From Planctomycetaceae bacterium (GTDB lineage Bacteria; Planctomycetota; Planctomycetia; Pirellulales; UBA1268): a stretch of DNA of 64,000 nucleotides. The notes under the pieces are model-generated. The model was not told where the DNA came from. It did not search any database and worked only from the letters and a program-made list of their open reading frames with translations. Shown here one piece after another: positions 1 through 64,000 of the stretch (position 1 is its first letter; each line of letters begins with the position of its first letter). The stretch is from assembly GCA_902629495.1 (NCBI GenBank), contig CACORA010000009.1:1-64000 (forward strand), in the 5' to 3' direction. The translations under genes were made by a program, and so were the position numbers.

Positions 1-1128
1 ATGAAAATTCTTAATGAACAGAAACTCCGGCGTACGAATCGCCCGCATCGGATATCCCTTGTCAGAGGGTGATTCCTGAGCCGGCGTGTGTCGCTCCCGA
101 CCAAGCAGCACATGATCACGGCGTGGGTCGATCTGTCCAGATTCACCGCTGGCAAGCAAAGGAAGTAGTGATGTTCCTGTCACCACCGCAGGAATCTCCA
201 CTCTTGCTGCGTCAAGGAACGTTGGAGCAATGTCTGCGAGAGACACGAAGTCTTTTATCCTTCGACCGGACGGCACAACTGCTGGCCAGCGAATGGCCAG
301 AGGAACGTGTGTCCCTGAATCATACAGATGGCACTTGTGCCTTGGAAAAGGCATGCCATGATCTCCTGTCATTACAACAATCGTATTGTCAGCCTCACCT
401 GACGCTTCCAAAGCTGCTAATGCGGCAGCGACATCTCGATCAAATCGCTCAACCTCAAAGAGGTAATCTGCTATGTCTTCACGAACGACCTCACAGTCAG
501 GCAGGTCTGCAGGAACACGAACTTTTGCCGGATCAATGCCTGCCCTCGCACCACTCCCTGCAACATAGGGGCGATGCGGGTCACTCGCCCCAAGCCAAAA
601 GCAGAACGGGGTATTGGCTGGACGAGAATTCAAAAACTCACGAAATCCTTTTTTAAATTGTTGTCCGACAGGATGACGAGTCCGACCAAGGGCCTTCCAA
701 TCACCGGGCCCCCATGACTTTCGCCAATAGCCAACAAAATACCCTGCCTCTTCAAGCATGATTGGATAAACAGGGTGATGTACCGCAAGAGAGCTCCAAA
801 GGTTGGCTCCTGCTCCTAATCGCCAATGCAATTGTCCAGTGAGAATTGAATTCCGTGAAGGAGTACAGGATGGCGCTGTGACGAAGGCATTCTCAAATAC
901 AACGCCTTCATGAGCAAGTTGATCAAAGGCAGGTGTTTTGACTACTGGATCACCATACGCCCCTGCATCTGGCCATCCCCAATCATCTGCAATACAGAAA
1001 AGAATATTTGGACGAGATGACGATTCATCACCAACTGCAAACAGACGCTCCCCAAGAAATGCAATGACGATAAAACAGATCGTCTTGATCAATTCTCGCA
1101 AAAGTGTTCTGTGATAATTCCGAAGCAT
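1..1128 (-). CDS. Sulfatase, N-sulfoglucosamine sulfohydrolase-like (C-terminus cut by window edge)
   Basis: Reading the minus strand from the ATG at 1128 gives an uninterrupted 376-codon frame to base 1, so the gene continues off the left edge. The start has a good ribosome site (GGGGAG, then ATG). A hydrophobic N-terminal segment (about residues 13-32) looks like a signal peptide. The metal-binding Asp pair sits at residues 48-49 (IADDW), and the sulfatase signature C-T-P-S-R begins at Cys88, the residue matured to formylglycine in this family. A later GDHGMPFPRHK segment and a region resembling 'RAIRTPEFLFIKNF' are typical of heparan N-sulfatase-like (S1_8) enzymes. Predicted role: exported hydrolysis of sulfate from a polysaccharide. 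Sulfatase is certain; the substrate is inference. Confidence 0.93.
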   Translation of the reverse strand, partial: MLRNYHRTLLRELIKTICFIVIAFLGERLFAVGDESSSRPNILFCIADDWGWPDAGAYGDPVVKTPAFDQLAHEGVVFENAFVTAPSCTPSRNSILTGQLHWRLGAGANLWSSLAVHHPVYPIMLEEAGYFVGYWRKSWGPGDWKALGRTRHPVGQQFKKGFREFLNSRPANTPFCFWLGASDPHRPYVAGSGARAGIDPAKVRVPADLPDCEVVREDIADYLFEVERFDRDVAAALAALEASGEADNTIVVMTGDHGMPFPRHKCHLYDSGTHVPLAIRWPAVVPSGRRIKDFVSLADIAPTFLDAARVEIPAVVTGTSLLPLLASGESGQIDPRRDHVLLGRERHTPAQESPSDKGYPMRAIRTPEFLFIKNFH

Positions 1129-1476
1129 CTTTGACTCCCCATGAAGCGTGTATCACATAAGCCTAACGCAATCACCCTACATTCGCATGCGAAATCATTT
1201 TCAGTGTGAACTTTAGGAAAAAGCACGATGATACTCGTATGATCTTCATGCATGACTGCAGCGGGCAAACAGAAAGCCAGCACTTCTACAACGTCGTAGA
1301 CGTCCATCATCATCACGAATCAGTTCCACATCATTGAGGATGCCGTTAGTGACAACGATGGTGCATGAGGCAGTCGGATACAAGCGTGTATATTTTCTTC
1401 AGTGCTCCAGCCTCTCTGTTGCATTTGATCTACAAGCCCCATTATGGAAAACGGGGGGAGCGAGCTGCCGGCTTGC
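1129..1476. other. Intergenic region between sulfatase and metal permease, no gene seen
   Basis: This stretch of about 350 bases holds no convincing gene; the short open frames here overlap real genes or lack a ribosome site. It should contain the promoter of the sulfatase. A 16-base imperfect palindrome, TCTACAACGTCGTAGA at 1285-1300 (14 of 16 positions symmetric), is the only structured element I noticed. Confidence 0.5.
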
Positions 1477-2757
1477 CTATTGTTCCGGCGGAATATCACT
1501 TCCATGAGGGTCGCGTCGCTCCTGACCAAGATCATCTTCAATCTGTCGAAGCAAACGACTCCCAAGATGATGCTCAATGAACTCCGCAGGAGGATGGAGG
1601 TGATCAAGTGGCAGGTCAGCATGCCTTCCAAGCCAAGCTTCCCACAAGCGGTGAGATCGAACAATGGACTCTGCTTTCGTGCGGGAATAAGAATCGAGCC
1701 TCCACTGTCCATTCTTGGAGCGAATTTGACCAGTCACAGCAAGCCACTGTCTGGCAACGCAATCAATCAATCCTTTCGGAGGCGTGACACGCCGCACGCC
1801 TGCTGACTCCTCAAATCTCCAGATCATCGCAAGTTGATCTTCACATGCCACTCGCCATCGCAGCCATGCAACACTCATCAGATCTGAGACAAATCCATCG
1901 GCGGGTGCAAAGACAACCGCCAAGGCATATTCAAAGCCGAGCACAACAGCGATCATGCCTGCAGCATTGGTATTCAAATACCACGCAGCAAGATATCCAA
2001 CAATCGAACCCGTCACCGCGAGCATCACAGCCATACAAACAACATGGTGCATCCGATGTACGAGTAGTTCTGCTGCTGCTGCTGGTACAACGAGCATCGC
2101 AACAATCAGGATGGCTCCAACAGCTTCAAATCCTGCAACGACTGTCATTGCCGTGAACAGAAGCAAAACGATTGTCGCCAACGCCACTGGCATTCCGGCA
2201 GCTCGCGCCCCAGCAAGGTCAAACGCCACGAAGACCTGCAAACGCCAGGACACAATAAGTCCAAGTCCTACTATTCCGACAACCACCAGGCTATTGAGGA
2301 ACGACCGAGGAATCTCACAACCATAGACGGTCACCGTATCAAATGGGACAAGCTCAAGAATCCCATACAGAACGCATGCGGGGTCGAGGTCAACCTGAGA
2401 TGCAACAGACGTAAGAAGGATCACCCCAACAGAAAAAAAAGTGGTAAAGACAACACCGGTGCTGGCATCTTCAGCTAAGCCAACCCCACGCCTTAACACA
2501 TGCGTCAACCAGACTGTAAGTAACGCCGCTACTATTGCCCCCAGAATGACAAGGGGCCCTCCAGGTTGTCCCCCAGCCAAGACCGCCACAACAATACCTG
2601 GCAACACGGCATGACTTATTGCATCACCTAACAAGCTCATTTTCCTAACAACAAGCATTGACCCAACTGCTGCTGCACCAACCGATACCAAAGCAGCAGT
2701 AGCCATTGCCCAGCCATGTATTGGACCGACCTCAGAAAAGAGTTCACCCATGCTCAT
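1477..2757 (-). CDS. Mn/Zn ABC transporter permease (ABC-3 family) fused to an MntR/DtxR-like domain
   Basis: Residues 1-298 are a multi-spanning ABC-3 permease of the TroC/TroD/ZnuB type. Residues 299-426 are a cytosolic extension resembling the metalloregulator MntR/DtxR. Near its start are residues E306-D307. Next comes a winged-helix-like segment that looks shortened, and then a helical metal-binding region with His369, Glu392, Glu395 and His396. From memory these match MntR ligands H77, E99, E102 and H103, and D307 may match D8, while E11 appears to be Ala. The C-terminus 'RDPHGSDIPP' is also DtxR-like. The gene is last in the importer operon and overlaps the upstream permease by 14 bases. 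Permease function is firm. That the tail senses metal and gates or reports on transport is inference. Confidence 0.9.
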   Translation of the reverse strand: MSMGELFSEVGPIHGWAMATAALVSVGAAAVGSMLVVRKMSLLGDAISHAVLPGIVVAVLAGGQPGGPLVILGAIVAALLTVWLTHVLRRGVGLAEDASTGVVFTTFFSVGVILLTSVASQVDLDPACVLYGILELVPFDTVTVYGCEIPRSFLNSLVVVGIVGLGLIVSWRLQVFVAFDLAGARAAGMPVALATIVLLLFTAMTVVAGFEAVGAILIVAMLVVPAAAAELLVHRMHHVVCMAVMLAVTGSIVGYLAAWYLNTNAAGMIAVVLGFEYALAVVFAPADGFVSDLMSVAWLRWRVACEDQLAMIWRFEESAGVRRVTPPKGLIDCVARQWLAVTGQIRSKNGQWRLDSYSRTKAESIVRSHRLWEAWLGRHADLPLDHLHPPAEFIEHHLGSRLLRQIEDDLGQERRDPHGSDIPPEQ

Positions 2758-3655
2758 CAGCTATTCCCTGGCTTCTCAAAGAACGAGCAACACGAGCAAG
2801 TAGCCCTCGCTTCGGAGCCACAAGGCATGACACAAAAAATATCACTGCAGCAAATAAAACAATGACTGGCCCCGTTGCTAATCGAGGCACAATAGCACTC
2901 AAGGCGACACCTCCCACCGCGCTGACCATGCCGATAAGTCCGGCCACCATAAGCATCACGACAAGCCTGTCAGTCCATTGTCTCGCAGCCACTGGAGGAA
3001 TCACTACCAGCGCCGTTACGAGAACAGCCCCGGCGGCCGGTAAACCAACAACGACCATGACTGCCACCAGAACCACCAGCAGGTAATCAAGAAATGCTAC
3101 TGGCCATCCCGTTGCAGCCGCAAAGGATTGATCAAATGCAATCAGTGAGACTTCCTTGAAGAGCATGACCACTACAGAAACAGAGACAAGTGAAACCACA
3201 GCGAGAAGTGCCGCATCACCGGACGTCAGCGCAGCCGTATGCCCAAGTAAAAAATGTTCAAGCCCCGCACTGCCAGGAACACCCCGAGCAGTCATACCAG
3301 CTACAATCGCGATACCAGCACCGAAGCCAACGCTCAGGACAATGGCTGTCACAGCATCATCTCGCGTTCGGGTAAACCGTTTAAGAAAAACCAACACCGC
3401 CACACCAACAATCGCAGCACACAGTGCACCAGCCAGGAGAACGGGTAAATCACGTTTTCCAGTCAGAGCAAAAACGGTTGCCACACCAGCAAGTGTTACA
3501 TGTGCAGCAGCATCACTCACGAGGGCTCGCTTCCGAAGCACTCCTAAACTGCCGACCATGCCCGCCGCAAATCCAACGGCAGCTGTACCAATCATGACAA
3601 CCAGTGTGTTGTATGCAAATAGACCTTCAAATGCCATGTTCGAAAGATTCATCAT
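2744..3655 (-). CDS. Mn/Zn ABC transporter permease (ABC-3 family)
   Basis: This 303-residue polytopic protein is the usual length for an ABC-3 permease. It has about eight to nine hydrophobic helices and the family pattern of an early '[17 protein letters not shown]' loop, where the ATPase couples, and a late '[10 protein letters not shown]' segment. It lies between the ATPase gene (4-base overlap) and the second permease (14-base overlap). The importer therefore probably uses a heterodimeric membrane pore, as in TroCD. Unlike its partner it has no C-terminal regulatory extension. The metal cannot be read from the permease. Confidence 0.92.
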
Positions 3656-4431
3656 GACGTGCGACTCCGCCGTTCGACGGCATGCCCAACTTCGTCAAGA
3701 ATATCGACCACTCCACTGTATGTCCGTTGGACATTCTCTCTGGAAAGCGTCTCATGAGTTGCCCCAGCAGCCACAAGACGCCTGTCAATCAGAGCAACAG
3801 CATCAAACCATTCTCGTACCGTTCGTAGGTCATGATGCACAACAATAACCAGTTTCCCAGCATTACGAAGCTCAGAGAGCACGTGAAGAATCTGCTCCTG
3901 AGAGCGTGCATCGACGCCGGCCATTGGCTCATCAAGAAGGTATATGTCTGCCTGTTGAGCAAGTGCTCTTGCAAGAAAAACTCGCTGCTGTTGTCCACCA
4001 GAAAGACGACCGATCTGACGACGGGCAAGATCCGCAAGACCAACCCGTTCAAGGCAGTCTTTTGCTAGTTGTCGTTCCCTTCTCCTTGGCCAACGAAACC
4101 AGCCCACTTGTGAATACGTTCCCATCAAAACAACATCCATCACACTGACCGGAAAATCCCAATCCACCGTTTCCCTCTGGGGAACATAGCCCACTCGTTT
4201 GCGTACATTACGAAGAGGTTCTCCAAACAGACGAACGTTCCCACCAACAAGTGGCACAAGACCTAGTGCCGCCTTAAGGAGCGTACTCTTTCCGGCACCA
4301 TTCGGCCCCACCACTCCAAAAAGACATGGTTCTGAGATTGTGAGATCCACATTCCATAACACGGGACGGCGACCGTAGGCAGCCGTGACGTCATGAAATT
4401 CAATCAGCGGTGGTGCAGCGGAAGCAGTCAA
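3652..4431 (-). CDS. Mn/Zn ABC transporter ATP-binding protein
   Basis: This is a complete 259-residue ABC ATPase: Walker [11 protein letters not shown]-loop near '[15 protein letters not shown]', signature LSGGQQQR, Walker [12 protein letters not shown] and an H-loop in 'IVVHHD'. The Q-loop sequence with W-D-F-P is characteristic of the manganese/zinc/iron (MntB, TroB, ZnuC) branch. The start codon is TTG, overlapping the stop of the binding-protein gene (TTGA), which implies translational coupling. It powers import through the two downstream permeases. Confidence 0.95.
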
Positions 4432-5372
4432 TTCTCACCTGTGAGTCCGGATACGATGACATCAACATTCGCCCGAAGAGCACCCTCAAGCGTCTCAGCC
4501 CCAGTCCCCGGCGCACCAAGAGCGTCCGAATACAGACGTCCGCCAAGACGTACAACATGTCCTCGCGATTGAGCACCTTCACGGAGTGCGGTCATATTTC
4601 GATCAGCAACACTTGTTTCAACAAAAACTGCTGGTATACGACGGGTTACAACCAAATCGACAAGTCGATTAATATCGTGTAAGCCAGTTTCACTCTCTGT
4701 ACTGGTTCCCTGTATACCAACAACCTCAATGCCATAGGCACGACCGAAATAACGAAATGCATCGTGCGATGTAACCATGACTTTATGCGTTGGATCAATG
4801 GTGGAAAGTTTTTCACGAATCTGCTGATCAAGCGTTTCTAGACGTTGACAATAGTCCGCTCCCATATCCGCAAATTGCGTCGATCCAGAAGGATCAATTC
4901 TGCCAAGAGAAACGACTACCTTTTTCGTGCACTCCGACCAGAGAATGGGATCAAACCAAACATGCGGGTCATATAGACTTTTTGTGACCCGAATAAGCTT
5001 TTCTTTTGGCAACGAGTCTGTCACCTGAACAACTTGTGTTCGACGGGCAAGACGATCTAGCAGTACTGAAAGCTTTCCCTCCAAATGAAGCCCAGATGCG
5101 AAAACAATATCAGCACGTGCCAGGCGATCGGCATCCCGAGGTGTTGCCTTGAAAGAATGTGGGTCAATTCCTGGGCCCATCAGACAATCAATCTCAACAC
5201 GATTGCCAGCAATCTGATGAACCAGATCTGCCACTACCGTTGTAGTGGCAACGACATTTGGACGCTCAACACCCCAAGCAGCATTCGGCTCCCACCACGC
5301 AAAAACAAGCGAGAATGACAAAATCAAACGGAAAACGGAGCATTTGCTAATTTTTGAACAACCAAAACTCAT
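4428..5372 (-). CDS. Metal-binding lipoprotein/periplasmic protein of Mn/Zn ABC transporter (TroA-like)
   Basis: This is a cluster A-I solute-binding protein. I place the start at the ATG at 5372, not at the in-frame start 54 bases upstream, because GAGGAG sits eight bases before it and a signal peptide follows directly. Four candidate metal ligands are visible: His in 'GIDPHSF', His in 'DPHVWFDP', His in 'TSHDAFRYF' and Asp in 'LYSDALG'. The third ligand being His resembles TroA and zinc/manganese binders, not PsaA, which has Glu there. It is the first gene of a four-gene overlapping operon. Its promoter must lie in the A-rich 165-base gap shared with the divergent acetyltransferase gene; I saw no clear Zur or MntR box there. 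Confidence 0.92.
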
Positions 5373-5537
5373 TTTTTGACTCCTCAAAATCTTAGGGTTT
5401 TTCGTTCCTTTTATGCAATTGGGCAAAGGGAGCAGGCCAAAAAAAGGGCAAAAATAAAAAAATAACCCGTGAGTTGACCAAAAAAGAAGGCATTCTTATT
5501 TTCAGAGAAGTTCCATACACCCGCGGAGGCTGAACGG

Positions 5538-6158
5538 ATGGGTTCGACGTACTACAAGCGATTTCGCATGGAAGTCGACCTTCGCTGCAATCCAGTGGCG
5601 TCTCACCCCGCCACGTTGCCACCCGGCTATCGATTTGTGGAGTGGAATGACTCGCTTTTAGATGAGCATGCTCGCACAAAGTATCGATGCTTTCGTGATG
5701 AAATTGATGCGGTCGTGTTCCCATGTCTTGGCAACCTTGATGGGTGTCGTCGACTCATGCGCGAAATACGAAACAAAGTTGGCTTTCTATCATCAGCTAC
5801 ATGGCTCATTGCATGGGACCAGAGCCCTCAAGGGTTGATATGGTGCGGAACAATTCAAACGATTCGCTCTTCTGAGGATGTTGGGACGATTCAAAATATT
5901 GGCGTAATCCCAAGTCATCGTGGAATTGGTCTCGGGACATCGCTCATTCAACAGGCAATGGCTGGACTTCAACAGCATTCGATCACGAGAGGCTCGCTGG
6001 AAGTCACATCTGACAATTCACGAGCGGTCCAGCTCTACAAACGTCTTGGCTTTCATCGCTATAAGACTGTGTATAAAACAATAAAGAATCCAAAAGATCT
6101 CAAGACCAAGAATACCTCAGTTGAACTGGCTGGGATGGCCGAGCCGGCTATTTTTTAA
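5538..6158 (+). CDS. GNAT family N-acetyltransferase
   Basis: The 206-residue product has a GNAT fold in its C-terminal half. It shows the acetyl-CoA loop in 'GVIPSHRGIGLGTSLI' (the R/Q-x-x-G-x-G/A motif) and the closing 'NSRAVQLYKRLGF' strand-helix typical of RimI-like enzymes. The first 60 residues match nothing I know and may form the acceptor site. It is divergent from the metal importer and 44 bases upstream of the M16 pair. The substrate is unknown. Confidence 0.85.
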   Translation: MGSTYYKRFRMEVDLRCNPVASHPATLPPGYRFVEWNDSLLDEHARTKYRCFRDEIDAVVFPCLGNLDGCRRLMREIRNKVGFLSSATWLIAWDQSPQGLIWCGTIQTIRSSEDVGTIQNIGVIPSHRGIGLGTSLIQQAMAGLQQHSITRGSLEVTSDNSRAVQLYKRLGFHRYKTVYKTIKNPKDLKTKNTSVELAGMAEPAIF

Positions 6159-6202
6159 ACCGTCTCACCATTATATTTGAATGAAAAAGAACATTCAGCC
6201 CA

Positions 6203-7453
6203 ATGTCAAAACAGACAGTTCACCACGCAACCCTTAATAATGGCATCATACTTCTTGCTGAGTGTCTGCCCGGCCTCGAGTCTGTCGCTGTTGCTTTTCA
6301 TACTCCAGCTGGTGCAGTACACGACCCCAGTGGGTGCTCTGGTTTAGCAACACTCACTGGAGAAATGATGCTTCGAGGAGCTGGTGATCGGAATGGTCGC
6401 CGCATTGTGGACGACCTCGAGGGAGCCGGCGTCCAGTGGTCTCAGGGTGTCACAACAAGCCACGCCAGTTTCTCCGGAGGGATGGTCGCAAAACAGCTCG
6501 CAACAGCTCTCCCTATTTACGCTGACATTTTGCAACACCCTCTTCTAGACCCAAAAGAACTCGAAAAAGCACGGCAGGTTGTCCTTCAAACCCTTGCCGG
6601 CATGGAAGACGATCCTTCTCATCGTGTGATTTCAGCTTTGCGAAAACTGATGTTTCCCGCACCATGGGGACAGTCTCCGGAAGGCATGTCGGCAGATGTC
6701 GAAAACTTGTCTATTGCAGACGTACGATCCTTTGTGAATCAACACGTCTGTCCTTCTGGAACAATTATCGCAGCAGCCGGCTGCATTGAGTGGGAAAAGC
6801 TTATTCAACAAATTGAGGATCTGTTTGGTCATTGGTCTACCAAACAGCAAGCGACTATAGATACCCAAGAACGTGGAACTCGAATTCAACATATTCCACA
6901 CGACTCTCAGCAGACACACATTGCACTTGCTTGGTCGGTTCCACCGTATCGCAATGATGCGTCATATGAAATCACGGCCGCTCTTGCAATTCTTGGCGGA
7001 GGGTCAAGCTCTCGGCTTTTTACTGAAGTTCGTGAGCGACGAGGTCTCTGTTATAGCGTATCAGCCGGATATCAAACGCATCGAGACTTTGCTTCGGCTA
7101 TCTGCTATGCCGGCACGACAGCTGCTCGAGCCCAAGAAACACTTGATGTTATGCTTGAGGAAATTGCACGGCTACCAGGTTCGATCGAAAAGTCTGAGTT
7201 GGATCGCGTCAAGTCTCGAGTCAAAAGTGGTCTTGTCATGCAGCAGGAATCAAGTGCTGCTCGTGCTGGAGGGAATGCACGACAGTGGTATCACCTTGGC
7301 CATCTCCGAACACTCGAAGAGGAATTAAGACGGCTTGACGACCTGTCGATTGAATCAATTGAAAGGCACCTGGCGACACATCCGATGACAGATTTGACTG
7401 TTGTTTCATTGGGAAATACACCACTGGAGGTACCCGATGCAATTTCACCGTGA
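6203..7453 (+). CDS. M16 family peptidase, non-catalytic subunit
   Basis: A 416-residue pitrilysin/processing-peptidase-like protein made of two M16 domains. The zinc motif HxxEH is missing: the aligned position (residues 50-55) reads T-L-T-G-E-M. The C-terminal 'RERRGLCYSVSAGY' segment, whose Arg-Tyr pair helps bind substrate in active pairs, is kept. Together with the following gene, which has an intact zinc site, this predicts a heterodimer in which one chain supplies zinc and the other supplies Arg-Tyr, as described for bacterial M16B pairs. The two genes overlap by 17 bases. Confidence 0.92.
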   Translation: MSKQTVHHATLNNGIILLAECLPGLESVAVAFHTPAGAVHDPSGCSGLATLTGEMMLRGAGDRNGRRIVDDLEGAGVQWSQGVTTSHASFSGGMVAKQLATALPIYADILQHPLLDPKELEKARQVVLQTLAGMEDDPSHRVISALRKLMFPAPWGQSPEGMSADVENLSIADVRSFVNQHVCPSGTIIAAAGCIEWEKLIQQIEDLFGHWSTKQQATIDTQERGTRIQHIPHDSQQTHIALAWSVPPYRNDASYEITAALAILGGGSSSRLFTEVRERRGLCYSVSAGYQTHRDFASAICYAGTTAARAQETLDVMLEEIARLPGSIEKSELDRVKSRVKSGLVMQQESSAARAGGNARQWYHLGHLRTLEEELRRLDDLSIESIERHLATHPMTDLTVVSLGNTPLEVPDAISP

Positions 7454-8696
7454 AACACTCGACAATGGACTCGAGGTCATCGCAGAAACCTCGGATGCTG
7501 CCGTTTCTACCAGTATTGGTTTTTTTGTTGGTGCCGGTGCCAGAGATGAATCCGACGACCTCGCCGGGGTAAGCCATTTCCTCGAACACATGACGTTCAA
7601 AGGCACAAAAGACCTCTCAGCAGATGATATCAATCGTCAGTTTGACTGGATGGGTGCAAGTGCAAATGCCTTCACGAGTGAAGAAGACACGGTGTACTAC
7701 GCAGCCGTGCTTCCTGATCAACAACAGCAAGCAGTAAGTTTATTAGGCAAAATGATGCGCCCCGCGCTTCGGAAAGAAGACTTCGACACAGAAAAACTCG
7801 TCATCCTTGAAGAAATTCGCATGTATGATGACCAACCTCCTTTTGGAGCTGATGATCGATGTCGTGCCTCATTCTTTGGGAACCATCCTCTAGCTCGGAG
7901 TGTGTTGGGAAGTGTTGACACCATTGAGGCACTGCCTGTTGAACGCATGCGGGAATATCATCGCATGCGCTACACACCGGAAAATATTGTCTTAGCAGCA
8001 AGTGGTGTTGTTGATTTCCCAAATCTTGTCGAGTCTGCAAAACAACTATGTGGAACATGGGAACGAGTCTCGTTGCCCGAACGCCGCCAATCGCCACCCG
8101 CAGTAACGCATTCTTCAACCGAAGCGATCGTGCGTGATTCAGCCTCACTTGAATATGTTATTCGCATGACCGCAGGACCATCTGCTGCTGATGAAGAACG
8201 CTGGGCGGCGAAGATGCTATCACTTGTGCTCGGAGATGATTCTGGCAGCCGTTTGTATTGGGATCTTGTTGATTCTGGCTTTGCAGAACATGCTTCTCTT
8301 CAGCATTATGATTTTCTTGATGCTGGTGTGTTTGCTACTCAAATTTCATGTGCGGCCGATGCTACTGAAAAGATTCTCCTGCGCATCCTTGAACTTTATC
8401 GGGAGGCAGCCACTCATGGCATTCGTGAGGACGAGTGGGAACGGGCGAGAAATAAATTATCGAGTCGAGTTGTGCTTGCAGGTGAACGGCCGCGGCGTAG
8501 GCTTTTTGCAATCGGGCTTGAATGGGCACATGAACAGATTTATCGATCAATTGCTGATGATCTTAGCATTGTCGAATCGGTTTCTCTGGAGGGAATCCAC
8601 GACGTCTTGCGACGCTGGCCCCTCGATGGTCACGCGAGCACTGTCCTTGCCGGACCAGAGACCGCTTCCATTTTGTCCTCAATGAAGCCAGAATAG
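7437..8696 (+). CDS. M16 family zinc peptidase, catalytic subunit
   Basis: I place the start at ATG 7437, preceded by GGAGG, not at the in-frame start 36 bases upstream. The product has about 419 residues. The inverted zinc motif is intact: His47-x-x-Glu50-His51 (HFLEHMTFKG), with the third ligand Glu at about 125-126 in 'ILEEIRMYDDQP'. The C-terminal domain has no clear Arg-Tyr pair, complementing the partner encoded just upstream. No signal peptide is apparent, so a cytoplasmic or unconventional location is likely. Related planctomycete and proteobacterial pairs are annotated as insulinase-like or PqqL-like; the substrate is unknown. Confidence 0.93.
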   Translation: MQFHRETLDNGLEVIAETSDAAVSTSIGFFVGAGARDESDDLAGVSHFLEHMTFKGTKDLSADDINRQFDWMGASANAFTSEEDTVYYAAVLPDQQQQAVSLLGKMMRPALRKEDFDTEKLVILEEIRMYDDQPPFGADDRCRASFFGNHPLARSVLGSVDTIEALPVERMREYHRMRYTPENIVLAASGVVDFPNLVESAKQLCGTWERVSLPERRQSPPAVTHSSTEAIVRDSASLEYVIRMTAGPSAADEERWAAKMLSLVLGDDSGSRLYWDLVDSGFAEHASLQHYDFLDAGVFATQISCAADATEKILLRILELYREAATHGIREDEWERARNKLSSRVVLAGERPRRRLFAIGLEWAHEQIYRSIADDLSIVESVSLEGIHDVLRRWPLDGHASTVLAGPETASILSSMKPE

Positions 8697-8709
8697 GATA
8701 TATGGGTGT

Positions 8710-10236
8710 TTGATTCTCTTTTATAGGAATGTTGTTGTGCTGCCAATTTCTCCAATCTTTGCCAATCGTTGGCTTACGGCCCTTCCGTCACTTTGGCTTC
8801 TTGGTGCTGGTGCATGTGTTGCAATCGTGAGCATGATTGTCATTTGGGGTATTATGCGAGCATGCAATCCAAGACTTGCACTTGAAGCGAAGAGCAGCCT
8901 TCAAGACGGTTTCCTCGGCCCCTACGTCTGGCTCCTCGTAGCGCTCTCAGCAGTTGCCATCGCGTTTACTCCTCTCGTTCCGTTACCATCTATGTCTCGT
9001 TCATTAGTTCGTTTGGTAACGGGAGGTGAAGTATCCAAGACCATCACAATACAACCAAACGCAAAACTTCAATCCATTCCACTTGACCTGCGCCCACAGG
9101 AACTTCAATCGCTCACGCTGGAAAGTTCTGATTCACTTGTTGTTCGCACGCAACAAGCCATTGAAGGATTTGCTTTAACGAAGGCACCAGATATTGATTT
9201 AGTGGCTGACACGCCGTGGACCTGGGAACGTTCCTCGGGCGAAACAAATCCATTCCTCGGCCAACGTGCCCAACTTGAGGCAACCAATCAATCGGATGCG
9301 GCAGTCCCACTCACCGTCCTATGGAGCGTTGCGCCTGAACACACTCAAGTTGCATTATTCCCAATCTCTGCAATTGTATTTCTTGCCATTGCCATTGTGT
9401 ACATGTTGTTCCGGTTGATTCCTCGCAGGGTCGCTGCGATCGCTTCAGCCACCGCAAAAGAGGCGCTCGGTCAGCCAATTTTCTCTGTCGCCCTTATTGC
9501 AGGCGCAGTGTTACTCGTGGCCTTTATCGTCATCCCATACAACACATTTGGTGAAGACGTAAAGATGCTGAAAGACAGTGGCCTGACACTCATCAAGGTC
9601 CTCTCCTTGCTAGTGGTCGTTTGGACAGCAAGTGTTGCTGTCTCTGAGGAGATTGAAGGACGAACCGCCATGACTGTTTTGTCAAAACCAGTCAAGCGTT
9701 GGCAATTTGTCATCGGCAAATATGCTGGACTTGTCATGGTCGCATCACTTGTTTTTCTCATTCTTGGGAGTGTTCTTCTTTCCACGACCAGCCTTAAAGT
9801 TATCTATGATGCTCGTGAGAGTTCGAAGACCGATCCCATATGGATCGATTGTGCCAATGAAATGATAACCGTCGTTCCAGGTTTGGTGCTTTCTTTTCTT
9901 GAGACCATTCTTCTGGCTGCCGTAAGCCTTGCCGTCTCCACGCGTCTGAGCATGGTTCCGAACCTGATCATCTGTTTCATGATTTATGCTTTGGGACACT
10001 TGGTGCCTCTGATCGTCCAATCAAGCGTTGGAAAATTTGCAATCGTCCGATTTGTTGGCCAATTGTTTGCAACACTTTTGCCCGTGCTTGAGCATTTCAC
10101 GATTGAAGCAGCAGTTGTTGGGGGTGTTGCTGTTCCCTGGGATTATCTTGGATGGGCTTCCCTCTATGCTGGGCTCTACGTAACAGTTGCACTTCTCATC
10201 GCGCTGGTGTTATTTCAGGACAGAGACCTGGCATAA
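8710..10236 (+). CDS. ABC-2 type permease (NosY-like) with large extracytoplasmic loop
   Basis: A roughly 500-residue membrane protein with N-terminal helices, a soluble loop of about 130 residues, and a C-terminal block of helices containing 'SEEIEGRTAMTVLSKPVKRWQFVIGKYAG'. That segment is a hallmark of ABC-2 permeases annotated as involved in multicopper enzyme maturation. The start is uncertain: TTG at 8710 gives the longest frame, and GTG codons slightly downstream are alternatives. Translation may be coupled to the peptidase gene ending at 8696. No ATPase gene is adjacent, so its partner must be encoded elsewhere. Confidence 0.82.
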   Translation: MILFYRNVVVLPISPIFANRWLTALPSLWLLGAGACVAIVSMIVIWGIMRACNPRLALEAKSSLQDGFLGPYVWLLVALSAVAIAFTPLVPLPSMSRSLVRLVTGGEVSKTITIQPNAKLQSIPLDLRPQELQSLTLESSDSLVVRTQQAIEGFALTKAPDIDLVADTPWTWERSSGETNPFLGQRAQLEATNQSDAAVPLTVLWSVAPEHTQVALFPISAIVFLAIAIVYMLFRLIPRRVAAIASATAKEALGQPIFSVALIAGAVLLVAFIVIPYNTFGEDVKMLKDSGLTLIKVLSLLVVVWTASVAVSEEIEGRTAMTVLSKPVKRWQFVIGKYAGLVMVASLVFLILGSVLLSTTSLKVIYDARESSKTDPIWIDCANEMITVVPGLVLSFLETILLAAVSLAVSTRLSMVPNLIICFMIYALGHLVPLIVQSSVGKFAIVRFVGQLFATLLPVLEHFTIEAAVVGGVAVPWDYLGWASLYAGLYVTVALLIALVLFQDRDLA

Positions 10237-10367
10237 CCTTTTGAATCTAATCTGCTAGCAGGAACACCTGGGCGAACTCAAACCAGGATTATGATGGTCC
10301 AAAAGACGGATCATTCACGCGGATAAACCGTTGAACAAACCCATGTATTACTTTTTCCGAAGGCCGG

Positions 10368-11015
10368 CTAGCGTCTGATTCCAGTCCGTGCTGTTACACC
10401 AACCATTGTGTCCCGTGTGTTCCCTCCCGGGAGCGACCAAATACCTGTTTCAGCAGACTGCTTCGCTTGCGCTTCTGCTTTACCATCGAAAAAGAGTATG
10501 GCTCCACGACGCAAACGACGCTCAATACGAGGTCCAACCTGAATGCGAACAACATCTTTGACATCTGTACTGAGCAGGAACGTACGAAATTCGATCACTT
10601 CACGACCATCAACGTGCTCAGATTCAAACCGCAGCCCTCCAACCCATCTGGTAAGTCCATCCTGAATAACATCGGGAGTCGTTATAACGCCGGCACTGAC
10701 GTCGAGATCACGAATTCGACTATGTAATTCAGTTGTAAGTGGTTGCGTAGAACCGGATTTGCCAGAAGGTCCTCGGACCTTCACATCAAACGGTATTGCT
10801 TCCGGCGGTTTTGCAGACATTGAGCGACGCATAAGACCAGCAATGGAGCCTGATCCGCTGAAGCCTTCAAGACCAAAGCCTTCGAACACCACCGGAGGAA
10901 CTTCACTTCGACGCGGAGCGCTTGCATCAGCAACACCGCCCAAGAGAAGGAGCGAAAGGCTCACACTTATGACTGCACGATACACCATGCTGAAAACACT
11001 CCGCCTTGTTTCCAT
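10368..11015 (-). CDS. Secreted protein of unknown function
   Basis: A 215-residue protein with a clear signal peptide (about residues 13-32, ending near A-D-A-S-A). A short Gly/Ser-rich stretch follows ('FEGFGLEGFSGSGSIAG'), then a soluble domain with mixed strand-like segments and a basic C-terminus. I do not recognise the family. The reading frame is well formed, runs leftward like the following lipid A block, and is 69 bases from the Gfo/Idh gene. Exported location is supported by the signal sequence only. Confidence 0.7.
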   Translation of the reverse strand: METRRSVFSMVYRAVISVSLSLLLLGGVADASAPRRSEVPPVVFEGFGLEGFSGSGSIAGLMRRSMSAKPPEAIPFDVKVRGPSGKSGSTQPLTTELHSRIRDLDVSAGVITTPDVIQDGLTRWVGGLRFESEHVDGREVIEFRTFLLSTDVKDVVRIQVGPRIERRLRRGAILFFDGKAEAQAKQSAETGIWSLPGGNTRDTMVGVTARTGIRR

Positions 11016-11084
11016 CCTACCTTACTTTATCGGCACACTGGATGGCCGGATTGAAGTTAAGTTAGCCTGACTCAATGCAGATAA

Positions 11085-12167
11085 TCAACCGGTTTTACGG
11101 TGCTTTAAGAATGAATGAACCACCGATTCACTGGCGATTGGCACGACCGCCGGCCCCTGCGAAGCACCAAACTGCGATTTAGCTAGAGCATCGAGCACTC
11201 GTCCAGCAATTTCAATGGCTGCAGCCCCACCAGATGCTGGCACCACTGGAGCCTGACCGGTTTGAATACTCTCAAGGAAATTCTCATGCTCACAGGCAAT
11301 TGCATTTGCCTCTACCGCCGTTTCAGTGCGGGTCGGAAGAATCTCAGAAAAAAAAGAGTCTTTCATCGCCTGACGCTGTTCCACCGGAATGTCACTTGCC
11401 ACAAAACTCCCATCCCGAACGCAGGATGAGGGAGTCATTGTTGTCACTGTTTTTTCATTGAAGTCGACATCAACAATGCTGCCTGTCGAAACGAGTGAAA
11501 GAGAACGACGGACTGCGGGATGTATCCGTGAGGCAAATAAATCTGCAATGATTCCTGACGAGAACGACAACCGAGCCCGAACCAAATCCTCATGTCCCCC
11601 TGTTGCCACGAACCCTTGCGCCTCAACACTCTCCAATCGCCCCGGCTCAAGAGAAAGAACAAGATCAATGTCATGAATCATCAGGTCGAGCACGACACCC
11701 ACATCCATCGAACGAAAGGTGAACGGTGCTTGACGGTGCGCCTGAATAGCAACCAGCTTTCCAACGTGATCCATCGCTAACTTCCATGCGGGGTTAAATC
11801 GCTCCACATGACCTACCGCAACCGTCCGACCATACCGTCGAGCAGCGATAACAATTGCTCGAGCATCTTCAACCGTCGATGCCAAAGGCTTTTCAACGAG
11901 CAAATCGACACCACTTTCCAACAATGGAATTGAAATCGGTGCATGCAACCCTGTTGGTGCTGCTACGACCGCAGCGTCAACCTTTCCGATGAGATCTTCT
12001 GGACTCGCAAAACCTTCACAACAAAGCGATTTGGCAACTGCACCTCTCGGGCCTTCGCAAGGATCAACAACACCCACGAGCTCAACATCAGACCGCGACG
12101 AAAGCAATCGTGCATGTATTGCACCCAAATGACCACACCCAACTACTCCAATTCGAATACGACTCAT
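11085..12167 (-). CDS. Gfo/Idh/MocA family dehydrogenase linked to lipid A genes
   Basis: A 360-residue NAD(P)-dependent oxidoreductase with an N-terminal Rossmann fold (GVVGCGHLGAIHA, residues about 7-19), the EKP motif ('LLVEKPLAS') and the substrate-side 'DLMIHDIDLVL' helix. The 'VGHVERFNPAW' segment resembles UDP-GlcNAc/UDP-GlcNAcA 3-dehydrogenases. The start ATG overlaps the stop of the small upstream lpxA-like ORF (ATGA). Position in an lpx operon fits a sugar-nucleotide dehydrogenase (GnnA-like), but no aminotransferase partner (GnnB) is in the window, so the substrate remains a guess. Confidence 0.88.
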   Translation of the reverse strand: MSRIRIGVVGCGHLGAIHARLLSSRSDVELVGVVDPCEGPRGAVAKSLCCEGFASPEDLIGKVDAAVVAAPTGLHAPISIPLLESGVDLLVEKPLASTVEDARAIVIAARRYGRTVAVGHVERFNPAWKLAMDHVGKLVAIQAHRQAPFTFRSMDVGVVLDLMIHDIDLVLSLEPGRLESVEAQGFVATGGHEDLVRARLSFSSGIIADLFASRIHPAVRRSLSLVSTGSIVDVDFNEKTVTTMTPSSCVRDGSFVASDIPVEQRQAMKDSFFSEILPTRTETAVEANAIACEHENFLESIQTGQAPVVPASGGAAAIEIAGRVLDALAKSQFGASQGPAVVPIASESVVHSFLKHRKTG

Positions 12168-12472
12168 GCTGCCCTCCGTTGCTCACGACTTCTCACATGC
12201 CACCCACTCTGCTGACGGCTCACAAACCCAAGAAGACGCCCAACATCTGGCATGAGCATTTCCCGAGAAGCAAGAACCTCTCTCACCGAATCAACACCAA
12301 CTTTTGCGCGAAAAAGCAAGCGACAGGATTCACTCATTGCGCCGATTACCACCTGCAAAAATCTGCCCCGCTGCACCCCAACACTCTTGATACACCGATG
12401 CCGATCTGGCATGCCCTCAGACAGACATACACCTTCTTGAACCACGACTGCGGGATGAATCGTTACTGACAT
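12164..12472 (-). pseudogene. Internally deleted LpxA-like ORF (N-terminus joined to C-terminal domain, beta-helix missing)
   Basis: This 102-residue frame overlaps lpxC by 10 bases and the dehydrogenase gene by 4, so it is still wired into the operon. Its first residues (MSVTIHPAVVVQEG) look like the start of LpxA, the UDP-GlcNAc acyltransferase. The rest (from 'PDRHRCIKSVGVQR' through 'SESCRLLFRAKVGVDSVREVL' to 'MPDVGRLLGFVSRQQSG') reads like the LpxA C-terminal helical domain, which in E. coli includes 'AYKLIYRSG' and 'PEVKAFTDF'. About 170 residues of left-handed beta-helix, including the catalytic His125 region, are absent while the frame is kept. It cannot be an active acyltransferase. 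Alternatives: a genuine small protein, or an assembly deletion. The similarity is judged by eye. Confidence 0.7.
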
Positions 12473-13362
12473 TGCCCAGCACCCCCAACCCCCGAGACGT
12501 TGATACCACCATATTCCTCGGCAATTAAGCGTGCCACCATTTCCGCATTTAATTTGTGGCCACTACGACAGGCTCGTACTGATGCATAGACAGGCCGCCC
12601 AACAAGCGACAGATCACCAACAACATCAAGCACCTTATGACGCACACATTCATCATCCCACCGCAACGTATTACCAATTGGACCAGACGGGCCAAAAACA
12701 AGCAGATCTCGATGCCCCACCGACAAACCACGACCGCTAGCCTGCAGACGATCCGCCTCCTCAACGGGAAGAAATGTACGGGCCGACGACAACTGATCTC
12801 GGTACGCATCAGGCGTGACATCAACACGCATGCTTTGCCTGCCAATCGCTACGTGACCATAGTCAAGTTCATATTCAACCGAGAGACCCGGGAATTGCGG
12901 CGGCCCAACCTCTATCCAACTTATATCATCACCAAGACGAATGACCCGTGACACAACAAGCGGCACAACAGGGGCCCCTAGCTCCTCAAGCCCCACTTCG
13001 TCAATCGCATCAACAAATGCACGAGATGATCCGTCAAGCCCCGGCAATTCTTCAGCCGTTACATGCACTTCACAACAATCAACATTCAGACCAGAAAGAG
13101 CACTCAACACATGCTCCACCATCTGAACACCAACCCCTGCAACAGACAGATTCGTCCGAGTAGCTGCATCGACTCGGTACTCCACCGAGGCTGGAATCCG
13201 AACGGGAACCGGCAAATCATCCCGAACAAACACAACACCCGAACCAATGGACGACGGACGCAACTCAACCCGATTGGGGCGACCACTCCAATAGCCAACC
13301 CCAGAAACTTCTGCCGTTTGGCGAAGCGTATGCTGAGGTCGTACAACTAAAGTTTCTGGCAT
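12463..13362 (-). CDS. lpxC: UDP-3-O-acyl-N-acetylglucosamine deacetylase
   Basis: LpxC is the zinc enzyme for the committed step of lipid A synthesis. I chose the ATG at 13362, because the extra 16 residues from an upstream GTG do not look conserved. The 299-residue product has every signature: His84 in 'VEHVLSAL', 'ELPGLDGSSRAF' at 106-116, His242 and Asp246 in 'DECVRHKVLDVVGD', and His269 in 'RSGHKLN'. The zinc ligands and catalytic base are therefore intact. It is not fused to FabZ, unlike some planctomycete relatives. Its last bases overlap the start of the truncated lpxA-like ORF. Confidence 0.96.
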   Translation of the reverse strand: MPETLVVRPQHTLRQTAEVSGVGYWSGRPNRVELRPSSIGSGVVFVRDDLPVPVRIPASVEYRVDAATRTNLSVAGVGVQMVEHVLSALSGLNVDCCEVHVTAEELPGLDGSSRAFVDAIDEVGLEELGAPVVPLVVSRVIRLGDDISWIEVGPPQFPGLSVEYELDYGHVAIGRQSMRVDVTPDAYRDQLSSARTFLPVEEADRLQASGRGLSVGHRDLLVFGPSGPIGNTLRWDDECVRHKVLDVVGDLSLVGRPVYASVRACRSGHKLNAEMVARLIAEEYGGINVSGVGGAGQCQ

Positions 13363-13466
13363 TGTGCAAAGCTCGCCGCCGACAGAACAAACAATTTGAA
13401 TCCGGCACACATCCGGCTACGGCGACCAAAACAGTGCGATCTGGCCACCCACAAACCCATTCATTC

Positions 13467-14084
13467 CTATCTCACCGGAGGCTGCTGCGCGGCTCCTGCC
13501 ACAGGCGTTCCGTTGAGCATTTTGAGGATGTCTGGAGTGATATCGATACCTGGCTCATAGTACACAATAGGCTTCGTGATGCCCCGCATGATCTGGTTTC
13601 GATCAGCTGAATCAACAGGCTCTCCATCAAAACGATGGACTACAGCAATACGATGCTCTTTGGCAAATTGAGCCACAGCCTTTTCGACTTCGTCGTACAC
13701 CTGCTTGTACACTCGCGCCTCTCGCTCCATGAAATCCTTTTTCTGCAACTGAGCGTTCACATTAAAGTCACCCTGAGCCTTCGCAATTTCAGCCTCAAGT
13801 CGCTTATATTCTGCCGTACCGACATTGAATCCCTTTAGCTGCTCCATCAAACCGTTGATTCGATCTCGCTCAGCCTTCAGGCCGTTTTCAGCCGTCATGA
13901 CTTCATCTTTCATCTGATCCATAGCAGACTTAAATCGTGCATGGTTCTTAAATATGTACCCAATATCGACCACAGCCACATGCGTGGCAGGACCAGCAGG
14001 CTGGACAGGAGCCTGAGCGAACACGGGAACCGATATGGCTACCCCAATGACAAAACACATGATGCCAAAAAACTGCCTTTTCAC
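13467..14084 (-). CDS. OmpH/Skp-family periplasmic chaperone
   Basis: I chose the GTG at 14084, preceded by AAGGAG at good spacing. It opens directly onto a signal peptide ending at A-Q-A, whereas the longest frame adds 16 implausible residues. The mature protein starts with the OmpH-type 'VAVVDIGYIFKNH' strand. A long charged coiled coil of about 90 residues follows, and then the returning 'IAVVHRFDGEPVD' segment and a Pro-rich tail. Skp-like proteins hold outer-membrane proteins in the periplasm. Position upstream of lpxC matches the bamA-skp-lpx order of many Gram-negative genomes, but bamA is not present here. Confidence 0.88.
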   Translation of the reverse strand: MKRQFFGIMCFVIGVAISVPVFAQAPVQPAGPATHVAVVDIGYIFKNHARFKSAMDQMKDEVMTAENGLKAERDRINGLMEQLKGFNVGTAEYKRLEAEIAKAQGDFNVNAQLQKKDFMEREARVYKQVYDEVEKAVAQFAKEHRIAVVHRFDGEPVDSADRNQIMRGITKPIVYYEPGIDITPDILKMLNGTPVAGAAQQPPVR

Positions 14085-14333
14085 GAGAAGCACTCCTTGC
14101 ATGGCGTATGGACGACCATTGAGCACCATCACTCCAACAGTGACCGAGGCTCAATTCGACGGGGATCATTGCAATCTTGCCACGCTAGCTCAATGCCAAA
14201 AAAAGACTGATTTCAGCAAGAAAACGAAAATTCTGATCGTATTTTACTGATTTGCCTCACCGCTGGCTGGAACGAAGGAAAAGCAAGCAGGCCACACCAA
14301 CGCTTCACGCTCTCGTACGATGCCACACTACGA

Positions 14334-16256
14334 CTACTTTGGTTTTCCGAGTGTTACACGAAGACGCACTTCTTGACCTCCTCGCTGAACAACCACGTCA
14401 ACCAACTCATCTGCCTTATGCTTACGGAGAGCACTATCGAAATCTTCAAGCCCTGTGATGGCACTGTCACCGAGACGAACAATGACATCTCCACCTTTCA
14501 GACCGCCCTTTGCTGCCGGAGAATCTTTTGCGACACCGGTAATAGCATACCCGCCACCGGGCTTTCCAAAATCGGGGATACTCCCGAAGTATGGACGATC
14601 TCCTCCACCACCCGCGAACTGCCGTGATGCAACCTCAATGTAGGACGGCCTTGGTGACACCTCGGCAAGTTCCGCCACTGCCTCGGCCACAAGGCCAGCA
14701 ATGCGAGCCATACCCTCATATTCGATCTTTTCAGGCGTATCTGTGGGACGATGGTAATCAGTATGAGACCCTGTAAACATATGTAATACCGGTATCTTCT
14801 TTGCGTAAAAACTCGAGTGATCACTCGGACCAAAACCTCCCGGCTCTTTTGCAACATCAAAACCATGGGCTTCCACCAACCGATCAACTAATGCGTCAAA
14901 CCCGTTTCCTGTCCCAGTGCCATGGATAATAAGTTTGTTCTCATTGAGGCGCCCAACCATGTCGAGATTCACCATCGCAACGGTATCAACAAGTGGCACC
15001 GCCGCATTTGCCGTGTAGTGCGCACTCCCAAGAAGGCCACGTTCTTCACCCGAAAAGGCTATGAAAACGATACTACGCGGAAATGGACTTTGACGCTTGA
15101 GGATACTAGCAACCTCGATCAACATCGCTGTCCCACTTGCATTATCGTCAGCTCCGTGATGAATTGCTTTTTCACCAGGGGCAGCAGAGTTTTTGCCTCC
15201 ATACCCGAGGTGATCAAAATGCGCTCCCAGAATAATTGTTTCACGAGGATTAATTTTGGGGAAATCACCCGATGCCGGCCTTCCGACCCCGGGTAACATA
15301 GCAAGCACATTCTCCGACTGAGTCTCCGTCCGTTCAATACTCGTGGAGCCTTGAATTCGCCAACCCCGTAGAACCTCACTTTGGGGTAAAAATGTTTCAT
15401 CGATGGTCTTTTCAATAGCGTTAAGATTACGACCAAGCGATTCTTTAATCACACGATTGATGATCTCACGGCGAATGTGCAGAATTGGGATAGTGCGTTT
15501 CGCAGACCCATCCCCAGCTCTCGTAAATTTCATCAACGTGTCTTCCGAACCGGTGTCGTTACAAAAAATGACTCCCCCGGCTTCATGCTCTGAAGCATTT
15601 GCAACCTTCCGAACAAGAGCAGCGTACCGTGAGGCCTGATTTCCTTCGAATACACTGTGTGGATTATCTTTTTGAGGCTCTTGCCGGACAACAATCACAG
15701 CAGCCCCTTTTGCAAGACTTGCATGAGGAGGATGTGACGCAAGAGGTGCGTAGTCATCATACTTCTCTGCACGAGCAGTGATACCAAATCCTGCGAATAC
15801 TAATGGAAGATCGAAGTCTCCTGACCCACCGACAGCCAGTGGGGTAAAATCCTTACCAAACTCAAGCTCAATAGTTGTTCTTGTACCATCATCACGCTGG
15901 GGACCAAGAATGCTGACCTGATTCTTTTGTGCATCACCCAACTTCGCCTCAAGAGTCATCATAAAGGGCTGAAAGCTATCGACTTTTCCAATCTTTGACT
16001 CAAGGCCAAGCCTTTGGAATTGCTCTGCAATCCATTCAGAGGTCTGCCTGATTCCATCTGTGCCAGGCCCGCGTCCTTCACGTTCAGGAGCTGCAAGCCA
16101 TCCAACAGACTCACGAAATCGCTGAATTCGCCCTTCCTGATCCGAAGCAACGCTTGGAGCTTTCCCATACACCACACTCAAACAGAAGAGCATTGATGCG
16201 GTAATCCATATCACGGAACGAAAAACCGGAAGACGGACGGCAGCGGAGCAAAACAT
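14334..16256 (-). CDS. Exported M28 family aminopeptidase with C-terminal PDZ domain
   Basis: About 640 residues from the ATG at 16256, which has AAAGGA upstream; a TTG 27 bases earlier is the alternative. A signal-like hydrophobic segment is followed by a PA-like insert and an M28 peptidase domain. The di-zinc ligand motifs are in order: 'GAHFDHLG', 'HHGADDNASGT', 'SGEERGLLGS', 'NLDMVGR' and 'HTDYHRPTDTPEK'. The last 95 residues are a PDZ domain ('ITGVAKDSPAAKGGLKGGDVIVRLGD'). The enzyme is predicted to be an extracytoplasmic metallo-aminopeptidase. It is a single leftward gene with no obvious operon partner. Confidence 0.94.
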   Translation of the reverse strand: MFCSAAVRLPVFRSVIWITASMLFCLSVVYGKAPSVASDQEGRIQRFRESVGWLAAPEREGRGPGTDGIRQTSEWIAEQFQRLGLESKIGKVDSFQPFMMTLEAKLGDAQKNQVSILGPQRDDGTRTTIELEFGKDFTPLAVGGSGDFDLPLVFAGFGITARAEKYDDYAPLASHPPHASLAKGAAVIVVRQEPQKDNPHSVFEGNQASRYAALVRKVANASEHEAGGVIFCNDTGSEDTLMKFTRAGDGSAKRTIPILHIRREIINRVIKESLGRNLNAIEKTIDETFLPQSEVLRGWRIQGSTSIERTETQSENVLAMLPGVGRPASGDFPKINPRETIILGAHFDHLGYGGKNSAAPGEKAIHHGADDNASGTAMLIEVASILKRQSPFPRSIVFIAFSGEERGLLGSAHYTANAAVPLVDTVAMVNLDMVGRLNENKLIIHGTGTGNGFDALVDRLVEAHGFDVAKEPGGFGPSDHSSFYAKKIPVLHMFTGSHTDYHRPTDTPEKIEYEGMARIAGLVAEAVAELAEVSPRPSYIEVASRQFAGGGGDRPYFGSIPDFGKPGGGYAITGVAKDSPAAKGGLKGGDVIVRLGDSAITGLEDFDSALRKHKADELVDVVVQRGGQEVRLRVTLGKPK

Positions 16257-16401
16257 ATCTATGAATATTCCTTTGGGCTTCAAACAAAAATTATTCTACA
16301 CAACACGCTCCAAAGAGAAGCCTCTTTTCGGTCGAGGTCATCAAAGACAGAATACACAGGTGTAAGAAGTACAGCCCTAGAGTGTTTTCCGGAGATATTG
16401 A

Positions 16402-18096
16402 GTGCCGTCACTGCTTGTCATTAAAGGCCATGATTCTGGCGATCGCTATGACCTCAACTCACTCAAAGAGCCTTTGAGCATCGGACGCGAATCGGGGAAC
16501 CTTGTTCAACTCAACGACAGTGAAGTATCAAGACGACACGCTGAGATACGACGTGTTGACGACATATTGGTCATCACTGATCTAAAAAGTTCGAACGGAA
16601 CATTTGTCAATAACAGCCGTATTGAACGAGCAGAACTTGCGACTGGTGATCGAGTTCAGGTTGGCAGCACAGTGCTCGCGTATGTCATCGATGGCTCTGA
16701 TGAGTCATCACTTCGCATGGTGAGTGTCGTAGCGCATCAAGGCACATCTGACAATTCACGCATTGTACGTTCAATGGGTAACGCTGAAATAGATGCCGAC
16801 TTCACACCCATGAGTGCTCATCATGACTGGCTGGCTCGAGCCCGTAGTAATGTTCAGGTTATGTATCGAACAGCTCTGGCCGCAAGTCACACCCTGGATA
16901 TCGATGAGCTACTCGGCCGCATTCTTGAACTTGTCTTTGAGTGGGTAACTGCTGATCGTGGGTGTGTCATGCTCTTTGACACAGAGACCCGAGAACTCAA
17001 AACAAAAGCCCACCGTGATCGTAAAGGGAATGCCACAACATCGATGGCAATTAGCAGAACAATACTTGACTATGTTTTAGAAAAACGTGAAGGGGTTCTG
17101 ACAAGTGATGCGCAAGACGATGACCGTTTTGCCTCTGGCCATAGTATCGTCCGCACAGGAGTGCGTGAGGCAATTTGCGTACCCCTTCAGGGACGGTATG
17201 ACACTGTTGGAGTCATTTATGTCGATACCATGGTTCCACTTGCAGAGGCGATGGAATCACGCAAGCGTCGATTCAGCGATGAGCACCTCAAACTCATGAT
17301 CGCCATAGGACACCAGGCTGCTATGGCTGTTGAAGATACGACATACTATTCCGCAATGGTACAATCTGAAAGACTGGCTGCCATTGGACAGACGATCGCG
17401 ACGCTCTCACACCATATCAAGAATATTTTGCAGGGCATACGGGGAGGAAGTTACCTTGTTGAAATGGGCCTTGAAAATGAAGACGTCCCGGTGCTTCATA
17501 AAGGATGGGATATTGTTCGTCGCAATCAGAATAAAATCTCATCACTTGTCATGGACATGCTCTCCTTCAGCAAAGAGCGTGAACCTGATCCCGTTCCGAC
17601 AAATTTTGTGTCGTTGATTGATGACATTCTTGAGACTGTTCAGCAACGAATTGAAGAAGGATGTGTAACCGTACAGTGGGAGAAACCCGAGGATCTCCCA
17701 CAACTCATTTTTGACCCCGAGGCAATGTCACGGGCGGTACTCAATGTCGTCTCAAATGCTCTCGATGCGGTTGAGGATTGCAGCGATCCATCCATTTCCC
17801 TAACGCTGCAATGCGATGAATCAGCAAAGAAGGTGCGACTTAGTATATCTGACAATGGCTCGGGAATGGATGCTGAAACCCTTGCCAATATTTTTGACCT
17901 CTTTGTTTCCACAAAGGGTGCGAAGGGCACTGGCCTCGGGCTTACGGTCAGCCGTAAAATTCTTCGGGAACACGGAGGTGACATCACAGCTGAAAGCATG
18001 CCGGGAAAGGGAAGTTCCTTTGTTCTCGAGTTTCCACTGATCCAAGAAGACACCGAGGATGATCCTGGAACATTTACAGGCCCCGCAACGCCTTAA
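16402..18096 (+). CDS. FHA-GAF sensor histidine kinase
   Basis: GTG start with GGAG eight bases upstream; 564 residues. Residues 1-95 are an FHA phosphopeptide-binding domain (IGRESGN, SRRHAEI, SSNGTFVN). Residues about 150-312 are a GAF domain. A dimerisation/phosphoacceptor helix follows with His337 in 'ATLSHHIKN'; a second His occupies the position usually held by Glu or Asp. The ATPase domain has the N-box 'NVVSNALDAVED', 'DNGSGMD' and 'KGTGLGL'. There is no membrane segment, so it is a cytoplasmic sensor, and no response regulator lies nearby. The 3' end overlaps the convergent pseudouridine synthase gene by 23 bases. Confidence 0.95.
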   Translation: MPSLLVIKGHDSGDRYDLNSLKEPLSIGRESGNLVQLNDSEVSRRHAEIRRVDDILVITDLKSSNGTFVNNSRIERAELATGDRVQVGSTVLAYVIDGSDESSLRMVSVVAHQGTSDNSRIVRSMGNAEIDADFTPMSAHHDWLARARSNVQVMYRTALAASHTLDIDELLGRILELVFEWVTADRGCVMLFDTETRELKTKAHRDRKGNATTSMAISRTILDYVLEKREGVLTSDAQDDDRFASGHSIVRTGVREAICVPLQGRYDTVGVIYVDTMVPLAEAMESRKRRFSDEHLKLMIAIGHQAAMAVEDTTYYSAMVQSERLAAIGQTIATLSHHIKNILQGIRGGSYLVEMGLENEDVPVLHKGWDIVRRNQNKISSLVMDMLSFSKEREPDPVPTNFVSLIDDILETVQQRIEEGCVTVQWEKPEDLPQLIFDPEAMSRAVLNVVSNALDAVEDCSDPSISLTLQCDESAKKVRLSISDNGSGMDAETLANIFDLFVSTKGAKGTGLGLTVSRKILREHGGDITAESMPGKGSSFVLEFPLIQEDTEDDPGTFTGPATP

Positions 18097-19102
18097 GCAC
18101 TCGATCCATATCGGCAGGCATGGGGGCATTGAAGGCGACGGATTCCTGTGTGTGTGGGTGTATGATCTCAAGGGCAGAGGCATGAAGTGCCTGACGGCTG
18201 AGTAGGGGCGTTGCTTCCCCCTTTGAGTTTGGGGACAAGCCCAAAAAAGAAGGTTCAAGAACCGTGCGACCTGAGTACAAACTATCACACAGTACTGGAC
18301 AACCAATTGCTGCCATATGAACCCGAATCTGATGTGTTCGACCAGTACGTGGCGTCACCTTAACAATCGCTGCACCAGAAAAACGTTCAAGAACCTCAAA
18401 ACGAGTTACTGCTTCACGACTGGTTGAGTGATCTCGACGCACAGCCATTTTTTCTCGTTGATACGGATGAATTCCAATTGGCAAATTAATTTCATCACGA
18501 TCGAGCTGTGGACATCCTTGAGTAATCGCCAAATATGTTTTTTTGGTCGTCCTTTGCTCAAATTGTTTGGCAATCGCATGATGTGCTTCTTCATTTCTTG
18601 CAACGACAATCACACCACTTGTATCCCGATCTAATCGGTGAACGATACCTGGCCGAGTAGCACCTCCAGTCGTTGATAAACCAACTGTTGCTGAGCCAAC
18701 ATCTCTTTCAAGATGCCATTTCAGGGCACTGGCAAGAGTACCTTTCCAATTCCCTTTCGCAGGATGCACGACCATTCCCGCTGGCTTATTGACGACCGCT
18801 AGCCAGTCATCCTTGAACAGAAATTCGAGCGGGATGTCTTCGGCCTCAGGCCCTGCTCGGGGGGGTTCTGGCACGGTAAAACGAATCGTCGATCCATGCT
18901 TTAGTTTGGTTGAAGCACGGGCCTGAACACCATCAATGCGAACTCCACCTTTATCGATAGCACGGGAAAGATATGAGCGACTTCTGTTGGAGAAACGTGT
19001 TGCAAGAAATTTATCTAAACGAATGCCCACGTCTTGTGAATCAACCACAAACGTCACCACTTCGCCAGTAGCCCACTCATCAGGGTTCGCGTGATTTGGC
19101 AC
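18074..19102 (-). CDS. RluA/RluD family pseudouridine synthase
   Basis: This enzyme isomerises uridine in rRNA. An S4 RNA-binding domain ('RLDKFLATRFSNRSRSYLSRAI') is followed by the catalytic domain with 'GIVHRLDRDTSGVIVVA', holding the catalytic Asp, and 'TGRTHQIRVH'. An open frame extends upstream to 19192, but there it reads through the neighbouring gene's repeat tract as 'RTKGLP' units. I therefore prefer the GTG at 19102, which overlaps the upstream gene by 23 bases. The exact start is uncertain, and another GTG lies near 19060. 23S specificity (RluD) is likely but not proven. Confidence 0.9.
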   Translation of the reverse strand: MPNHANPDEWATGEVVTFVVDSQDVGIRLDKFLATRFSNRSRSYLSRAIDKGGVRIDGVQARASTKLKHGSTIRFTVPEPPRAGPEAEDIPLEFLFKDDWLAVVNKPAGMVVHPAKGNWKGTLASALKWHLERDVGSATVGLSTTGGATRPGIVHRLDRDTSGVIVVARNEEAHHAIAKQFEQRTTKKTYLAITQGCPQLDRDEINLPIGIHPYQREKMAVRRDHSTSREAVTRFEVLERFSGAAIVKVTPRTGRTHQIRVHMAAIGCPVLCDSLYSGRTVLEPSFLGLSPNSKGEATPLLSRQALHASALEIIHPHTQESVAFNAPMPADMDRVLKALRGL

Positions 19103-19865
19103 TGGCTTCGGCAGCCCCTTCGTCCTTGGCAGCCCCTTCGTCCTTGGCAGCCCCTTCGTCCTTGGCAGCTCCTTCGTCCTTGACCGAAACACCGGTTTGC
19201 GGATTATCTAAAGCGGCGTCTTCAGAGTTTTCAGCTCCCTCAACAGACGTCACAAATGACTGAGCTGAAAACCAATCGTACCACTGCTGCGTTCCCTTCA
19301 GGGTAAGGTCAGTCGCTCGAGTCTTTGCCAACCGAGAAAAGCCACTGTTTGTACTTTCAGTGGATACCACCTCATACCCTCGACGAGCATCCTCGAACTG
19401 ACCAAGACTTTCTCTCGCTTTTGCCAGACCAAACGTGGCTCGTGTTGCCAAAAGACCTTGAGGACGCGAAGCCAACACCGATGAATATCCATCCACAGCT
19501 GACTGCAATCGCGCGCGGCCTTCCTCCTTATTTGAAAAAAGAAGATCTGTTCCTTCGTTCACAGCAAAATCAGCTAAAATCACCTCTGACCACTGAGATG
19601 CTGACGTTCCAGGATACCGAAAAATAACATCGTTGAGCGAATCAACAAGAAGAGGCTGACTGTCACTCGCGATAGCATCGAGAAATGCGTCCCAGCTCTG
19701 TGACCGCCCTGCTGATGTCTGGTTTGAAATAAGCATCCAGGCAACAAGCAGAACCGCTACTCCGCCCACTCCCAGCAAAATAGCATTTGCATGAGGACGT
19801 AATCGATCCATGAAATCAAGTAGTTTTTCAACAAGCGCATTGTCCGGATCAATCTTTGGATCCAT
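19080..19865 (-). CDS. Membrane-anchored tetratricopeptide-like protein with C-terminal repeat tail
   Basis: ATG at 19865 is preceded by AAGGAG and fits better than the longer frame. The 261-residue product has a cytosolic N-terminus, one transmembrane helix ('ANAILLGVGGVAVLLVAWMLI', near residues 27-46) and a helical soluble domain of TPR-like pairs resembling YfgM/BamD-type proteins ('LATRATFGLAKARESLGQFEDARRGYE'). It ends in a tail of AKDEGA units encoded by an 18-bp tandem repeat. This topology is that of YfgM, a Sec-translocon-associated TPR protein. It is upstream of, and overlaps, the pseudouridine synthase gene. Confidence 0.8.
   Translation of the reverse strand: MDPKIDPDNALVEKLLDFMDRLRPHANAILLGVGGVAVLLVAWMLISNQTSAGRSQSWDAFLDAIASDSQPLLVDSLNDVIFRYPGTSASQWSEVILADFAVNEGTDLLFSNKEEGRARLQSAVDGYSSVLASRPQGLLATRATFGLAKARESLGQFEDARRGYEVVSTESTNSGFSRLAKTRATDLTLKGTQQWYDWFSAQSFVTSVEGAENSEDAALDNPQTGVSVKDEGAAKDEGAAKDEGAAKDEGAAEASAKSREP
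19110..19181. repeat. Four-copy 18-bp tandem repeat
   Basis: Units begin at 19110, 19128, 19146 and 19164. The first three are identical (GGCAGCCCCTTCGTCCTT) and the fourth differs by one base. On the minus strand they encode the acidic AKDEGA tail of the TPR-like protein; in a second open frame they read RTKGLP. Each unit also contains purine-rich AAGGACGAAGGGG on the minus strand, just upstream of the likely start of the pseudouridine synthase gene. Confidence 0.93.
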
Positions 19866-19970
19866 CGGGTATGTATCTCCTTCGTGAAAAGCCAGACTGG
19901 AATAGAATCGTTCTTCCACCGCAAAGTCAACCCGGTTGTGCCGTGTGCTACATTTGGTCACAAATAAAGC

Positions 19971-22040
19971 ATGAACAAGAACGTTTCCCCAAACCTGAAC
20001 GCAGCCCAATTAAAAGCTGTTTCTGCGCCAACAGGGCCCCTTTTAGTGCTGGCGGGAGCAGGAACGGGAAAAACCCGTGTGGTTATTTCCCGAATCGCAC
20101 AGCTCGTGCAACGAGGGACCTGCCCCACTCGAATTCTTGCGGTCACCTTCACCAACCGCGCCGCGCGGGAAATGCTCAGCCGAGCCAATCAACTGTTGAA
20201 ACGCAAGAAAGATGGACCAAAACCAGAAATCTCTACGATTCACTCACTGTGCGTTCGCATCCTTCGTCGACATGCTTCGCGTTTAGGATATCCGGAGCGA
20301 TTTATTATTATTGACAGGGGTGATCAGGAAGGTACTGCCCGAAAGGTACTCAAGGACCTGAGAGTGCCAGACGCGTCTCTGCGACCAGCTGATCTTCTGC
20401 AACGCGTCAGTCGTTGGAAAAGTGTTGGTGTTCGTCCAGCTGATGCTTCCTCGAATCTTTCAGCAGATGCGGATGAATCATGGGAACTGGCAGCTGCTGG
20501 ATACCGTCGTTATCAGGAAGCACTCCGAGCTGTCGGAGCCATGGACTTTGATGACCTTCTTATCGCTGCTGATGAATTATTTACAACGCACGAGGACATC
20601 CGCCAGACGGAATCAAGTCGATTTGACCACATCCTTGTTGATGAATACCAAGATACGAGTGGCATACAAGAACGTATCTTAATGGCTTTAGCGCGTGATC
20701 ATCAAAGTCTTTGTGTCGTTGGAGATGATGACCAATCCATTTACGCATGGCGGGGAGCTCAGATCCATCACATTCTTGACTTTGCGCATCGTTGGCCAGA
20801 TGCCACTGTTGTACGCCTTGAGGAAAACTACCGCTCAACACCAGAAATCATCAAGGCAGCCAATGCACTTATTACTCACAACTCCAAACGCCATGGCAAA
20901 ACACTCGTGGCGAAGTCTCCAGCAGGAGTTCCTCCTACAATCAATCAAGCACAAGACGAAGTAAACGAAGCGCAAGATGTTGTCAGTGAGGTTGAAAGTT
21001 TGCTGCGCGAAGGGGCAACGATCCCTGCTGAGACAGCAATCCTTGTGAGAACTGGCGAGCAAACACGAGTCTTCGAACAAGAACTGAGGCGGCGAGATAT
21101 CCCTTACGAGTTAATCGGGAGCCGTTCATTTTTTGATAGACGTGAGGTCAAGGACACCCTTGCCTTTTTGAGACTTATTATCGACCCTGATGATGACATG
21201 GCCTTATCCCGAATTGCCAATGTACCACCACGTGGACTGAGTAGTCACACGATTGAAAAATGTCGAACTGCTGCTTCGATTGGCGGGCGGAGCCTTTGGC
21301 AGGAATTAAAGCACGCAAGCCAAAATAATGAACTGACTCGTGCAGCAATGGGAGGAGCACATTCGCTTGAACAACTTGTGGCCCTTCGAGATCGCGCTGC
21401 AACAGTTGGTGCAGCCGAGACGCTGCGAATCGCCTTAGCTCAAACAGGTTACCAAAAATATCTTGAACGAATCTATGAAGATGACCTAAATGAAGCGGAG
21501 GCCCGTTGGCTTTGCGTAGAAGAGGTCGTGAATGCATTAGCTCAGCATGAAAAAACACATCGTATTGCCAAGAACTGCAATGACTTTGTTCAACTTGCCA
21601 GACAATTTTTAGATGACCTTATTCTCGAAATCACGGAGGCAGAACGGCTCGAGAGTGATCAGGACAAGGGAAAAGGAAACAAACTCCGACTCATGACACT
21701 CCATGCCGCAAAAGGACTTGAATTTGACTGCGTCTGGATGGTGGGCATGGAAGAGGGACTCCTGCCACATGCCCGTTCCTTGAATGAAGGAATTCAAGCT
21801 GTTGATGAGGAACGCCGGTTGTGTTACGTCGGTGTCACCCGAGCTAGAAAACGACTCTCGTTATCGCTGTGCCTTACGAGAATGAAGTGGGGAAAGACAA
21901 AGATGTGTCGTCCGAGTCGATTCCTCTATGAGTTGACTGATCAAGCTGAAAAATTTGAGCCTTGTGACGATGACTCGGTGCATTCGTCATCGAAGTCGAA
22001 AGAAAAAGTGACGAGAAAGCGTGCTGTTCGACGACGCTAG
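19971..22040 (+). CDS. UvrD/PcrA-type superfamily 1 DNA helicase
   Basis: 689 residues with all SF1A helicase motifs: Walker A 'AGAGTGKT' at 28-35, motif Ia 'AVTFTNRAAREM', Walker B 'VDEYQDT', motif III 'GDDDQSIYAWRGA', motif IV 'LEENYRST', motif V 'LMTLHAAKGLEFD' and motif VI 'VGVTRARKRL'. The C-terminus is short and basic and lacks the long PcrA tail, so Rep or a UvrD paralog is possible. It unwinds DNA 3' to 5' in repair or replication restart. It is divergent from the TPR-like gene, and its end is 28 bases from the convergent aldehyde dehydrogenase-like gene. Confidence 0.95.
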   Translation: MNKNVSPNLNAAQLKAVSAPTGPLLVLAGAGTGKTRVVISRIAQLVQRGTCPTRILAVTFTNRAAREMLSRANQLLKRKKDGPKPEISTIHSLCVRILRRHASRLGYPERFIIIDRGDQEGTARKVLKDLRVPDASLRPADLLQRVSRWKSVGVRPADASSNLSADADESWELAAAGYRRYQEALRAVGAMDFDDLLIAADELFTTHEDIRQTESSRFDHILVDEYQDTSGIQERILMALARDHQSLCVVGDDDQSIYAWRGAQIHHILDFAHRWPDATVVRLEENYRSTPEIIKAANALITHNSKRHGKTLVAKSPAGVPPTINQAQDEVNEAQDVVSEVESLLREGATIPAETAILVRTGEQTRVFEQELRRRDIPYELIGSRSFFDRREVKDTLAFLRLIIDPDDDMALSRIANVPPRGLSSHTIEKCRTAASIGGRSLWQELKHASQNNELTRAAMGGAHSLEQLVALRDRAATVGAAETLRIALAQTGYQKYLERIYEDDLNEAEARWLCVEEVVNALAQHEKTHRIAKNCNDFVQLARQFLDDLILEITEAERLESDQDKGKGNKLRLMTLHAAKGLEFDCVWMVGMEEGLLPHARSLNEGIQAVDEERRLCYVGVTRARKRLSLSLCLTRMKWGKTKMCRPSRFLYELTDQAEKFEPCDDDSVHSSSKSKEKVTRKRAVRRR

Positions 22041-22068
22041 AACGTATGAACTGCACTGCGGCACACCG

Positions 22069-23754
22069 TCACCCACGCAGGACAGACGGCATCATGCGGA
22101 GAAGGGGCATCACACCACTGCGATTTTTTCCAACAGCAGCATACAGATCAACCATGCGATGGAAGATAAAATTGCTTCGAGTGTGCCACGGAAACCAAGG
22201 AGGTCGTATTCTGGAAACAAGTGGCCCACGGACGATTGAGTTATGGATGAGCGGAAACAGAAATGGATCATGGACAAAACCAATGCCGCTCTTGGGTTCC
22301 GATCGCGTTCCCCCAGAATGGCCTCCCCATGGCACAGCACCCATTGAATACGCAATCGCGGACCAGCAGTTTTGTGCGACCACACCAAACGGTAAGTGCT
22401 CAAGAAGCAAATTCGCTCGAGCAGCGTCCCAAGAAGAAAGAAACTGTGGAACGGTAACACTTGCAGCCAATGATCCCGGAAGCCTTCGAGCAAGGGCCAT
22501 CGATTTCAAACAAAAATCTTCCGTGCTCGTGGCATCCAACGTCACCTCATCAGCCACCGGAACAAACCATTCACGAGCATTCCAGGAACCATCGTTCTCT
22601 CCTGTGACACATTTTCGAAAGACGCACGGCAGAAGTCCATCGTGAGGAAGAACCTGACCCGAGGCCTGCTCCCATGTTTCAGCAGATCCAGGAAACCACG
22701 CTGGACGTCGCGGAAGATTTTGCAAACGAAATGAGATTCGATCAAGAAAAGCATTCCGCTGTTCCCATTGACGGCATGTCACTACCAACTTCGTAGCAAT
22801 GCAATTGAACGATGTATTATTTGCAATAGAGGCAGCAATGAGATCTGCCTGAAAATACAGTTGTTTTGTTGTGTACCTGCCTGGCAATACGAACCAGGGC
22901 GTCACATTGCCAAGCTCACATGTGAGAGGTTTTGTTGTTTTTGCTGCTACTGATTCGAATGCCTGATGACCACCGGTCAAGTGCACATGTGTGATATCCT
23001 CTGCGCGGAGGAGTTGCTCAGCCAAATCTTTGCCACCGACAACAAACGAGATGAGCCCGGCATCAACCAATGGTGCAACTGCCTGCTGCAAAACATCAGC
23101 CAACGGTTCATGCATCGGATGAAGTTTTACGAGCGCTGATCGACCATATTCGAATACTTGACAGAGTGCATCAGCAACAGAGAGCCCTGTCACATTGCCT
23201 GCACCGAGCACAAGTGTGACTCCTCCACGTTGCGGCCTGGTCATACACTCCTGCCTCCAGTTTTCCATGAATGCAGAATGTCCTCCAGGATTTGTACAAC
23301 GAACGGTTGCGCTATGACCATGGTAGATAAAAGGGTCAAATAAGCCCCGTGCAGGAACAACATCAATCTCCACAAGACTTGTTGCATCATTGCCACTGTT
23401 TTGATGGGCAATTCTCACCCCCTCTCGTAGACGAGGTACTCCATGCACTGAAATATCATTAAGAGAATGTGCCGAGAGCAAAAGAAGTCGCAATGTCGTC
23501 AACGGTCCTGTCGCCAATTCTTCAGCACCTGCAACGTCCTCATGCGATGCACCATGAGCCTGCTTCATCTGCACAGCAGCATTCACCCAGTCCGGTGCAG
23601 CGGACGCAACGCTCTGCACAGTCTCCAAAGCCAGCCGTGCCCACTCTGACAGAGATGTCGAAACGTGACGTCTGCTATTTTTGGCCAGATTATCAATGCG
23701 TTGAACAACCGATGATTGCATATTCATAAGACCAGATGAACTCGTATGTTTCAT
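22069..23754 (-). CDS. Aldehyde dehydrogenase superfamily protein, atypical 561-residue type
   Basis: A long, poorly characterised relative of aldehyde dehydrogenases. The NAD-site 'VHLTGGHQAFESVA' corresponds to 'FTGS', 'CELGNVTPWFVLPG' to the catalytic-Glu motif ELGGK, and 'NTSFNCIATKLVV' carries the likely catalytic Cys. An extra N-terminal region of about 100 helical residues precedes the fold. It starts three bases after mnmE ends, so it is the last gene of the yidC-mnmE operon, although no functional link is obvious. The substrate is unknown. Confidence 0.8.
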   Translation of the reverse strand: MKHTSSSGLMNMQSSVVQRIDNLAKNSRRHVSTSLSEWARLALETVQSVASAAPDWVNAAVQMKQAHGASHEDVAGAEELATGPLTTLRLLLLSAHSLNDISVHGVPRLREGVRIAHQNSGNDATSLVEIDVVPARGLFDPFIYHGHSATVRCTNPGGHSAFMENWRQECMTRPQRGGVTLVLGAGNVTGLSVADALCQVFEYGRSALVKLHPMHEPLADVLQQAVAPLVDAGLISFVVGGKDLAEQLLRAEDITHVHLTGGHQAFESVAAKTTKPLTCELGNVTPWFVLPGRYTTKQLYFQADLIAASIANNTSFNCIATKLVVTCRQWEQRNAFLDRISFRLQNLPRRPAWFPGSAETWEQASGQVLPHDGLLPCVFRKCVTGENDGSWNAREWFVPVADEVTLDATSTEDFCLKSMALARRLPGSLAASVTVPQFLSSWDAARANLLLEHLPFGVVAQNCWSAIAYSMGAVPWGGHSGGTRSEPKSGIGFVHDPFLFPLIHNSIVRGPLVSRIRPPWFPWHTRSNFIFHRMVDLYAAVGKNRSGVMPLLRMMPSVLRG

Positions 23755-23757
23755 ATA

Positions 23758-25173
23758 TTATTTACCAATACAGTGACGAGAAAAAATGCGATCAAGAAGA
23801 TCAGTTTCAATCATATGTCCCGTGACGGCATTAATTCCATCGACAGACTCATGCAACAACCCTGCCAGAACAGCCTCGTCAATGATTCCCTCCTTTTTGC
23901 GTCCCATTTCGATTGTCTGTCGTACTGCATGAATGGCCTTTTGTGCCTCCTTAATCCCGACAGACATGCGAAGTGTCGCTGGGGAGCGATCAAACGCCAC
24001 ACTGGCGACAACAGCAGTGATTTTGCTCCTTAATTCGTCAACACCTGTGCCATCGTGACTGCTTGTTACAACAACATCATCTGGCACATGCGTATTCGAC
24101 ATGAGATCGGCACGTGTCAGAACCTGAATGCATGGTTGATGAGGCTCGTGAAAAGGCATCTTGTCACATGTGCTCGTGCGTACACATTGACCATCGTAAC
24201 AAGCAACAACCACATCAGCACGAGCCAATTCTTGCCGAGCATAAGCATCTGCAAGGGATGCAGGTGTTCCTGAGGGAAACTCACTCTTCATACCGATTCC
24301 TGCAAGATCGACCAAGGTACATACGACACCTGTTTGAGAATCTTCGAGCTGACACGTAAGCCAATCTCGAGTTGTTCCAGCCTCATCTGCAACAAGGGCA
24401 GCTGACTTTTGCACCAGACAATTGAAGAGGCTGCTCTTACCAATATTTGGTTCTCCAACAAGTACAACCTGAGGGACATCGACAGATCCTGCGTTTCGAG
24501 AAGCAAGCGTCTTAGAGATCCTGTCGAGAGACTCACCAACGTCTGCAACATGGCTATCGAGATGACTCCACACATCAGCATTTGGAACTGCATCGGGAGT
24601 CGCTTCATCGGCAAAATCGATAGCTGCTTCAACATCTGCAAGCAGATCAAGTAATCGCTGCCTGACGCCCTCCAAGGAGCGGCCGATACCTCCAGCCATT
24701 CGATCGAGAGCTCTTGAAAGCTCATCCGGTGTTCGAGCATCGACGACCGCCAGCACCGCCTCCGCTTGCAAAAGGTCCAAACGACCAGCAAGAAATGATC
24801 TCAGTGAAAATTCTCCGCCTCGTGCTAATCGACCACCAAGCCGACAGACTTCAGACACCACTGCATCAACAAGTGGAGGTGATCCTGGAAGTTGTAGTTC
24901 TGCCAGAGGAGCCCCCATCGGTCCACTGGGACCGGGCCAAAAAAGGACATCCAGTGGCACACGACCCCAGGTTCGTCCCAGTCCTTGAGCATGCAATCGA
25001 GCAGGAATGACTCTGGGCTGCCCTCCATCCTGGTGAAATCCGTCATGATCAGCCTCAAGAAGATGATCAAGTACGTCTTGGAGACAGTCACCAGTCATAC
25101 GAACAATGGACCGTGCTCCCCCGGCTGGCACCGTGGCAGCAGCGACAATCACATCTGTTAGTCCGTTGCTCAC
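23758..25173 (-). CDS. mnmE: tRNA uridine-5-carboxymethylaminomethyl(34) synthesis GTPase MnmE
   Basis: 471 residues with the folate-binding N-domain ('FSLRSFLAGRLDLLQAEAVLAVVDA'), a helical middle and an inserted Ras-like G domain, ending in the obligatory C-I-G-K with Cys468. G1 is 'GEPNIGKSS', which keeps the Asn expected to hold potassium, and G2 is 'AGTTRD'. G3 is D-L-A-G where DTAG is usual, and G4 is T-R-A-D where NKxD is usual, so guanine recognition may differ. The GTG start overlaps the stop of yidC (GTGA). With MnmG it modifies wobble uridines in tRNA. Confidence 0.94.
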   Translation of the reverse strand: MSNGLTDVIVAAATVPAGGARSIVRMTGDCLQDVLDHLLEADHDGFHQDGGQPRVIPARLHAQGLGRTWGRVPLDVLFWPGPSGPMGAPLAELQLPGSPPLVDAVVSEVCRLGGRLARGGEFSLRSFLAGRLDLLQAEAVLAVVDARTPDELSRALDRMAGGIGRSLEGVRQRLLDLLADVEAAIDFADEATPDAVPNADVWSHLDSHVADVGESLDRISKTLASRNAGSVDVPQVVLVGEPNIGKSSLFNCLVQKSAALVADEAGTTRDWLTCQLEDSQTGVVCTLVDLAGIGMKSEFPSGTPASLADAYARQELARADVVVACYDGQCVRTSTCDKMPFHEPHQPCIQVLTRADLMSNTHVPDDVVVTSSHDGTGVDELRSKITAVVASVAFDRSPATLRMSVGIKEAQKAIHAVRQTIEMGRKKEGIIDEAVLAGLLHESVDGINAVTGHMIETDLLDRIFSRHCIGK

Positions 25174-27488
25174 CGTTTTTTACGAGAAAGCCGCTTCTGT
25201 CTTGCTGCGTCAGCAACTCCTACTGACTCTTTGTTTTTTGATGCAGGACTGAAAATCGCATCAATTGTTTTTCTTGGGCCGGAAGAGCTTGCCACCGATG
25301 CTGTCACCGGCTTCGCCTGCGGAAGCAACAATCGCTCACAAATGCCCCAGAGACTTGAGGCAACAAAATAGAGACACAATCCACACGGAACCTTGAAAAA
25401 CATCAGCGCCATAAACCACATCATATATTTCATGATCTGTTGTTGCATCTGTGCCTGCTCATCCATAGCTGGTGGCATAAAGAGTTTCTGCTGCCAGAGA
25501 AAAAGTCCAATGGTGACCAACGGAAACAGGTTCAGATAGGGACCAAGCCAACCCTCAGGAGCCGTCAGAAAACCTGGAAGAAAGTTTGTCCAATCGAGAA
25601 ACATGTCTGGCGCAGCAAGATTGGAACACCAACGAATCATTGAACTGAATAGTGGCGCTTGCCGAAGTTCGACGTCAGTCGCCAATGATCGATACAGGCC
25701 CATAAATATTGGGATCTGAATAAAAACAAGTAAGCAGCCCCCCATTGGATTGTAGTCATGCTTGCGCCAGAGTTCTTGAGTGGCACGCGTTCGTTTTTGG
25801 GGATCATTTTTATACTTCTCTGCCAACGCCTTCATCTCTGGTTGTAGCACCTGCATTTTTTGTGAAGACAATGCCTGCTTACGACTAATCGGAAACATTG
25901 CCCCACGAACAACCACTGTGAGCAAGAGAATCGCAATGCCATAGTTCCCAACAATGGCATGAATAATATGGAGCACTGCAATGAGAGGACGGGCTACCCA
26001 CCCGAACCAACCATAATAGACAAGGTCATCCATAGATGCGCCGGGAACCCCAAAGCCTCTGAGGAGTTCGGGCCGCTTAGGACCAGCAAAAATGGCATAC
26101 CGATGCTCAACCGGCTTATCGATTTCAACCTGGATGGGCTGAGACACAAGCCGACACGTGACATCCACCAACTTTCGACGGGATGACTCAGGAATGGCAC
26201 CAGCGACAATTGGTCGCACCTCATCCAATCTGGGAGAAAAATCACCGGCTCCCTCTGGAATGAGTGCTGACGCAAAATAAAGTGAATCCACACCTGCGAA
26301 AGAAAGTGGCTTTCCTGCAAGAACGGCAGTCGCCGGGTGTTCGAGAGAACCATCTGCCAATTTCAAACTGTTAACAAGCGTAGATTGCTCTCCTGTGAAT
26401 CGCATGGCTACATCGCGAACGGCAAGCCCCCCCCATCCACGTGAGACACGAGCCGCATACCACCAGCCTTCGGTTGGAAGACCGGTCGGACCATCCAATG
26501 CATAGACAACACTGCTGGACTGACCTGTTGTCGAAAATCCGACTGTAAGCGAGAGTCGATACCGTCCAGCACCAACCGCGTCTTGGGCCGACATTACTGA
26601 GTACTCTTTCGTCACTGTCAGACCACCTGAGAGTTTACGAACAAAACGCACATGAGAACCATCACTATCAGGGATCATCTCCCAGTCTGTTTCCTGAAGG
26701 TCCTGTTCAGGAATCTCTTCAAACGTATCTGCTCGCTTGACACCATCCCTTGACTCGAGAGACAAACGAAAAGAAAACGGGTCACAAGGTTCCCCTCGTG
26801 GATCCGCAACAGGCTGCGTTTCAAATTCAGGCCGTACGACCTCTAGTGGACGTCGCGTCAACTTGGCTTCCACATTAAGCGAACGTCCGTCACGAATCAG
26901 GCCAATAGAAATAGCCTGTCTCGGTCGAGTTCTGGCAAGCGTCTCATGGAAAATGCGTGGATCAAGCATCTCGAGGCTATCAATGGATACAATGACATCT
27001 CCAGCCCGAATGCCGGCTGCATCGGCTGGTGTACCTGGCCCAACAACACCAACACGACATCCATTTCCATCCGCAATGACAGCCAGATGGCCGAGATACC
27101 CCGAACGATCATCCTGATCGTGAAACTGCTCTCCTGCCAGTTCAATTCGTTGCACTGATGCCCCTCGGCTTGTGAATGTGACAAGCATGCCAAGAGGATC
27201 CTCTGGATCGAGTGATCCCAGCGTGTGATAGGTTCGTTCAGCTGGAGGGGCAGTTTCGACTGGAGATGACAGACTGTCTTCTTTTTGTCCTTCTTTTTCT
27301 TGACTACTGACCTCAGTATCGGTTGGAAGATCCGGCGTGGATGCAGCAATGTCGTCAACAGGTGAATGTTTCTCTTGCTCAGCATTCTCCATTTCAGGCG
27401 GTGGAGGAAACAAATAAACCTGCAAGAGTTGGCTGCCAAGCACAATGGCAAGTGATATTGCAATAAAAAGCGCGTAACGTCGTTCCAC
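25170..27488 (-). CDS. yidC: Membrane protein insertase YidC with PDZ insert
   Basis: 772 residues from a GTG start. An N-terminal anchor helix is followed by an acidic linker, a PDZ-like segment at residues about 132-210 ('VGPGTPADAAGIRAGDVIVSID'), the large beta-rich periplasmic domain, and the five-helix insertase core. The core's hydrophilic-groove Arg is in 'LLTVVVRGAMFPISRKQ' and 'NPMGGCLLVFIQIPIFMGLYRSL' follows. The tail is basic ('RQKRLSRKKR'), as expected for ribosome contact. E. coli YidC has no PDZ domain. It heads the operon with mnmE; yidC-mnmE linkage is common near bacterial origins. Confidence 0.95.
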   Translation of the reverse strand: MERRYALFIAISLAIVLGSQLLQVYLFPPPPEMENAEQEKHSPVDDIAASTPDLPTDTEVSSQEKEGQKEDSLSSPVETAPPAERTYHTLGSLDPEDPLGMLVTFTSRGASVQRIELAGEQFHDQDDRSGYLGHLAVIADGNGCRVGVVGPGTPADAAGIRAGDVIVSIDSLEMLDPRIFHETLARTRPRQAISIGLIRDGRSLNVEAKLTRRPLEVVRPEFETQPVADPRGEPCDPFSFRLSLESRDGVKRADTFEEIPEQDLQETDWEMIPDSDGSHVRFVRKLSGGLTVTKEYSVMSAQDAVGAGRYRLSLTVGFSTTGQSSSVVYALDGPTGLPTEGWWYAARVSRGWGGLAVRDVAMRFTGEQSTLVNSLKLADGSLEHPATAVLAGKPLSFAGVDSLYFASALIPEGAGDFSPRLDEVRPIVAGAIPESSRRKLVDVTCRLVSQPIQVEIDKPVEHRYAIFAGPKRPELLRGFGVPGASMDDLVYYGWFGWVARPLIAVLHIIHAIVGNYGIAILLLTVVVRGAMFPISRKQALSSQKMQVLQPEMKALAEKYKNDPQKRTRATQELWRKHDYNPMGGCLLVFIQIPIFMGLYRSLATDVELRQAPLFSSMIRWCSNLAAPDMFLDWTNFLPGFLTAPEGWLGPYLNLFPLVTIGLFLWQQKLFMPPAMDEQAQMQQQIMKYMMWFMALMFFKVPCGLCLYFVASSLWGICERLLLPQAKPVTASVASSSGPRKTIDAIFSPASKNKESVGVADAARQKRLSRKKR

Positions 27489-27637
27489 TGGTACTCCAAA
27501 ATGAGAAGCTTATGTATATCGAGTCAATTTTTCATGTGTTCCATCAACGTGCTATTTGCTACCTGGCAGAAAGCTCATCTGATACATGTACGACAGACCA
27601 ACCAAAACAATTCCCATCCATGCATCACAATGCTGTA

Positions 27638-28405
27638 TCACCTGCCCTGCCCAAGTCGGTCACCGAGAAAGTCATCCAAGTCATCAATAGCATGGATTTT
27701 CTTTTGAGTCTCCGCAAATGGATAAGAAATCCTTCGATAGCGAACAATAGTATCCTCAAGAATGATGTAACATGCTCGAGGGTCACTATCACGAGGCTGG
27801 CCAACCGACCCAACATTCACCATCGCCTTGCCATTGGGTAAAGGAATCTGACACTCCATTTCATCAGCTCTGATCATTGGAACCGTGAAATCTGGTTCCT
27901 GGGTGAACACACCAGGAATATGAGTATGCCCCTGAAAGCAGTATCGATCAACCAACTCAAATAGGTGTTCCATCTTTGATGGGTTGTAAATGTCTTCCGG
28001 AAACACATACTCATCAATCGGACGTCTGGGCGACCCGTGTACAAACAGCAAGTTTTCCTCTTTTTGAGTACGTGGCAATTCTCCAAGAAAATCGGTAAGC
28101 CGATCCTTCGAATACTTTGGCTGCCTATCACACCGTTCCAATTGTTCGCGTGTCCAACGAATCGCTCGCTCAGCACCCACATTAAAACCATCAGGATCAA
28201 ATAATGCACCTTGATCATGATTTCCCAGTAGCACCAACTGACACCGTTCGCGAACGGTTGCAAGGCATTCACATGGATTTGGACCATAGCCAACAATGTC
28301 ACCGAGACAATAAATGGACTCTACATGGTGCTCGTCAATATCAGCAAGCACTGCCTGCAGAGCTTCAAAATTCCCATGGATGTCACTAATGATTGCCCGT
28401 TTCAC
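27638..28405 (-). CDS. Metallophosphoesterase (YfcE/diadenosine tetraphosphatase-like)
   Basis: I chose the GTG at 28405, with GAGGA upstream, because it opens directly on '[13 protein letters not shown]'; the longest frame adds 11 residues. Calcineurin-like motifs are complete: D-I-H, '[10 protein letters not shown]', 'GNHD', a His in 'VHGSPR' and 'GHTHIP'. The product of about 255 residues is a soluble di-metal phosphoesterase of the family that often carries '[10 protein letters not shown]'. Substrate unknown. It is transcribed divergently from tsaB. Confidence 0.88.
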
Positions 28406-28531
28406 TCGACAATAATTCCTCAAACATAGAACGGACACCCGAAGGGGCCACTAAAAGAATACCTGAGGGTACGATTGGACTAGGGCTACGGTCAAGCATG
28501 GTCGACCGTTCCCGCCACCGAGAAAGTCAGC

Positions 28532-29239
28532 ATGAATATTCTTGCCATCAACACAAGCCTTTCCACTGGCTCAGTAGCCGCGATGTCGTATTCGAAAAAT
28601 GAAGAACAAATAGTTGAAAAGCCGCTTGGGGAGGCCCGTGGCCATGCTCGTCGCCTTGTGAATACACTGACCTCAGTTGCAAACGACGCCGGCTTTCATG
28701 TGCGTGATGCGGACATCATTGCTGTCATCAAGGGTCCGGGCTCATTCACTGGCCTCCGGGTCGGGGTAACAACGGCAAAAGCACTGTGCTGGGCTTCCAA
28801 AGCAACGCTCATCGGCATCTCTGGTTTTGATGTTGTTGCACGCCGTACGTCGAAAATATGTTCCGGTCATACAACGATCAACATTGCATTTGATGCAGGG
28901 AGAGATGAGGTGTATGCAACTGAGGCATGTGCCGATCAAGACGTTGGTGCAGGATGGCATATGACTGATGGAAAACTACTTTCACGCCAGCATTGGCTTG
29001 AGTCACTCCCTCCAGGTCGATGTATTTCTGGACCAGCCATTGAACTGTGTGGTGTTGAAGCCAGAGCGCTGGGCCTGACAGTTGCACCCTCTGAGGCATG
29101 GCATCCGAATGCCAGTGAAGCTGCCATTCTTGGTAGCATTTTGAACACCATGAAGATCAGTGACGCGCCTTCTGATCTGCTGCCAGAATATAGCCGACCA
29201 AGCTATGCAGAGGAAAAACATCCCCGCTCATCCGAGTGA
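28532..29239 (+). CDS. tsaB: tRNA threonylcarbamoyladenosine biosynthesis protein TsaB
   Basis: 235 residues. It starts 'MNILAINTSLSTGSVA', where the N-terminal ATPase-fold strand normally reads ILxIDTS, and contains the diagnostic 'GPGSFTGLRVGVTTAKAL'. TsaB is the non-catalytic scaffold that pairs with TsaD in making t6A37 of ANN-decoding tRNAs. TsaD, TsaC and TsaE are not in this window. A GAGAAAG ribosome site lies just upstream. Confidence 0.94.
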   Translation: MNILAINTSLSTGSVAAMSYSKNEEQIVEKPLGEARGHARRLVNTLTSVANDAGFHVRDADIIAVIKGPGSFTGLRVGVTTAKALCWASKATLIGISGFDVVARRTSKICSGHTTINIAFDAGRDEVYATEACADQDVGAGWHMTDGKLLSRQHWLESLPPGRCISGPAIELCGVEARALGLTVAPSEAWHPNASEAAILGSILNTMKISDAPSDLLPEYSRPSYAEEKHPRSSE

Positions 29240-29345
29240 TGCACGCAGCCCTCTACAATCATTACAACAGAAGATAGGATTCTGCTGTTTCAAACCCTAT
29301 GTTTTGCTCTTTGTCTTTCGGTTCGAAAGTCACGGGGATACTTGA

Positions 29346-32300
29346 ATGCAACCAATAAAAAAAATACTTATTGCTAACAGAAGTGAGATTGCAACACGTG
29401 TGTTTCGTTCAGCACACGAACTCGGCATTCGAACCGTTGCCATCTATGCTCACGAAGATCGATTTGCACTGCATCGCTTTAAGGCGGATGAAGCTTATCT
29501 CATCGGGAAGCCTGGTGAGCCGATTCGATCATATCTTGATATTCCCGGCATTGTCGCATTAGCAAAAGAACACAATGTTGATGCGATTCATCCTGGATAT
29601 GGATTTCTGTCAGAAAATCCTGATTTTGCTGAGGAATGTGCAAAGGCTGATATTACATTTGTCGGACCACGAGTTGAACTCCTCAGAATGTTAGGTGACA
29701 AGACAACGGCACGTGAACTGGCCGACAAGGCAGGTGTCCCCATTTTGGCTGGCAGCTCGAAGCCAGTAACAAGCGTTGAAGATGCTCTCACAATTGCAAA
29801 TTCCCTTGGATGGCCAATCATTCTCAAGGCTGCTCACGGAGGCGGAGGCCGGGGCATGCGTGTGGTACATCATGAGGATGAACTTGCTGCAGCCTTGGAG
29901 ACTGCACAGCGTGAAAGTCAGACTGCCTTTGGTTCGAGTTCTGTTTTTATCGAAAAGTTTATTGAGCGTGCTCGGCACATCGAAGTTCAACTTCTTGGGG
30001 ACATGCATGGAAATCTTGTGCATCTTTTTGAGAGGGACTGTTCCGTTCAACGACGGCATCAAAAAGTTGTTGAAGTGGCACCAGCTCCAAACCTGCCTTC
30101 AAAACTCCGTGATGAAATTTGTGAGGCTGCTCTTGCGATTGGACAAACCGCTCGATATGAAAACGCGGGCACCGTTGAATTCCTTGTCGATGCGGACACT
30201 GAAAAATTTTACTTTATTGAAGTGAATCCTCGGATTCAGGTTGAGCACACCGTAACTGAGGAAATTACTGGCGTTGACATTGTCCGACGACAAATACTGA
30301 TCGCAGAAGGATGGAAGCTCTCTGCCCCACAGATCAACCTTCCAGATCAATCTGCTATTCGTTCCATGGGAACTGCTATTCAATGCCGAGTCACAACAGA
30401 AGATCCAGAAAATCGTTTTCTTCCTGATTATGGCCGGATGACCGCCTACCGTTCGGGAGGTGGTCTTGGCATTCGCCTTGATGCAGGAAATGCGTTTTCT
30501 GGTGCCGTTGTTACCCCCTACTTTGACTCACTTCTGGTCAAAGTCACTGCCCGCGGACTAACGCTTGACGAATCGGCTGGCCATGTCGAACGTTGTCTTC
30601 AAGAGTTTCGTGTTCGCGGCGTCAAAACAAATATTCCTTTCCTCATCAATCTGGTTACGCATCCTGATTTTCTTGCAGGAAAGTGCACGACAAGATTCAT
30701 TGATGAAACTCCATCTCTTTTTGAGTTGCCAGTTCGACGAGACAGAGCAACGAAGCTACTTGAATATTTGGGAGATGTCATCGTCAACGGAAATCCACTT
30801 GTGAAAGGACGACCGGCAGCTGTTCGTCGGGAACCGGCTCTGCTCCCAACCTTTGATCAAGCTGCCCCACCACCAACTGGCACACGCACAAAGCTCCAGG
30901 AACTTGGACCAGAGAAATTTGCTGCATGGGTACGAGGTCAAGACCAACTCATGCTTACAGACACGACAATGCGAGATGCTCATCAATCGCTACTTGCTAC
31001 ACGAATGCGAACCTATGACATGCTGGCAGTTGCTGATGCCTATGCTCGACTGGCTGGGGGCCTCTTTTCATTGGAAATGTGGGGAGGGGCAACCTTCGAC
31101 ACATCAATGCGGTTTCTTAAGGAGTGCCCCTGGGATCGACTGAGTCAACTACGCGAAAAAATACCGGGCGTTCTTTTTCAGATGCTTCTTCGAGCCAGTA
31201 ATGCTGTGGGCTACACAAATTATCCTGACAATATCGTGCAGGCATTTGTCAAGGAATCCGCCGACGCAGGCATTGATGTCTTTCGCGTGTTTGACCCACT
31301 CAATTGGGTGCCAAACATGACTGTTGCGATGGACGCTATTATTGAGAGCAATGCCATCTGTGAAGCAACAATTTGCTACACGGGAGACGTCCTCGACCCT
31401 CGTCGAACAAAGTATTCACTCAAATACTATGTCGATCTTGCCAAAGACCTTGAAAAACGTGGCGCACACATGTTGGCCATTAAGGACATGGCGGGTCTGT
31501 GCAAACCATTCGCCGCGGCAACACTCGTGAAGGCTTTACACGATGAGATTGGAATTCCAATCCACTTTCACACGCATGATACATCCGGAGCCTCACTCGC
31601 AAGTGCACTTCAGGCTGGACAAAATGGTGCAAGTGTCGTCGATGCAGCTATGGCCCCATTTGCTGGCCTGACAAGCCAACCCAATCTGAATGCTCTGGTC
31701 GAGGCTGTTCGTCACACTCCCCTCGATACAGGACTTGATCCAGAACCGCTCAGACAGTTGACACATTATTGGTCAGCAGTTCGAGACCACTATACGGCTT
31801 TTGAATGTAGCATGAAGGCTCCTGATGCAGACCTTTACCTTCATGAGATGCCAGGTGGTCAATTCACAAATCTTTTGGAACAGGCAAAAGCGCTTGGTCT
31901 TGGTGATCAATGGGACGACGTCTGTCGTGCTTATGCAGATGTGAATACGCTTGTGGGTGATATTGTGAAGGTAACTCCGACAAGTAAAGCTGTTGGTGAC
32001 CTTGCACTCCTCCTCGTAACAAATGGGATGCAGGCTTCTGACCTTTTGTCCGACTCACGTGAGTTATCATTCCCCGAGTCTGTCATCGATCTCCTTGCTG
32101 GTCGCATGGGCCAACCTCCTGGCGGATTTCCTTCAAAAGTAATCGAACGAGTTGTACGATCTGGTGATGTACTTACAACCCGCCCTGGTGAGTCGATGCC
32201 TCCCGCCGATTTTTCATCTGCTGAAAAGAAAGTAAGCGACATCCTCGGGCGATCCGCCAATCAAAAAGAGATTCTTTCATGGTTACTCTACCCTCGCGTC

Positions 32301-32789
32301 TTTCAGGACTATGCTTCGTTCGTATCGAAGCATGGTGATGTAAGTGTTCTTCCCACACCAGCTTTTCTTGAAGGCCCCAAGCCAGGCGAAGAATTAGCAA
32401 TCAGCATCGAAACTGGCAAAACATTACTTGTCAGACTGCTTACCGTCGGAGAGCCCCACTCCGATGGAACACGAACAGTATTTTTTGAACTCAATGGGCA
32501 ACCACGGAGTGTTACGATTACGGATCGAACACTTGAAGCCCAAGTCCAGCGTCGGCCAAAAGCGGATTCCGGTGATCCTCAGCAAGTTGGAGCCCCGATG
32601 CCAGGCCTCGTGGTCACCGTGGCTATTCATCCAGGTGACAAGGTAACCAAAGGGCAAAAGCTCCTGAGCCTTGAGGCCATGAAAATGGAAACCACTGTCT
32701 ATGCTGAGCAAGATGGCACGATTGCAGACGTGCTCGTTGCACCGGGGACTCCAGTTGAGGCTCAAGAACTGCTTCTTTGTTATGAGTGA
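29346..32789 (+). CDS. pyc: Pyruvate carboxylase
   Basis: 1,147 residues, the full length of single-chain pyruvate carboxylase. The biotin carboxylase domain (about 1-455) has the ATP-grasp loop 'AAHGGGGRGMRVV' and 'VEFLVDADTEKFYFIEVNPRIQVEHTVTEE'. The carboxyltransferase domain (about 535-810) begins 'LTDTTMRDAHQSLLATR' and has metal ligands in 'HFHTHDTSG'. The C-terminal carrier domain has the biotin-attachment motif 'EAMKMET'. It converts pyruvate to oxaloacetate to refill the TCA cycle. GGGGA precedes the ATG. It ends one base before the convergent msrA. Confidence 0.97.
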   Translation: MQPIKKILIANRSEIATRVFRSAHELGIRTVAIYAHEDRFALHRFKADEAYLIGKPGEPIRSYLDIPGIVALAKEHNVDAIHPGYGFLSENPDFAEECAKADITFVGPRVELLRMLGDKTTARELADKAGVPILAGSSKPVTSVEDALTIANSLGWPIILKAAHGGGGRGMRVVHHEDELAAALETAQRESQTAFGSSSVFIEKFIERARHIEVQLLGDMHGNLVHLFERDCSVQRRHQKVVEVAPAPNLPSKLRDEICEAALAIGQTARYENAGTVEFLVDADTEKFYFIEVNPRIQVEHTVTEEITGVDIVRRQILIAEGWKLSAPQINLPDQSAIRSMGTAIQCRVTTEDPENRFLPDYGRMTAYRSGGGLGIRLDAGNAFSGAVVTPYFDSLLVKVTARGLTLDESAGHVERCLQEFRVRGVKTNIPFLINLVTHPDFLAGKCTTRFIDETPSLFELPVRRDRATKLLEYLGDVIVNGNPLVKGRPAAVRREPALLPTFDQAAPPPTGTRTKLQELGPEKFAAWVRGQDQLMLTDTTMRDAHQSLLATRMRTYDMLAVADAYARLAGGLFSLEMWGGATFDTSMRFLKECPWDRLSQLREKIPGVLFQMLLRASNAVGYTNYPDNIVQAFVKESADAGIDVFRVFDPLNWVPNMTVAMDAIIESNAICEATICYTGDVLDPRRTKYSLKYYVDLAKDLEKRGAHMLAIKDMAGLCKPFAAATLVKALHDEIGIPIHFHTHDTSGASLASALQAGQNGASVVDAAMAPFAGLTSQPNLNALVEAVRHTPLDTGLDPEPLRQLTHYWSAVRDHYTAFECSMKAPDADLYLHEMPGGQFTNLLEQAKALGLGDQWDDVCRAYADVNTLVGDIVKVTPTSKAVGDLALLLVTNGMQASDLLSDSRELSFPESVIDLLAGRMGQPPGGFPSKVIERVVRSGDVLTTRPGESMPPADFSSAEKKVSDILGRSANQKEILSWLLYPRVFQDYASFVSKHGDVSVLPTPAFLEGPKPGEELAISIETGKTLLVRLLTVGEPHSDGTRTVFFELNGQPRSVTITDRTLEAQVQRRPKADSGDPQQVGAPMPGLVVTVAIHPGDKVTKGQKLLSLEAMKMETTVYAEQDGTIADVLVAPGTPVEAQELLLCYE

Positions 32790-32790
32790 A

Positions 32791-33423
32791 TTATTTCACC
32801 AGTTCCTTGAACACCTTCTTCACCTTTTGCACCTTTGGAGCCGCATAGGCTTGGCAATACGGCTGAGACGGATTGTTTGAGAAATAATCCTGATGGTAAT
32901 CTTCGGCAGGGTAGAACGTACTTGCTTGAGTCACCTCTGTGACAATACGACTTGGAAAAACTTTTGCTGCATTAAGCTTGATAATTACTTTTTGAGCTAT
33001 CTCTTTTTGCTCATCATTGTGATAGAAGATGCCTGAACGATACTGGGTACCAAAGTCTGGCCCCTGCCTATTGAGTGTTGTTGGATCATGTGTGGCAAAA
33101 AAGACCTCCAACAGCTTTTCAAATGGCACTATCTCTGGATCGTATTCTATTTCGACTGCTTCAGCATGACCGGTAAGGCCTGTACACACAGCTTTATAGG
33201 TTGGATTTGGATCCGAACCTCCAATATAACCACTCGTGACACGTCCTACTCCTGCTATCTCTTGATAGACAGCTTCCGTGCACCAGAAACAACCACCTGC
33301 AAATGTTGCCTTCATCATTTTACCTGATTCACTTTTCTTTTCTGAGTCAGCAGCGCGTCCACTTCCAAACAAAACAAAACCGACAAGACAATACCCAATA
33401 CATGAACAGATTAGATACTTCAT
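32791..33423 (-). CDS. msrA: Exported peptide methionine sulfoxide reductase A
   Basis: The start ATG at 33423 has GAGGAGGA upstream; the longer frame from 33513 overlaps the glycosylase gene and is less likely. Residues 1-25 form a signal peptide, which is unusual for MsrA and predicts a periplasmic or envelope enzyme. The catalytic motif is 'GGCFWCTEA', then 'YIGGSDPNPTYKAVCTGLTGHAEAV' and 'FFATHDPTTLNRQGPDFGTQYRS'. A Cys in 'PYCQAYAAPK' can act as the resolving residue. It repairs oxidised methionine in envelope proteins. It lies 17 bases after the glycosylase gene, so the two are probably cotranscribed. Confidence 0.94.
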   Translation of the reverse strand: MKYLICSCIGYCLVGFVLFGSGRAADSEKKSESGKMMKATFAGGCFWCTEAVYQEIAGVGRVTSGYIGGSDPNPTYKAVCTGLTGHAEAVEIEYDPEIVPFEKLLEVFFATHDPTTLNRQGPDFGTQYRSGIFYHNDEQKEIAQKVIIKLNAAKVFPSRIVTEVTQASTFYPAEDYHQDYFSNNPSQPYCQAYAAPKVQKVKKVFKELVK

Positions 33424-33440
33424 CTCATTTCCTCCTCTAT

Positions 33441-34004
33441 TTATCTTTTCGTCTTCATTAGTATAGGAATATTTTCTGGACGTATCACAAATCGAAGCGG
33501 CTTTTTGGCCCATTCCCGAGCATAACTAACTCCTATTCTGGGAGTTCGTTGCACATGCCTTCGTGGAATAACAATGTTGTTTGTCTCAATCCAAAGATGA
33601 CTTTTTTTTCCAACGGTTTTTCCGTTGAGTCCTTTCTTGATTCGAAGTGCCTTCGTCAGCCTCCCGGGTCCCTCATGTTCTCCTGCACCGCGAATTAATA
33701 CGGCCGCAGGAACTCCTTTGCTACCTGTCACAACATTCAGCATCCAATGCATGCCATAGCAGAGGTAGACATACCAACATCCTGCCGGACCAAACATGAC
33801 AGCATTTCGTTTTGTCATACCTTTCGAGCCATGGCAGGCGAGGTCATGAGCTCCAAGATACGCCTCCGTTTCAAAAATAACATGTCGTGTTTCTCGTCCT
33901 TGACTACTACACACAACGAGCGATGCACCCAGTAGATCATGTGCCACTTCATCTGCAGCACGACAGAAAAAACTTTTTTTCAAACAAGACTTTTTTTGCA
34001 TCAT
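33441..34004 (-). CDS. 3-methyladenine DNA glycosylase (AAG/MPG family)
   Basis: The product of about 187 residues carries the AAG signatures 'DLLGASLV', 'ETEAYLGAHDLACH' (with the catalytic Glu), 'RNAVMFGPAGCWYVYLCYGMHWMLNVVT' and 'PAAVLIRGAGEHEGPGRLTKAL'. These place it firmly in the family that excises alkylated and deaminated purines. The start is uncertain: two adjacent ATGs at 34004 and 34001, or a TTG at 34022, none with a strong ribosome site. It is upstream of msrA in a small two-gene repair operon. Confidence 0.92.
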   Translation of the reverse strand: MMQKKSCLKKSFFCRAADEVAHDLLGASLVVCSSQGRETRHVIFETEAYLGAHDLACHGSKGMTKRNAVMFGPAGCWYVYLCYGMHWMLNVVTGSKGVPAAVLIRGAGEHEGPGRLTKALRIKKGLNGKTVGKKSHLWIETNNIVIPRRHVQRTPRIGVSYAREWAKKPLRFVIRPENIPILMKTKR

Positions 34005-34227
34005 CGAATGAAAGATAGTCAACCTGTTTTATCGCATACTCCACGCAACGCCATACAACTCACCGCCCCTCACCATGCAACACATTGAAATACATCGAGC
34101 ACATCGGAATTCCCTCAACCAAAACCAAGTCTTTTGCCGACATGACACAGTGACTTATGCAAGTTGGGATCTGTCCCGTAAGATGCCGTTCTAGAAGACC
34201 ACATACACTCTCTCTTTATAGGTTATC

Positions 34228-35319
34228 ATGGAAGCAGGCATTGTTGGACTCCCAAACGTTGGAAAAAGCACACTCTTCAACGCACTCACTCAATCGAAGG
34301 CAGCCCAGAGTGAGAATTACCCCTTTTGCACCATTGAGCCTAATGAAGGCATGGTAAGCGTTCCAGATACACGTCTCGACCAAATTACCCAATACATTTC
34401 AACACAAAAAGTAATTCCAGCCGCCCTTAAGCTTGTTGATATTGCAGGCATTGTGAAGGGCGCAAGCGAGGGCCAAGGGCTCGGCAATAAATTCCTTTCT
34501 CACATCCGAGAAGTGGATGCCATCGTACAGGTCATTCGTTGCTTTGAAGACCCTGATGTCATCCATGTCTCTGGTACGGTTGACCCTCTTGCAGATATGG
34601 AAACCATTGAACTCGAACTCATACTTGCGGATCTCCAACACCTCGAAAATCTTCTCCCAAAGGCCGAACGAGCAGCCAAAAGTACAGATAAAGAGGCAAA
34701 GGCAAAAGTTGCCCTCATGCACACATGCCTCCAACACCTCGAAAAAGAAAACCCCCTTCGAACACTTTCTCTTAATCCTGTCGAGCAGCAGAGCGCAAAA
34801 GAATTTGGCCTCCTTTCATCAAAACCAATCTTATACGTTGCAAACGTTGACGAGACTGACCTTAGCGGGGCTGGGAAGCTTGTTGAAGACGTCAAGCATT
34901 TAGCCAAGGACGGTGGTGCGGAGGTTGTACCAGTGTGCGCGAAACTTGAGGCTGAGATTGCTGAACTCGATGAACCAGATCGACAAGAAATGCTTTCCGA
35001 CGTGGGTCTTAAGGAACCGGCCCTGGCCGTACTGGCTCGCGCAGCCTACAAAACGCTTGGGCTTCAAAGTTACTTCACAGCCGGTGAGAAAGAGGTACGG
35101 GCTTGGACAATTCCCCTTGGCAGCATGGCTCCAGAAGCAGCGGGTGTCATCCATACTGATTTTGAGAAAGGATTCATTCGTGCTGAAATATATTCACTCG
35201 AAGACCTCAAAGAATTTCATAGTGAAAAAGATATTCGTGCTCATGGAAAAATGCGTGTTGAAGGCAAAGACTATGTCATCCAGGATGGTGACATCTGCCA
35301 CTTTCTCATCAATCGTTAG
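34228..35319 (+). CDS. ychF: Ribosome-associated ATPase YchF
   Basis: 363 residues of the Obg-like ATPase family. G1 is '[15 protein letters not shown]', G3 '[20 protein letters not shown]', and the G4-like 'NVDE' replaces NKxD, as is typical of YchF, which binds ATP. The C-terminal TGS domain ends in '[19 protein letters not shown]'. YchF binds the ribosome and affects translation of leaderless messages and stress responses. It is a single gene, convergent with the RND transporter gene. Confidence 0.96.
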
Positions 35320-35335
35320 CCCACAACAATTGGTA

Positions 35336-38300
35336 TCACGATGCTGATGTAGTCTCAGGAAGACCATGAGACAACCATTCTCCTTGCTCCTCGTCAACAG
35401 TATTGGAACGCATCGCTTGAGCAAATTCTTCGACTTCTTCATGGCGTGCACTGGTACCGAAGAATGAGTACATCACCGGGACAAGAATAAGGACAATAAC
35501 AGTTGTCGCCCCCAAGCCAAACGCAAGCGACGTTGCCATTGGAACAAGAAACTGTGCCTGAAAACTCGTTTCAAAAAGGAGCGGAAGCAGGCCGCCAATT
35601 GTTGTAATACTGGTGAGAAGTACGGGGCGAAAACGCAAGCACCCTGACTCACGCAGTGCCTTCCGGAGAGGCTGTCCGGCACGTATGCGGTGATTAATAA
35701 AATCAATCAGCACGATTGAATCATTCACAACAACACCGGCTAGCGCGACAAGACCAAACATACTAAAGATAGTGAGTGGCATTCCCAGGATGGCATGGCC
35801 GAACACAGCTCCTGCACAACCAAAGGGAATAATGGCAATGATGAGCAATGGCTGCAGGTATGATTTGAACTCCATCGTGAGCAAAACAAACATTGCGAAA
35901 AGAGCGACAATAAAACCGGTCCCCAGACTTCGAAGTGATTCAAACGTCTGTTCCTGTTCACCTTCCCATCGGACACGAACTGCCGGGAAGTCTTTGAGAA
36001 GATCTGGCATGAGCCGTCTCTCCATATCCCCGGTCACCTGAGAACTTGTCAGCGAACTCCTGGTAACATCAATATCAGCCATGACCGTAATCGATCGCTT
36101 CTGACTCAGACGGTTGATCTCAGAATACCCACGTTGAACAGATATTTCAGCCAACTCTGTCACTGGGCGCTTAATGCCATCAGGTCCCTCTACACGAACA
36201 TCATCGAGCGTAGCGAAGTTTCGTCTTTCCTCTCGTGGGTAGCGGACCATCAGTTTGACCTCATGTCGACCACGCTGAAGACGCATCACTTCCTCACCGT
36301 AATAACTTGCTCGAATCGTCGAAGCCAAATCAGCAAGAGACACTCCCATGGCCTCGGCTCGTGGCTTGACTCGAATTCGGTACTCCCACTTTCCGGGGCG
36401 AGAGTCATCATCAATATCAATCACTCCAGGGTATTGCGCAAGCCACTCCTTGCACCGTTCAACAGCCGCTTCCAATTGCTGAACAGAATCAGGATCAGAT
36501 GGAGCAAGCAGCTTAAACTCTACTGCTTTCCCGCCTGGCCCAATGTTTTCCGTTCCAAACAAAAGGCTCTCTGTGCCAGGAAATTTCCCAGCCAATTCTC
36601 TCCACATACTGATGAATTCTTCACTTGTTACGTCCCGCTGCTCTCCGTCCACCAACTCCAAACTCAGAGCGCCGACATGACTACCACTTGCCCTGGCATC
36701 TGGCCCAAACTCATCAGAAGCAGTTATTTGCCCCACTGCCCGATGGACAATCTCCACAAGAGGTTTGTCCGACGAGGAAAGTCTTCGTGCTGTCTCATAA
36801 GCAGCTTCCTCAAGTCGAAGTGTGGCTTCTTCTGTGACGCTTGCTGGTGTTCCGTCTGGATACAGAATCTTTGCCTTGAGCCGATTCGCATCAATTTTTG
36901 GAAAGAGTGAAAAGGGCGTGATCCCACTTCGAACAATACCAACGGAAATCAATAACACACCGACCGCTGTCGCCAGGGTACTCCAACGATAATCAATCGC
37001 TCGATCAAGCAAGGGAGTGTAGATCGTGCGAACAAACCACTTCAGCGACCGATCACACCCTTCCTGAACTCCTCGGAGAAGTCCTAACAGAAAGCGAAAA
37101 GGCCAAAGCACAAATCCCAAAATATCAAAAATAAGATTCTTTTCGTGAGCAAGATGGCCAGGAAGAATAAGTAGTGATTCTCCCAATGACATCAAAAGTG
37201 CGGTGATAAATGCAAATGGCATCACAGCAATAAATTTCCCCATGACACCTGACACAAAACACAATGGCAGGAATGTGATAACCGTTGTCAGCACACTTGA
37301 AATCACACTGGGGACGACTTCCACTGTGCCATCAATTGCAGCTGCAACAAGACTCTTTCCTAGTCTTCTGTGTCTCTCGATATTATCGCTTACAACAACA
37401 GCATCATCGACCACGATGCCAATCGCCATGAGAAAAGCAAACATCGAAAGCATGTTCAATGTCTGGTCCGTAAGGTACATCATGGCTCCAGAACCAAGCA
37501 TGCAAAAAGGAATTCCCAGGGCAACCCAAAAAGCAATTTTCAGATTGAGAAAAACAGACAAAATCACAAATACAATCGCCAATCCTGTAAGGCCGTTTCC
37601 AACGAGCATCTCGAGTCGATCTTGAACATCAACTGATTGATCGGCCCATGTCACTAACTCATAGCCATCTGGAAGCTGTGTCGCTGCAACATACTCACGC
37701 ACAGCCTTGGCCATCGCAAGTAGATCTTCCCCAGAACTACGATCGATCGAAATGACCATTCCGTCTCGACCATTGATTTGATTCGTAGCAGCAATATCAG
37801 CAAAACCATCTCGCACCGTGCCAAGATCGCCTACGGTAAGAACAAGACCGTCCGGCAACGTCACAAGTGGCAATTGAGCAATCTCTTCACCCACATATCG
37901 TTTATTCTTTCCACGAAGCAGTATTTCACCGCTCTCACTGCGTATCGTGCCACCCGGCAATTCAAGATTCTCACGCCGAACAATGGCTGCGACTTTCTGC
38001 AACGAAAGATCATATTTTCTTAGCGTTTCCTCGGAGATTTCGATATCGATCTCATATTCTTTCGCCCCAAGAAGGTTCGCTGCCGAAACTGCAGGCAACG
38101 AGAGGAGTTCGTCTCGCACTCGTTCAGCAACATCTCGCAACTCACTCTCTGGCGTTGGATTGTTCTGGGGGGTAAGAACCCCAACTTTGATTGCTGGCTG
38201 ACGAAGTGTAACTTGCTCGACCTTCGGATCCTCACTTAGTTCCGGCATACTCGGAATTCGATCAACTTCTGAGCGGATTTCACCAAGTGTTTTCTGGACA

Positions 38301-38605
38301 TCTTCTACATCCTCCTGAAGCTCAATAACACAAAAACCGTTTCCCTCTTGAGCAACACTCGTGAGTTTTTTGATGCCTGCCACACTTCTGCATGCTTCTT
38401 CAATCTTTTGACAGATTCCCTCCTCGACCTCTTCAGGAGATGCGCCCGGATACGGTACCGATACGAGGACTATTTCAAGATCAAAATCCGGAAACACTTC
38501 TCGCCGCATAGACGCAAAGCTCATCACACCCACTGCAAGGATAGCGACAAGCAGCGTGTTCATCGCCGGCATATTACGTACAGTCCAGCCGATGATCTTT
38601 TTCAT
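35336..38605 (-). CDS. RND family efflux transporter, inner-membrane pump
   Basis: 1,089 residues with the AcrB-like plan: helix 1, a large periplasmic domain, six helices, a repeat of the same, and a cytoplasmic tail. The proton-relay Asp pair lies in 'MAIGIVVDDAVVVSDNIE' of TM4, and 'GVVVNDSIVLIDFINHRI' follows in the second half. The sequence resembles the HAE1/MdtB-type branch. It is the third gene of a tetR-hlyD-rnd operon, 27 bases after the fusion protein gene. An outer-membrane TolC-like partner is not encoded nearby. Substrate unknown. Confidence 0.94.
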   Translation of the reverse strand: MKKIIGWTVRNMPAMNTLLVAILAVGVMSFASMRREVFPDFDLEIVLVSVPYPGASPEEVEEGICQKIEEACRSVAGIKKLTSVAQEGNGFCVIELQEDVEDVQKTLGEIRSEVDRIPSMPELSEDPKVEQVTLRQPAIKVGVLTPQNNPTPESELRDVAERVRDELLSLPAVSAANLLGAKEYEIDIEISEETLRKYDLSLQKVAAIVRRENLELPGGTIRSESGEILLRGKNKRYVGEEIAQLPLVTLPDGLVLTVGDLGTVRDGFADIAATNQINGRDGMVISIDRSSGEDLLAMAKAVREYVAATQLPDGYELVTWADQSVDVQDRLEMLVGNGLTGLAIVFVILSVFLNLKIAFWVALGIPFCMLGSGAMMYLTDQTLNMLSMFAFLMAIGIVVDDAVVVSDNIERHRRLGKSLVAAAIDGTVEVVPSVISSVLTTVITFLPLCFVSGVMGKFIAVMPFAFITALLMSLGESLLILPGHLAHEKNLIFDILGFVLWPFRFLLGLLRGVQEGCDRSLKWFVRTIYTPLLDRAIDYRWSTLATAVGVLLISVGIVRSGITPFSLFPKIDANRLKAKILYPDGTPASVTEEATLRLEEAAYETARRLSSSDKPLVEIVHRAVGQITASDEFGPDARASGSHVGALSLELVDGEQRDVTSEEFISMWRELAGKFPGTESLLFGTENIGPGGKAVEFKLLAPSDPDSVQQLEAAVERCKEWLAQYPGVIDIDDDSRPGKWEYRIRVKPRAEAMGVSLADLASTIRASYYGEEVMRLQRGRHEVKLMVRYPREERRNFATLDDVRVEGPDGIKRPVTELAEISVQRGYSEINRLSQKRSITVMADIDVTRSSLTSSQVTGDMERRLMPDLLKDFPAVRVRWEGEQEQTFESLRSLGTGFIVALFAMFVLLTMEFKSYLQPLLIIAIIPFGCAGAVFGHAILGMPLTIFSMFGLVALAGVVVNDSIVLIDFINHRIRAGQPLRKALRESGCLRFRPVLLTSITTIGGLLPLLFETSFQAQFLVPMATSLAFGLGATTVIVLILVPVMYSFFGTSARHEEVEEFAQAMRSNTVDEEQGEWLSHGLPETTSAS

Positions 38606-38632
38606 GACATCAACCTGCCAGCGATCTTCAGA

Positions 38633-40039
38633 TCAGGATGCATCCCGAGGCCCACCTAAGCTAGTGGGCCGAGTCGCCTCACGATCTGGACGAGGCGTCT
38701 CAACAATCGCCATGCCATCCCGAACATTTATGAGCTGACTGGTCACCACACGATCACCAGGCAGAAGCCCTGATACCAAGCCATCAAAAATCACACGACC
38801 ACCCGTGACCGCCAAAGGGCGTGGTTTCACAACAACAAGTTTTCCGTTTCGCATAACCCACACTTCACCAGTGGGCCGCTGAGCTTCTTCCGGAATGGAC
38901 ACAAGGCCACTGGCGCTGTCTACATGCACTCGGATTTCAACAAACATTCCTCTCATGAGCGTTCGTGGGGCTCCTGCAGGCAACTGAGGCATCATCGCAC
39001 CATAACGATCGATAGCCTTGACTCCGGCAGGGTCATTCACAAGGACTCGGCACGGAAGGGTACGTGTTTTTTCATCAAGCCCTCGCCCTTCCTGTCGCGT
39101 TAGAACACCTTGCCACTGATATTCTTGATCGTTCAGTTTGTATATGACAGTCACGCGTGTAGGGGGAAGGTCAAATGGACCGGAGTCTGGTGCCTCTACC
39201 GCCTTCCGCCCACTCCACAAGCGAGACACCTCATGCATTCTGAGACTCAGCTTTACCTCTGCCGCACTGGTATCCTCAACCGTGACCAAAGGCATGCCCT
39301 TTGAAACAAAAGAATCTTCTTCAGCTAACTCATCAACGACCATTCCAGTCAGTGGTGTTGTCACTTTTGTTCGAGACAGATCGAGTTCGGCTCGTTTCAA
39401 GTTCGTTTCAGCAAGACGTTCAGCCTCAACAAAGCGATTGCGACGTTTTGCCAGAACCCGTTGCTTTCCTTGGAGAGCATTGAGCGTATTGCTTGCAGTC
39501 AGTTCATCGCGAACAGCCAGGTCATATGTTGATTTTGTCACAATGCCTTCAGCTGTAAGCCCATCAAGACGCGTCACTTCACGGTGTGCAAGCTCCACTT
39601 GTTTTTGGGCCAATTTTAGTGAACTCTCATTCTGCTTCACTTCTTCATCAACTTCCTCAATCGCAAGGGACGCTTGCTTCAGTTCACGCTGCAATCGTTC
39701 CACATCGAGTTCATAGTCTCGGGGGTCTATCTGCAGCAAAAGCGTGCCTTCCTTCACATACTCTCCAGACTCACACGACGGCGACTTCATAATGATTTTT
39801 CCACCAACTTCTGCTGCGAGCGTGACTTCTCGGATTGGCACAACAACACCATCAGTCACAATATCAATACCCTTTTCCTCGAGGCGCACTGCAGCCGTCT
39901 CAACCGGAACCGCTTCCACGGCAGCCACCGTTGCACGAGGGGGTGACTCCTGCTTTCCCAAGGCCAGAAAGACGCCAATCCCTGCACCGAGAATAAGAAA
40001 CGGTGATGCCCAACGTAAAAGTGTTTGAAAGATTGTCAT
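38633..40039 (-). CDS. RND efflux periplasmic adaptor (membrane fusion protein, HlyD family)
   Basis: 468 residues: an N-terminal signal/anchor helix, then split biotinyl-lipoyl halves ('VTLAAEVGGKIIMKSPSCESGEYVKEG' and 'TKVTTPLTGMVVDELAEEDSFVSKG') separated by a long alpha-hairpin coiled coil (about residues 115-215), then beta-barrel and membrane-proximal domains. It bridges the RND pump to an outer-membrane channel. Its ATG overlaps the stop codon of the tetR gene (ATGA), so regulator and adaptor are translationally coupled. Confidence 0.92.
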   Translation of the reverse strand: MTIFQTLLRWASPFLILGAGIGVFLALGKQESPPRATVAAVEAVPVETAAVRLEEKGIDIVTDGVVVPIREVTLAAEVGGKIIMKSPSCESGEYVKEGTLLLQIDPRDYELDVERLQRELKQASLAIEEVDEEVKQNESSLKLAQKQVELAHREVTRLDGLTAEGIVTKSTYDLAVRDELTASNTLNALQGKQRVLAKRRNRFVEAERLAETNLKRAELDLSRTKVTTPLTGMVVDELAEEDSFVSKGMPLVTVEDTSAAEVKLSLRMHEVSRLWSGRKAVEAPDSGPFDLPPTRVTVIYKLNDQEYQWQGVLTRQEGRGLDEKTRTLPCRVLVNDPAGVKAIDRYGAMMPQLPAGAPRTLMRGMFVEIRVHVDSASGLVSIPEEAQRPTGEVWVMRNGKLVVVKPRPLAVTGGRVIFDGLVSGLLPGDRVVTSQLINVRDGMAIVETPRPDREATRPTSLGGPRDAS

Positions 40040-40731
40040 CTAGGAATCCGAGAAGATGATTCAAAGGGAGCACGTGATGAAGAGGATGCTAACGCTGCAC
40101 ATGTAAAACGGGCAATGTGATCGGCTAGTTGTGAAGGCGTATGAAATGATGTTATTTCCTCAGGAGGCACGAGCATACCAACACACTCCCCTGCTGCTCG
40201 ATAAAGAAAACACTGACCAAAAATACCGATCGCTATCCGACGCAAGTCCGCTTCAGAGCGTTCGCTCCGACAGAGATCGTCAAGAATAGAGACAAGCAGG
40301 TCAAAATGAGGACGGATATAATCCTCAACAAGTTCTCGACACGCGTCCGTCGGCTGAAGCATTTCCCGAAGCATTAGTTTGGCCTGCCAGCGAGGTCGAC
40401 CAAGGCCAAGCATTCGTTCAAGAAAGTTATCAATAAAATCATGAAGGCGGTCCGTCGGTGGTCGACCCGGTGGTGATTCTGGCAGAGGTACCTGCTTCAC
40501 CCGGGACTCATGGGCATGTTTGACACTCTCGATGTACAACCGTTCCTTGTCTCCAAAGTAGTAATTGACCGCGGCCACATTGACGCCGGCCGCAAGGCAA
40601 ATATCGCGAACGGTCGCGGACTCAAAACCATGTTCCGCAAACTCCTTCCCCGCCGCAGCAAGCAACCGCTCGCGCGGATCCTCCCCACTGGAAGAGGGAT
40701 CTTTTTCAGGCACGGTTCTCACAAAGGACAT
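40036..40731 (-). CDS. TetR family transcriptional regulator (CecR-like)
   Basis: The helix-turn-helix 'ATVRDICLAAGVNVAAVNYYFGDKERLY' is a clear TetR DNA-binding domain. The C-terminal part ('MLREMLQPTDACRELVEDYIRPHFDLLVSIL') resembles the CecR/YbiH group. I prefer the ATG at 40731 over a TTG 36 bases earlier. It is the first gene of the efflux operon and probably represses it. An 8-base palindrome TGTATACA at 40773-40780, about 42 bases upstream of the ATG, is a candidate for part of the operator or promoter. Confidence 0.92.
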   Translation of the reverse strand: MSFVRTVPEKDPSSSGEDPRERLLAAAGKEFAEHGFESATVRDICLAAGVNVAAVNYYFGDKERLYIESVKHAHESRVKQVPLPESPPGRPPTDRLHDFIDNFLERMLGLGRPRWQAKLMLREMLQPTDACRELVEDYIRPHFDLLVSILDDLCRSERSEADLRRIAIGIFGQCFLYRAAGECVGMLVPPEEITSFHTPSQLADHIARFTCAALASSSSRAPFESSSRIPR

Positions 40732-40848
40732 TTTTGGCCAATCGCTGGTTTCAAACAACTGTTTCAATCACCTGTATACAACCATAACCGAAAAGAAGCC
40801 CATGTGCTAACCCATAAAAATATCGGTTTTCGTGCACCGCATAGCGAC

Positions 40849-42123
40849 TTAGTCACCGGCAAGAATCTGCTGTGCACATAATCGCCCGCTTTTGAGTGCA
40901 CCATTTATGGACGCTGAACGACAGTGATCACCACATACAAAAAGCCCATCTACCAGCTTCGGCGACTCAGGTCTCTTCAAGCGGGCGGCTGGCGACTCAT
41001 CCGGCAACGCATGGCGGACATCGACTGTTGTCAAATGTCTCCATGACAATGGCTGAGGACCAAACCAAACACATGCCTCTTTTCGAACACGTTCAACAAG
41101 ATCTTGTTCATGTAGGTCACAGTCGTGACGAATAGAAATGGTTATCAACGTCTGCCCCTGCGGGGCGTATCCGGCCACAACATCTGATGGAACAGAGAGA
41201 TTATCGATGACACCTTCTTTTTCAGCCGACACAAGAAGGACAGGACGATTCAGAGGCGATTGCTGGGCTGCAAAAGCAATCAATCGCGTTGACTTGTCTT
41301 GTCGCATGGCCATTGTATTTCCAAATGGTGGTGGCAGAAGATGACTTGCCGCAATTCCTCCTGCTGCGATCACAACACATCGAGCTTTTTTCTCCTCACC
41401 ACTATGTAACCTCACCCATCCAGGTCCTGCTTTCGAAACACAAGAATTGAATTTGACCGTATCCTGAGGCAAATGATTTACCATCTGATGTGGAAGAGCA
41501 CTCATGCCCCCTCGAGGCAGACATGCCCGTCCCAATGCAAACATTGCGAAGTTAAAGAGAAATACGGGAGACGCCGTTTCAAGGCGACGTTCTAAGAACA
41601 CCCCGCCAAAAAATGGAATGAAGAACGTCTGTATAAAAGACTCTGTGAAACCACGTTCTACCAATTCATCCATTGTGCTCTTTTCAAATTCCTGCGTCAC
41701 AACGTCTGGATCGAGTGCCCCACTTCGAAATAAATGAATCGCTTCCGATCGCAATCTCGCTGTTCGCAAACCATCCAAGAGGCCAATGGATCCATCACAG
41801 ACGGAACGCAGAGCGGCAAAGGGCTGCCGCCACGGATCGCATAGAGAACGCAGCCGACCTTGTTGGGAAAGGAGTGCCCCCGGTTCGAAATACCCACATG
41901 AAAGAGCATGATGATCAAACTGACGATGACCTTCAGGATAGGCATCGTTGTAGACCTGAAAGCCACGATCAATACGAAATCCATCCACCTCCTCTGTGGC
42001 AACCCGACCTCCCACGCACGCAGATGACTCAAGCACAAGCACCTGACGTCCTTCGCGAGAAAGCTCACGAGCGCATGACAATCCAGCCAGTCCAGCACCA
42101 ACGATAATTACATCTGGCTGCAT
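40849..42123 (-). CDS. FAD-dependent amine oxidase/phytoene desaturase-like oxidoreductase
   Basis: 424 residues starting with the dinucleotide-binding motif 'VIIVGAGLAGLSCARELSREG' and the family continuation 'VLESSACVGGRVATEEVDGFRIDRGFQV'. The FAD-closing segment 'VDGLFVCGDHCRSASINGALKSG' is at the C-terminus. Such proteins include desaturases and protoporphyrinogen-oxidase-like enzymes; this type is often annotated NAD(P)-binding/FAD-dependent with no assigned substrate. No carotenoid genes are nearby. Confidence 0.85.
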   Translation of the reverse strand: MQPDVIIVGAGLAGLSCARELSREGRQVLVLESSACVGGRVATEEVDGFRIDRGFQVYNDAYPEGHRQFDHHALSCGYFEPGALLSQQGRLRSLCDPWRQPFAALRSVCDGSIGLLDGLRTARLRSEAIHLFRSGALDPDVVTQEFEKSTMDELVERGFTESFIQTFFIPFFGGVFLERRLETASPVFLFNFAMFALGRACLPRGGMSALPHQMVNHLPQDTVKFNSCVSKAGPGWVRLHSGEEKKARCVVIAAGGIAASHLLPPPFGNTMAMRQDKSTRLIAFAAQQSPLNRPVLLVSAEKEGVIDNLSVPSDVVAGYAPQGQTLITISIRHDCDLHEQDLVERVRKEACVWFGPQPLSWRHLTTVDVRHALPDESPAARLKRPESPKLVDGLFVCGDHCRSASINGALKSGRLCAQQILAGD

Positions 42124-42208
42124 ACAACCTCATGTACAACATAGTGATTCCAAACGGAGGCGTCATCACTCACCAGCTTCCTCCTGAGATGCCTCATACT
42201 CTTCATGC

Positions 42209-43702
42209 TCATAATGGGCGGACAACAGATTGGCTACGCCAGTAATCGAAGAGCGTCTCAACTGAATTGACTCCGCCTCCCATCCCGCTCTTATTCACTC
42301 CACCATACGGCACGCCATGAGGAAACACGTTGTGGGCGTTGATCCAACTATTTCCCGCTACCATCGACTCTGCAACGCGTGCCGCACGGCCGGGATCACT
42401 TGTCCAGACACTGTTGGCTAAACCATAGTCTGTATCATTCGCCATGGTGACGGCTTGATCTTCATCATCAAAGGTCGTGATATATGCAACAGGACCAAAA
42501 ATCTCCTCTTGGGCCGCGACGTTATCGAGTGATCCAGACAGAAGTGCTGGTTTGACATAGAACCCTTTTTTGCCTTCCACATCCACAGTTCCCCCAGGCA
42601 GTATGACTTCTGCCCCCTGCTTTTGTCCCTTTTCCAAATAGGAAAGCACTCGCGTCCGTTGCTTTGCATTCACGACAGGCCCCATCATCGAAGCCTCTGA
42701 AAGTTGATGACCAACCTGCACGTTCTTCAAGCGAGTGCAACATGCATCAATGAACTGTGGGGCAATACGTTTATGAATGAGCCAACGGGTTGCATCGCAA
42801 CACACCTGACCAGTATGGAATGTAATCGCTCCAACAAGCTTCTCAGATGTTGCCTCAATATCCACATCATCAAAAACGACAGCTGCTCCTTTGCCACCAA
42901 GTTCCAATTTTACTGGGGTGAGATTTCGACCACATGCTTCACCAACCAAACGGCCTACTTCCGGTGATCCGGTAAAACTCATTCGCTTGATGTCAGGATG
43001 CGCCGCAATCGCTGCCCCAGCAACAGCTCCTGTCCCAAGCACAATATTAATGACTCCATCTGGGATACCGACCTCTCGGGCCAACCGACCGAAGTAAATA
43101 GCCGAGAGTGGCGTATCTTCAGCAGGTTTGACCACGGTCGTATTCCCCGCTGCCAACGCAGGTGAAATACCCCAACCGATGAGGAGTAACGGGAAGTTCC
43201 ACGGGAAAATAAAACCACACGCACCCCATGGATGCCGCATGGTCCAGGCCTCATGGTTTGCAACAGCCAACACATTTCGTCTCTGTATATGGCAAGCCAT
43301 ATCTGTGAAATAACGAATCGTGTCAATACAATTCTGAACGTCTCCTTCGGCCTGCCAGAGAATCTTCCCGGCATCCAGTGCTTCAATCTGACCAAGGATT
43401 GCCTTATGTTTTTCCACCGCGTCAGCAAGACGATGGAGATGCATTCCTCTTTCGTTGGGGGACAGAGCGGCCCAACCACTTGAACGAAAAGACTCGTTGG
43501 CTGCCTTCACCGCTGTATTGATGTCATCTGCAGACAATGTGTGGAACTCAGCAATCTCCTCACCGCTCCCTGGATCGAGGGTTTTCATACCACCACCAGA
43601 CCCTCGAACATCTTTGCCTCCGACGATACTGGTCAAAGGAGAACCAGACAGAAAGGATTCTACTTCGGGCAACAAACCGGTCGGGGGAGAGATCGTAGCC
43701 AT
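42209..43702 (-). CDS. NAD-dependent aldehyde dehydrogenase (betaine aldehyde dehydrogenase-like)
   Basis: A full-length 497-residue aldehyde dehydrogenase. 'FIFPWNFPLLLIGWGISPALAAGNTTVVKPAEDTP' forms the cofactor site, 'SFTGSPEVGR' the GxxxG turn, 'ELGGKG' carries the catalytic Glu, and 'FHTGQVCCDATRW' near residue 298 the catalytic Cys. CGGAG lies seven bases before the ATG. It oxidises an aldehyde to an acid. Its position next to sugar-acid genes suggests a carbohydrate-derived aldehyde, but this is inference; betaine or glycolaldehyde remain possible. Confidence 0.93.
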   Translation of the reverse strand: MATISPPTGLLPEVESFLSGSPLTSIVGGKDVRGSGGGMKTLDPGSGEEIAEFHTLSADDINTAVKAANESFRSSGWAALSPNERGMHLHRLADAVEKHKAILGQIEALDAGKILWQAEGDVQNCIDTIRYFTDMACHIQRRNVLAVANHEAWTMRHPWGACGFIFPWNFPLLLIGWGISPALAAGNTTVVKPAEDTPLSAIYFGRLAREVGIPDGVINIVLGTGAVAGAAIAAHPDIKRMSFTGSPEVGRLVGEACGRNLTPVKLELGGKGAAVVFDDVDIEATSEKLVGAITFHTGQVCCDATRWLIHKRIAPQFIDACCTRLKNVQVGHQLSEASMMGPVVNAKQRTRVLSYLEKGQKQGAEVILPGGTVDVEGKKGFYVKPALLSGSLDNVAAQEEIFGPVAYITTFDDEDQAVTMANDTDYGLANSVWTSDPGRAARVAESMVAGNSWINAHNVFPHGVPYGGVNKSGMGGGVNSVETLFDYWRSQSVVRPL

Positions 43703-43804
43703 TGCGCAAACTCCGTTGCAGGGGATGAACGAGTCCTATTCTCAAAACAGTAGTTTCGACTTGCGTTACCCTTTTCCGCAAGCATGATTCGTAGACTCGG
43801 TGGA

Positions 43805-43824
43805 AAGGTAAAGACTTTTACCTT
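43805..43824. terminator. Short inverted repeat after the renalase-like gene, possible terminator
   Basis: AAGGTAAA and TTTACCTT form a perfect 8-bp stem around a 4-base loop, beginning three bases beyond the stop codon of the leftward FAD gene. It is AT-rich and lacks a clear U-tract, so a weak terminator or an mRNA-processing hairpin between that gene and the aldehyde dehydrogenase gene is the best reading. Confidence 0.35.
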
Positions 43825-43826
43825 GC

Positions 43827-44888
43827 CTACTCCGCCTGCACACGTGCTATCCAACGGGCACCTGCCAAACCACTCGATGCTGCCCCCTCGACCTTTTGGC
43901 TTCCAAACGCATCACCACAACACACAATTGGTGGCTGCCTTGCTACAGACACCAAAGGCTCCGAAACAGTCTTTTTTGGTTGGGCGTACTTCCAACGCTG
44001 GACCGATCGATCTGTTACAACGTCTGCAGGCGATCCATCCAACCAAGGACTGGCTGCTTCCACCAGGAGATCAGCAACATCCTCCAAGGGATCATCGAAA
44101 TGACGCTGACTGAAAGAAGCTGATGCATGAATCGTCAGTGAAGGCACCTGAGAAATACCTTTCATCTGATTATCTGCAAGCCAGGCAAGGGGGCCATTCG
44201 CTGGTCCTTCAGCTTCAAATTGAATGCCACCAGGTGACGGGACGCGACTCGGCCGATCGAGCTGAAGCATGAGAGCAAAACAGGGGTCGTACACAATGCC
44301 TGAGAGTGTCTGAAGAACTGGTGGTGCAATCTCATCTGGCACAAGCTGGCCGAGTTTCATGAGGTCAAGCGATTGCGGGACGGGAGCGGTTAACATAGCT
44401 GCGGATGCTCGAAGTAGATCCCCATCCTCCAGGACGATCCTGACAATCCCGTCTTCGATTCCAACAGACTGAACCTTGACACCAGTGCGAATAGAGCAAC
44501 GAGCTCCGTCAATCTGAGAGGCGATGTATTTTGGCAGACTCGTCATCCCATGTGTTCCACGCCATCGAGGGTGACCACCACCTGGAGGCAACATGCCACT
44601 TCCATTGGCAGTTGCCCGACTGAATCCATCACACCATTGAGTCACCGTTCCCTTCTCATGAGCTTCATACACCAGAGAGCCAAAAGCTCGTCCGCGCACC
44701 GTAAAAAACTGTGCTCCATGATCACACACGGCCGAGCCGAGCCGCCTTGTCGCCATACGACCTCCCACTCCACGGGACTTTTCGAGTATGACCACTCGCA
44801 GTCCAACGGACACAAGCTCACGAGCTGCCACAAGACCGGCTATTCCTGCTCCGACGATCACCACGTCTACATCGGCTTGTTTCCTCAC
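43827..44888 (-). CDS. Renalase-like NAD(P)/FAD-dependent oxidoreductase
   Basis: 353 residues with 'VVIVGAGIAGLVAARELVSVGLRVVILEKSRGVGGRMATRR' at the N-terminus. It also has 'DHGAQFFTVRG', characteristic of bacterial renalase-like flavoproteins, and a C-terminal 'PPIVCCGDAFGSQKVEGAASSGLAGA'. Bacterial renalases oxidise aberrant dihydro-NAD(P) isomers, so a nicotinamide-repair role is plausible. The GTG start overlaps the stop of the SDR gene (GTGA), placing it third in the operon with the two sugar-acid dehydrogenases. Confidence 0.87.
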   Translation of the reverse strand: MRKQADVDVVIVGAGIAGLVAARELVSVGLRVVILEKSRGVGGRMATRRLGSAVCDHGAQFFTVRGRAFGSLVYEAHEKGTVTQWCDGFSRATANGSGMLPPGGGHPRWRGTHGMTSLPKYIASQIDGARCSIRTGVKVQSVGIEDGIVRIVLEDGDLLRASAAMLTAPVPQSLDLMKLGQLVPDEIAPPVLQTLSGIVYDPCFALMLQLDRPSRVPSPGGIQFEAEGPANGPLAWLADNQMKGISQVPSLTIHASASFSQRHFDDPLEDVADLLVEAASPWLDGSPADVVTDRSVQRWKYAQPKKTVSEPLVSVARQPPIVCCGDAFGSQKVEGAASSGLAGARWIARVQAE

Positions 44889-45685
44889 CGTGCTGCTCCA
44901 CTCCCCGGTAACGCACGGGTTGCTCCCGTTGAGATTCCACCATCGACAAGCAATGTCTGTCCAGTCACGTAGTCACTGGCGTCCGATGCCAAAAAGACAA
45001 CCGTTCCATCAAGGTCTTCGGCCTTTCCTGGTCTCCTCAAGGGAATGCGATCAACGAGATAGGCGAGCCATTCCTCATCTCGATACAGTACATCGTTTTG
45101 TGCCGTCCGGAACCACCCCGGTGCTAAGCAGTTCACTGTAATACCATGCGGCCCAAACTCATCGGCTAAGCTCATCGTAAGCTGCTTGACACCTCCACGA
45201 CTTGCGCAGTACGGAGCAAGTCCCGCATACCCAAAGACACTCGTCACGCTGCCAATATTAATAATGCGACCACGTTTTTGAGGCAGCATCGTTTTGACAA
45301 CGCCCTGCGTCATAAAAAACATGCCGCGTAAATTGGTGTCGAGAATGGTGTTCCAATCATCCCAACGAACCTCAAGGGCTGGCTTTCGAATATTGCATCC
45401 GGCATTGTTCACAAGAATATCCAGTGCCCCTGCGGACGTTGCCTGAGCAATGGCCGACTGAATACTATCTTCATGCCGAAGATCCAGAGGCAGGGGCTCG
45501 ATCCTTCGCCCAAACGCCTCTAATTCTTGACAGGCATCTGAGAGGGATGACACATCGCGCGCAGTAATAACAAGATCCGCACCAGCTCGAGCAAGTGCTC
45601 GTGCCATCTGCAACCCCAGACCGCGACTTGCTCCTGTGACCATTGCACGACGACCAGACAGACTGAATAGTGATGACTCTGACAC
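44885..45685 (-). CDS. Short-chain dehydrogenase, gluconate 5-dehydrogenase-like, with Lys to Arg change in YxxxK
   Basis: A 266-residue SDR. The NAD(P)-binding motif is 'TGASRGLG', followed by 'NNAG', the catalytic Ser in 'INIGSVTS' and the catalytic Tyr in 'APYCASRGG'. The residue four after the Tyr, normally Lys, is Arg (codon CGT), which could weaken or alter catalysis. The rest, including 'VNCLAPGWFRT' and 'LVDGG', resembles gluconate 5-dehydrogenases (IdnO/Gno). GTG start with GGGGGA upstream. It follows the idonate-dehydrogenase-like gene by 9 bases and overlaps the renalase-like gene. Confidence 0.9.
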   Translation of the reverse strand: MSESSLFSLSGRRAMVTGASRGLGLQMARALARAGADLVITARDVSSLSDACQELEAFGRRIEPLPLDLRHEDSIQSAIAQATSAGALDILVNNAGCNIRKPALEVRWDDWNTILDTNLRGMFFMTQGVVKTMLPQKRGRIINIGSVTSVFGYAGLAPYCASRGGVKQLTMSLADEFGPHGITVNCLAPGWFRTAQNDVLYRDEEWLAYLVDRIPLRRPGKAEDLDGTVVFLASDASDYVTGQTLLVDGGISTGATRALPGSGAAR

Positions 45686-45694
45686 AAATTCCCC

Positions 45695-46750
45695 CTACGG
45701 TTCGAGTACAACCTTTACCAGTCCTGGCTCACGGTCGTGAAGACGGTTGAACCACTCTGGTCCCTCATCCAGTGAAGCAACACGACTAACGAATCCCGAC
45801 AGGTCGACATCACCGGAAGCCACCAGACGAATAGCTTCTGGATAACACCCTGCAGCAGCACACGAACCCTGCAATCGAATCTGTCGTGTCACAACATGCT
45901 GGAGAGGGATATCAATGGATGGAGAAACATTGCCAACAAGTACAACGGTGCCCCCACGTGTCACCGAGCCAATGGCTGTGTGCACAGATTCGGTTGCTCC
46001 GACAGCTTCAATCACAAGATCCGCACCATCCGTATCGACAGATGCAGTACCCCACACGGCAGCCTTCTTTGCCACATCTTTCTCTGCAAGAAACACCTGA
46101 TCTGCACCAAGACGACAAGCTTCTTCGAGCCGTGCCGCATCGAGATCAATGGCTGCAATCTTTTTCACGCCCCTCGCTCGGAGTGATGCCACTACGGCCA
46201 AACCGATTGTTCCCGCACCGACAACAACAGCCGATCGTGTCTGTGCTCCAGCCTGTCCAAGATTCACAGCGTGCAATGCGATGGTCAAAGGCTCAAGAAG
46301 AGCAGCTGAAATGAAATCCACTTCATCGGGAAGTTCATACACACACCGCCTTGGGACGACAACATATTCTGCGAAGCATCCATCACGTCGATACACGCCA
46401 CATGAAACCCCAAGGACTTGACGATGAGTACAGAGATTCTCACTCCCGGTCACACAGAACTCACACTGACCACAGAAAATTGTGGAATCCAAGGCGACTC
46501 GAGTTCCAGGAGCCATATCAGACACTCCCGAACCTACGGCATCCACGATACCAGCAGCCTCATGCCCCATCACGATGGGTGGTATACGCCGGCCTGTGGC
46601 ACCAGTAAAACCATGAACGTCGCTCCCACAAATACCACAGGCAGCTATCCGCACACGGACATCTCCTGCGTCTGGAACGGGCGTTTCGACTTCACGAATC
46701 GCGAGGGCACCTGGAGTTGAGAGCATAAGTGCTTTCATAATTGAAAGCAT
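45695..46750 (-). CDS. Zinc-dependent medium-chain dehydrogenase, L-idonate/sorbitol dehydrogenase-like
   Basis: 351 residues (ATG at 46750; the ATG at 46738 is the alternative). Catalytic zinc ligands are Cys41 ('GICGSDVHG') and His63-Glu64 ('GHEAAG'). The four structural-zinc cysteines lie in 'FCGQCEFCVTGSENLC', and the Rossmann motif is 'VVGAGTIGLAVVASL'. It resembles IdnD and sorbitol dehydrogenases. With the SDR downstream and the divergent GntP permease it forms an import-and-oxidation module for idonate, gluconate or a similar sugar acid. Confidence 0.9.
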   Translation of the reverse strand: MLSIMKALMLSTPGALAIREVETPVPDAGDVRVRIAACGICGSDVHGFTGATGRRIPPIVMGHEAAGIVDAVGSGVSDMAPGTRVALDSTIFCGQCEFCVTGSENLCTHRQVLGVSCGVYRRDGCFAEYVVVPRRCVYELPDEVDFISAALLEPLTIALHAVNLGQAGAQTRSAVVVGAGTIGLAVVASLRARGVKKIAAIDLDAARLEEACRLGADQVFLAEKDVAKKAAVWGTASVDTDGADLVIEAVGATESVHTAIGSVTRGGTVVLVGNVSPSIDIPLQHVVTRQIRLQGSCAAAGCYPEAIRLVASGDVDLSGFVSRVASLDEGPEWFNRLHDREPGLVKVVLEP

Positions 46751-46933
46751 GGTACGCTTCAGGAGTACGTGACGGGAGGGATCATCCTATTCCAGCCGAA
46801 AAACTGCTCATGGCATGACGGTTTTGAAAAAGAATGCCGAGGTCGCAGTCGTTTTGGTTACACCGGAACTTTATCATAATGATCGTCGGTTCTTTGAATC
46901 TCCACCTTCAACCAATCCTTCAATACCATTCTC
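46751..46933. promoter_or_regulatory. Divergent promoter region between sugar-acid dehydrogenase and GntP genes
   Basis: This 183-base gap must drive both directions. The only symmetric element seen is ATCAT-A-ATGAT at 46875-46885, 49 bases before the permease start. It is a possible operator for an unlinked GntR- or LacI-type regulator; no regulator gene is adjacent. Confidence 0.35.
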
Positions 46934-48463
46934 ATGTTTGATCTCTGCACCCCAATGAATCGATGCTTTATTCTGCTTGGTCAGCAGGGCATCCTGTTTG
47001 GTGACACGGCTGCCAAGGATTCGCTTTCACTAACGTATCTTTTGTGTTTGATGATTGCGGCTGTCGCACTCCTTCTCTTTTTAATCTTGCGTCTCCGGGT
47101 CCAGGCATTTCTGGCACTGATGCTTGCAAGTTTGTTTGTTGCGATCGGCTCATCACAAGAATTGACAGGCGGTGCCGGTGATCTCGAACTGACAAACATT
47201 GGCATGGAGATCCAGCGTGGAATGGGATCCAGCCTTGGATTTATTGCAACGATCATTGGCCTCGGGGCAATCTTTGGATCGTTATTGGAACATTCTGGAG
47301 GGGCTCAAAGTTTAGCTCGATCACTGTTGAAATTGTTTGGTGAAAAACGAGCATCCTGGGCAATGGTTGTCACTGGATTCATTATTTCAATCCCAGTATT
47401 CCTTGATGTGGCGTTGGTTATTTTGGCACCGATTCTCTATGCACTGTCTAAAAAGACAGGTAAATCGGTCTTAGCATTTGGCCTGCCGTTGCTGGCAGGA
47501 TTAATGGTAACCCATGCGTTTGTTCCCCCTACTCCTGGGCCTGTTTGGGTCGCATATGAGCTTGGCGTTGGTCTTGGGTGGGTTATTCTGTTTGGCTGTA
47601 TCGTCGGCTTGCCGACAGCGATCATTTGTGGCATCTGGCTCCCCAAGAAGATGTCTGAAAAACTCTATATTGCACCACCGGCTGAATTTGATGCGGGCCC
47701 CGACGAACACCAAGAAAACCTTCCCAGATTTGCGACCGTTCTTGCAATGATCGGATTTCCAATCCTGTTGATACTGATCGGCACGATCGTGAAGGAGTAT
47801 CTCGTTCTTGGTATCGATACTGGCCTGACGCGTGATGAATATGCCGCGTCCGTGTCTCACGCTGTCGCCGGAGCATCTTTCCCACTGAAACTCTTGTACT
47901 TCTTCGGACATCCGATCATTGCGCTTTTGATTGCAACTGTCTTAGCCCTCATCTTTTTTGGCTATTGCCGCGGCTACGATAAAAACGAACTCATGGACGT
48001 GACAACAAAGGCCCTTGGTCCGGCAGGGATTATCATATTAATTACTGGAGCAGGAGGGGTCTTCAAGGGGGTTATGGGTGCAAGTGGTGTCAGCGATGCA
48101 CTCCGGGAGGTTTGTCAGGGGTGGGGCATTCCTGTCCTCCTCTTAGCCTATTTGTTTGCCCTGTTTGTACGCGCTGCTCAAGGATCGGCTACGGTTGCCA
48201 TGGTGACTGCAGCAGGTCTCATGACAGCAATGGTTGAAGGACTCTCGCAAGCTCAACTTGCACTGATTGTGGTAGCCATTGCTGCCGGGGCTTCGGCTGT
48301 TTCCCATGTGAACGACAGCGGTTTTTGGCTTGTGAGTCGCTATATGCTGATGACCGAAAAACAAACGTTTCAGACATGGACTGTGATCTCGACTGCCGTC
48401 TCAATCCTTGGTTTCACTCTTGCTGCATTGTTGTGGATCATGCTACCAATCGTGTCACTCTAA
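46934..48463 (+). CDS. GntP family gluconate/sugar-acid permease
   Basis: A 509-residue polytopic protein with about 13 hydrophobic helices. GntP signatures are present: 'GFIATIIGLGAIFGSLLEHSGGAQSLARSLL', 'ISIPVFLDVALVILAPI', 'THAFVPPTPGPVWVA' and the late 'VNDSGFWLVSRYMLMTEKQTFQTWT'. This family imports gluconate, idonate or related acids with protons. The ribosome site is weak, so the start may be a later ATG such as 46955. It is divergent from the dehydrogenase operon. Confidence 0.92.
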   Translation: MFDLCTPMNRCFILLGQQGILFGDTAAKDSLSLTYLLCLMIAAVALLLFLILRLRVQAFLALMLASLFVAIGSSQELTGGAGDLELTNIGMEIQRGMGSSLGFIATIIGLGAIFGSLLEHSGGAQSLARSLLKLFGEKRASWAMVVTGFIISIPVFLDVALVILAPILYALSKKTGKSVLAFGLPLLAGLMVTHAFVPPTPGPVWVAYELGVGLGWVILFGCIVGLPTAIICGIWLPKKMSEKLYIAPPAEFDAGPDEHQENLPRFATVLAMIGFPILLILIGTIVKEYLVLGIDTGLTRDEYAASVSHAVAGASFPLKLLYFFGHPIIALLIATVLALIFFGYCRGYDKNELMDVTTKALGPAGIIILITGAGGVFKGVMGASGVSDALREVCQGWGIPVLLLAYLFALFVRAAQGSATVAMVTAAGLMTAMVEGLSQAQLALIVVAIAAGASAVSHVNDSGFWLVSRYMLMTEKQTFQTWTVISTAVSILGFTLAALLWIMLPIVSL

Positions 48464-48728
48464 TACTCGTTTCAAGCAGTCTCCAACGGTTTTCCCCACG
48501 CGTTCGCTGATCGGCGTTTACGCTCATACTGTCTTCGCCTCCATGACAGAGCCTTGACCGCACCATGGCATGCTTCCTTGATCTATTCTGTATCCACGCC
48601 TCTTGCTCGAACGATACAGAGACCATGAGGGATCTGCCACTCACACACACCGTTTAGGCACCTTCATTGGCATCTCAGGACTAGTATTGGTTATCATGAC
48701 GGTCACCCTTTTTGTTTGGAGACCTCGT

Positions 48729-50225
48729 ATGTTTCGGCCCTTTGTCCTCTTTCTTTCTGTCTTTCTAGGAGTCTGCCTCAATTTTTGTTTTGCAGGAGAC
48801 ACATCGAAACGACCCAATGTGCTTTTCATCGTCTCCGATGACCTGAATACCCTTCTGGGGTGTTATGGCGATCCGTTGGCTCAAACACCCAATATCGATC
48901 GCCTTGCGGCGCGAGGAGTACGGTTTGAACGAGCCTATTGCACCTTTCCATTATGCGGTCCAAGCCGGAATTCATTTCTTACCGGTCTCTATCCAAACGC
49001 AACAGGCATCCTTGCCAATGCGCAGATATTCAGACAATCCATTCCACAACAGGTGAGTATGCCGCAGGCCTTCCGCCAAGCGGGGTACTTCGTGACACGC
49101 ATCGGCAAGCTTTTTCATTACCATGTGCCAAAGTCTGTTGGGACAGACGGGCATGATGATGCCGCTTCGTGGGAAGTTGAGCTCAACCCCGTGGGAGTTG
49201 ACAGACTCGAAGAGGAACCACACATTTTTTCCATCCGTCCCGGTCAATTTGGTGGCACGCTTTCGTGGTATGCCTCACCACGACCAGATGCTGAACACAC
49301 CGATGGCATGTTGGCACGCGATGCTGCATGGGTTTTGGAACGCTGCGGGAACGATCGCAGCCGACCCTTTTTTCTGGCCGTTGGTTTTTTTCGCCCTCAC
49401 ACACCATATGTTGCCCCAAAAGACCCTTACTTCAATTGGTATCCAACGTCTTCAATGCGAGTTGTTGAGAATGTTCAACAGGATCAGGCTGACCTCCCGG
49501 CACCTGCTCTTGGCAGCTACAAGAAAGAACAAGACAAACTGACAGATGCCCTAAGACGAGAAGCCCTTCAGGCCTATTACGCAAGCATTAGCTTCATGGA
49601 CGCACAGGTTGGTCACGTCCTTGATGCACTGGAAAAAAACAGGCTCGCTGACAACACAATCATTGTCTTTACCAGTGACCATGGCTACCACACAGGAGAG
49701 CATGGGCTGTGGCAGAAACAAAGTCTCTTTGAGGAAAGCGCACGTGTGCCGCTGCTTATTGTAGCACCTACCATTTCAACACCTGGTACCGTTTCAACGA
49801 CACCGGTCTCTCAGATTGATCTCTTTCCAACCCTCGCGAACTTATGTGACGTAAAGACTCCAGAAAATATTCAAGGACAAAACCTCACCCCTATTCTGGC
49901 AGACACGAGCAAGTCAGGGCGTGGTTGGGCGCTTACTCAAGTGGTGAGACGCCAAGGAAAAGACCAGCAAACTTTTTTTGGATACTCATTAAGAACCCCA
50001 CGCTGGCGATTCACTGAATGGGATGAAGGCCAACGCGGCCGAGAACTGTACGACCATGAGTCAGACCCACACGAACTCATAAATCTGGCGGCATCAAACA
50101 AACATGCTGAAACGGTTGCAAAACTTTCAACCATGCTTCGTAATGCGGCACAGTCAACCATGCCGGCATCCGGAAAAATACCAGCCGTCAATGGTTCGAA
50201 ATGGATTCCGCTTCTGGTTCCGTGA
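48729..50225 (+). CDS. Sulfatase, iduronate-2-sulfatase-like
   Basis: I chose the ATG at 48729: GGAG lies seven bases upstream and a signal peptide ending at 'FCFAG' follows. The longer frame from 48603 has neither. The metal-binding Asp pair is in 'IVSDDLN' (37-38), and the signature C-G-P-S-R starts at Cys76, the expected formylglycine residue. The sequence 'RIGKLFHYH', 'FFRPHTPYVAPKDPY', 'YYASISFMDAQVGHVLDAL' and 'TSDHGYHTGEHGLWQKQSLFEES' is typical of the iduronate-2-sulfatase-like S1_7 group. It is probably exported to desulfate a uronic-acid-containing polysaccharide. It abuts the convergent deacetylase gene. Confidence 0.94.
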   Translation: MFRPFVLFLSVFLGVCLNFCFAGDTSKRPNVLFIVSDDLNTLLGCYGDPLAQTPNIDRLAARGVRFERAYCTFPLCGPSRNSFLTGLYPNATGILANAQIFRQSIPQQVSMPQAFRQAGYFVTRIGKLFHYHVPKSVGTDGHDDAASWEVELNPVGVDRLEEEPHIFSIRPGQFGGTLSWYASPRPDAEHTDGMLARDAAWVLERCGNDRSRPFFLAVGFFRPHTPYVAPKDPYFNWYPTSSMRVVENVQQDQADLPAPALGSYKKEQDKLTDALRREALQAYYASISFMDAQVGHVLDALEKNRLADNTIIVFTSDHGYHTGEHGLWQKQSLFEESARVPLLIVAPTISTPGTVSTTPVSQIDLFPTLANLCDVKTPENIQGQNLTPILADTSKSGRGWALTQVVRRQGKDQQTFFGYSLRTPRWRFTEWDEGQRGRELYDHESDPHELINLAASNKHAETVAKLSTMLRNAAQSTMPASGKIPAVNGSKWIPLLVP

Positions 50226-50984
50226 TTATGTTGGCGTCGGAAAGAGAACCTGCATGGGATCCGTCAGGCATGGCATACGGTTACTGGCAAGAATCTCTCC
50301 AGCAGAACAACCACTCATGATGCCTACTGTTTCTGCCATGGCACGAACACGAGGAAACACATGTTCTTTTTCTGGAGGAAACTGTGATGGGTAGCATCGA
50401 ATGGCCTCCAACTTCACATCAAGAAAATCATTAATGCCTATCACCAACGGCCAATGACCGTGCGGGACATCAGACAGACCAGCGAAAAGAAAATAGGTCA
50501 GGAACTGAGGCACGGTATACACCGGCAATCGGTCGAATATATCATCCCATTTTGTCAGGCGAGAATAGAAAACCGCTGCCTCAGTAATCGCCACTGCCTG
50601 CGCATGATCAGGCGAGGCCAGCGGCGTTTTTGCACCCAGTCCAAGCACAAGCCTTGGACGATACCGGCGAAATACTTTTGCAAGGGCGACCCGAACGTCA
50701 AATGAGTCAAAAAGCCTTCTGTTATCAAAGCCAAGGTTCTCACGATGAACAACACCCAAGACCTTGGCCGCTTGTTCTGCCTCAGCCAGCCTTTCCTCAG
50801 GACCACTTGATCGTGGAGTTGGCTCACCATCCGTGATATCGACAATACCCACTCGGTACCCTTGCGATGCAATCATGGCCAATGTTCCACCACACCCAAT
50901 CTCAACATCGTCAGGATGGGCACCCACAGCAAGAACGTCCAACGCATCTGGAAGAAGAGGTTCTGTCATGATCGTTGTTATCAC
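50226..50984 (-). CDS. PIG-L family deacetylase, BshB1-like (bacillithiol biosynthesis)
   Basis: 252 residues with the zinc motif 'VGAHPDDVEIGCGGTLA' and later 'SPDHAQAVAITEAAVFYSRL', where the His completes the metal site (usually HPDH). 'DITDGEPTPRSSGPEERLAEAEQAAKVLGV' matches bacillithiol deacetylase BshB1, which removes the acetyl group from GlcNAc-malate. BshA and BshC are not in the window. Its start overlaps the end of cbiET by four bases. Confidence 0.85.
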   Translation of the reverse strand: MITTIMTEPLLPDALDVLAVGAHPDDVEIGCGGTLAMIASQGYRVGIVDITDGEPTPRSSGPEERLAEAEQAAKVLGVVHRENLGFDNRRLFDSFDVRVALAKVFRRYRPRLVLGLGAKTPLASPDHAQAVAITEAAVFYSRLTKWDDIFDRLPVYTVPQFLTYFLFAGLSDVPHGHWPLVIGINDFLDVKLEAIRCYPSQFPPEKEHVFPRVRAMAETVGIMSGCSAGEILASNRMPCLTDPMQVLFPTPT

Positions 50985-52249
50985 AGAGGCTTTGTGGCCG
51001 CCATCAAAAAGACCGGATTGATAGCTTCAAATCGGATTCGGTCCATCTGCTCAATCCCTCGGGCAATATTTACCATCCAGTATGCAGCATCATTTGATTG
51101 CGTACGAAGGAAAGCATAAACCGCTGAAAGATTTTCAATACTATTACATGATGTAACAAGCCGACCACCGGGCTTGAGCCGCTTCCACCCTTCTTCGACA
51201 AGCATTGCAACATGACGACCGCTTCCTCCAACATAGATTGCATCAGGATCAGGTAAATCCACCCATGCTTCAGGGGCCTGACCAAGTACAGCACGGAGAT
51301 TGTGGACCTGAAAGCGTTCTGCATTCTCCGTAATGAGCTGGTGATCATCTGGATCCATTTCAATGGCAAATGTCTCTCCGGAGTGGGCGACACGAGCGGC
51401 TTCAAGGCTGACAGATCCACTCCCCGCCCCAACGTCCCAAACAATGCTCGCTGGCTGAAGGGCGAGTTCGGCAAGTACCAAGGAACGGATCTCTGAAGGA
51501 GTAAGCAGGCCCCGCTTTGGACGTGATTGCAGAAAACTTTCGTCTCGATTGCCAAAGAGTCGACTTGCATTCTGCCCAGCGGCATCCGTGATACGAGACT
51601 TTCGCACAAGAATCATAACATTCAGTGGACCAAATGAATCGTGCGCAATGTCACGCAAACCGCCTTGTGTGACCCGCTCATCAGGCGACCCCAAATTCTC
51701 ACACACGTACGCTTGAAAGGAATCAATGCCACTGTCTAACAAGGCCTCGGCAACGCGTGTTGGTGGCCAGTCTTCACTGGTAAAGAGGCCTACCGTATCG
51801 CTTGAGCGCACCTTCTCAATCACACGTTCAATGGGCTGACCTGAGACATTTGCCAGGTACGCTTCCTCCCACGACTCCTTCACGCGTGCAAATGCCAACT
51901 GCATACTACTGACGTGAGGAACAACTTCGAATCGATCCTTCCCGAGCTTACCGCAGACATATCGGGCAGTCCCATAAAAGAGTGGATCACCCGACGCTAA
52001 TACGACAAGACGTTTCCTTCCAGCCACTTCAATTCTGGCACAAAGATCATCAAGCGTGGCCGCGACGTCGAGCCGCCCAGCAAGCTCTTTTGTAAGCAAG
52101 GAACGACAAATCTCCGGACCAATCAGCACCTCTGCTGATTCAAGTACTTTGAGGGCTTGCGCAGTCATACCCTCAAGACCGTCATCTCCGATACCGACAA
52201 TATGCACCTTATCCGAAGCCACAGACCCTCCTGTTGTGGAGATACTCAC
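50981..52249 (-). CDS. cbiET: Precorrin-6Y C5,15-methyltransferase (CbiE-CbiT fusion, decarboxylating)
   Basis: 422 residues. The N-terminal half (about 10-215) is a tetrapyrrole methylase, CbiE-like ('VHIVGIGDDGLEGMTAQALKVL', 'VVLASGDPLFYGTARYV'). The C-terminal half (about 225-420) is a Rossmann methyltransferase, CbiT-like ('VWDVGAGSGSVSLEAARV', 'DAIYVGGSGRHVA'). The fusion equals CobL and performs two methylations and a decarboxylation in corrin-ring formation. It is the only cobalamin gene in the window and sits between Fe-S carrier and bacillithiol genes; I see no B12 riboswitch upstream. Confidence 0.93.
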   Translation of the reverse strand: MSISTTGGSVASDKVHIVGIGDDGLEGMTAQALKVLESAEVLIGPEICRSLLTKELAGRLDVAATLDDLCARIEVAGRKRLVVLASGDPLFYGTARYVCGKLGKDRFEVVPHVSSMQLAFARVKESWEEAYLANVSGQPIERVIEKVRSSDTVGLFTSEDWPPTRVAEALLDSGIDSFQAYVCENLGSPDERVTQGGLRDIAHDSFGPLNVMILVRKSRITDAAGQNASRLFGNRDESFLQSRPKRGLLTPSEIRSLVLAELALQPASIVWDVGAGSGSVSLEAARVAHSGETFAIEMDPDDHQLITENAERFQVHNLRAVLGQAPEAWVDLPDPDAIYVGGSGRHVAMLVEEGWKRLKPGGRLVTSCNSIENLSAVYAFLRTQSNDAAYWMVNIARGIEQMDRIRFEAINPVFLMAATKPL

Positions 52250-52273
52250 CGCTGCAAAGAGCGATACGACGGA

Positions 52274-52606
52274 TCAGGCCTGGAAAGAACTTCCACAGCC
52301 ACAACTTTTTGTAGCGTTTGGATTATTGAAGGTGAAACCTCGCTTATCAATACCTTCATGAAAGTCCAATGTCGTTCCATCAAGGAAAAGATCGCTCTTC
52401 TTGTCAACCACAACCGATATACCATGTTGGTCCGACTTTGAATCGACCTTCGGGTCAAAGGCTGTATCAAAACCGAGTGAATACTGAAATCCACTACACC
52501 CGCCACCTGCCACACCAACTCGAAGAACTGTTTCGGGAGGCAGTTTCTGATCGGCAATGATTTTTTTTACCTCACCAGCTGCTTTTTCGCTAAGGGTGAT
52601 TGACAT
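52274..52606 (-). CDS. A-type iron-sulfur cluster carrier (IscA/ErpA family)
   Basis: About 110 residues from ATG 52606, preceded by AGGAGA. The three cluster-ligand cysteines are present: one in 'GGGCSGFQY' and two in the C-terminal C-G-C-G. It accepts and delivers Fe-S clusters to apoproteins. It lies 114 bases downstream of the cysteine desulfurase gene, with no IscU scaffold between them. Confidence 0.93.
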   Translation of the reverse strand: MSITLSEKAAGEVKKIIADQKLPPETVLRVGVAGGGCSGFQYSLGFDTAFDPKVDSKSDQHGISVVVDKKSDLFLDGTTLDFHEGIDKRGFTFNNPNATKSCGCGSSFQA

Positions 52607-52720
52607 CTTAAGGGCTTCTCCTGCGTGTTCATCCCACAAGGAATGTATATCAAGAACTAAACATCTCTTTTCAGTGTACTCCCTGCACCCCCTTAGGCCA
52701 AGTGCAAGCCATGAGGAGAG

Positions 52721-53884
52721 CTACAGTCCACGTAGTTTTTCTACACCAGCGACTACCAATGCAGCAGCCCTTTGAATTTCTTGGTCGGTCGTAAACCTCG
52801 ATAATCCAAACCGTAGGCTGGCTCGTGCGGCATCTTCCGAAAGGCCAATGGCCTGAAGCACATGGCTTGGCCTTGGATTCTCAGACGAACATGCACTTCC
52901 TGCGCTGACAGCAAGTCCTTCATGGGCAAGGGTTGTCAGAAGTGTTTGTCCATCCACGCCAGGAACATGCACATTGAGATTGTTTGGAAGCCGCACCGCC
53001 TCATGGATCAACCTTGGACCATTAATGGCGATCCCAGGAATATCTTTTTCAAGAATTTCCCATAACTGATTCCGCTGCTTTCGAATTGTGATTGACTCTG
53101 ATTCCCCATGTTCTTGAGCCAATCGTGCCGCCTCCGCCATGCCAACAATCGAAGGCACATTCAGCGTTCCACTCCGCATACCCCGCTCCTGCCCACCACC
53201 ATACACCAGCGGGTCTATTCGCACAGGGCGACCTCGACGTCGAACATACAGCGCTCCCACACCCTTCGGACCATGAAATTTATGTGCTGAGAAGCTCGCA
53301 AGATCAATGCCAAGAGCATCCATGTCCAAAGGAAGTCGTCCAACTACCTGTGCACAGTCAGCGTGAAGAACAGCGCCACAGGCATGAACACGTTCAGCGA
53401 TAGCTGGAAGATTCTGTATCGTTCCGATCTCATTGTTTGCAAGCGAAATTGATACGAGAAATGTCTCCGGTCGGAGTACGGTCTCGAGCATGGCAGGATC
53501 TACCAGACCCGTCGTGTGCTCAACAGACAGTCGGGTAACGGCATACCCCTTCCTCTTGAGATGATCACATGGATCAAGAACAGCAGGGTGCTCGGTTTCA
53601 ACCGTCACAAGGTGTCCGTTACCTGCCTGCCGAACTGCCGTTCCGAGAATGGCCAGGTTATTGCTTTCTGTTGCACCACTGGTAAAAACGATCTCACGTG
53701 CTGATGCACCAATCACTGATGCGACGGACTCTCTCGATGAGTCAACTACTTCACGAGCGTCGCGCCCCATCTCATGCGTCGTACTTCCTGCATTTCCATA
53801 CTGCTCCGTGAGCCATGGCATCATGGCCTTCAGGACACGTGGATCAAGTCGCGTTGTCGAATGGTTATCAAGAAAAATGCTCAC
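52721..53884 (-). CDS. iscS: Cysteine desulfurase (IscS/NifS family)
   Basis: About 387 residues of a class V PLP enzyme. It starts 'IFLDNHSTTRLDPRVL' and has the PLP-lysine in 'SFSAHKFHGPKGVGALY' and the persulfide Cys in 'GSACSSENPRPSHVL'. The GTG at 53884 follows GGTGGAG and opens directly on the conserved strand; an ATG at 53917 is the alternative. It mobilises cysteine sulfur for Fe-S clusters and tRNA thiolation. It heads a leftward set with the A-type carrier, cbiET and bshB1-like genes. Confidence 0.94.
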   Translation of the reverse strand: MSIFLDNHSTTRLDPRVLKAMMPWLTEQYGNAGSTTHEMGRDAREVVDSSRESVASVIGASAREIVFTSGATESNNLAILGTAVRQAGNGHLVTVETEHPAVLDPCDHLKRKGYAVTRLSVEHTTGLVDPAMLETVLRPETFLVSISLANNEIGTIQNLPAIAERVHACGAVLHADCAQVVGRLPLDMDALGIDLASFSAHKFHGPKGVGALYVRRRGRPVRIDPLVYGGGQERGMRSGTLNVPSIVGMAEAARLAQEHGESESITIRKQRNQLWEILEKDIPGIAINGPRLIHEAVRLPNNLNVHVPGVDGQTLLTTLAHEGLAVSAGSACSSENPRPSHVLQAIGLSEDAARASLRFGLSRFTTDQEIQRAAALVVAGVEKLRGL

Positions 53885-53943
53885 AATACCAGCATACGCT
53901 CCACCGACATGAAACATATCCTGCTATAGAAATCAGCCTTGAA

Positions 53944-56900
53944 TTAGGTGCTGAGTCCAGCATCTGGAAGATCAATGGTCGAGTCATCTGGATCCAAACT
54001 GTTGTCTGGATCTGAGATGCTTCGAATGTACTCCGCCGTCAACATGATCTGGTAGGAACCCGACTGGGTTCGGAATCGGCTTGGTAACGTCAGCATGTAT
54101 CTTGCACCATCGACATTTGTCAGCGTCGAGCCACGCAGGGAGACCGTTCTCCCATTGTGAACAAAACGGACAACGTCCATCACAACACCGCTGACGGCCT
54201 GATTGAAGTCAAGATAGATGGAGCTACCATTTGGCAATCGAGGCCCCCACGACCCCACAACTGAAACAGGAGAGGATCCTGTGGCTTGTAGAACGTGAAT
54301 ACTCAGCGGATCACTTTGTAGTCCATTCACCTCTGCGGTGAAATGGTGCGTACGGTAACCAAGCCCAGTGACTGACAATGACCAGGTTCCATCTGATTCA
54401 GACGTGACAAGTCCCAAGATGGTCGTTCCATTCCGAACAGTAACAGCGCTATTTGGCTCTGACGCTCCACCCAGCACAAGGCTTGAAGAATTCGTATTTC
54501 CATTATGGGAGATCGTTTGAGCTGTCTCTGGGTGGACGGCCTGAATCGTAGGCGCTGTTACAGGGCCCTCAGGATCACCAGGATCACCAGGATCACCAGG
54601 ATCACCAGGACCACCAGGATCACCAGGGCCACCAGGGCCTGGGGCATCTCCTTCGAAGACAACTTGATAGGCCTGGCCTAATGGGCTGGAGTTACCGGCG
54701 ATGTCTGTCGCAATCGCACGGAACGCATGAGCCCCCAACGAACTCAAACTCACTGATGGGGTCCATGACCATGCTCCGGTCTCACTGGCTCGAGCATCAG
54801 CAGGATTCAACGGATCCAGCAGCACCATTTGTTTATTTGGAAGGAAGGCAACAACATTGACCGTACTTCCGGCCTCTGCAGTTCCTGAAAGGGTCGGCGA
54901 GAAGTCATCTGTAGAGCCACCGTCGGCAATACTCGTATCGTCACCTGGATCAGTTGTGTTGTTATCGTCCGTTGCATTCGTAATGATTGGTGCACTTGGT
55001 GCTGCTAAATCAACAATAACACGGAATTCTCCAGAACGTCCAACTCGTCCGAGAGTATCTGTGACCATCGCTTCCACATCCACGGGAACAGAATCGCCAG
55101 ATGCAATATTCAGTTTATTTGCATTCAGAATCCAATTCCCGACCGAATTAGCAACCGCTGAACCTAATACTTGCTCCTGATTGTTGAATCTGGCAACAAC
55201 ACGAATGACTGCATTCGGGCTCGCCGTTCCCTGCATGACAAGAGTCAGGTCATTGGTTCCCGCGCCGTAGCTCACTTGCCCTATGACGGGCAACGCATTA
55301 TCACGAATCTCATCAATGGTCACAGACGGGGCAACCGAATCAACCTCGATGTCAAACGGCACTTCACTACTTGTGTTACCGGCCCTGTCAATTGACTTAA
55401 AGGCAAGTGAACGAACACCATCTGCTAGACCAGGCATCTGGAACGACCATCTACCATCCTCCTGAACCTGCTCCACGACTTCGTAAGGGAAGACATCCCA
55501 GCCCACCCAGATAAAGCTCCCGGGTTCTGCCACGCCACTGACAAGAGGCGTGGCATCATCGGTGACTTCACCATTTCTAAGAATTCTCCGAATGATTCCT
55601 TCATCATCAAATACGGTGAACCCTGAGAGCTCTGGCGGAGCCGTTATGTCAACCACCCACACATCAACGTTTTGACGATATGAACTTGTTGCAGTACTGG
55701 TACTACCGTCACTCGGATCTAGACGATCAAGATGTTGACGCACCTGAATCGCACCTACCTGATATGATCCTTCCGCGAGGTCAAAGTGACGCGTTTGCCG
55801 CACCTCTCCATCGCTCCCAAGACTCACAATGCCGCCATTCGAATCGTTCAGTTCCCAACTTGCAGAATCGACTGGTGACGTCGGCAATGCTGGAGATGTT
55901 TCCGCAAAAACAAGCGTTCCATCTTCCAACACTTCAAGAATATCGTGGGCTTGACCGTTGATGGTGATTTGCCACACCGCGTCGGTTGAGTTGCCATCAT
56001 CCACATCCTTCTGCGAGACAATGCCATAGGCATTGAAATCAGTATCAGAGGCTGTCGAAAAACGCAAATCTGGCGTGCCCCACGATCCACCAGCATTGAG
56101 AGAATACTCCCACCTGATCGTTTCATTGACATCCGGAGAGAGAATATCTGACACAATGACACGGGGATTCTTGGTCAGATTATCAGAGAACGTTGTGAGA
56201 TCCCAAAGAATCCCTGTGTCCTGCTGCAAGGCGAGGCCAGGCACTTTCAATGGGGTCAGTGGTCCCACTTCAGTCCAATCGCTCGCTCCCATCACATTGA
56301 TCGCTCGCACACGGAACCGGTATGCATCACCTGAAGACAGACCAAGCTCAACGTGCGTTGTATCAAGTGGATTTGAAAGCAGATCAGAACTCCAAACACC
56401 GTCTTCACGTTTTGACTCAAGTTGATATTGCGTAATCGGTGATCCATTGGCAAATGCTTGCCATTCAAGACTGACCTGACCTTCGTCAGCCAATGCTGTG
56501 GTAAACACGGGTGCATTCGGCGCTGCGACAAGTGACACATCAAAAGAGATGGTTCCACCCGTTGCATTTGGCAAGACCGTATTGCCTGCCAGGTCTGTCA
56601 GGAATGCTGCCTCCGTAGCACTTCCGTTGCGAGACGTCACGTTGATTGTGTACGTACCTATCGGAAAGACGACAGCTGAATCAAAGACCACTCGATTTTT
56701 TGTCTCAAGGTATCGGAAGAAGTAATGCTCTCCCTCAACCAATGTCTGTATATTCCCTGAACCAGGAAAATCAGAATACAGAATTTCAAATGCGTCAGCC
56801 AAAACGGTCGCTTTGTCAATTCCCGCCCCAATATCATCCAATTGCAAAACGAATTTTAGCTGACCTTTTGCATTGGCATTGCTTAATTTGACGACACCCC

Positions 56901-59900
56901 GACGCCCATCTTCATCATGTGTTGAGTTATCCAACGGCACCGCAATCTGAATCGTTGGTTGTGTAAAGTCCATACGATCGATGGCCCCACGGTCCGTGAA
57001 GACATTGGAACCAAGTCCTGTGCCGATGGATGCAACATTCGGATCATCTCCTCGCAATTGTCCATAGATATCTCTATCTGGGGCAAGTATTGGAGACTCC
57101 GGTATACCAACTTGATTGTTGACAACAACAAACTCATTTCTGTCTTGCAAGGCATCGATAGCACTATCGATAGCCCTTGATTGAGGCGCGAGGTAGAAAT
57201 TACCTCGATCCACATCGACAAATGGATCCGTGCCCAACGTAATGGAATTTGTCACAGCGGCTGCTCCGGCTCCACCGCCGCCCATGCCACCGCCTCCACC
57301 ACCGGCTCCACCACCGGCTCCACCACCGGCTCCACCACCGGCTCCAGCGGTAACCTGCGTGATCACATTGTGGAACGCTGAATAGCCGATGACTGTACGA
57401 CTATTACCAAGTCCATCGACAAGAGACGTCCCATCAACAAGAACGCCAGATTCAAGGCTAGCGAGAAGATTATTGAGTAATGTAGGGGCTGCATTGTCTT
57501 CGACTTCGATACCAATCCCTCGTGGGTTATCTTGATCATCAACGCCACCAAAGATTGTGTTATTGATAATCCGTCCATAAGGAACCGACCCAAGCGGGGC
57601 TGTGTTCCCCTCTGAGTTATCATCTCCACTGAAAAGAATACCGGCTGTTCCGCTTACTGAAATCACATTGTTCGTCACAACCACACCAGGGACAAGACGT
57701 CCATCATTCAGAGTTGGAAGGTGACGGGCAACTCCCGGCTGGAGTGGCACAAAGCCGTTATCGCGGGATGCATCAATACGAATGCCGTAGACAGAAGCAT
57801 CTGCAATAAAGTTGTTTTCGATGAGGAAACGCCCTTGGTCTCTGGTAAGATTCTGATCACCAACAAGGCCAACGTTTTGTGCTCGTGGTGCCGCTGTAAT
57901 GATTGCGTTTCGAAGTGTGATACCACCCCCTTGATCAGCAGGGCGCGATCCAGACTGAAAGAACCCGATACGCGTATCGTCGGTGAGATGACTGTTTCCA
58001 GGCGGCAGTTGGCCCAGTATTCCATTCAGGGCTGCCACAAGATCGATGCGAGCCGTTTGGAACGTCTGCCCCGTGAGGATTGAAAAGAGATCAGCCGTGG
58101 GATCGACCGCAGTAAATTTATAGATGGAGTTCCATGTCGTACCACCATCAAGGCTGATCGCGATACCGTCACCTGCAGGCACGTGGTTGTCTTCTACGAC
58201 GAGCGTGCCAGGATCGTCACCGATCGTAAATTGCGATGGCAACGGAACCACGGGCTCGTTCGGAGAAATTTGAGGAAAAGCGAACACATCCCACGTTCCA
58301 GCCTGATAGTCAACCTCAAGAAATGCTGATGACTGCCCCGCAAGCTTCACGGCCCATGTGATCGCATTGAAGTCAGATGTACTTCCGCCATTTCCTTCCA
58401 TTCGAAGAGCATCTTCAACAAAATCGAAGTCTGTATCGACAGCCGTTATCTGACCATTTCCAAGCGTTGTGAGACTGTCCCCAAGGGCTGAGAGGGCATG
58501 TCTCCCAAGCACGATATCCGGAGTGGCTGCAGCCTGAATACGGCGTGCATTCGTATCAAAGACTTGTTCTGGTTGAATCGCAATCGAGTCACGCCTCGGA
58601 GTAATGGAGCTCATGATTTCAGCAAACTCCGCACCACGCCGAACCTCGAGTTGATACTCACCCTCCAGCACCTGCTCAGGATAACCCGGACTTCCCGTTG
58701 GGGTATTGATATTGAAGAAGTTCTGATTCGTCGCAGCGTTTGTCACCATCTCGCCACGCTCGGCAAAGCCTACAATGATGTCATCAATGTAAAACCCTTC
58801 ATGATCATTATTAGCACTGGCAACCTGAACGTTTTCGCCGTCGCCGATTGCTCCCTCAGGCCCAGGAATGTTATGAAGATTGACACCCGTACGATCAGGG
58901 AAGAAGGCAACCGCTTCAGCAGCCTTGAATGAGACATTCGATGCACTCTGAACCGTCACCGTCACGACACCTGAGTTCGGATCCGTAGCAATGGCGGTCA
59001 CGACCGCAGTGCCTTCCGGTACCGTGAGAATATTGTCTGCAGATGTGAGGGGGTCGGCCCCTGGATCAATGACTTGCGGATTGGCTCCATGCCATCGTTG
59101 AACCCGCATGCCAACCTGCATACCAGCGGCTGAGTCCGTTTCAAAGGTGAACTCCAATGGATTTAATGGATTTCCCGTGGCAACCGCGTCACTCATCACA
59201 CTCCGAATAGCTGCCGGTGTCGCAGTGGCGTTGTGATTACTCAAATTCCGCTGAAAATCACCACCCGTGCTAAAGTCAAAACGCAACTGAATATTTGACT
59301 CTCCAGCAAATTCACCGATGTCAATTCTCGCCTGTCGCCATTCCCCGGTATTATCAAAGAGTTCCTGAACCTGCTGATTTGGCAAGGTTCCAATCCGTGC
59401 TGACGTCGACAGATGGATGGGCAGCTCAGCATTACGTTGACTGTTATTGGTTGCCAAGAGTTCCCATGACAGGCCACCGTCTCGAGAGGCAAAGACGCGA
59501 GCACTGTCTCGCATCACATCGGCTGCGATCGAACTGTTTGCACCTTCCGTCTCAAGGAAATAATTGAAATACAATGTTGGCTTGTCACCATAGTCATACC
59601 CGGCCAGGCTAAATGGATTGGTGATCATGCTGCCACGGGCACCGCCAGGCAGGTTATAGGTGTTGCCAAGGCCACCCGCATTCAGATCCTGTGCCCAGTT
59701 GTACTCTCCACCAACTGTACCAACGGTACCAAACTGCCCTGCAGACGTTCCAAACACTTCATCATTTCCACCCCAGTCATTTAGACCAAAGTACATGCTC
59801 ACGCCACCTTGTGTCCCAGTCGTACGCGCATGATCTGCAGTTGGATTGATCCCATGTCCGGGGTCATTGTTTCGCTGTGTCGTTGGGTGCCAGAGATTGA

Positions 59901-62900
59901 TATCCAGCGGGGAAACGGCAAGGCCTCGAACGCCTCCCAGACGCTCATTCGAAATCCATGAATCCCCGATGCCATCGCCATCCGTGTCGAACACGTTATC
60001 GACAACAGCGGCATTCCCATTCCCGGCCCCGTCAGGATCAATGAAGAAGACACCACCACCTTCGGTGATCGCCATGAACATGCCCTGATACCGACCACCT
60101 TCAAGATTCACCGGTGCGGTCGCAAGACCCTGTAACGATCTTCCATTCAGGAGCGGCGAGAAATCACGGGCATCACTGATTTGGAGGGCATCACGAAAAT
60201 TCCCCGTAACGTTAAATTCACCAGCCGTTGCCCCAGCACGCGCTCGCGGGTTCCGCGGAGTAATTCTATAGAACTGGCCACCTTCACTTACTCCATACAG
60301 CGCATCGTCATCACGGATTTCATTTCTGAATTGCAGGCCTGTCGTGAATCCTGTAATCACAACAGGGTTTCCACTGCCATCAACATTGTTGCTGTTGACT
60401 CCGGCTGTGTATCCAATAGCTGGAACACTCTGCGAAAGATCAATGCCTGTTGGAATGAATCCCATCCGGCCAAAGGTATCACTTGGTGCAGTAGTATTAG
60501 CAGCAATCGGGGTACTGGCATTGCCTGCGTTATCTCCGGCATACAACACAGACCGTGATCCAAACGCAAGCACGTGGTTATCGTCTCTCATCGAGTAATA
60601 GACAGATGCTTCCTCAGCTTCATTAGCGTCTGCGTTGTAGACACCCGGTCCAGAACGACCGATGGCAATGGCATCCCTCGGTGCATTGCTGATGTTGACA
60701 GCATTCGAATCCGGTGGTGGATTACCACCGGCATCAGCCACCACCCCGTCCGTCCAACGGGCTGTACGGGCTCCTGTTGCTGGGTCAACATTCCACACCG
60801 TCCCAACGCTGCCGGCCCGATCGTAGAGCACCAGGGTGCCATCAGTCAGCATGTCCAGATCACCCGCAGTAGCACCCCAACCACCATATGCATCCGGCTG
60901 ATCCGGAGCACCTGTAAAGGGATTGATCGCTCGCAGGCCTCTGGTCGTTGCCACAAAGACTGTCAGATCATCCAGCGTAAATGGAGCAACATTGGCTTGC
61001 AAGGCAATATTGGATGAAAGATCAATGATTGGCCCTGACACAGGCGTGACGGTTTGCCCACCGCTGACGTACCCAGTTGTTCCAATATGATCTTCAACAA
61101 TTCTTCGAACAGATGCGACCGGTTCAAGACGAATCGATGCATCCGTTGCCGCCGACTGGAGTGTCGCATTGAGCACTGTGGGAAGCTGTTCATTACTGGA
61201 TACAGCAACATAATAGGTCGTTGTGTCACCGGGAATACCAGCTTCCAGATGGACCGAACCAATGTACGGATCCAACATTCCAATAGAACCGCGCGAGAGA
61301 TCATCAAAATCATGCGCCTGACCAACCCCCGGCTGATCATCTGCAATATTCGAATCCCGACCAACATAGATCAAGGAACCAGTTGCATCAAAAACAGAAA
61401 GTGTGAGGTCACCCTTGAATCCATCGGCATAGTCAATGTCAAACATTGCCGCCCATGTCTTGGCCTCGTCATTGACATTCTGAATAACTTCGATGTCCGC
61501 ATAGTCAAGCGTAAATGAGTACCAATCAATATCAGTCGCATTGTCCATGGTGCCAGCAACGCTGATTGTGTTGCGATCTGTCTGCAACAGGTTGCCCAAC
61601 GCCTGCGCCTGACCAAACGCGTCATTCGCCGCTGACTGCTCACCAGTTTCCCCAACAAGCTGGGAGTGATGCGGCAGGCCAATGACATCAATGCCAATCG
61701 TTGGGAAGCGAATATCCGCATACCGAACCGTGGAGCCTGCTTTTTCGTCTCGCTGTCGTTCTCGGATCCTCAGTTCGTATCGACCGCTGCTGGCTCCGAC
61801 AGGATTGGCAAGACCCGCTTCATATTGCGCCGGTGTTGTGGTTGATGAATAGGCTGACTGACTTCGCACTCGAACAAAGTACTGGGTTTCCACACCCGTC
61901 TGTCCGGGAAGTGTCACCCGGAATCCAGGATTCCGTGGATTCGCAGAATACATGTCCACTCCACGATGGTCATCCTTATTTAAGGACATCCCGCCACCTT
62001 CACCCGTCAGGGAAAACCCAAGGGTGGTCGCCGAAACGTTCCCATACTCATAGGACAACTCGATCCGCGAAGTTCCTGTTGGCACATTATCAAAGGGCAA
62101 TGTGATCAAGCCTGCTGCATAATCAATCGTTGCCGACGCATCAACCGCTCGAGCTGAAGGATTTCCAATCGGCGTAAACGTAAATGCTCCATCTCGGGCA
62201 ACGGTGAATGTTTGAATGGCTGTTTCATCAACATACAGCACACCTGAAAGTGTTCCGGGAAGAATATTGGCATGGGGAATCTGGAAGGTACGGGTTCCAA
62301 AATACAGTGTGCTACCATGCTCAACATCAATAGACTGACTCAACACGATTTCATCAGATACAGGATCCACTGACTGCACCGTCGTCCCAGGCAGCACACC
62401 AAGCTCTCCATCAGGACGTGGATTCGCCAACACGGCTCCATTCAACTCGATATTGTCAGCATCCGAAACAAGAACCGTATCGCTGTTGAAGCCAAACCCA
62501 AGGATGTCGCCGTTTTCGACGACAACCGGCTGATTCCCAACCGCGTCTGGGTCACTATCCAATACAATCGTCGCCCCAACACCAACATCATCCGGTATGA
62601 CCTCGATGACACGTGTTCCGGCTGGAATGCCGTCTGCTCCATTCACAAGAATTCCCGTTTTGATCACCTCACCGTTGACATCAAATCGGTCTGGGACATG
62701 GATGCGTGTTGTGGCAATCGGTCCTGTGAATGCAGGATCTGAAAAGGAAAATCCAATAATATCGTCTTGCTCAAACCCAATGTCATTGCTCAGCGTAACC
62801 GTGCGAGAGGCTTGATCAAATCCGGCAACTGTTCGAGACAACAGAAATCCATTGAGGGTTACCGCAGATCCGATTTCAGGATCAACCGAATCATCAATCC

Positions 62901-64000
62901 GGATGCGATTCGTGGTAACTGTCTCACCAGGAACAAAATCAAAACCAAGGAAATCCCCATCGGCAACATCAAGCGTATCTGAAAATGTCACCAGGCCCTC
63001 TGTCATGCCAGAGAGTGCAATCGTATTTACTGTCAGCGGATTGCCAAGCGGATCAAGCGCCGCAACACCATTGACGGTGACTGTAACGCCATCACCATCA
63101 AAAATACCGTTGTACGCATCTGTATCGATGGTGACCGTCGTTTGATTGAATCCAAATCCAAGCGTGTCACCATTGGAAATGGTCACAGCCTGATCCAACA
63201 GAACCGTACCGCCTGTTCCAACGGCATCAGGATCAACGCTGACAACACGGGTTCCAGCAGGAACATCTGAGCCGGCAACGCCATTGAAAAGACTCACCAG
63301 CACGCCATCAGCAACACCACTCGCATCGCTCACATGAACACGTGTTGTCGACGTCGGGCCGGTAAAGGAAAATCCAATAATATCGTCGTCGTCAACGGTA
63401 ATCGTTCCACCAAGCTCAAGGGTCACGGTACGCGATGTAGGATCAAAGCCTCCAGCCGCCACGTCGAAGCCACTATCCGCTCCGTTGATAAAGACATCCG
63501 CACCATCCGTCGGTGCCACCGAATCATCAATCCGGATGCGATTCGTGGTAACTGTCTCACCAGGAACAAAATCAAAACCAAGGAAATCCCCATCGGCAAC
63601 ATCAAGCGTATCTGAAAATGTCACCAGGCCTTCTGTCATGCCCGAGAGTGCAATCGTATTTACTGTCAGCGGATTGCCAAGCGAATCAAGCGCCGCAACA
63701 CCATTGACGGTGACTGTAACGCCATCACCATCAAAAATACCGTTGTACGCATCTGTATCGATGGTGACCGTCGTTTGATTGAATCCAAACCCAAGCGTGT
63801 CACCATTGGAAATGGTCACAGCCTGATCCAACAGAACCGTACCGCCTGTTCCAACGGCATCAGGATCAACGCTGACAACACGGGTTCCAGCAGGAACATC
63901 TGAGCCGGCAACGCCATTGAAAAGACTCACCAGCACGCCATCAGCAACACCACTCGCATCGCTCACATGAACACGGGTTGTCGGTGTCGGGCCAGTAAAG
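53944..64000 (-). CDS. Giant secreted multidomain repeat protein (N-terminus beyond window)
   Basis: The frame is open to base 64000, so at least 3,350 residues are encoded and the start is outside the window. From N- to C-terminus: Asp/Gly-rich beta repeats of 211 residues; a PPC-like domain ('DIDWYSFTLDYADI', near 61500); a beta-propeller-like region; a jelly-roll/MAM-like region (about 59250-59600); a parallel beta-helix ('IENNFIADASVYGIRID', about 57370-57890); a Gly-rich linker; a fibronectin type III-like domain (about 56230-56535); two or three Ig-like domains ('GTAEAGSTVNVVAF'); a GDP-rich linker; and a C-terminal beta domain. There is no catalytic motif, LPxTG or dockerin. It is probably a surface or matrix protein involved in adhesion; the function is inference. 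Confidence 0.9.
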   Translation of the reverse strand, partial: FTGPTPTTRVHVSDASGVADGVLVSLFNGVAGSDVPAGTRVVSVDPDAVGTGGTVLLDQAVTISNGDTLGFGFNQTTVTIDTDAYNGIFDGDGVTVTVNGVAALDSLGNPLTVNTIALSGMTEGLVTFSDTLDVADGDFLGFDFVPGETVTTNRIRIDDSVAPTDGADVFINGADSGFDVAAGGFDPTSRTVTLELGGTITVDDDDIIGFSFTGPTSTTRVHVSDASGVADGVLVSLFNGVAGSDVPAGTRVVSVDPDAVGTGGTVLLDQAVTISNGDTLGFGFNQTTVTIDTDAYNGIFDGDGVTVTVNGVAALDPLGNPLTVNTIALSGMTEGLVTFSDTLDVADGDFLGFDFVPGETVTTNRIRIDDSVDPEIGSAVTLNGFLLSRTVAGFDQASRTVTLSNDIGFEQDDIIGFSFSDPAFTGPIATTRIHVPDRFDVNGEVIKTGILVNGADGIPAGTRVIEVIPDDVGVGATIVLDSDPDAVGNQPVVVENGDILGFGFNSDTVLVSDADNIELNGAVLANPRPDGELGVLPGTTVQSVDPVSDEIVLSQSIDVEHGSTLYFGTRTFQIPHANILPGTLSGVLYVDETAIQTFTVARDGAFTFTPIGNPSARAVDASATIDYAAGLITLPFDNVPTGTSRIELSYEYGNVSATTLGFSLTGEGGGMSLNKDDHRGVDMYSANPRNPGFRVTLPGQTGVETQYFVRVRSQSAYSSTTTPAQYEAGLANPVGASSGRYELRIRERQRDEKAGSTVRYADIRFPTIGIDVIGLPHHSQLVGETGEQSAANDAFGQAQALGNLLQTDRNTISVAGTMDNATDIDWYSFTLDYADIEVIQNVNDEAKTWAAMFDIDYADGFKGDLTLSVFDATGSLIYVGRDSNIADDQPGVGQAHDFDDLSRGSIGMLDPYIGSVHLEAGIPGDTTTYYVAVSSNEQLPTVLNATLQSAATDASIRLEPVASVRRIVEDHIGTTGYVSGGQTVTPVSGPIIDLSSNIALQANVAPFTLDDLTVFVATTRGLRAINPFTGAPDQPDAYGGWGATAGDLDMLTDGTLVLYDRAGSVGTVWNVDPATGARTARWTDGVVADAGGNPPPDSNAVNISNAPRDAIAIGRSGPGVYNADANEAEEASVYYSMRDDNHVLAFGSRSVLYAGDNAGNASTPIAANTTAPSDTFGRMGFIPTGIDLSQSVPAIGYTAGVNSNNVDGSGNPVVITGFTTGLQFRNEIRDDDALYGVSEGGQFYRITPRNPRARAGATAGEFNVTGNFRDALQISDARDFSPLLNGRSLQGLATAPVNLEGGRYQGMFMAITEGGGVFFIDPDGAGNGNAAVVDNVFDTDGDGIGDSWISNERLGGVRGLAVSPLDINLWHPTTQRNNDPGHGINPTADHARTTGTQGGVSMYFGLNDWGGNDEVFGTSAGQFGTVGTVGGEYNWAQDLNAGGLGNTYNLPGGARGSMITNPFSLAGYDYGDKPTLYFNYFLETEGANSSIAADVMRDSARVFASRDGGLSWELLATNNSQRNAELPIHLSTSARIGTLPNQQVQELFDNTGEWRQARIDIGEFAGESNIQLRFDFSTGGDFQRNLSNHNATATPAAIRSVMSDAVATGNPLNPLEFTFETDSAAGMQVGMRVQRWHGANPQVIDPGADPLTSADNILTVPEGTAVVTAIATDPNSGVVTVTVQSASNVSFKAAEAVAFFPDRTGVNLHNIPGPEGAIGDGENVQVASANNDHEGFYIDDIIVGFAERGEMVTNAATNQNFFNINTPTGSPGYPEQVLEGEYQLEVRRGAEFAEIMSSITPRRDSIAIQPEQVFDTNARRIQAAATPDIVLGRHALSALGDSLTTLGNGQITAVDTDFDFVEDALRMEGNGGSTSDFNAITWAVKLAGQSSAFLEVDYQAGTWDVFAFPQISPNEPVVPLPSQFTIGDDPGTLVVEDNHVPAGDGIAISLDGGTTWNSIYKFTAVDPTADLFSILTGQTFQTARIDLVAALNGILGQLPPGNSHLTDDTRIGFFQSGSRPADQGGGITLRNAIITAAPRAQNVGLVGDQNLTRDQGRFLIENNFIADASVYGIRIDASRDNGFVPLQPGVARHLPTLNDGRLVPGVVVTNNVISVSGTAGILFSGDDNSEGNTAPLGSVPYGRIINNTIFGGVDDQDNPRGIGIEVEDNAAPTLLNNLLASLESGVLVDGTSLVDGLGNSRTVIGYSAFHNVITQVTAGAGGGAGGGAGGGAGGGGGGMGGGGAGAAAVTNSITLGTDPFVDVDRGNFYLAPQSRAIDSAIDALQDRNEFVVVNNQVGIPESPILAPDRDIYGQLRGDDPNVASIGTGLGSNVFTDRGAIDRMDFTQPTIQIAVPLDNSTHDEDGRRGVVKLSNANAKGQLKFVLQLDDIGAGIDKATVLADAFEILYSDFPGSGNIQTLVEGEHYFFRYLETKNRVVFDSAVVFPIGTYTINVTSRNGSATEAAFLTDLAGNTVLPNATGGTISFDVSLVAAPNAPVFTTALADEGQVSLEWQAFANGSPITQYQLESKREDGVWSSDLLSNPLDTTHVELGLSSGDAYRFRVRAINVMGASDWTEVGPLTPLKVPGLALQQDTGILWDLTTFSDNLTKNPRVIVSDILSPDVNETIRWEYSLNAGGSWGTPDLRFSTASDTDFNAYGIVSQKDVDDGNSTDAVWQITINGQAHDILEVLEDGTLVFAETSPALPTSPVDSASWELNDSNGGIVSLGSDGEVRQTRHFDLAEGSYQVGAIQVRQHLDRLDPSDGSTSTATSSYRQNVDVWVVDITAPPELSGFTVFDDEGIIRRILRNGEVTDDATPLVSGVAEPGSFIWVGWDVFPYEVVEQVQEDGRWSFQMPGLADGVRSLAFKSIDRAGNTSSEVPFDIEVDSVAPSVTIDEIRDNALPVIGQVSYGAGTNDLTLVMQGTASPNAVIRVVARFNNQEQVLGSAVANSVGNWILNANKLNIASGDSVPVDVEAMVTDTLGRVGRSGEFRVIVDLAAPSAPIITNATDDNNTTDPGDDTSIADGGSTDDFSPTLSGTAEAGSTVNVVAFLPNKQMVLLDPLNPADARASETGAWSWTPSVSLSSLGAHAFRAIATDIAGNSSPLGQAYQVVFEGDAPGPGGPGDPGGPGDPGDPGDPGDPEGPVTAPTIQAVHPETAQTISHNGNTNSSSLVLGGASEPNSAVTVRNGTTILGLVTSESDGTWSLSVTGLGYRTHHFTAEVNGLQSDPLSIHVLQATGSSPVSVVGSWGPRLPNGSSIYLDFNQAVSGVVMDVVRFVHNGRTVSLRGSTLTNVDGARYMLTLPSRFRTQSGSYQIMLTAEYIRSISDPDNSLDPDDSTIDLPDAGLST
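54571..54642. repeat. Nine-bp imperfect tandem repeat encoding Gly-Asp-Pro linker
   Basis: Eight 9-base units of the form AGGATCACC, the first four identical and the rest with one or more changes, encode a G-D-P/G-G-P collagen-like linker between Ig-like domains of the giant protein. Such tracts can change length by slippage. Confidence 0.92.
57298..57345. repeat. Twelve-bp tandem repeat encoding Gly-rich linker
   Basis: Four identical 12-base units (ACCACCGGCTCC) encode repeated G-A-G-G residues on the minus strand, within a wider Gly-rich tract (about 57262-57351). The tract links the beta-helix region to the following domain of the giant protein. Confidence 0.92.
62888..64000. repeat. Tandem 633-bp near-identical repeats in giant protein gene
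   Basis: The block starting at 62888 recurs at 63521, giving a 633-base period (211 codons). Over the 480 bases that can be compared before the window ends I count about eight differences. A diverged third copy with the same motifs ('IGFSFSDPAFTGP', 'PAGTRVIEVIPDD') lies at about 62270-62890. More copies probably continue beyond the edge. Confidence 0.93.

Follow-up and report, generated by a model that had tools for sequence, protein, structure and literature searches.

An in-frame lpxA remnant between lpxC and gfo of a planctomycete, probably a redundant paralogue in decay

The lpxA position of a planctomycete lipid A operon holds a 102-codon open frame in which the start and the C-terminal part of an LpxA are joined and the middle is gone. 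The frame is most probably (a rough probability of 0.8) a decaying remnant of a redundant paralogue, named lpxA1 here, with the first acylation of lipid A carried out by a second enzyme, LpxA2. The explanation is likely an ordinary one, the decay of a redundant paralogue and not a missing step of the pathway. The remnant was compared throughout with the closest related locus, L001 of genome G001, where LpxC is 71% identical to that of the window (the whole stretch of 64,000 nucleotides that was analysed) and the LpxA between lpxC and gfo, a position called the slot below, is full with 275 aa. The features of the locus are as follows.

10368..11015, minus strand: gene without a Pfam match, downstream of gfo, kept in the syntenic block
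11085..12167, minus strand: gfo, intact gene of a Gfo/Idh/MocA oxidoreductase with weak likeness to UDP-GlcNAc 3-dehydrogenase
12164..12167, minus strand: ATGA, overlap of the remnant stop with the gfo start, found also in L001 and G009 (L154)
12164..12472, minus strand: lpxA1 remnant, in frame, 102 codons plus stop, based on the ATG start, homology and conservation tests
12167..12424, minus strand: residues 17-102 of the remnant, end of the beta-helix and LpxA C-terminal domain PF13720, free of gaps against L001 LpxA1
12173..12177, minus strand: GGAGG within the lpxA1 tail, Shine-Dalgarno-like and probably serving gfo
12428..12472, minus strand: residues 1-15 of the remnant, the LpxA N-terminal start (MSVTIHPAVVVQEGV; L001 counterpart MSVSIHPTALVEAGA)
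12463..13362 (to 13410 from an upstream GTG), minus strand: lpxC, intact, 299 aa from the ATG used
13467..14132, minus strand: OmpH/Skp-like gene, a conserved neighbour

Homology of the remnant to LpxA

An earlier note, made from the letters of the window, had described a 102-codon frame overlapping lpxC and a Gfo/Idh gene, and this description was borne out. The frame starts with ATG; it shares 10 nt with the 3' end of lpxC and 4 nt, ATGA, with the start of gfo. The LpxA-like start described with it also holds, with residues 1-15 matching the start of LpxA. The placement of these residues inside the beta-helix, as given by MAFFT, was set aside; the N-terminal placement is preferred because of the position of the start codon, the overlap with lpxC and the MSVxIHP match to L001. 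For the LpxA-like C-terminal domain, the homology stands but the boundary does not, as the domain begins earlier, with LSEGMP at residue 17.

A profile search of the C-terminal part, proposed in the earlier note as a check, returned LpxA. Pfam PF13720 was matched with an E value of 1.8e-4 and 22.3 bits, just below the 24.5-bit cut-off, and the remnant aligns to positions 183-258 of the 264 positions of the LpxA profile. Residues 16-102 are 60% identical to the LpxA1 of the sister G001/L001 (E 4.0e-27). The two NCBIfam LpxA profiles gave 16.2 and 18.9 bits, below their curated cut-offs of 231 and 226. The left-handed beta-helix of hexapeptide repeats is absent, and nothing in the remnant corresponds to the stretch of L001 between residues of about 23 and about 188. 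Missing with it is the column aligned to E. coli H125, which we take to be the catalytic histidine; this column is H in 82/82 LpxA1 (the non-identical sequences of 107 loci) and in 20/20 LpxA2 (from 20 loci). As judged from the C-terminal homology and the position between lpxC and gfo, the remnant is confirmed as derived from LpxA, and it fails as a functional LpxA. The missing part, first put at about 170 residues, was refined to about 166 codons by comparison with L001 (counted from the matching Met, 268 residues there and 102 in the remnant). The central claim, an internally deleted LpxA between lpxC and gfo, is confirmed by the homology at both ends and is far beyond chance.

Compared with known LpxA (TIGR01852, PRK05289, PDB 1lxa), the remnant shares the operon position, the first 15 residues and PF13720, whereas it has neither the beta-helix nor the catalytic histidine and reaches 16-19 bits where 226-231 are called for. 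Compared with the sister LpxA1 (L001:10870-11697), it shares the slot, the ATGA overlap with gfo and the tail REQRRAA; unlike the remnant, the sister protein is complete, with N and R where E. coli has N198 and R204. The last 21 bases of the remnant are 20/21 identical to L001, against 16-22/30 for the earlier 30-base blocks. These last bases include the GGAGG, which sits 5 bases ahead of the gfo ATG. For the Gfo protein, an identity as GnnA (UDP-GlcNAc 3-dehydrogenase) was not accepted, with 173.6 bits to NCBIfam NF040723 against a cut-off of 450, and it stays a lead.

Constraint on the remnant and its closest homologue

With the remnant as query, one cluster was found among 5.8 billion proteins: P0001 (sources ncbi and lgn), which was compared at the protein level. 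It has 102 aa and 16 member sequences, is 96% identical to the remnant (4 substitutions) and carries the identical junction. The earlier note had offered a recent deletion as one meaning of the frame. The deletion stands, and its recency is only relative, since P0001, differing at 4 residues, has it too. That an artefact of assembly or binning took out the 498 nt is scarcely credible. Assembly error is argued against because the 96%-identical P0001, from other public sources, carries the junction, and misassembly does not account for the decay of the C-terminal part described below. A deletion made in assembly is therefore an unlikely cause and is largely refuted.

Small proteins with an LpxA C-terminal match at E <= 1e-5 numbered 179, with 119 besides P0001 among the matches listed. 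A scripted check found an LpxA start joined to the C-terminal domain in none of those 119. The alignment score for a remnant-like junction was 58 for the positive controls, P0001 and the remnant, and at most 43 for the others listed. Most of the 119 listed resemble unbroken C-terminal ends of the kind that truncated genes or starts placed too late would produce. Stand-alone LpxA C-terminal proteins were considered as a class and rejected, as no remnant-type junction occurs among the 119 listed. An IMG/VR scan for the remnant gave five stretches that fit the pattern, and none of the five encodes a relative.

Constraint was measured at the conserved sites of 54 LpxA1 with at least 60% identity to L001, with LpxC and Gfo controls numbering 52 and 51. 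At sites conserved at 95% or more, changes were found at 5/29 sites in the remnant, 1/67 in the window LpxC and 1/81 in Gfo; at invariant sites, the counts were 3/22, 0/45 and 0/53, respectively. The window LpxC also passes its equivalog cut-off (196.3 bits, cut-off 187.25), and the earlier description of it as intact is upheld. Among 42 C-terminal sites conserved at 90% or more, the remnant differs at 10 and P0001 at 13, where the mean of the 54 relatives is 1.6; one of the 54 equals the remnant at this level (10 changes), and one relative exceeds it at the 95% level (7 against 5) and at the invariant sites (5 against 3). Of the four residues that distinguish P0001 from the window, three occupy sites conserved at 90%. 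Similarly, when 40 taxa were compared two by two (741 pairs once the window is excluded), the C-terminal identity of the remnant was on average 3.8 sd below the prediction from LpxC+Gfo identity, and the next lowest taxon lies at -1.6.

At the equivalent of E. coli N198, 82/82 LpxA1 and 20/20 LpxA2 have N, and the remnant has K. The position aligned to R204 is R in all 82 LpxA1 and all 20 LpxA2, and it is W in P0001. Both residues presumably bind substrate in E. coli LpxA. These comparisons show a remnant apparently under relaxed constraint, and, with its essential parts lost as well, it can be classed as a pseudogene when both signs are taken as the definition. In a simulation of neutral decay with assumed indel rates, the chance that the frame is still open was 0.40 after 10 substitutions and 0.15 after 20. 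The frame that stays open in two variants, the window and P0001, may be a weak hint of a kept function.

The preserved frame bears on another explanation, by which the remnant has been retained as a small protein for a new function, such as that of a domain which binds acyl carrier protein or LpxA2 and tunes lipid A synthesis. The frame and its length are kept in the window and P0001, the window keeps both overlaps, and the 102 residues include a recognisable PF13720 domain. This explanation is nevertheless very unlikely, given the loss of LpxA-invariant positions (the K and W above), the share of window-P0001 differences that hit conserved sites, and an architecture found in a single homologue, P0001, with none among the 119 other small proteins listed. 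The new role for a small domain, suggested earlier, is not supported, with invariant LpxA positions changed.

The slot and the second LpxA in related genomes

GTDB species genomes were scanned with an LpxC alignment, and the best 80 of 579 confirmed loci were kept. Of the 80, 79 carry the name of a planctomycete group, and L020 is labelled bacterium only. A pair of lpxC and gfo on the same strand could be assigned in 77 loci (L040, L054 and L077 gave no pair). Among these 77 placeable loci, from the best 80 of 579, an LpxA match lies between lpxC and gfo in 74, including L076 with odd geometry, and is missing in L031, L043 and L080. The comparison of this interval in related genomes, suggested earlier as a check, finds a full LpxA1 at L001 and a slot LpxA in most relatives. 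L089, in the wrong orientation, was left out of the C-terminal comparison. The tree of LpxC+Gfo groups the window with L001, at a distance of 0.39, against 0.70 to the next, and the branch parting the two from all others has a support of 100.

The family of G001 comprises 72 genomes of Pirellulales-like planctomycetes, for which the counts below come without completeness values. LpxC is found in 70/72; in each of G020 and G022, the match to LpxC continues across a single in-frame TGA. A search with the remnant found the slot-type LpxA1 in 59/72. With TIGR01852, at least one LpxA above the curated cut-off is found in 71/72 genomes and an LpxA outside the slot (LpxA2) above the cut-off in 65/72, with a contig-end fragment in G006 besides; both LpxA1 and LpxA2 are above the cut-off in 53/72. 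LpxA2 was not found with this profile in six of the 72 family genomes (G005, G015, G032, G034, G038 and G070). LpxA2 is 37-44% identical to the L001 LpxA1. Of the histidines at the E. coli positions H122, H125, H144 and H160, all four are kept in 20/20 LpxA2, and LpxA1 keeps the equivalents of H122, H125 and H144 in 82/82 and of H160 in 81/82.

The LpxA2 of G001 (L156:5896-6744) clears both NCBIfam LpxA cut-offs. Its top PDB match is 3hsq, presumably the Leptospira LpxA that acylates a 3-amino sugar. This match, together with the GnnA-like Gfo gene, hints at a lipid A that may contain GlcN3N. Among nine neighbour proteins at four LpxA2 loci scanned, no lipid A gene was found. A 1366-aa TPR protein lies beside LpxA2 in G001 and is matched in 17/20 LpxA2 loci.

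Ten family genomes (G035, G062-G069 and G071; L144-L153) have LpxC and no slot LpxA. The order OmpH-lpxC-gfo is intact at all ten loci, with a gap of -8 to 131 nt between lpxC and gfo. LpxA2 and LpxD are kept in 10/10, and an LpxB match (E <= 1e-10) is present in 9/10, with 7 of the 9 below the curated cut-off; of the ten searched, G062 gave no LpxB match. Three other genomes were uninformative on the slot, with LpxC cut at a contig end (G024) or not found (G037 and G070). G062-G069 and G071 form one clade with a support of 100, in which G065 is represented by L031, taken as its contig; G035 (L144), L043 and L080 stand separate. By parsimony, the slot copy was lost five times including the window, three times in or around the family (the window lineage, G035, and the clade of G062-G069 with G071) and twice outside it (L043 and L080). 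The complete losses of G035, G062-G069 and G071 resemble the window in that lpxC and gfo are kept, theirs with LpxA2 elsewhere; they differ from it in having no LpxA1 match in the slot, whereas the window retains a 102-codon piece.

The earlier note had found it paradoxical that LpxC is intact beside a lost LpxA. The paradox largely dissolves, as most genomes of the family have a second LpxA and ten relatives, with lpxC adjoining gfo, lost the slot copy yet keep LpxA2. Of the three meanings offered there, replacement by another acyltransferase fits best; the replacement, though, is probably no exotic enzyme but a second LpxA of the sort that 65/72 family genomes carry. An unrelated acyltransferase was considered and rejected as unneeded for the same reason. 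By analogy with the relatives, the window genome probably carries LpxA2 as well.

The second LpxA would lie outside the window, as no further LpxA piece was detected within its 64 kb with LpxA1 or LpxA2 queries. The same absence would also fit a loss of the whole lipid A pathway, with LpxA1 going first and no other LpxA in the genome, and a GC content of 50%, where the sister locus has 65%, suggests a change of the genome. A loss of the pathway is quite unlikely, however, with LpxC fully conserved at its 45 invariant sites and with LpxC, LpxD and LpxA2, and in nine of ten an LpxB match, kept by the slot-loss relatives. In addition, almost all of lpxABCDKL is reported essential in Planctopirus limnophila in an excerpt of PMC10632474.

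Proposed course of events and context

The decay of a redundant lpxA1 is proposed to have run as follows, with the first two points shown by the comparisons above. The family of G001 usually has two full-length LpxA, LpxA1 between lpxC and gfo and LpxA2 elsewhere, both with the histidine aligned to H125. In the window lineage, an in-frame deletion of about 166 codons took away the beta-helix of LpxA1, and what is left has changed at conserved positions, in contrast to the well-conserved lpxC and gfo. The first acylation of lipid A would be done by LpxA2 encoded outside the window, with LpxC still acting on the LpxA2 product. The remnant and its 3' end may survive in part as the carrier of the gfo ribosome-binding site, with ribosomes moving from lpxC to gfo by translational coupling. 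In-frame deletions may have been favoured under such an arrangement, as a frame-breaking one would uncouple gfo. A stronger version, in which selection keeps the remnant as a translational relay for ribosomes from lpxC to gfo, in a lineage that has passed from lipid A of two specialised LpxA enzymes to lipid A of LpxA2 alone, is possible but doubtful. Relatives without any LpxA1 manage with other lpxC-gfo spacings.

Two LpxA copies have been described in other bacteria. A duplication of lpxA is noted for Geobacter sulfurreducens in an excerpt of PMC3087551. Capnocytophaga canimorsus has two lpxA genes with gnnA/gnnB, and the LpxA pair is proposed to go with a GlcN3N/GlcN hybrid backbone (excerpt of PMC3342949). 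Similarly, Segatella copri has two LpxA, about 45% identical and with catalytic residues kept, which are proposed to yield different acyl chains (excerpt of PMC12643348). The planctomycete family likewise has two LpxA paralogues, at 37-44% identity against the roughly 45% of S. copri; C. canimorsus and S. copri belong to another phylum, and a deletion of either LpxA copy is unmentioned in the excerpts of PMC3342949 and PMC12643348. The main text of PMC3422733 contains no word beginning with lpx. In excerpts of the literature on planctomycete lipid A and LpxA duplicates, neither two LpxA nor a deleted slot copy is described for the family of G001.

With these comparisons, the puzzle of an LpxC without an LpxA becomes a testable case of paralogue redundancy. 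A planctomycete family with mostly two divergent LpxA is useful for studying the role of the second LpxA, such as acyl-chain or sugar specificity. The case also calls for caution, as a single operon is no basis for inferring the loss of a pathway.

Several further observations were made on the window and related loci. The window and L150 (no slot LpxA) have a GC content of 50%, against 64-69% in L001, L154, L010 and L031. Low GC thus accompanies the loss of LpxA1 in two lineages; L031, also without a slot LpxA, does not show it. A 426-aa fusion of an ABC-3 metal permease with the metal-binding domain of an iron-dependent repressor (PF02742) is encoded at 1477-2757 on the minus strand, within a ZnuA-type uptake operon (1477-5426). 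At 53944-63966, also on the minus strand, lies an open frame of 3340 aa whose last third contains bacterial Ig-like and fn3 domains; the frame runs open at the window edge when read without a start codon.
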